From positions 1 to 23,119 of IMG/VR virus record IMGVR_UViG_3300044766_000135: a stretch of 23,119 nt of DNA; one strand, written 5' to 3'. The first letter of the stretch is position 1; every line of letters begins with the position of its first letter. A program made the position numbers and the translations under genes. Below the pieces are notes generated by a model, which made no database searches, was not told where the DNA came from, and was given only the letters and a program-made list of their open reading frames with translations. Below are positions 1 to 23,119 of this stretch, piece by piece. Origin of the DNA: a virus.

Positions 1-1
1 T

Positions 2-1723
2 ACCAACCCGACTCCAGAGGAAGAAGACGCGATCAAACAGGTTGATATTCCTACACTGGATGAGATCGCTGCGCGCAAAGAGGAATTGCGGGTCGAGATT
101 TCGGAAGAGAAGGCCCAGCTCGAGCTGTTCTTCGAGAATTGCACGGTGGACATGCCATTCAGCGGTCCCGAAGGTTTGCGAGGTCTCACGCGCATGAACC
201 TGGAGGTGATCGGCAACGCCTATTGGGAGGTGTTGCGAGACAGCATCGGAAAAGTGGCGCAATTCAATCACGTGCCCGCTGAGTCCGTGCGATTGTGGCC
301 AGTCGATGACGAGGTTACCGAAGTTAAGATCAACGTTCGTGTTTCTCCGCTAGCCTGGAAGCAGATTACGGTGCGTAAACGCTTCCGTAGGTTTGTGCAG
401 TGCTGGGAAGCTAACACCAAGGTCGTGTACTTCAAAGAATTCGGAGATTCTCGGTGTGTGTCAGCAGGCACGGGTAGAGTGTACAAGGATCGTGCAGAAT
501 TAGAGGAGATAGAAGGCAAGGACGGTGCTGTAGCTAGAGAAGCTACCGAGATCTTCTGGTTCAAGATCACCTCGTTGCGGACAGCGTACGGCGCTCCTAG
601 ATGGATTGGGACGCTGCTTTCGGTTCTCGGGAATAGACAGAGTGAGGAGGGGAACTTCATCTACTTCGAGAATCGAAGTGTTCCGCCTCTTGCGGTGCTC
701 GTTTCCGGGGGACGTCTGAATAGTGACTCTGTGAAGGCTCTTGAGGAGCATATCAGGAACAACATCAAAGGCTCTCGTAACAATCACAAGATCCTAATTC
801 TTGAAGCAGAGTCAACAAACAGTGTCGGTACGGTTGCTGGAGCCGGCGGTGGTGGTACTCCGTCGCGAATGAAGATCGATATCGTACCGCTGACAGATGC
901 TCAACTGTCAGATGCGCAATTTCAGGCTTATGATGAGCGCAACTTTGACAAAGTCGGGCAGGCTTTTCGTCTTCCGCGACTTCTACGTGGTGATGTGCGA
1001 GATTTTAATCGGTCTACGGCTGTGGCCTCAGTTGATTTCGCCGAAGTTCAGGTGTTCGGTCCTATTCGACAGCAGTTCGATTGGTTGATGAACAAGCATA
1101 TCTTGCCGGTGATTGGGGCGAAGTACCATTTGTTCCGTTCCAACTCTCCCACCGTGCGGGATCCAGATGCGCTGTCTCAGATGATCGAGCGGCTCGTGAA
1201 GGCTTCCGTGTTGACTCCGGGCGAGGGGCGAGCGCTTTGTGCGGCCGTTTTCAACCAAGAGCTGCCGGTTATCGACTCGGCTTGGACCAAGCAGCCTATC
1301 GCTATGAGCATTTCAGGGTGGCAAGTACAGGATGACTTGAATACTCCCGAGAATGAGAAGGAGCGCTACAACACTCGAGAGGTGTTCGATCAGAATGGTG
1401 GGATGAGCGTGCCTGGTGCAGGGTCTACGCAAGAGGCTCTTGGTGTGGATAATGTAGGTAAGGACGTATTCGCCGGAGAGCACGGTGATGAGGTAGATGA
1501 AGAAGAGGACGACGAGGACAGGGACAACGAGGAGGAGGGTTCGGTACGGCGTAGAAAGGCATTAGCCGCTCGGGCGCTCGTGAAACTACACAAGCACTTT
1601 CAAGCTGTAGAACATAGGGAGTTTACCAAGGTAATGGATAAACTCGAACGCGTCGTGGTGAAGCTGCCGAAGGAGCAGATGGAAGCGTTGATGACGCCCG
1701 ACCACGACGAACATAACGGATAG
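2..1723 (+). CDS. Phage portal protein (5' end cut by window)
   Basis: The frame is open from base 2, so the true start lies upstream; the TTG at 86 is only the first in-window start. Portal proteins form the dodecameric ring at the capsid vertex through which DNA is packaged and to which the neck attaches. The call rests on the order of typical portal segments: a hydrophobic FIYFENRSVPPLAVLVSGG stretch, then a HKILILEAE strand, then an AFRLPRLL segment, then a long helix (IRQQFDWLMNKHILPVIG). This layout is familiar from PBSX-type portals. The C-terminal part holds a very acidic tract (DEEEDDEDRDNEEEG, about nt 1495-1540) followed by a basic helical tail. The gene heads the head-assembly cluster, as expected for a portal. 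It ends in TAG, and the last 19 bases are repeated just downstream. Confident in family, less in subfamily. Confidence 0.86.
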   Translation, partial: TNPTPEEEDAIKQVDIPTLDEIAARKEELRVEISEEKAQLELFFENCTVDMPFSGPEGLRGLTRMNLEVIGNAYWEVLRDSIGKVAQFNHVPAESVRLWPVDDEVTEVKINVRVSPLAWKQITVRKRFRRFVQCWEANTKVVYFKEFGDSRCVSAGTGRVYKDRAELEEIEGKDGAVAREATEIFWFKITSLRTAYGAPRWIGTLLSVLGNRQSEEGNFIYFENRSVPPLAVLVSGGRLNSDSVKALEEHIRNNIKGSRNNHKILILEAESTNSVGTVAGAGGGGTPSRMKIDIVPLTDAQLSDAQFQAYDERNFDKVGQAFRLPRLLRGDVRDFNRSTAVASVDFAEVQVFGPIRQQFDWLMNKHILPVIGAKYHLFRSNSPTVRDPDALSQMIERLVKASVLTPGEGRALCAAVFNQELPVIDSAWTKQPIAMSISGWQVQDDLNTPENEKERYNTREVFDQNGGMSVPGAGSTQEALGVDNVGKDVFAGEHGDEVDEEEDDEDRDNEEEGSVRRRKALAARALVKLHKHFQAVEHREFTKVMDKLERVVVKLPKEQMEALMTPDHDEHNG

Positions 1724-1747
1724 TACCGCGACGAACACAACAGATAG
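1705..1747 (+). repeat. Direct repeat spanning the portal stop codon
   Basis: Two 19-bp copies (1705-1723 and 1729-1747) match at 17 of 19 positions with a 24-bp period. Each copy ends in TAG. Because the period is eight codons, the second TAG is in frame with the first, and readthrough would add YRDEHNR, nearly copying the preceding DEHNG. This looks like a tandem duplication of the gene's 3' end. Confidence 0.8.
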
Positions 1748-1781
1748 CGCTACACCGCGCTACGACAACAAGGGAGAAGAA

Positions 1782-2108
1782 ATGTCATTCGCATATATCA
1801 ATAGACCTGAAACTCTAATGTCGATGTTTCCGGGTGAAGCACTTGGGCGTCTAACTAATGGGATCATCGCCGCTGTAGATCGTAGTTTTCACGATGAGCA
1901 CGGCCAGATGAAGAGGGAGATCACCCGAGCGGAGATCAAGGATCGTTTCGCGGCTTGTGTTCATTGGGCGCGAATCCTACGAGGGGACGAGAAGTGGGGT
2001 CTTGATCGCATCATTGGGCAGTTCGACGAGATCATTAAGTGCCACTTGGCGAAGGCTGAGTACAAAATCCCGACACGGGCATTGTGGACGCCAGAAGACG
2101 GTCAATAG
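1782..2108 (+). CDS. Unassigned 108-aa protein of the head cluster
   Basis: A real gene judging by its ATG start with a good Shine-Dalgarno (AGGGAGAAG six or so bases upstream), its position between portal and protease, and its ordinary composition. The product is a small, soluble, mainly helical protein with no signal peptide or membrane segment. It contains an FAACVHWARIL helix and a charged centre (HDEHGQMKREITRAEIKDR). I recognise no domain. Its position suggests a small head-assembly or packaging accessory protein, but that is context only. It ends in TAG and is followed by an 89-bp gap holding a candidate promoter box. Confidence 0.7.
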   Translation: MSFAYINRPETLMSMFPGEALGRLTNGIIAAVDRSFHDEHGQMKREITRAEIKDRFAACVHWARILRGDEKWGLDRIIGQFDEIIKCHLAKAEYKIPTRALWTPEDGQ

Positions 2109-2133
2109 CCTTTGCTTTCGTGCCTGTTCGCAA

Positions 2134-2151
2134 GGTACACTAAGATAGTAA
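2134..2151 (+). promoter_or_regulatory. Candidate promoter box, copy 1
   Basis: An 18-bp segment beginning GGTACACT and ending ATAGTAA. It matches 14 of 18 positions of a segment upstream of the 11742 gene and shares its first eight bases exactly with a segment upstream of the 8448 gene. The GATAGT part resembles a -10 hexamer. No clear -35 is visible. Confidence 0.4.
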
Positions 2152-2163
2152 CCGCAATTGCGG
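2152..2163. promoter_or_regulatory. 12-bp perfect palindrome CCGCAATTGCGG
   Basis: The palindrome directly abuts the candidate promoter box and lies 34 bp before the next start codon. Its placement fits an operator, or it may be the tip of an RNA hairpin. No binding protein is identifiable. Confidence 0.4.
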
Positions 2164-2171
2164 GCCAAATA

Positions 2172-2196
2172 GATATCTTTTTTCGGAGTAAATATC
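2172..2196 (+). promoter_or_regulatory. Weak hairpin with RBS in loop before gene 2198
   Basis: GATAT (2172-2176), followed by C and TTT, can pair with AAATATC (2190-2196) with one bulged base. This leaves the Shine-Dalgarno CGGAG in the loop just before the ATG at 2198. It resembles, in imperfect form, the perfect hairpin upstream of the 7814 gene. Confidence 0.3.
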
Positions 2197-2197
2197 A

Positions 2198-3034
2198 ATG
2201 AGTAACACTCGACACGACGTGCTGCAGAAGATCGAAGGCTGTGTGGTTGGGTTGATCAAGCAGCTTACCCCGGATCCCGAAGAGCAGTGCGTGGCCGCTT
2301 TCGAGAAGCTCGGGCAGCTTGTGCGCATGTCGAAGAGCATGACGACTGCCGACGATGTGACTCCATATTTCACAGCCGGCATTCAAGAGGTGATCTCGCG
2401 GCTCGACGCGTTCCGCACTGGTTTTGCTCGGACGTTCGATCAGGAGAATGCCGACGGACTCGCCAAGGCGTCTTGCTTCAAACTGAAGACCAGCGACCTC
2501 GCTCCTTCAGAATTCGTGCAGTATGCGGGTTCCGTTATTCAGCGTGCCCTCAAGTGCGCCGAGGCGGGTGTTGTTGGCAAGGCTCTCGAGGCACTGCACA
2601 CCTTGGTGAGTGATATCCGGAAAGCAGAGTCTTTTGAGGACTCGGTGGCGGACAAGATCACGGTCACGGTCGATAACGATCCGATGCGCATCGTCGAGAC
2701 CGAGGCCTCTGGAACGACCGCCCCCTCGGGCACGTCGGCACCCCAAGACGCCGCGTCGAATTACGTCACGAATCCGGCCGATGTCGGGGCAGCCGCGCCA
2801 AGCACCGCGCCGAATCCGTCTACGGAAAGCGCTGAGTCCTTGCGTCCGGCCACCCCGGCGGGCGATTCGAATTTCGTGGCCAAGGCCGAAGTGGACGTCG
2901 TGAAGGCTCTGGACTCGATCGTGGGAGCGGTCAGCAAGTTCGATGGCACGAAGAGCATGGTGGACGCAGGCTGGGCTCTGGACCTGAACTCGGCTGAGTT
3001 CCGTCACGGCAACGCTCCTCGCGAGCGGTTCTAA
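2198..3034 (+). CDS. Putative internal head / scaffold-like protein
   Basis: A 278-residue protein of unrecognised family. Residues 1 to about 160 look helical and well folded. About 165-225 is a Thr/Ser/Pro/Ala-rich disordered linker (TEASGTTAPSGTSAPQ onward). A short C-terminal helical segment ends in GWALDL and, at the very end, PRERF-stop. The next large gene (3620) also ends with an Ala/Pro/Ser linker followed by TWPVDL and KPKRF-stop. The capsid protein downstream has no long N-terminal delta domain, so a separate scaffold or core protein is expected in this region. This protein and the 3620 product are the candidates. The start ATG has CGGAG seven bases upstream. Function is inferred from position and architecture only. 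Confidence 0.6.
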   Translation: MSNTRHDVLQKIEGCVVGLIKQLTPDPEEQCVAAFEKLGQLVRMSKSMTTADDVTPYFTAGIQEVISRLDAFRTGFARTFDQENADGLAKASCFKLKTSDLAPSEFVQYAGSVIQRALKCAEAGVVGKALEALHTLVSDIRKAESFEDSVADKITVTVDNDPMRIVETEASGTTAPSGTSAPQDAASNYVTNPADVGAAAPSTAPNPSTESAESLRPATPAGDSNFVAKAEVDVVKALDSIVGAVSKFDGTKSMVDAGWALDLNSAEFRHGNAPRERF

Positions 3035-3049
3035 TAACGGGAGCGGCAC

Positions 3050-3607
3050 GTGGCCGTTCTTGACACAGCTCTAGCAGCGATCAAGAAGACGCTGTCTGAT
3101 CTATCGCTCGGAGACGAGACGTTGCTGGTATCAGTGGCTCTCGTAAGCAAGGAGCGCTTGTCAGGTTCTTCGGTTCCGGGGCCCTCGACAAGGCCTTCAA
3201 CGGGGCCCTCGATAGAGCGTAACGTCAGGGTCTGCAAAACCGAGCAGCTCGGGGAAGAGCGGTACGTACTTGGTGTCGTGCTCGAGCCAGACACAGTAGA
3301 TAGTCAGGGAGATATTTATTCGGCAGAGACAGTACGTCAAACCGCTTACAAGTTCATGGAGGAGTACGAGAACATCGGACTCCAACACAGCGGTCTGATC
3401 AATGACAAGGTCAAGATACTGGAGAGCTGGATTCAGCGCGACGACTCAAACATCGGCGGGCAATTAGTGAAGGCCGGAACGTGGATGTTGGCTGTGAGAG
3501 TTCTGGACGATGAATTGTGGGCGGCAGTTAAGGACGGGCGTATTACAGGATTCTCGATCGGCGGAACCGGAAAGCGCTTGCCGCTTGTTACGTCATCTAT
3601 GGCATAA
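3050..3607 (+). CDS. XkdF-like prohead serine protease (catalytic part)
   Basis: Prohead proteases cleave scaffold and capsid proteins inside the immature head. Residues 74-170 carry the family pattern: VLEPDTVDSQGDIYS, a helix ending KFMEEYENIG, then LQHSG with candidate catalytic His113, and finally ITGFSIGG with candidate Ser169. This fits the XkdF putative-protease family and, more distantly, the HK97 protease layout. Residues 35-56 form a Ser/Pro-rich linker after a short helical N-terminus. The start is GTG at 3050, preceded by GGGAGCGG. At only 185 residues the protein stops soon after the serine loop, in tandem in-frame stops TAA TGA. The usual following strand (EVSLVDRPAN) appears instead at the start of the next gene, in the same frame. 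Confidence 0.8.
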   Translation: MAVLDTALAAIKKTLSDLSLGDETLLVSVALVSKERLSGSSVPGPSTRPSTGPSIERNVRVCKTEQLGEERYVLGVVLEPDTVDSQGDIYSAETVRQTAYKFMEEYENIGLQHSGLINDKVKILESWIQRDDSNIGGQLVKAGTWMLAVRVLDDELWAAVKDGRITGFSIGGTGKRLPLVTSSMA

Positions 3608-3622
3608 TGAGGAGAAGCTATG
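3605..3622 (+). other. In-frame double stop and restart splitting the protease
   Basis: TAA (3605-3607) and TGA (3608-3610) are followed in the same frame by GGA GAA GCT and the ATG at 3620. GAGGAGAAG acts as the ribosome-binding site of the next gene while sitting in frame with both genes. Translational coupling or reinitiation is therefore likely. Confidence 0.8.
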
Positions 3623-5326
3623 CTCGAACTAGTCGCTCAGAATTTGCTGACTGATATCACAACGAAGGAAGTGTCCTTGGTAGACCGTCCGGCGAATCTG
3701 CGCTCGTTCTTGGTACGGAAGCGTCAAGAGGGGGATCCTGTTGCGATCAATCCACTGTTGGCAGCGGATAAAGAGCTTGTTGCGATGGACAAGGCCGACG
3801 AGATTGATAAATTTCAACGCTGTGGATCTTGTGGTGCGTTTTTGCGCCGCGAGGATTTCGCAACGGGTGTTTGTCGACAATGTGAGTCGAAGATTCCTCA
3901 ACACCAACGTGAGCAAGGTGGGGGTGGTGCGGAAAAGGCAGCAGTAGGTGAGGTAGATAAAGCGACTTGGACCACCGCATATGTCAATGATCTGCCGGAT
4001 AGCGCATTTTTGTATGTTGAGGCTGGTGGTGAGAAGGATGAGGGTGGTAAGACTACGCCAAGGTCATTGCGACACTTTCCAGTGAAGGACAAGGACGGCA
4101 AGGCGGATCTTCCGCACGTGCGAAACGCTCTGGCGCGTATTCCACAGTCGAAGGTTTCGGCCGAGGCGAAAGAAAAGGCGAAGGCAAAAGCTGAGCGTAT
4201 GCTTTCTTCGGCGGAGAAGGCAGACACAGAGGTCGTGAAGTTCGAACGCTGCACAGTGTGTGGTGGTTTCTTGCCGAAAGAAGATTTCGCGACAGGCGTG
4301 TGTCCAAAATGTCAGGTGAAGGTTAGCGAGGGTAAAGTGAAAGATACTAAGAAGAATGAAGAACAGGCCGCGGCCGCCCCGGCCGCTCCGGCCGTCGAGG
4401 CCGCTCCGGTCGTCGAGGCCACTCCGGTCGTCGAGGCCGTGAAGGTCGCCCCGGCCGCCCCGGCCGCCCCGGCCGCCCCGGCCGCCCCGGCCGTCGAGGC
4501 CGTGAAAGCCGCCCCGGCCGCCCCGGCCGCCCCGGCCGCCCTGGCCGCCCTGGTAACAAAGGAGAATCCTTGTCCCGCTTGTTGTCCTTCTTCTTCTTCT
4601 TCTTCTTCTTCTTCTTCTTCTTCTGATCAACAAAAACTTCAACCCGCTCTTCGCGCGTCGATTTTGGCTGGGATCAATGCAATTAGTGTGTGTGCGGAAG
4701 CGGCCAAGAGCCTGACGGAAGGAAGCGTCGCGGATATCACTGGTGATTGTTGGTTGCCTTGGGATATTAGAGTGCAGTTGCAAATGATCGACGCGTTGGT
4801 TGATCGGTTGCTGGACGAGTGTATGGGCGGGATCGATTTTGAAGCGACAGCCATTCTGGTGGGGGCCGCAGCCAATGCTTCCAGCGTTGAGAAGGCAGGG
4901 GCCGCGATGGCGTCTTCTCGCCTGCGCAAGTTCACTTCTTGTCACGGTGATATGGGCAGCGCATTCAAGTCGATGCAGAAGGCTCACAAAGAGATGGGTG
5001 ATTTGTTGCACGAGCTTCAGCCTGCTGAGAAGGCGGAGACCGAGAAACAAGCAGTTCCGGCAAGTGTCCCAACTAGCAAGTCGGTTACTCCGCCGGCTGA
5101 GTCAAAGTCGGTGACGGAAATATCAAATAGTGCTTTGCTGAGCAAGCAAGTAGCTGATCTGCAGCGGCTTGTGGCTCAACAGGGTGCTCTGTTGACGAAA
5201 TTTCAGCAGCCGAAGGATTCAAATGTAATTCCTATTGGAGAATTTTCTGGCAATGGTGCTAGAATAAAAGGTGATGTTACGTGGCCAGTTGATCTGGCTG
5301 ATTCGGGAAAGCCTAAAAGGTTCTAG
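3620..5326 (+). CDS. Composite zinc-ribbon head protein with protease C-terminal strand
   Basis: A 568-residue mosaic. Residues 11-35 (TDITTKEVSLVDRPANLRSF) match the conserved end of phage prohead proteases. Two near-identical zinc ribbons follow, C68/C71/C85/C88 and C211/C214/C228/C231, both CX2C-X13-CX2C with EDFATGVC in common. Between them, residues 117-195 hold a conserved phage domain (YVNDLPDSAFLYVE, RSLRHFPVKD, LPHVRNALARIPQS), which I recall as a DUF6582-type domain. Residues 250-312 are Ala/Pro/Val repeats, 318-322 a CPACC cluster and 324-335 twelve serines. A helical region and a short coiled segment (SKQVADLQRLVAQQ) follow, and the protein ends WPVDL ... KPKRF. Probable role: internal scaffold or core protein linked to the protease. 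A strong RBS (GAGGAGAAG) precedes the ATG. Confidence 0.7.
   Translation: MLELVAQNLLTDITTKEVSLVDRPANLRSFLVRKRQEGDPVAINPLLAADKELVAMDKADEIDKFQRCGSCGAFLRREDFATGVCRQCESKIPQHQREQGGGGAEKAAVGEVDKATWTTAYVNDLPDSAFLYVEAGGEKDEGGKTTPRSLRHFPVKDKDGKADLPHVRNALARIPQSKVSAEAKEKAKAKAERMLSSAEKADTEVVKFERCTVCGGFLPKEDFATGVCPKCQVKVSEGKVKDTKKNEEQAAAAPAAPAVEAAPVVEATPVVEAVKVAPAAPAAPAAPAAPAVEAVKAAPAAPAAPAALAALVTKENPCPACCPSSSSSSSSSSSSDQQKLQPALRASILAGINAISVCAEAAKSLTEGSVADITGDCWLPWDIRVQLQMIDALVDRLLDECMGGIDFEATAILVGAAANASSVEKAGAAMASSRLRKFTSCHGDMGSAFKSMQKAHKEMGDLLHELQPAEKAETEKQAVPASVPTSKSVTPPAESKSVTEISNSALLSKQVADLQRLVAQQGALLTKFQQPKDSNVIPIGEFSGNGARIKGDVTWPVDLADSGKPKRF
4368..4550 (+). repeat. GCCCCG-type repeats encoding Ala/Pro/Val linker
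   Basis: Short, imperfect tandem repeats of GCC CCG GCC and GTC GAG GCC encode APAAPA and VVEA motifs in the 3620 gene. The unit is a multiple of three, so length changes keep the frame. They give rise to spurious Gly/Arg-rich open frames on the reverse strand. Confidence 0.85.
4587..4624 (+). repeat. CTT/TCT trinucleotide microsatellite (polyserine)
   Basis: An uninterrupted trinucleotide run about 38 bp long encodes twelve consecutive serines, all as TCT (4589-4624). Perfect codon identity points to recent slippage expansion, and the copy number is likely to vary between isolates without breaking the frame. Confidence 0.95.
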
Positions 5327-5355
5327 TTAAAACATATCGCGAGGAAAGGTGCGCA

Positions 5356-6294
5356 ATGCTTAATAACGAGACACTGTTGCAGAAGGCCGATGCCGCGCTG
5401 GCGGATCTAACCACGGGCGGCGGTTTGCTGCAGCCTGCTCAGGCGCAGAAGTTTCTGCGAGTGCTGATTGATGAGGCCGTGTTGCTGAAGATGGCCACGG
5501 TCACCCCAATGCGCAGCCCCAAGCAGTTGATCGAGAAGATCAAGTTTGGATCTCGCATTCTGCGTGCCGGAACTGAGAATGAGGCGCTTTCGGGGGCCGA
5601 TCGTTCGAAGCCGAATCTGGGCAAGGTCGAGTTGAATGCGCAGTTGTTCAAGGCGGAAGTTCGCCTGAACAACGAAGTGGTCGAGGATTCGATTGAGCGC
5701 GGTCAGCTTCGCCAGACCATCATGCAGTTGATGGCTGAGCAAATCGCTGTGGACATCGACGAGGTTCTCGTCAAGGGTGATACCACGTCGACGGATCCGT
5801 TCCTCGCGCAATTCGACGGTCTGCTCGCGCAGATTGGCTCGAATCAGTACGATCACACTGCCGGTACGGCGAATCGGACGCTCTTCAAGCACATGATGAA
5901 GGCAATGCCCCATCCGTTCATCCGGAACAAGAAGGCGTTGCGGTTCCTCACCTCGATTTCGGCCGAGATTGATTACCGAGATGCTCTCGGTGATCGTGCG
6001 ACGGTGGTTGGTGATCGGATGGTGCAAGAAGATGCGCCGACAATGTACGCTGGCGTGCCAGTGGTGTCGGTCCCCTTGTTCCCTGAGAACATCGGCACCG
6101 GTTCGTACTGCACTGACGCAGTGTTGATCGACCCGAAGAACGTCACTGTTGGCATTTGGCGTGACATTCGCGTCGAGACCGACAAGCTGGTCAGCGAGGG
6201 CGTCCTCCTGATCGTCGCCACCATGCGCTTCGACATGAAGCTGGCTCATGAGCCCGCGTCGGTCAAAGCCATCAACGTCAAGATCAACTCGTAG
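5356..6294 (+). CDS. Major capsid protein, HK97 fold
   Basis: A 312-residue capsid subunit that builds the icosahedral shell. Recognisable capsid segments are an N-terminal helix followed by FLRVLIDEAVLLKMATV, an extended E-loop-like region with basic and small residues (FGSRILRAGTENEA), and the spine-helix region LNNEVVEDSIERGQLRQTI. Then come VDIDEVLVKGDT, the VGDRMVQEDAPTMYAGVPVV segment typical of the axial domain, and a final strand region (TVGIWRDIRVETD). The N-terminus is short, with no delta domain, so scaffolding must come from another protein. The start ATG at 5356 has GCGAGGAAAGG upstream. It ends TAG TAG and is followed by a strong hairpin terminator, consistent with high, bounded expression. 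Confidence 0.9.
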   Translation: MLNNETLLQKADAALADLTTGGGLLQPAQAQKFLRVLIDEAVLLKMATVTPMRSPKQLIEKIKFGSRILRAGTENEALSGADRSKPNLGKVELNAQLFKAEVRLNNEVVEDSIERGQLRQTIMQLMAEQIAVDIDEVLVKGDTTSTDPFLAQFDGLLAQIGSNQYDHTAGTANRTLFKHMMKAMPHPFIRNKKALRFLTSISAEIDYRDALGDRATVVGDRMVQEDAPTMYAGVPVVSVPLFPENIGTGSYCTDAVLIDPKNVTVGIWRDIRVETDKLVSEGVLLIVATMRFDMKLAHEPASVKAINVKINS

Positions 6295-6304
6295 TAGTTA
6301 GCTT

Positions 6305-6343
6305 ACCGGCGCCTCACTTTCATCGGGGCGCCGGTTCTTCTCC
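6305..6343 (+). terminator. Terminator after capsid gene
   Basis: A perfect 9-bp inverted repeat, ACCGGCGCC (6305-6313) and GGCGCCGGT (6327-6335), with a 13-nt loop, is followed by TCTTCTCC. It lies 10 bp after the capsid stop codon. The U-tract is interrupted, so termination may be partial. Confidence 0.8.
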
Positions 6344-6363
6344 AAAAACCTTTCGTCTCGGAA

Positions 6364-6369
6364 AATAGT
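6364..6369 (+). promoter_or_regulatory. Possible -10 element (AATAGT) before gene 6392
   Basis: AAAATAGTAG lies between the capsid terminator and the RBS of the next gene. It shares AATAGTA with the promoter-like box at 11673. A restart of transcription after the terminator is plausible, but the match is short. Confidence 0.25.
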
Positions 6370-6391
6370 AGATCACAATAGGAGTCTGAAA

Positions 6392-6751
6392 ATGGCCGGT
6401 TCTTACGTTCTTGATAATTTCGCCCTTGTGGCAGGCAGCGCGGGTAGTGCTCATGGTCCCGTGAAGTTCGTGCAAATGACCTTCACCGGTCCCACATACA
6501 ACAAACCGGCTTCTCCAACGCCGTCGGATCCTACGGGCGTGGCGGGTCTTGCGGCCGGTCTGGACAGCTTGACCGGTGACGGGCGAGCGCCCATCGCGGT
6601 TCTGCAGATTGGATCAGGCGGTGACTACGCTCTGCAGTACGAGCCGTTTACGGACCGGCTCGTGATCAAGGTGGCGTCTACCGGCGTCGAGGTCGCGGAC
6701 ACGGTCGATTTGCATGCGGTCACGTTCCGGGCCCTCGTCATCACCGTTTAG
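6392..6751 (+). CDS. Small beta-rich protein, possible head decoration
   Basis: A 119-residue protein with alternating hydrophobic strands (VKFVQMTFTGP, APIAVLQIG, DRLVIKVAST, FRALVITV) and few helices. It has no signal peptide or membrane span. I do not recognise the family. It sits right after the capsid gene, is flanked by terminators on both sides, and has a strong AGGAG RBS, so it forms its own expression unit. That is the usual place and style of a capsid decoration (cement) protein. The role is inferred from position, size and predicted fold only. Confidence 0.6.
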   Translation: MAGSYVLDNFALVAGSAGSAHGPVKFVQMTFTGPTYNKPASPTPSDPTGVAGLAAGLDSLTGDGRAPIAVLQIGSGGDYALQYEPFTDRLVIKVASTGVEVADTVDLHAVTFRALVITV

Positions 6752-6781
6752 TCAGCACTGTCCCGGCTATTAGCTTTCGAT

Positions 6782-6813
6782 AGGCGGGCCGCCTCAAGGT
6801 GTCCCGCCTTTTC
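6782..6813 (+). terminator. Terminator between the two small head genes
   Basis: AGGCGGG (6782-6788) pairs with CCCGCCT (6803-6809) across a 14-nt loop, followed by TTTCG. The next gene's RBS (TATAGGAG) begins a few bases later, so the terminator and the leader of the 6829 gene are nearly contiguous. Confidence 0.75.
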
Positions 6814-6828
6814 GTATAGGAGTTAGCA

Positions 6829-7242
6829 ATGCAGATGCGTTTCAAATTAGCTAGGACCGTTGTGGTCGCCGGTTTCCAAGCAGAGTCCGCTCCGTCAGGT
6901 GCCTCGGCCGCGCATGTTTCGCTGGACGACTGGGTGGCGGATCAAGCAGGGAATCAGCCGACTAGGGGGCATGTCTTGCGTCTCCGGATGCTCGACGTAA
7001 GTGGCGTCGAGCAGTTTGGGGGATCGGTAACGTTCCGTGTGTGGGCAAAGACCTGTAACGGTTTCTACGTGTCAGATCCGCAGGTGTCAGACGGTACAGG
7101 TGATCAGCGGTACTCTTCCTTTTTGACCGGGGACTTGTTTATTCAGGTTCTCTCGTTGTCTACCATAGGCGCTTCTACAGTCACTACCGTTGAGTTTTTG
7201 GTCGACGAGAGTGTAGGGTATTCGGTGGAGTGGGTGTCGTAG
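6829..7242 (+). CDS. Small beta-rich protein of the head cluster
   Basis: A 137-residue protein, unrecognised. It looks like a beta-sandwich: KLARTVVVAGF, HVLRLRMLDVSG, GSVTFRVWAKT, LFIQVLSLST and VEFLVDESVGYSVEWVS alternate polar and hydrophobic residues. It has no signal or membrane segment. It lies between the putative decoration protein and the collagen-like protein. That suggests a second decoration protein or the capsid-binding base for head fibres, which is inference from position. The ATG at 6829 has TAGGAG seven bases upstream; MQM leaves a second possible start two codons later. It ends in TAG. Confidence 0.55.
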   Translation: MQMRFKLARTVVVAGFQAESAPSGASAAHVSLDDWVADQAGNQPTRGHVLRLRMLDVSGVEQFGGSVTFRVWAKTCNGFYVSDPQVSDGTGDQRYSSFLTGDLFIQVLSLSTIGASTVTTVEFLVDESVGYSVEWVS

Positions 7243-7304
7243 AGTATGGTCGCCATAGGTTTTTGGTTGTGCGCGCGGCTGAAAATTCTGTAAACTTCAG
7301 ATAG

Positions 7305-7706
<402 letters not shown>

Positions 7707-7732
7707 TAGTAAGGCACGATTCGCCACTGCCG

Positions 7733-7759
7733 AAAGGCCGGGAAACTCCCGGCCTTTTT
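7733..7759 (+). terminator. Strong intrinsic terminator after collagen-like gene
   Basis: A perfect 10-bp stem, AAAGGCCGGG (7733-7742) and CCCGGCCTTT (7748-7757), with the 5-nt loop AAACT and TT following. The T-run totals five. This is the best intrinsic terminator in the window and probably ends the head-decoration transcript. Confidence 0.9.
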
Positions 7760-7781
7760 GCTATGGCGTTTGCCGTTTGTC

Positions 7782-7813
7782 TGTGATATTTTGAATGGAG
7801 AGGAAATATCACA
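7782..7813 (+). promoter_or_regulatory. Perfect 10-bp hairpin presenting the RBS of gene 7814
   Basis: TGTGATATTT (7782-7791) is the exact reverse complement of AAATATCACA (7804-7813). The 12-nt loop (7792-7803) contains the Shine-Dalgarno GGAGAGG. The second arm ends at the base before the ATG. In RNA the stem would hold the ribosome-binding site in an open loop beside the start; in DNA it could be an operator. It lies about 20 bp after a strong terminator. Confidence 0.75.
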
Positions 7814-8344
7814 ATGGCGCTTCAGTCCTTCTTCATTCGAGTTCATCCAAGGCAACCCACTCGAGGCTATCGCACGTCTCGATTTTCGATCTACGGCTAC
7901 CTGTTCCTTGAGTCCGAGGGCTGGTATCGCGCGACATTTAGTCAGGAGCAGTGGGAGTATTTGCGCAACGTCCGCAACTGCGAGAGTATTCCGGATTCCA
8001 AACCGGTGTTTGATATTGTGGACGAGGCAGGGCGGCGTCGGATGGATGAGGAAGCGCGGCAGGCGAAGATTCGGGAACTGACGCCTTCTTCGCAACGAAC
8101 AGTTGATCTGACTACCGAGGACCTGGCTCATAGCACTTCTGCGGTTGAGGCGGAGCGTTCTAGGGAGCGTCGCGTTGCTGCGTACGACGCCGCATCTGAG
8201 GTCGAGGATTTGGCAGCTCCGGAGAGTGTTCCTGTTGCGCCGGTGTCGACGTCGGCACCGGTGGTGAGACGAGGACGTGGACGACCCCGCAAGACCGCAG
8301 AGCAGACCGCCGTGGAGCGTGTGGTTTCTGGGCCCGTCCCCTGA
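7814..8344 (+). CDS. Unassigned protein with C-terminal AT-hook
   Basis: A 176-residue protein. The N-terminal ~60 residues look folded (FFIRVHPRQPTRGYR, FSIYGYLFLESEGWYRATFS). Residues 70-130 are charged and probably helical, 130-150 are Ala/Pro/Val-rich, and residues 152-161 (RRGRGRPRKT) are a textbook AT-hook, a minor-groove DNA-binding motif. The family of the N-terminal part is unknown to me. Placed at the head-to-neck boundary, it may contact packaged DNA in the capsid or bridge to the connector; that is inference. Expression is probably controlled by the hairpin immediately before its ATG. A strong terminator upstream separates it from the collagen gene. It ends in TGA. Confidence 0.65.
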   Translation: MALQSFFIRVHPRQPTRGYRTSRFSIYGYLFLESEGWYRATFSQEQWEYLRNVRNCESIPDSKPVFDIVDEAGRRRMDEEARQAKIRELTPSSQRTVDLTTEDLAHSTSAVEAERSRERRVAAYDAASEVEDLAAPESVPVAPVSTSAPVVRRGRGRPRKTAEQTAVERVVSGPVP

Positions 8345-8447
8345 TGTGACCGTCGCGAGCACACCGGTAGAGTAGGGCACAAAGCTCGGGGCCTACAGGG
8401 CCGGAACCCACAAGACCTGATAGGTGCTGGGGTGGTACACTGATATA
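8345..8447 (+). other. 103-bp intergenic gap
   Basis: No convincing gene, tRNA or strong hairpin is seen. The right end contains the promoter-like box. The in-frame GTG at 8424 of the next gene lies inside this gap but has no Shine-Dalgarno. Confidence 0.5.
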
Positions 8448-8451
8448 ATGC
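8434..8451 (+). promoter_or_regulatory. Candidate promoter box, copy 2, with extended -10 TGATATAAT
   Basis: GGTACACT followed by a perfect extended -10 (TGATATAAT, 8441-8449). The first eight bases equal those at 2134-2141. The -10 overlaps the ATG at 8448, so a transcript starting here would begin inside the coding region. It would either serve downstream genes or imply a different start for this gene. Confidence 0.4.
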
Positions 8452-9542
8452 TTTCCGTTGTCAAGTCACAAGGCGCGACTGTAGCAAATCGGGCATTGCC
8501 TATGTGGTGTCAAACCACGGCGACGCCAAATTTGTTGAATCCGGGTATTCTGCAGGATGTTGCGGCCGCATCGTTTCAGATCTACTCCTCTAAAGGTGTG
8601 CAGATCTATCCGTCTCATGGTGGTGACAAGCAGACAGTCAATTTGGTGACTCAACGAATTGATACGGGCTACTACGCGGCGGTGTGGGATTCTTCACACG
8701 CCGATATTGGTGAGTACACGATTCGTTGGTACGTGACTCCGATCGCTGCCGGTGCAGAAGAGAATGTGTTTGAGCAGGACTTCGAGGTGGTCACTGTTCC
8801 ATATCGAAGCCGAAACTATTGTTCTGTTGAGTCTTTGCGTATTGAGGGCGTTACCTCCGCTCGTTTGAGTGATATAGCAGTTCAGAGACACATCCTTCAG
8901 GCTTCTCGATACGTGGAGATGTTCACCGGTCGTGTGTTCTGCCCAGTACCGAAAGTGATACGCATCGATGGTACTAACGGCCGCGGCATTTCTTTGGAGG
9001 AACCAATAGTTGCTATCCAAGGTTTGGCGGTCTCGTTGGTGAGTCAGTTCACGGCTAGTGACTTGCAGGTGCTTGCGGACACGTTCCGCGTGTACAATCG
9101 ACACCTCACTCTAGGTCTTTTGAATCCAGATGATCGGGATAACCCGCACCTAGAGTTCGTGCATGATGACGATCTCAAAGGCGTCAATTATGTGGTACCA
9201 ACGTCCGGGTACCGTTTGACGCAGTTGATCTGGCCGAAGGGGCAGCAGAACTGCCGAATCGAGGGCGTGTTCGGCTATACCGAACCCGACGGTTCGTGGT
9301 GGGGCAGGACTCCAGAACTGATTCAACTAGTCACTAAGATGCTCTGTTTCCGTTACCTAGATCGATTGGGTACATCGTTGCACGACGACGCCATCAAACG
9401 AGGCAGGGTGATTTCAGAACACACCAAAGATCAGGGGTACACACTGTCGCACCCGTCGTCGTTCAACGCTTACACGGGGGACACGGAAATAGACACTATT
9501 CTGGTCAATTTCACTAGGCCGCCTAAATTTGGGGCGGTGTAA
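8448..9542 (+). CDS. Head-tail connector (adaptor) protein
   Basis: A 364-residue protein; a GTG at 8424 would add eight residues, but neither start has a good RBS. Residues 1 to about 115 form a beta-rich domain (QIYSSKGVQIYPSHGG, ADIGEYTIRWYVT). The helical part beginning YCSVESLRIEGVTSARLSD, then QRHILQASRYVEMFTGRVF, matches the gp6/gp15-type connector pattern that binds under the portal ring. It continues through loops rich in Pro/Asp to a helix (ELIQLVTKMLCFRYLDR). Gene order, first of the neck block before the stopper and completion proteins, agrees. It is longer than typical adaptors because of the extra N-terminal beta domain. Its stop TAA overlaps the next ATG by one base. Confidence 0.72.
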   Translation: MLSVVKSQGATVANRALPMWCQTTATPNLLNPGILQDVAAASFQIYSSKGVQIYPSHGGDKQTVNLVTQRIDTGYYAAVWDSSHADIGEYTIRWYVTPIAAGAEENVFEQDFEVVTVPYRSRNYCSVESLRIEGVTSARLSDIAVQRHILQASRYVEMFTGRVFCPVPKVIRIDGTNGRGISLEEPIVAIQGLAVSLVSQFTASDLQVLADTFRVYNRHLTLGLLNPDDRDNPHLEFVHDDDLKGVNYVVPTSGYRLTQLIWPKGQQNCRIEGVFGYTEPDGSWWGRTPELIQLVTKMLCFRYLDRLGTSLHDDAIKRGRVISEHTKDQGYTLSHPSSFNAYTGDTEIDTILVNFTRPPKFGAV

Positions 9543-10048
9543 TGCGCGGTCGCCTCATCAACCCGTTCGGGGTCGAGATCCGGCGGTTGGACACCGTTGC
9601 TACCTCGATATCACCGGGCTATGATCCAGTTTTTAGAGAACCGGCGTTGGTTAGTACGGAGTGCGGTGTCGGAGTAGTCGGTCGCAAAGAGATGGATCCT
9701 ATAGTAGTTCCTGGACAGTTTGCTATAGGGAGCAATTTCTTACTGCTGCAAATGCTTGCTAACGGTAACGCGGCCAAGATCGATTTCAAGCTCGTTTTCC
9801 ATTTCGCGGATTTGGAGGCGTATGGATTGATCGAGGACGGTACCGGCCTAGCACAAATCAAGGTAAGGGATCGATTGTCTGCAATTTATGATGTTCGCAC
9901 CCTGGAGTTGATTCAGGCCATTCCGAATCCGCCCGGGGTCTTTGTGACGGAGGCGGAGCCTCATTTCGGACTAGGACAATCAAGAAACTTGCTGGTGGTC
10001 ACGTTCGCGAGTCGCGATCAAGGGCAGACGGCCTCGGCGGCGGGTTAA
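9542..10048 (+). CDS. Probable head-tail stopper / neck protein
   Basis: A 168-residue protein of mostly beta character (LINPFGVEIRRLDTVATS, IDFKLVFHFADLEAYG, AQIKVRDRLSAIYDV, NLLVVTFASRD). I do not recognise the sequence. In contractile-tailed phage clusters the gene between connector and virion-morphogenesis protein usually encodes the small beta-barrel stopper that closes the head after packaging, and size and fold fit. The ATG at 9542 shares a base with the preceding stop (TAATG), so it is translationally coupled to the connector. Function is positional inference. Confidence 0.5.
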   Translation: MRGRLINPFGVEIRRLDTVATSISPGYDPVFREPALVSTECGVGVVGRKEMDPIVVPGQFAIGSNFLLLQMLANGNAAKIDFKLVFHFADLEAYGLIEDGTGLAQIKVRDRLSAIYDVRTLELIQAIPNPPGVFVTEAEPHFGLGQSRNLLVVTFASRDQGQTASAAG

Positions 10049-10065
10049 GTCGGAGAGCGATAGCC

Positions 10066-10716
10066 ATGCCGAGCGGCCAGTGGGTCAGCCAGTTTGGGGA
10101 TTGGGACAAGGCTCAGCAGATTCTGAAGGAAGGCATGGCCCCGGTGATGCGCGCCGTCGGGAAGGCGTGGCGCAAAGAGGCGCAGCTTCTTCGCAAAGAG
10201 GTTCAGAAGGGGATGCAGTCGCAGGCCCCGGGCGGCAAGCAGTTCAAGCCACTCGCACCAACCACGTTGGCCATCCGTAGATTTCTGGGCTTTCGAGGCA
10301 CCAAGGCCCTGCTTTGGCACCGGAACCTATACAACGCAGTGAAGGTTACTCCGGACGGGCGGGCCGGATCTAGCAACTATCAGGTGTTCGTCGGGATCCA
10401 TCGCGATGCTCGGGATCCGTTCGGCAAATCGTTGTTCATGATAGGTATGCGGAACGAGATCGGGGGGCGTCCAATAGTTCTCAAAATCACTCCTAGAATG
10501 ATGCGTTTCTTGGGCGCCGCTTTTGCTTCGCTTCGTAGTGGGGTAGACAAACCTTGGTGGCTACTGAGGAAGAAGGCTTCTAAGGGAGTGATCGTGATAA
10601 ACACTCCGGTACGTCCGGTGTTCGGCCCAATATGGGAAGCACAAAAGGACGCTTCGGCGAAGCGGATTTCGGACACTGTCGAATCCGAATTGAAGGGCAA
10701 GTTGTCCGCCTCGTGA
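10066..10716 (+). CDS. Virion morphogenesis / tail completion protein
   Basis: A 216-residue basic protein. Family signs are an N-terminal amphipathic helix (MAPVMRAVGKAWRKEAQLLRK), GGKQFKPLAPTTLAIRR, then a segment ALLWHRNLYNAVKV equivalent to the tG.L..s motif, and a FGPIWEAQKDASAKRI helix near the C-terminus. These recall the P2 gpS / Mu gpG virion-morphogenesis group and gp10-like completion proteins, which join head and tail. It follows the connector and stopper as expected. The RBS CGGAGAGCG lies upstream of the ATG; the gene ends in TGA twelve bases before the next GTG. Confidence 0.68.
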   Translation: MPSGQWVSQFGDWDKAQQILKEGMAPVMRAVGKAWRKEAQLLRKEVQKGMQSQAPGGKQFKPLAPTTLAIRRFLGFRGTKALLWHRNLYNAVKVTPDGRAGSSNYQVFVGIHRDARDPFGKSLFMIGMRNEIGGRPIVLKITPRMMRFLGAAFASLRSGVDKPWWLLRKKASKGVIVINTPVRPVFGPIWEAQKDASAKRISDTVESELKGKLSAS

Positions 10717-10728
10717 TAGGATCAAGAC

Positions 10729-11673
10729 GTGTCCGTGCCTACAATTACCGGGATCTCACCTAGTCGGATATATACCGGCGGTCAGATGATTGTGGTGTCC
10801 GGTACGGGATTCCAGACCCGCTACCCGGTCGATCCCTCCACTCCTCACCCGTGGCCAACACCAGCCCCTACGGCGGCGGTGACGGTCGGGGGCCGGCCGG
10901 CAGGGCGTGTAGTGGTTGGGTCGAGCACTAGTTTGACGTGTGTGACGGCCTCACACGATCCGGGCCCTGTTTCTGTGACCGTGCAGAATCTGGACGTGGC
11001 GGGCGCCCCTATTCCTGGGGAGGTTGTCGAGGCTTCCGGGTTGTTGAGTTTCGCGCGTGTTGATCTTGCAATCAAAGACGACATCTTGCGCATCGTCGAG
11101 GTCCTGGTTACCGAACTGAAACGCCAGGTGATCGAAAATGTGTCGGTCACTACATCTGTAGATTTTGATAGTGATCCAGATGCCGTGCGGTTTCTAGGTA
11201 TCGATTTTGCGCACCTTCCTGCACTTTGTTTGAGTGGACCAGAAGGAGCGCGGGATCGATTCTACAATGCATTCTTGCGACCTACGATTCAGGATGGTAC
11301 AGGTATCTACAATCGTCGAACCACTTTCGAGACAGAAGACTTAGTGTTTCGGTTGTTGGTGTTAGATAACTCTGGAGTGCGTTTGCTCAATTTGCACGCG
11401 CTGGTTACGAAGTTCTTCAAGAGCAACAACAATTTAGTGGTGGACAGGGATTCAGCCGACGCAACGAAAGGTACCGTCTCTTATGAACTTGAGGGAGGTC
11501 CATTCGTCACCACATCGGTAAACAACGACAGTGATTTGCGGGCATTTAGCGGTTCAGTGACGGTTCGTGGATACCAGTTTGAAGACGTGACCGGGTTCCC
11601 AGATCAGCTTGTAGTTGAACGAACCGCTGAGGTTGATGATTTCGATGTAATTGCGGTGCCTTTTTCTCATTAG
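10729..11673 (+). CDS. Neck protein with N-terminal IPT/TIG Ig-like domain
   Basis: A 314-residue, two-part protein. Residues 3-108 show an IPT/TIG immunoglobulin-like domain: PTITGISPSRIYTGG, then IVVSGTGF, a Pro-rich insertion, then VTVGGRPAG, LTCVTASHDPGPVSVTV. Such folds decorate phage surface proteins and bind carbohydrate or other proteins. The remaining 200 residues (helix IVEVLVTELKRQV, then beta strands) sit where the tail terminator gene normally lies, just before the sheath, and could be that protein; I cannot confirm it from sequence. The start is GTG, preceded by AGGATC. A 6-bp hairpin overlaps the stop codon, and a promoter-like box follows at once. Confidence 0.65.
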   Translation: MSVPTITGISPSRIYTGGQMIVVSGTGFQTRYPVDPSTPHPWPTPAPTAAVTVGGRPAGRVVVGSSTSLTCVTASHDPGPVSVTVQNLDVAGAPIPGEVVEASGLLSFARVDLAIKDDILRIVEVLVTELKRQVIENVSVTTSVDFDSDPDAVRFLGIDFAHLPALCLSGPEGARDRFYNAFLRPTIQDGTGIYNRRTTFETEDLVFRLLVLDNSGVRLLNLHALVTKFFKSNNNLVVDRDSADATKGTVSYELEGGPFVTTSVNNDSDLRAFSGSVTVRGYQFEDVTGFPDQLVVERTAEVDDFDVIAVPFSH

Positions 11674-11677
11674 GCAC
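11656..11677 (+). terminator. Hairpin spanning the stop codon of the IPT neck gene
   Basis: GTGCCT (11656-11661) pairs with AGGCAC (11672-11677); the loop contains TTTTCTCATT and the TAG stop overlaps the second arm. There is no T-tract after the stem, so it is at best a weak terminator or an RNA-stability element. Confidence 0.35.
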
Positions 11678-11690
11678 GCTAGAATAGTAA
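11673..11690 (+). promoter_or_regulatory. Candidate promoter box, copy 3
   Basis: An 18-bp segment starting at the G of the preceding stop codon and ending ATAGTAA, 14 of 18 identical to the box at 2134-2151. TAGAAT (11680-11685) or AATAGT could be a -10. No -35 is evident at 17 bp. Confidence 0.4.
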
Positions 11691-11702
11691 AGAAAGCCTA
11701 AG

Positions 11703-11712
11703 TCAGCGCTGA
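11703..11712. promoter_or_regulatory. 10-bp palindrome TCAGCGCTGA
   Basis: A perfect palindrome 12 bp downstream of promoter-like box copy 3 and about 30 bp before the next ATG. This mirrors the box-plus-palindrome arrangement at 2134-2163, though the two palindrome sequences differ. Confidence 0.35.
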
Positions 11713-11741
11713 TTGCGCGATATATCATGTAGCGAGGAAAT

Positions 11742-12023
11742 ATGTTTCTGCAAAACAAGACCAGGCGCATGAAGATTTACGTTCTGCCTCACGACGAGGT
11801 GTGCAACCAAGAGTGCTATTGCGCGCAAGGCAAGCACTTGCAGACCGTGCATGATCCGCGCACCGGTGAACGTGGTGTGCGGGAAATCGGTCTGTCCGTG
11901 CCGATGTCGGTGCATATTCCGGCCGGGGGCGTCTCGGAAGAGCTTTCGTCGGCCGTTCTCGAGTGCAAGCAGATTGCCGCTGATGTGGCCGCCGGGTCTC
12001 TAGTCGTGGTGAAGGGAAACTAG
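11742..12023 (+). CDS. Small Cys-containing protein preceding the sheath
   Basis: A 93-residue protein, unrecognised. It begins with a basic stretch (QNKTRRMKIYVL), then a cysteine cluster (CNQECYC, residues 21-27) that could bind metal or form a disulphide, then GGVSEELSSAVLECKQIAADVAAGSLVVVKGN. There is no signal peptide. It has a good RBS (GCGAGGAAA) and ends three bases before the sheath ATG, so the two are translationally linked. A sheath-associated or tail-completion role is possible but is only positional. It follows the third promoter-like box, so it may head the tail transcript. Confidence 0.65.
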   Translation: MFLQNKTRRMKIYVLPHDEVCNQECYCAQGKHLQTVHDPRTGERGVREIGLSVPMSVHIPAGGVSEELSSAVLECKQIAADVAAGSLVVVKGN

Positions 12024-12026
12024 TCC

Positions 12027-14291
12027 ATGCCATCTAATCAACTGTTGTCGTCCAAGATCGTGTTCGAAGAGGTCTCCCCGAGCGGGCGAGCCGTTCCGAA
12101 GTTCAACACGTGCGTGGTGGCGTTTGAGGGCGTGACCGAGAAGGGTCCTGTGGGCGTAGCCACGCTACTGCTCGGGTTTGACGACTACAAGCGTATCTTC
12201 GGCGGGTATATCGAGGACAGCGATCTGACCTCGTGCGTGGAGGGATTCTTCCTCACCGGTGGCGTGCTGTGCTGGGTTACCCGCGTGGTACACTACACTG
12301 ACCTTACCGATGCAACTACCAAGAAGAGTGATAGCGCCAGCGTCACTCTGAGCACTGAGGCTCTTGTTGCTTTGTCGGCCTCAGTAACTTCCGGAAACGC
12401 GGGAACGTACGAAGTGGTTAACGGGCAGACGGTGGTGGTTGTAGTTGATGCTAATCAAGCTGTCACAGGTACTGTGAGCGCTATTTCGGCTGCAATCACT
12501 GCAGGTGCCACACAGGGTCAAGGGCTGGTGTTGGCGGACGGGGAGACGTTGACAGTTAAGATTGATCGTTGGGGACCACAAACAATCACTTTCCACACTA
12601 GCAATTTCGCGGATATTACTGCTGCGACGTATGCAGAAGTGGCTGCTGTGATTGCAGCCGGATTGCCTAGAACTACTGTCGACTTGAACGGTGGCAAAGT
12701 GCGCATCACGTCGGATTGTAAGGGTTCAGGATCGAAAGTACAGGTAACAGGCGGTACGGCCAATGCGGTTCTGGAATTCAACACAGACGAGGTCACCGTC
12801 AGCGGAAACGTATCTGACGCATCGGCAGCGACCGCTGCCGAGTTCGCTACCATTATCCAGACCGCTGTGGGTAGCACAGCTTCGGTGTCTGTGACCGGAG
12901 GAAAGGTCAAGATTACGTCGGCCACTACCGGTGCTGATTCTCATGTCCAGGTTACTAGCGGCTCAACCGCTGTGGCGCTAGGGTTTGACAACGCCACTCA
13001 TACTGGTCAGACTGCCGGTACTCTCGATACGTTGCTGGTTGAAGGCAAATACGACGGTACGTATGGAAACGGACTTTCCGTCCAGAAAGGTACCGCAACA
13101 TCCAAGGCCACGGATCAGTTCAACCTGTATGTGCTTGACGCTGTGACAAGTATTCGGAAGGAAACTTTTCCGAATTTGTCAATGGATTCGACCAATCCTC
13201 GATATGTTGAGACTGTAATCAACAACTCGAAGACTGGATCAACCTTGATCAAAGTAACGGATCTTGGTGCCGCAACGAGCGCCACCAACGCCATCCCGGC
13301 CGCCGCGACGTCTCGACTCGTGGGTGGATTGGATGGTCTAAGCGGTACGGATGGCGGTTCTTGGGCAATTGGCGATGACGACTACGTTGGCAACCCGGCC
13401 GGCTGGACCGGCTTGTACGCCTTTGACAAGGTGTCGAGCCTGACCGTGTTGGCTGTGTGTGGAATCGCTACTCCGGCCGTCCATACCGGTATGGTGGCAT
13501 ACTGTGAAACTCATCGATCTGGCCAGATCTTCCCGATTCTGGATCCTCCGGCGAACCTCGATGCGGCCGGTATGATCACGTACGTCGAAACGACCGCCGC
13601 GCTCGAGAATCTGAGCGAGTTCGGTGCGATTTACTGGCCCCGCATCAAGGTGGCGAACCCGAGCCAGACCCTTTACGGGGTCAACGGAGAAGACGGAGAG
13701 GGAAACATTGTCATTCCTCCCTCGGGAGACATCTGTGGTGTCCTTGCCAGGACGGATAATGCGCGCGAGGGCGGTGTGTGGACTCAGCCAGCCGGTACCG
13801 AGACCGGGAAGTTCTCCCGCGTGCTTGGGTTTGAGACGGACGACGTCTTGAGCGAGGACGTGCGAGATTTGGTGTTCCCGCACCGAATCAATCCGTTGAC
13901 GGTGGAGGAAGGCTTCCCCCGGTACATTGATGGCGCCCGAACTTTGAAGGGCGACGGGAACTTCCCGAGCATCGGTCAACGCCGAGGCGTGTCTTATTGT
14001 GAGCGCACGGTTAAGGCCGCTCTGCAACCAGAGCGCCATCAGAACAACAACGGGGACACCCGGGCGGTCGTTCAGCGTTCGGTTTGGGCCTTCCTCAAGA
14101 CGCAGTGTGATCTGGGTGCCTTCGCATCGAAGATTCCGGATCAGGCGTTCTTCGTGGACTTCGGGGACGGCCTGCAGGTTAGCCCCAACATCATCGACGG
14201 TATGTGGGGCGTGGCTACCACTCAGCCGGCCGAGTTCATTCGAATGAAGGTCTCTCAAGACATGCGAGCGGCGAACGCCGCGAATAGCTAG
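12027..14291 (+). CDS. Contractile tail sheath protein
   Basis: A 754-residue sheath subunit that surrounds the tube and drives contraction. The N-terminus (VVAFEGVTEKGPVGVATLL, then DDYKRIFGGY) and C-terminus (SVWAFLKTQCDLGAFASK, the VDFGDGLQVSPNII region, a final FIRMKVSQDMRA strand) are typical of the sheath family; the C-terminal domain forms the inter-subunit mesh. Residues about 105-335 are an inserted, Thr/Val/Ala-rich beta region with an internal duplication (NGGKVRITS...KVQVTGG and TGGKVKITS...HVQVTSG). That makes the protein longer than minimal sheaths such as those of P2. The insertion probably faces outward. It lies just before the tube gene, as in other myophages. Confidence 0.93.
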   Translation: MPSNQLLSSKIVFEEVSPSGRAVPKFNTCVVAFEGVTEKGPVGVATLLLGFDDYKRIFGGYIEDSDLTSCVEGFFLTGGVLCWVTRVVHYTDLTDATTKKSDSASVTLSTEALVALSASVTSGNAGTYEVVNGQTVVVVVDANQAVTGTVSAISAAITAGATQGQGLVLADGETLTVKIDRWGPQTITFHTSNFADITAATYAEVAAVIAAGLPRTTVDLNGGKVRITSDCKGSGSKVQVTGGTANAVLEFNTDEVTVSGNVSDASAATAAEFATIIQTAVGSTASVSVTGGKVKITSATTGADSHVQVTSGSTAVALGFDNATHTGQTAGTLDTLLVEGKYDGTYGNGLSVQKGTATSKATDQFNLYVLDAVTSIRKETFPNLSMDSTNPRYVETVINNSKTGSTLIKVTDLGAATSATNAIPAAATSRLVGGLDGLSGTDGGSWAIGDDDYVGNPAGWTGLYAFDKVSSLTVLAVCGIATPAVHTGMVAYCETHRSGQIFPILDPPANLDAAGMITYVETTAALENLSEFGAIYWPRIKVANPSQTLYGVNGEDGEGNIVIPPSGDICGVLARTDNAREGGVWTQPAGTETGKFSRVLGFETDDVLSEDVRDLVFPHRINPLTVEEGFPRYIDGARTLKGDGNFPSIGQRRGVSYCERTVKAALQPERHQNNNGDTRAVVQRSVWAFLKTQCDLGAFASKIPDQAFFVDFGDGLQVSPNIIDGMWGVATTQPAEFIRMKVSQDMRAANAANS
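12615..12986 (+). repeat. Duplicated domain inside the sheath
   Basis: Two copies of a roughly 55-residue unit, residues about 197-251 and 264-320. Each has an AATYAEVAAVI / AATAAEFATII helix, a GGKV[RK]ITS strand, then [KH]VQVT and a closing [EG]F. Divergence at protein level shows this is an old duplication. Confidence 0.75.
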
Positions 14292-14360
14292 CCCCGGAAG
14301 AGTCGAATCAATAACCAAGAGTAGTTAACGCCGCGAATAGATAACCAAGCATAGTTAGCC
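14274..14360 (+). repeat. Nested direct repeats after the sheath gene
   Basis: AACGCCGCGAATAG occurs at the end of the sheath gene (14274-14287) and again at 14327-14340. ATAACCAAG..TAGTTA occurs at 14311-14327 and 14341-14357, period 30. The sheath frame meets three in-frame TAG codons here (14289, 14322, 14352). Confidence 0.8.
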
Positions 14361-14372
14361 GAGGAAATCAAA

Positions 14373-14837
14373 ATGGCGATTGTAGGACAGCCTAGGACGT
14401 TCAACAAGAAGTTCGCGTTTCAGCTTCATATCGACGGATTTGGCTGGGCCGGCTTCACGAAGTGCAGCGATCTGAAGATCGATGTTGCGCAGATCAAGCA
14501 CTACGAAAACGGTACTCTGCTGCCGCAGAAGTCTGCCGGTCGCGCGGACTTTGCTGACATCACGCTAGAGCGTGGTGCGGTTACTGCGGACGTCGACATG
14601 TATCTCTGGATGTCCGAAGTCATTTCCGGGCCGGCCAACCTTGGCGTGAAGGAAGCCGCCTACAAGCGCCTCGGGGATCTCGTGCAGCTCGATCGAGACG
14701 GAGAAGTCCTGAAGCGCTATTCGATCTTCTGGGCATGGCCCACTTCGTTCACGGCCGGAGACTGGGACAACAACGCCGATGAGAATGTGATCGAGAAGCT
14801 GACGCTGGCTTACGATTACTACATTCGGACGCAATAG
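14373..14837 (+). CDS. Tail tube protein (T4 gp19-like)
   Basis: A 154-residue protein that forms the inner tube of the contractile tail. Family traits are FAFQLHIDGFGWAGFTKCSDL near the start, the ENGTLLPQKSAG loop, DITLERGAVTADVDMYLW (the conserved LkrGv region), then GDLVQLDRDGEVLKRYSIF and a C-terminal strand ENVIEKLTLAYDYYIR. Length matches the family. It is the usual partner directly downstream of the sheath. The start ATG has CGAGGAAA seven bases upstream. It ends in TAG and is followed by a repeated hairpin array before the chaperone gene, which may lower read-through or translation of the less-needed downstream genes. Confidence 0.93.
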   Translation: MAIVGQPRTFNKKFAFQLHIDGFGWAGFTKCSDLKIDVAQIKHYENGTLLPQKSAGRADFADITLERGAVTADVDMYLWMSEVISGPANLGVKEAAYKRLGDLVQLDRDGEVLKRYSIFWAWPTSFTAGDWDNNADENVIEKLTLAYDYYIRTQ

Positions 14838-14844
14838 TCCGTTG

Positions 14845-14909
14845 GGCCGATAGACGGCCGATGAATGGCCGAAAAGCAGTCGATAAGTGGCCGATAGACG
14901 GCCGATGAA
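14845..14909 (+). repeat. Repeated twin hairpins between tube and chaperone genes
   Basis: A 21-bp segment occurs twice exactly (14845-14865 and 14889-14909, period 44). Each copy contains the hairpin GGCCG-ATAGA-CGGCC. Sub-units of the form GGCCGATRRA recur about every 11 bp. No T-tract follows either stem, so an attenuator, RNA-processing site or protein-binding element is more likely than a terminator. Confidence 0.85.
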
Positions 14910-14924
14910 ATAGGGGGAAACAAC

Positions 14925-15665
14925 ATGGCATCGGTTATTGATTTGCCCTCCGGGGCAAAGCTCGAAATTCGTGGTATGAAGGGTCGAGAGGCGAAGGCAC
15001 TCTCTGACAAGGACGCACTCAAGAGTGGGCTCTTCTTAGAGCGAATTTTAGGGGGTTGCACATTGAATGTGCTCGATCCGACCCCGTATACGCTACTGCC
15101 TAGCGGAGCGTTCGATTGGGGCAACGCTTTGGTGGGAGATCGTTTCTATGGCTTGCTCATGCTCCGCGTCCTTACATTCGGTGAGGATTTCGTATTCAAG
15201 GTGCAGTGTTCACAAGAGATCTGCCGCGAGCGATTCGAATACCAGATCAATCTCGTGAACGATTTGCCGGTTCAGCGTTTGTCGGACGAAGATCGTGCGG
15301 TGTTTGCTGGAGGCAACAAGTTCGAAGCGAGAGACGGCAACGGCAAACTGATCACCTATCGTCTACCTACTGGCAAGGACGAATTGGTGGCAGCCAAGGC
15401 GGTGAGTTTCGACAGCGCATTCATTCAAGCGATGTTGCAGCGGATCATCAACATCGACGGTGAGGTAATACCTCGGAAGTATCTTGAGGATTGTGAATTT
15501 GCGGACCTGCTTGCGCTTCTTGAGACATTTGATGCGCATAATTGCGGGGTCAAGACCGAGATCGAGATTGTGTGTCCGCACTGTGGTGCGATTCAGGACA
15601 TCAAAATCCCTTTCGATCGGGGCTTTTTACTTCCGACCCAGGCCAAGAAGATCTCGAAGTCCTAA
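14925..15665 (+). CDS. Tail assembly chaperone, T4 gp26-like
   Basis: A 246-residue cytosolic protein. It matches the T4 gp26-like baseplate/chaperone family: VIDLPSGAKLEIRGMKGRE at the start, LMLRVLTFGEDFVFKVQC with Cys95 and Cys100, a central ITYRLPTGKDE region, and CPHCG (Cys217/Cys220) before IKIPFDRGF. The four cysteines suggest a zinc site. In contractile-tail clusters this gene sits between the tube and the tape measure and is often expressed with a -1 frameshift extension that guides the tape measure. Here a -1 frame opens across its end and continues into a conserved-looking 80-residue extension. It starts at ATG with a GGGGG-containing RBS and ends in TAA. Confidence 0.8.
   Translation: MASVIDLPSGAKLEIRGMKGREAKALSDKDALKSGLFLERILGGCTLNVLDPTPYTLLPSGAFDWGNALVGDRFYGLLMLRVLTFGEDFVFKVQCSQEICRERFEYQINLVNDLPVQRLSDEDRAVFAGGNKFEARDGNGKLITYRLPTGKDELVAAKAVSFDSAFIQAMLQRIINIDGEVIPRKYLEDCEFADLLALLETFDAHNCGVKTEIEIVCPHCGAIQDIKIPFDRGFLLPTQAKKISKS
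15623..15629 (+). other. Candidate -1 frameshift heptamer C TTT TTA
   Basis: In frame 0 the codons are TTT TTA (Phe234 Leu235), preceded by C. Slipping back one base gives CTT TTT, one base short of the canonical T TTT TTA. It lies inside the open part of the -1 frame and just after the conserved IKIPFDRGF segment. A hairpin CCGA-AGC-TCGG (15674-15684), enclosed by GAAGTC/GACTTC (15656-15661, 15692-15697), follows but is further away than usual for a stimulator. Confidence 0.4.
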
Positions 15666-15697
15666 GCCCTTTTCCGAAGCTCGGATACGACGACTTC

Positions 15698-15871
15698 ATG
15701 TCTCTTGTGGCGCACCTATTGTATGTACAATACGGAGGCGACGGGATTCAGCTTTCTTATCCAATCATAATGGATATGGAATTGAGTGAGATCCTGTGGT
15801 GGGGGCGAAAGCTAAATCAACTGAGAGAAGAAGAGAGTAAAAGACTGAAGGCTGCGTCGCCCAAGTCGTAG
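15698..15871 (+). CDS. Tail chaperone extension in the -1 frame
   Basis: The frame is open from about 15542 and overlaps the end of the chaperone gene. The conserved-looking part begins at LSPFPKLGYDDFMSLVAHLL and ends KRLKAASPKS. The coordinates given start at the only nearby ATG (15698), which has a poor RBS. The likelier product is a frameshift fusion, in which slippage near 15623-15629 would append about 80 residues to the chaperone. This G/GT-like arrangement directly before a tape measure gene is common in long-tailed phages. The segment is helical and charged at the end (EILWWGRKLNQLREEESKR). After its TAG the frame meets TAG TGA within nine codons. Confidence 0.6.
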   Translation: MSLVAHLLYVQYGGDGIQLSYPIIMDMELSEILWWGRKLNQLREEESKRLKAASPKS

Positions 15872-15895
15872 GACGCGCCTCCCGCCCTTACCTAG

Positions 15896-15904
15896 TGATA
15901 TACT
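15896..15904 (+). promoter_or_regulatory. Extended -10-like TGATATACT before tape measure
   Basis: The motif matches the extended -10 at 8441-8449 at eight of nine positions. It lies only eleven bases before the tape-measure ATG, so a transcript from it would lack the GAAGGGAG RBS. Promoter function for this gene is therefore doubtful. Confidence 0.2.
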
Positions 15905-15914
15905 GAAGGGAGCT

Positions 15915-18428
15915 ATGGCTCTTAACCAGCTAGGTCTCGGTTTTCTATTCACTGCTAGGGATGAAGCCTCGCACACGATGTCGAAGATCGAGGGATCGTT
16001 CGGCAGGCTAAATAATCAGACCAAGTCCTTGGTCAAACAGAATCTGTTTGAGGGGGCTCTCGGGACCGGGGCCATGGTGGGGGGGTTGATGGGTCTCCGC
16101 AAGGCGTTCGACTTCGCGAAGTCCGCGAGCAATTTCGGTCAGGCCCTTGTAGATGTCCAATCCATCTCGGGTGGCACGGCCGAGGATCTCAACAAACTCC
16201 GGGATGCTGCGATGCAGGCCGGTATCGCGACGCAGTTTACTCCACAGGAAGCCGTTGCCGGATTGCGGGATCTTGCACAGTCCGGTCTTGATGCTAATGA
16301 TTCGATCAAGCTGCTGCAGCCGTCTCTCGACTTGGCCGCAGGCTCGCTCGGGCAGCTCAATGTGGAGGCGTCGGCCGGCACCTTAGTGCAATCGCTTAGA
16401 GCGTTCAAGCTCAGCGCTTCGGACGCGGCTCTCACGGCGGACAAGCTCTTGGCCGTTCACCAGTTTTCGCGCGCCCAGATCAAAGAGCTGCCGTCTTTGA
16501 TCGGACACGTGGCACGTGGTGCCGCGAGTTACGGGGCATCTCTCGAAGAAGCGCTAGTGGCTACTGGTTTGGCCCGTAACGTAATGAACACCATCGAACT
16601 CGCTTCAACAGGCGTGTCAATGGCGATGGAGCGACTCATTGATCCGAAAGTGCAGAAAGTGCTTCACGGAGTCGGGGTGGCGGCAGTTGATGCTACCGGA
16701 CATTTCAAGCCTTTCTTGAAAGTTCTTTTGGAGATGAGCAATAGTCCCATCTTCAGTGGAAAGAATTACGCCGAACAACAAGCTACCATATTGAAGGCTT
16801 TTGGTAAGCGCTCATTAGGTGCGGTCAACGCAATCATGGGCCAGTTGAGTGCCGGTATCAAAACGAAGACCGGGGAAATGTTGCACGGCATTGAGGCCGT
16901 AAACTATCTCATGGGCATAGAATCCGACGCACAGGCCGGCGGCTTGGCGCGCAAATTCGCTTCTCGCCGCTTGGACACGTTGGTCGGGCAGCTCAAGTTA
17001 CTCCACGGATCTACGGAGACGTTCCGAATCGCGATCGGAGATTCCTTGGCGGACCTCTTCAAGCCCATGGTGGAGGGCTTCCTCCACTACTTCAACGTGC
17101 TCTTGAAGGCATGGGAAGGGCTTGCCCCCGAAACCAAGCTGATGTTCGGCAAGATCGCACTCGGTGTTATGGCGGTCGTCACCGCGTTCGGCGCCCTTGT
17201 GGCCCTGAAGGCTAGTATCGTGGTTTTAGGCGCTCTCCTAGGGGCATTAGGCACCACCTTCGGGGCCCTTGCGTGGTCTATGGCTCCGGTGCTTGCCGGC
17301 GTGCTTGCTTTGGCGGCCGTCTCCTACATCGCTTACCGCGCCTACAAGACCAATTTCGGCGGTCTCGCGGACGTCGTACACAGCGCGTGGCAGAAGATTT
17401 CTCTCGCTATCCGGGGAATCGGGCAGCTCTTTTCGTCCGGTGCGTTCAGCGGTGATGTGATGACCGCTATAGACGACGTGAAGAATCGTGGTGTGAAGGA
17501 GTTCGCGATCACTATTTTCATGTGGGCTTCCCGCATCAAGAACTTCTTCGATGGAGTGAAGGCGGGATTTCAGGAGATCTATCCGGTACTTGAGCCGGTC
17601 CTAAAGGGTCTCATGTCGGCGATCAGTAGACTAGCCGACGCTTTTGGTTTGAGCGTAGGCAAGGCCGAGGACAACGCGGCGGCTTTCGACAAGTGGGGTG
17701 CGATGGGGAGGGACGTGGGACTAGTGCTTGGTCAATTGGCTATTCTTTTTGTAGACGCTCTTGCGTTTTCGATCGACGTTGTGAGCGGTGCTATAAAGTC
17801 GTTGCGAGAGAATTGGTTCTGGATCAAGCCCGCGCTTTTGGTGGTGGCCGGTATCGGAATCGCGGCGTGGGCAAGTTCGGCGGCCACTGCTATTACCGCA
17901 ATGGCAACCGCAATGGGCACACTGGGAGTCGCATCATTCAGTATGTTGGGTTGGGTTGGTCTCCTTTTGGCCGCAATAGTAGGAATCTACATCGCGTGGG
18001 GAAAGGTTCTCGACCTGTTTGGCTTGAAGGATATCGATGTCACACCGAGTGGTGACCTTAGTAAGTTCATGAACTCTCCTTCAAACGCAGTTTCTACATC
18101 GAATTTCATGACACCGAAGTCGGAAGAGGTCGATGCAAGCGGGCAACCGGTTTGGATGGGACACAAAGGCGTTGTGTCGTCCAGTGAATCTCCCGCTTCC
18201 ACTGCCGCCGCTACTGCCGCCGCTACTGCCACTGCGGCACCGCAATCGGCTATCAACAGTGCATCGATGGATAAACTGATTAAAGCAATTCAAGAGTTCA
18301 CCGCTACTAAGGCCAGCGGTACAACCTTGAAGATTGACGGTCAGACGTTGGCCGCCACACTTGAGGAAGCGATGAAGAAGAACCAGGCTCGGTCGTATCA
18401 AGCCACCTCTTCAGGGAGTGTAGAGTAA
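15915..18428 (+). CDS. Tape measure protein (TP901-core type)
   Basis: An 837-residue protein that sets tail length and is ejected during infection. Residues about 75-260 carry the TP901 core signature (QALVDVQSISGGTAEDL, then LRDAAMQAGIATQFTPQEA, GLRDLAQSGLD, and GHVARGAASYGASLEEALVA). Hydrophobic clusters at about 408-475 and 640-700 could cross the host membrane during DNA entry. The C-terminal part is a Ser/Ala/Thr-rich linker with a 12-bp tandem repeat (18201-18230), then a short helical end. Using about 0.15 nm per residue, the predicted tail is near 125 nm. RBS GAAGGGAG. The stop TAA overlaps the next ATG by one base. Confidence 0.92.
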   Translation: MALNQLGLGFLFTARDEASHTMSKIEGSFGRLNNQTKSLVKQNLFEGALGTGAMVGGLMGLRKAFDFAKSASNFGQALVDVQSISGGTAEDLNKLRDAAMQAGIATQFTPQEAVAGLRDLAQSGLDANDSIKLLQPSLDLAAGSLGQLNVEASAGTLVQSLRAFKLSASDAALTADKLLAVHQFSRAQIKELPSLIGHVARGAASYGASLEEALVATGLARNVMNTIELASTGVSMAMERLIDPKVQKVLHGVGVAAVDATGHFKPFLKVLLEMSNSPIFSGKNYAEQQATILKAFGKRSLGAVNAIMGQLSAGIKTKTGEMLHGIEAVNYLMGIESDAQAGGLARKFASRRLDTLVGQLKLLHGSTETFRIAIGDSLADLFKPMVEGFLHYFNVLLKAWEGLAPETKLMFGKIALGVMAVVTAFGALVALKASIVVLGALLGALGTTFGALAWSMAPVLAGVLALAAVSYIAYRAYKTNFGGLADVVHSAWQKISLAIRGIGQLFSSGAFSGDVMTAIDDVKNRGVKEFAITIFMWASRIKNFFDGVKAGFQEIYPVLEPVLKGLMSAISRLADAFGLSVGKAEDNAAAFDKWGAMGRDVGLVLGQLAILFVDALAFSIDVVSGAIKSLRENWFWIKPALLVVAGIGIAAWASSAATAITAMATAMGTLGVASFSMLGWVGLLLAAIVGIYIAWGKVLDLFGLKDIDVTPSGDLSKFMNSPSNAVSTSNFMTPKSEEVDASGQPVWMGHKGVVSSSESPASTAAATAAATATAAPQSAINSASMDKLIKAIQEFTATKASGTTLKIDGQTLAATLEEAMKKNQARSYQATSSGSVE

Positions 18429-19249
18429 TGGCGGTAGGATTCGCAATAGGTCGTGGACCTCAAACGGTTTTGACCGCCGGACTAGAGCTTGTCGGGAGAT
18501 CTAGTCTTGCGGGCCGCCCCCAGAATCTCGACGCGGCTCAGGAAGAGATTGCGAGTTCACAGCAGGCTGTACGGGCGCGAGGGGGTAGTGTAGCATCCGA
18601 CGAGTCTCAAGGCTCCTCCCGAGGCTCTACGGCGGACCTTCTTGCGCAGGCGCAAGCCAACATTCTGGCTGCGGTGGGCATCCCCGCCCGGATGTACATT
18701 CAAAGTGTTGACCATCTAGCAGAGAAGGTCATCGCACAATTCAATCCGGAGAAACTAAAGGAGACGATTGGGGTGGATTGGCAGAAGTTCCGAATCCCTG
18801 GACTTTCGCATCAAAGGCTTCAGTACGGTAGTGCCAACAATCTTGAGTACCGCTTCGAACTATACTTCAACGCCGCAGGTGGTACAGCAATGACCGATAC
18901 GGCGGGAGCTACTAGCGACATAGCTCCTTCACAGGTGACTAAGAATCTGGCCGCTCGTGATCAGTTGCATGCGTGGACTTTGCGCAGGCGTGATGAGTCT
19001 CTTGGAGCGCTTGGGGACACTCAACGGCTTCTCTTCGTTTGGCCGAACTTCATCTCTTTGACCTGTGTGTTGGTTTCGGCCGAATTTGAGTACACGGCGT
19101 TCAATCGTAATGGGCAGCCCACCTGTTTCCGTGTCGAGGTCTTGCTCGAAGAGATCCGCGACGTGATGCTCTATGCCGAGGACGTTCTCGATTCCGGTAC
19201 TCAAAGAGGCAGCAAGGCGCCGCAAACTCCCAACACGTCGTGGACGTAA
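18428..19249 (+). CDS. Baseplate tube-initiator protein (injection-system tube family)
   Basis: A 273-residue protein. Residues about 90-250 resemble the N-terminal domain of contractile-injection-system tube-cap proteins (Afp7/Pvc7 type) and phage equivalents: KVIAQFNPEKLKETIGVDW, then NLEYRFELYFNA, LLFVWPNFISLTCVLVSAEF, and NRNGQPTCFRVEVLLEE. In those proteins this domain is followed by a LysM domain; here the LysM-like part is a separate gene immediately downstream. The first 75 residues are Gly/Ser/Gln-rich and look flexible. Role: joins the tube to the baseplate hub. Its ATG shares a base with the tape-measure stop, so it is translationally coupled. Confidence 0.8.
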   Translation: MAVGFAIGRGPQTVLTAGLELVGRSSLAGRPQNLDAAQEEIASSQQAVRARGGSVASDESQGSSRGSTADLLAQAQANILAAVGIPARMYIQSVDHLAEKVIAQFNPEKLKETIGVDWQKFRIPGLSHQRLQYGSANNLEYRFELYFNAAGGTAMTDTAGATSDIAPSQVTKNLAARDQLHAWTLRRRDESLGALGDTQRLLFVWPNFISLTCVLVSAEFEYTAFNRNGQPTCFRVEVLLEEIRDVMLYAEDVLDSGTQRGSKAPQTPNTSWT

Positions 19250-19258
19250 GGACGAACT

Positions 19259-19606
19259 ATGCCCCCTCGCGAGTTTTCACGATATCTATTCTGCTGGGGA
19301 ATCAAGGATCCTGTTACCGGAAAGGTCGGACTGAGTGACAGGGAGCCTTTTCCTTTTCAGGATTTTGACGACAACCGCTACTACACGGTAGGCACGGGGG
19401 ACACCCTATTTAACATTGCTGAGCGTGCTTTTCCTTCGTTTGCTAGATCGAGTGGCCTGTACTGGATCATTGCGGATTTTCAGCAGCCACCGATTACCGA
19501 CGCTACGCTTTCGTTGAAGGCGGGTACGATGCTTATGATTCCTTCAGAGCGCACGGTGCGTGAATTGATCTTCGACGAGAAGCGCCGCAACGAGTTTGCC
19601 GGGTAA
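19259..19606 (+). CDS. LysM-like baseplate protein (T4 gp53-like)
   Basis: A 115-residue protein. An N-terminal wedge-like segment (SRYLFCWGIKDPVTGKVGLSD) is followed by a LysM fold at residues about 41-97 (YYTVGTGDTLFNIAERAF, YWIIADFQQPP, LKAGTMLMIPSERTV). LysM folds in baseplates such as gp53 or the LysM part of injection systems bind the tube/hub periphery rather than peptidoglycan in this context. Its ATG follows AAGGACGAAC nine bases after the previous stop. Gene order (tube initiator, LysM, hub, spike) matches contractile baseplates. Confidence 0.82.
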   Translation: MPPREFSRYLFCWGIKDPVTGKVGLSDREPFPFQDFDDNRYYTVGTGDTLFNIAERAFPSFARSSGLYWIIADFQQPPITDATLSLKAGTMLMIPSERTVRELIFDEKRRNEFAG

Positions 19607-19611
19607 GGAAT

Positions 19612-20868
19612 ATGCGCAGCGATCACGCCATACTACAGGTACGCGTTCAGCTCGAAGGCAAGAAGGCGGCACCCGTAGACCTGAGTGAGCGGGTGATGAC
19701 TTTCGCGTTGACGGATCACTCCGCGAAAGCTGATCGCATGACGTTGACTGTAGACAATTCGGATCTACGCAACTTCGATGATCCTATCTGGAGGAAGGGC
19801 AACATCATCGAGGTGATGTGGGGGTATTTGGGCAACACGGATTCGCGCCGGTGCGTGATTAAGCACATTCACGGGGGAACCAAGCTGACGATTGAGGCCG
19901 TCGCGCTTTCAATGGTAATGAATCAAGTTAAGAAGTGTCGTGTCTGGGAGAACATGACGCTCAAACAGATTGCGGATAAGATCTCGTTTGAGTACGCTTC
20001 GATTCTTGATTATGAGGCAAAGGTCTCCAAAGACAAGAATCTACAGACTCTTGGAGACAACATACAGATCATTCACGCTACTCAAGCGGCTTTGACCGAC
20101 ATGGAGTTTCTGGCTCGGCTAGCGAAGAAGTATGGTTTGGCTATTTCGAACGACCGGAGCGGGAAGATTCGGTTTAGTGAGCCTAATTTGAAAGGGCCAC
20201 CGGTGCGCACTCTCACTTGGCGGGGGGGAGCGGGAGACTGGGAGGATTTCGAGATCCGAAACGACATCATAAATCACGTAGGAGCGGTGACGGCGAAGGG
20301 TATTGATACCGCTACGAAGCAAGAGGTCGCACATCGTGCGGATAATGCGAGCACCAATAGGGAAGGTCTGGCGCAGACCATTGAGGTAGTTGATGCGCGT
20401 ACAGGAGAGACACACTACGCGCAAAGAGCCTCCGGAGAGAGTGTAGAAAGCGTAAACACTCACGAAGCGGGGAAGGAGCACGTGCAGGCGCAGGCAGAGG
20501 GCAAGTTCAAGGCTAGTCAACGTAGCGTAGTCAAGTTGTGGGGTACGTGTGTAGGAGATCCGCGAATAGGGGCGACGCGATTGTTAATGGTTGAAGGTCT
20601 AGGGAAGCGGCTGTCTGGACGTTACAAGCTCGTTGAGACCTGGCACGACGTCAGTGAAGCCGGAAAGTACAAAACGACGTTCCGGGCGAATAGCGATGGG
20701 GACGGTGGGTACGGTTCCGGAGCCGTAGGGCAAAACGTCGCCAGCGATGCGACAAAGAACAACGAGAAGGCGTTGGATGCCGATGCTCAAACGATGGAAA
20801 CAAGAGAGGTGGTGGATTATAAGACGGGTCAACAGCATTACGAGTTCCACTCCCGGGGGAGCAACTAG
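19612..20868 (+). CDS. Baseplate hub protein (gpD / gp27-like)
   Basis: A 418-residue hub protein that forms the trimeric platform for the spike. Typical features are an N-terminal strand pair (LQVRVQLEGKKA), DRMTLTVDNSDLR, GNIIEVMWGYLG, KTRVWE-like 'CRVWENMTLKQIADKI', ALTDMEFLARLAKKYGLAI, and the late-control-D style 'RYKLVETWHDVS' close to the end. After about residue 355 there is a Gly-rich linker, and the protein ends with a motif (REVVDYKTGQQHY) that also appears at about residue 256 (IEVVDARTGETHY). The RBS AAGGA lies very close to the ATG. The last base of its TAG is the first base of the next gene's GTG. Confidence 0.88.
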   Translation: MRSDHAILQVRVQLEGKKAAPVDLSERVMTFALTDHSAKADRMTLTVDNSDLRNFDDPIWRKGNIIEVMWGYLGNTDSRRCVIKHIHGGTKLTIEAVALSMVMNQVKKCRVWENMTLKQIADKISFEYASILDYEAKVSKDKNLQTLGDNIQIIHATQAALTDMEFLARLAKKYGLAISNDRSGKIRFSEPNLKGPPVRTLTWRGGAGDWEDFEIRNDIINHVGAVTAKGIDTATKQEVAHRADNASTNREGLAQTIEVVDARTGETHYAQRASGESVESVNTHEAGKEHVQAQAEGKFKASQRSVVKLWGTCVGDPRIGATRLLMVEGLGKRLSGRYKLVETWHDVSEAGKYKTTFRANSDGDGGYGSGAVGQNVASDATKNNEKALDADAQTMETREVVDYKTGQQHYEFHSRGSN

Positions 20869-21619
20869 TGATAGTCAACGACGAAAACGGTGAAGCGCGG
20901 TACTTCGGGATATACGACGGTCTTGTTGTTGATAATCTCGATCCCAAGAACCGCGGCCGTGTGAAGGTCAAGATTCCGGGGCTTTGTGAGCCGTCCACGA
21001 ACTGGGCGTTGCCGGCCGGGGGCTCGCACTCGTCGGGGGAGGCCGGTCGAGGAGGGTTTGATCCGCCGAAGATCGGGGCGGCCGTTTACGTGCAGTTCCT
21101 CCGGGGAGATGTCGACGCACCTGTGTATTTTGGGGGATGGCGGGGGCTTGCCGGCGGAAAGTCGGATGCTCCAAGTAGGGTGCAAGACGCTTCGGCCGCA
21201 GACGCGGCAACGAAGCTCAAGGTGTACGAGTCCGATGTTTTCGAGGCCGCTATTGATGAACGAAGCGGTCAGCGTGTGTTGTCATTGCGCCAGAAAGCGC
21301 AGAAAGTCCAGGTCGACATCTACGATGATCGAGTTGAATTGAAGTACGGCGGTGATAATGGTACAGTGTTGCGAGTTAAGGATGCGAAGATCCAGCTAGG
21401 AAAGAGTGCGGATCAGCGTATTGTGAAGGGCAACGCTTGGTGGGATGACTACGATAATCACCTAACGAACCTGTTGGCCGACCTCCAAGCTATGGCCGCC
21501 GCCGCACAAGGTATGCTGGCGGGTTTTCAACCGGGTATAATGAAGGCCATCGCCGATATTCAAGCCTTTCAAGCGCAAGGCGCGAATTACGCGTTCTTGT
21601 CGGATTTGGGGTATGTTGA

Positions 21620-21623
<4 letters not shown>
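20868..21623 (+). CDS. Baseplate spike protein, gp5/gpV OB-fold type
   Basis: A 251-residue protein. Residues about 12-100 form the OB-fold seen in gp5, VgrG and gpV spikes ([19 protein letters not shown], then [22 protein letters not shown], and DAPVYFGGW). A Ser/Ala linker and short beta repeats ([35 protein letters not shown]) follow, consistent with a small beta-helix needle. A helical Ala-rich C-terminus ([19 protein letters not shown]) ends the protein. There is no lysozyme domain. The start is GTG, overlapping the hub stop (TAGTG). The stop TGA overlaps the next ATG (ATGA), so hub, spike and fibre are coupled. Confidence 0.88.

Positions 21624-23119
<1,496 letters not shown>

Follow-up and report, generated by a model that had tools for sequence, protein, structure and literature searches.

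A prohead protease core gene and a scaffold-like gene that opens with the protease's last strand: a probable two-chain enzyme in a viral contig

Our analysis of a 23,119-nucleotide stretch of viral DNA (the window) indicates that two adjacent genes on its plus strand likely encode a prohead protease made of two chains, in which the last strand of the protease fold is supplied in trans by the scaffold-like protein of the next gene. The split layout and its wide conservation can be read from the sequences, and docking of the strand on the protease core is predicted by modeling. An earlier note on this DNA had suggested such a two-chain enzyme, and the suggestion is supported by a split in 49 of 89 core loci, by the lack of any core without a strand among those loci, by confident docking, and by a fold resembling that of T4 gp21.

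The upstream gene, gene 1 (3050..3607, plus strand), lies downstream of the portal gene and encodes 185 amino acids, with a GTG start and a TAA stop at 3605-3607. Its core matches Pfam PF14550 (Peptidase_S78_2, XkdF-type) over residues 59-176 with an E value of 1.1e-29, and the score of 103.4 bits, against a curated cutoff of 24, makes it a member of that family; the protein also matches the PHROG head maturation protease phrog_3017 (1.4e-39). With this match, the earlier assignment of a protease core with His113 and Ser169 as candidate catalytic residues is confirmed, as both His113 (CAC, 3386..3388) and Ser169 (TCG, 3554..3556, in a GFSIGG loop) are invariant in 44 aligned cores. The histidine is furthermore nearly invariant in 10 sequences, and an acidic core residue, Glu125 (3422..3424), is likewise invariant in the 44 cores. 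The gene 1 chain ends 16 residues past Ser169, directly after the serine loop.

Gene 2 (3620..5326, plus strand, ATG at 3620) encodes 568 amino acids and is followed directly by the gene for the major capsid protein, of the HK97 fold (5356..6294, plus strand; PF05065, 2.3e-17; phrog_1623, 9.8e-94). The same position is held in the 10 of 10 relatives checked, where the next gene encodes a capsid protein, and by its place between the protease and major capsid genes, the scaffold-like gene 2 product is a candidate prohead scaffold. Its N terminus reads MLELVAQNLLTDITTKEVSLVDRPANLRSFLVRKR and contains the strand module LLTDITTKEVSLVDRPANLRSFLVRKR (residues 9-35; 3644..3724, plus strand), which the strand HMM finds with an E value of 5e-15, the window sequence being one of the 12 on which that HMM was trained; residues 8-21 are predicted to form a strand, and residues 15-26 read TKEVSLVDRPAN. 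Beyond the strand follow two zinc-ribbon-like CxxC...CxxC copies, a DUF6582-like module, Ala/Pro and poly-Ser stretches, and a C-terminal region. The first ribbon-like copy (residues 68-88; 3821..3883, plus strand) gives only weak zinc-finger HMM matches, and the second (residues 211-231; 4250..4312, plus strand) gives a weak match to zf-FPG_IleRS. The DUF6582-like module (residues 114-205; 3959..4234, plus strand), with the sequence TAYVNDLPDSAF...RSLRHFPVKDKDGKADLPHVRNALARIPQ, is 73% identical over 67 amino acids to a segment of the C-strand-fused protease of THSA-485A. This module belongs to the scaffold chain in the window and to the protease chain elsewhere, at the protease N terminus in loci L083 and L087 and in the protease of THSA-485A (L011). 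The DNA at 4370-4626, within gene 2, is of low complexity, with Ala/Pro repeats and then about 12 Ser codons (a TCT-type repeat).

The extent of the split was assessed with a profile built from the core alone, without strand columns, which was used to scan viral contigs for the best 80 loci, and with a strand HMM, which was run on 7,694 six-frame ORFs (stop to stop, at least 40 amino acids) of 89 core loci. By the HMM, the strand opens the next gene in 49 of the 89 listed loci and lies N-terminally in the same ORF as the core in 36; 12 of the split loci supplied the training sequences, and the N-terminal class holds many near-copies. The other four loci carry a divergent strand discernible by eye, located in the next gene in RcZahn and Mufasa8, N-terminally in HCTV-2, and C-terminally in psiM100. 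Unsplit proteases, which the note had advised seeking among close relatives, exist with the strand at either end of the chain. Every HMM match among the 7,694 ORFs either adjoins or is fused to a core, which, with the E value in the window, shows that the strand is no chance feature. The note had held that relatives with strandless proteases would count against its reading; none of the 89 listed loci has a core without a strand, by HMM and eye together. The occurrence of the strand in the next gene across the 49 HMM-supported loci assigns the window to a split subgroup of the Peptidase_S78_2/XkdF family; the usual XkdF layout, with the strand in the core's own chain, lies outside the Pfam definition and is not found in the window. 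The nearest relative, L002, has a core 76% identical to that of gene 1 and the same split, with a 30-nt gap, one stop, and a shared frame.

When next-gene starts were scored along with 1342 control ORF starts, those of RcZahn and Mufasa8 were outscored by no more than 2 controls. A next-gene strand is supported in these two phages, RHph_TM16, and SM1 (1-2/1342) and weakly supported in PAK_P3 and MSTV1 (9-11/1342). PVP-SE1, Bas59, phiA047, and ESCO5 (vequintavirus-type and related) were considered as split loci and rejected; they were left uncounted because the N terminus of the next gene is vaguely similar, with 36-165 of 1342 controls scoring as high, and because the longer tail of the core could hold a strand of its own. 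In the vequintavirus-type and related loci L099 (3492-4888), L092, and L101, protease and scaffold genes are separate and the scaffold starts with IALCHxxQGxxANxRxxSLLMKS, which might be a distant variant of the strand; its strand HMM score is not significant.

For structure prediction with AlphaFold2, the core and the gene 2 strand of the window were joined as one chain with the stops read through (TAA as G, TGA as S), and the alignment combined core-only rows with seven joined rows from frame-0 relatives, also read through their stops. The joined model reached a mean pLDDT of 85.9 and a pTM of 0.78. Its core lies at a pLDDT of about 95-98, the linker at 63-75, and the gene 2 strand (model residues E143-156, gene 2 residues 8-21) at 92-93, which places the strand firmly despite the loose linker. 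The strand packs on the core of a gp21-like fold in this joined chain, a packing that the note had proposed to test by predicting the two proteins together. The best match among solved structures is T4 gp21 (PDB 5JBL; Foldseek E value 1.2e-4, probability 1.00). A VIA comparison aligned model residues 9-158 with gp21 residues 25-172 (Z 10.5, rmsd 3.3, 124 aligned) and gave Z values of 5-7 for herpesvirus proteases (6.8 for the HCMV protease), where a Z below 8 is weak by itself and gp21 stands well above unrelated rows. The structural match to the T4 gp21/herpesvirus protease fold, last strand included, applies to the core together with the gene 2 strand, modeled as one chain. Searching solved structures by sequence returned no relative, and when the profiles of the core and T4 gp21 were compared by sequence alone, the result was not convincing; the likeness emerged from the fold search alone. 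The natural N-strand XkdF protein of L082 (pTM 0.76; five models, more variable, with mean pLDDT of 61-79) matches gp21 over 2-154 only, and a match that stops at gp21 position 154 is consistent with a last strand supplied by the N terminus. A point against the two-chain reading is that the fold, as predicted, might also hold up with the strand slot left empty.

The stretch of T4 gp21 past its catalytic serine includes LTVGVDAVWGPSAPDAWV, with Asp168, which we take to be the third member of the triad, in keeping with the alignment to SPN3US gp245. The VIA alignment ends with model residue 158 (Arg23 of gene 2) on gp21 residue 172, so the gene 2 strand covers the gp21 stretch up to 172, position 168 included; if the last block of that alignment is free of gaps, Asp168 pairs with gene 2 Ser19 (3674..3676, plus strand), a residue that is serine in 42 of 42 nonredundant split loci. 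The position of Asp168 is thus taken by Ser and not by Asp, and Glu17 of the strand is not kept in the N-strand XkdF proteins. In SPN3US gp245, the triad is H77/S153/D178, which was aligned with T4 gp21, and the third residue follows the serine (PMC5694885); for gp245 cut short at residue 155, inactivity is expected because this residue would be missing (PMC7411985). In the two-chain enzyme, the third catalytic residue might be Ser19 or could be Glu125 of the core, a candidate on the grounds of its conservation.

Glu125 as a candidate also lends substance to an alternative in which the core needs no partner to fold and work, and the scaffold strand serves solely as a tag for docking, recruiting the core into the prohead; an invariant Glu125 could then complete the triad within gene 1. 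Recruitment signals of proteases are known, and in SPN3US gp245 packaging, but not activity, depends on the C-terminal domain (PMC7411985). However, the strand belongs to the protease chain itself, at either end, in single-chain relatives, none of the 89 cores lacks one, and the gp21 positions that it covers include that of the triad at 168. We therefore regard a mere docking role as unlikely, if worth keeping in view.

On the two-chain reading, gene 1 would make the catalytic core (His113, Ser169, Glu125) of a serine protease of the T4 gp21/herpesvirus type from which the last strand is absent, and the gene 2 product, translated from its own start codon, would insert its N-terminal strand into that core in trans. 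Since the strand covers the gp21 region that holds the third catalytic residue, a core on its own probably lacks stability or activity, and the enzyme probably becomes complete only on docking to the scaffold. Docking would bring the protease into the prohead as it grows and complete the active site there, so that the scaffold strand may switch the protease on in the prohead; the scaffold would then be cleaved, leaving a mature enzyme of core plus strand peptide. Separate genes would furthermore allow scaffold to be produced in larger amounts than protease. T4 contains about 580 copies of the scaffold gp22 and about 55 of the protease gp21 (PMC9958956), a disproportion that separate genes would suit. 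The note had seen in the tie between protease and scaffold a control of their ratio, which is conceivable; the proposal that the scaffold completes the fold is the stronger one. Going further, a whole lineage of tailed-phage proteases may have a divided active domain, in which the scaffold contributes not just a strand but also an active-site position and serves as an obligatory activator, such that the protease is active only where scaffold assembles. We put the chances of this wider proposal at slightly under even.

Conservation of the strand points to a functional role. Across the 42 nonredundant split loci, its motif is E-V-S-x-V-D-R-A/P-A-N...F-L...K, with Glu in 41/42, Ser, Val, and Ala each in 42/42, and Asn and Lys each in 41/41. 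Similarity is detectable in 654 of 861 pairs of gene 2 proteins and includes the strand in every one, with similarity outside the strand in just 38 of the 861; mean identity is 58% within the strand versus 27% elsewhere. By these comparisons, the strand is almost the sole part common to the downstream proteins, and the alignments show purifying selection upon it. The gene 2 strand might be regarded as a leftover of gene fission without any role in the protease, as fission of a core-strand-scaffold protein like psiM100 ORF12 would produce exactly this layout, but the strand is better conserved than any other part of these otherwise varied scaffold proteins, and its core motif is invariant across 42 loci, which makes such a relic very improbable.

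As regards the history of the arrangement, the claim that this segment normally follows the serine loop in phage proteases proved true in part. The strand follows the loop in the same chain in HK97 gp4 (REISVCTFPAN), psiM100 ORF12 (TISIVDKPAV), and THSA-485A (IEVSVVDYPAY), but it precedes the core, in one chain, in proteins of the XkdF subfamily. In a tree of 64 cores, which is built on few columns and resolves poorly, the layouts cluster and about six changes are needed, and well-supported branches force at least two changes for each layout. Under a simple history, the split would have arisen by division of a core-strand-scaffold protein at the core/strand boundary.

The junction between the two genes consists of tandem stops (TAA TGA, 3605..3610, plus strand) and a Shine-Dalgarno AGGAG (3610..3614, plus strand) that overlaps the second stop and lies 5 nt before the ATG at 3620; as reported earlier, both genes are in one frame, separated by TAA TGA GGA GAA GCT. 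The AGGAG before its ATG gives gene 2 an initiation site of its own. Coupled initiation is plausible from the layout, as stop and start are 12 nt apart here and ATGA overlaps occur at the core/strand-gene junction in many split relatives. The same features bear on the proposal that occasional readthrough of TAA TGA yields a functional protease-scaffold fusion of 758 residues. The shared frame, with no further stop between the genes, would permit it, and the genes of L002 are likewise in one frame with a single stop. However, the tandem stops are followed immediately by a strong ribosome-binding site and ATG, and the junctions of relatives are mostly out of frame or ATGA overlapping: the offset is 0 in 9 split loci, 1 in 17, and 2 in 23 (49 loci, window included), so that the common frame of genes 1 and 2 is at chance level. 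On account of this frame distribution and junction anatomy, we reject readthrough as scarcely credible. That the split stems from an error in sequencing or from a nonsense mutation of recent date, conceivable for one metagenomic contig, can be dismissed, as L002 and 47 other loci are split alike with differing junctions, as are the annotated phages RcZahn and Mufasa8; judged from these relatives, the split is ancient and no local mutation.

Several known systems share parts of this arrangement. Like XkdF-type proteases (PF14550), gene 1 has the core sequence, the His and Ser positions, and the placement between portal and major capsid genes, and the strand motif is shared as well, but a typical XkdF protein combines an N-terminal strand and a C-terminal scaffold-like region in one chain, whereas strand and scaffold form a separate chain in the window. 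The psiM100 ORF12, THSA-485A, and HK97 gp4 proteins resemble the pair in having the motif after the serine loop, but theirs is one chain, which in the window is cut between loop and strand. T4 gp21 is alike in fold, and its serine loop and last strand occupy corresponding positions, but it is a single chain with 17% sequence identity to the joined model, and its scaffold, gp22, is encoded by an independent gene. Protease and scaffold are also tied genetically in the nested genes lambda C/Nu3, Mu I/Z, and herpesvirus UL26/UL26.5, which make scaffold in excess from its own start; there, however, the protease chain has the scaffold as its C-terminal portion and contains a complete protease domain, whereas here the chains are separate and the domain is divided. 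We found no description of a divided prohead protease or of strand complementation in the open-access literature, a search that most subscription papers lie outside, so this absence is no proof of novelty. It has long been asked how phage proteases are kept silent until prohead assembly is done, and a protease lacking its strand until scaffold binds would, if true, be a simple answer. A divided enzyme would also explain the short conserved motif that opens many otherwise diverse scaffold proteins, and would mean that family models and annotation see just part of such enzymes.

Some further observations concern annotation and neighboring genes. L012 (1436-4354), L022 (1316-4345), and L013 (3002-4432) carry the protease core in C-terminal fusion to a D12-class adenine methyltransferase; here too the core stops shortly past the serine loop, and the next gene begins with the strand. 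Short protease-core proteins of PAK_P3 (L093, 2919-3335; 138 amino acids) and ESCO5 (L094, 3387-3866; 159 amino acids) are annotated "DNA methyltransferase," a label probably carried over from methyltransferase-protease fusions in phrog_1530. Elsewhere in the window, collagen-like GPTGPTG repeats occur in two separate proteins, at 7317-7706 and at 22700-23119, the second of which runs off the contig end.
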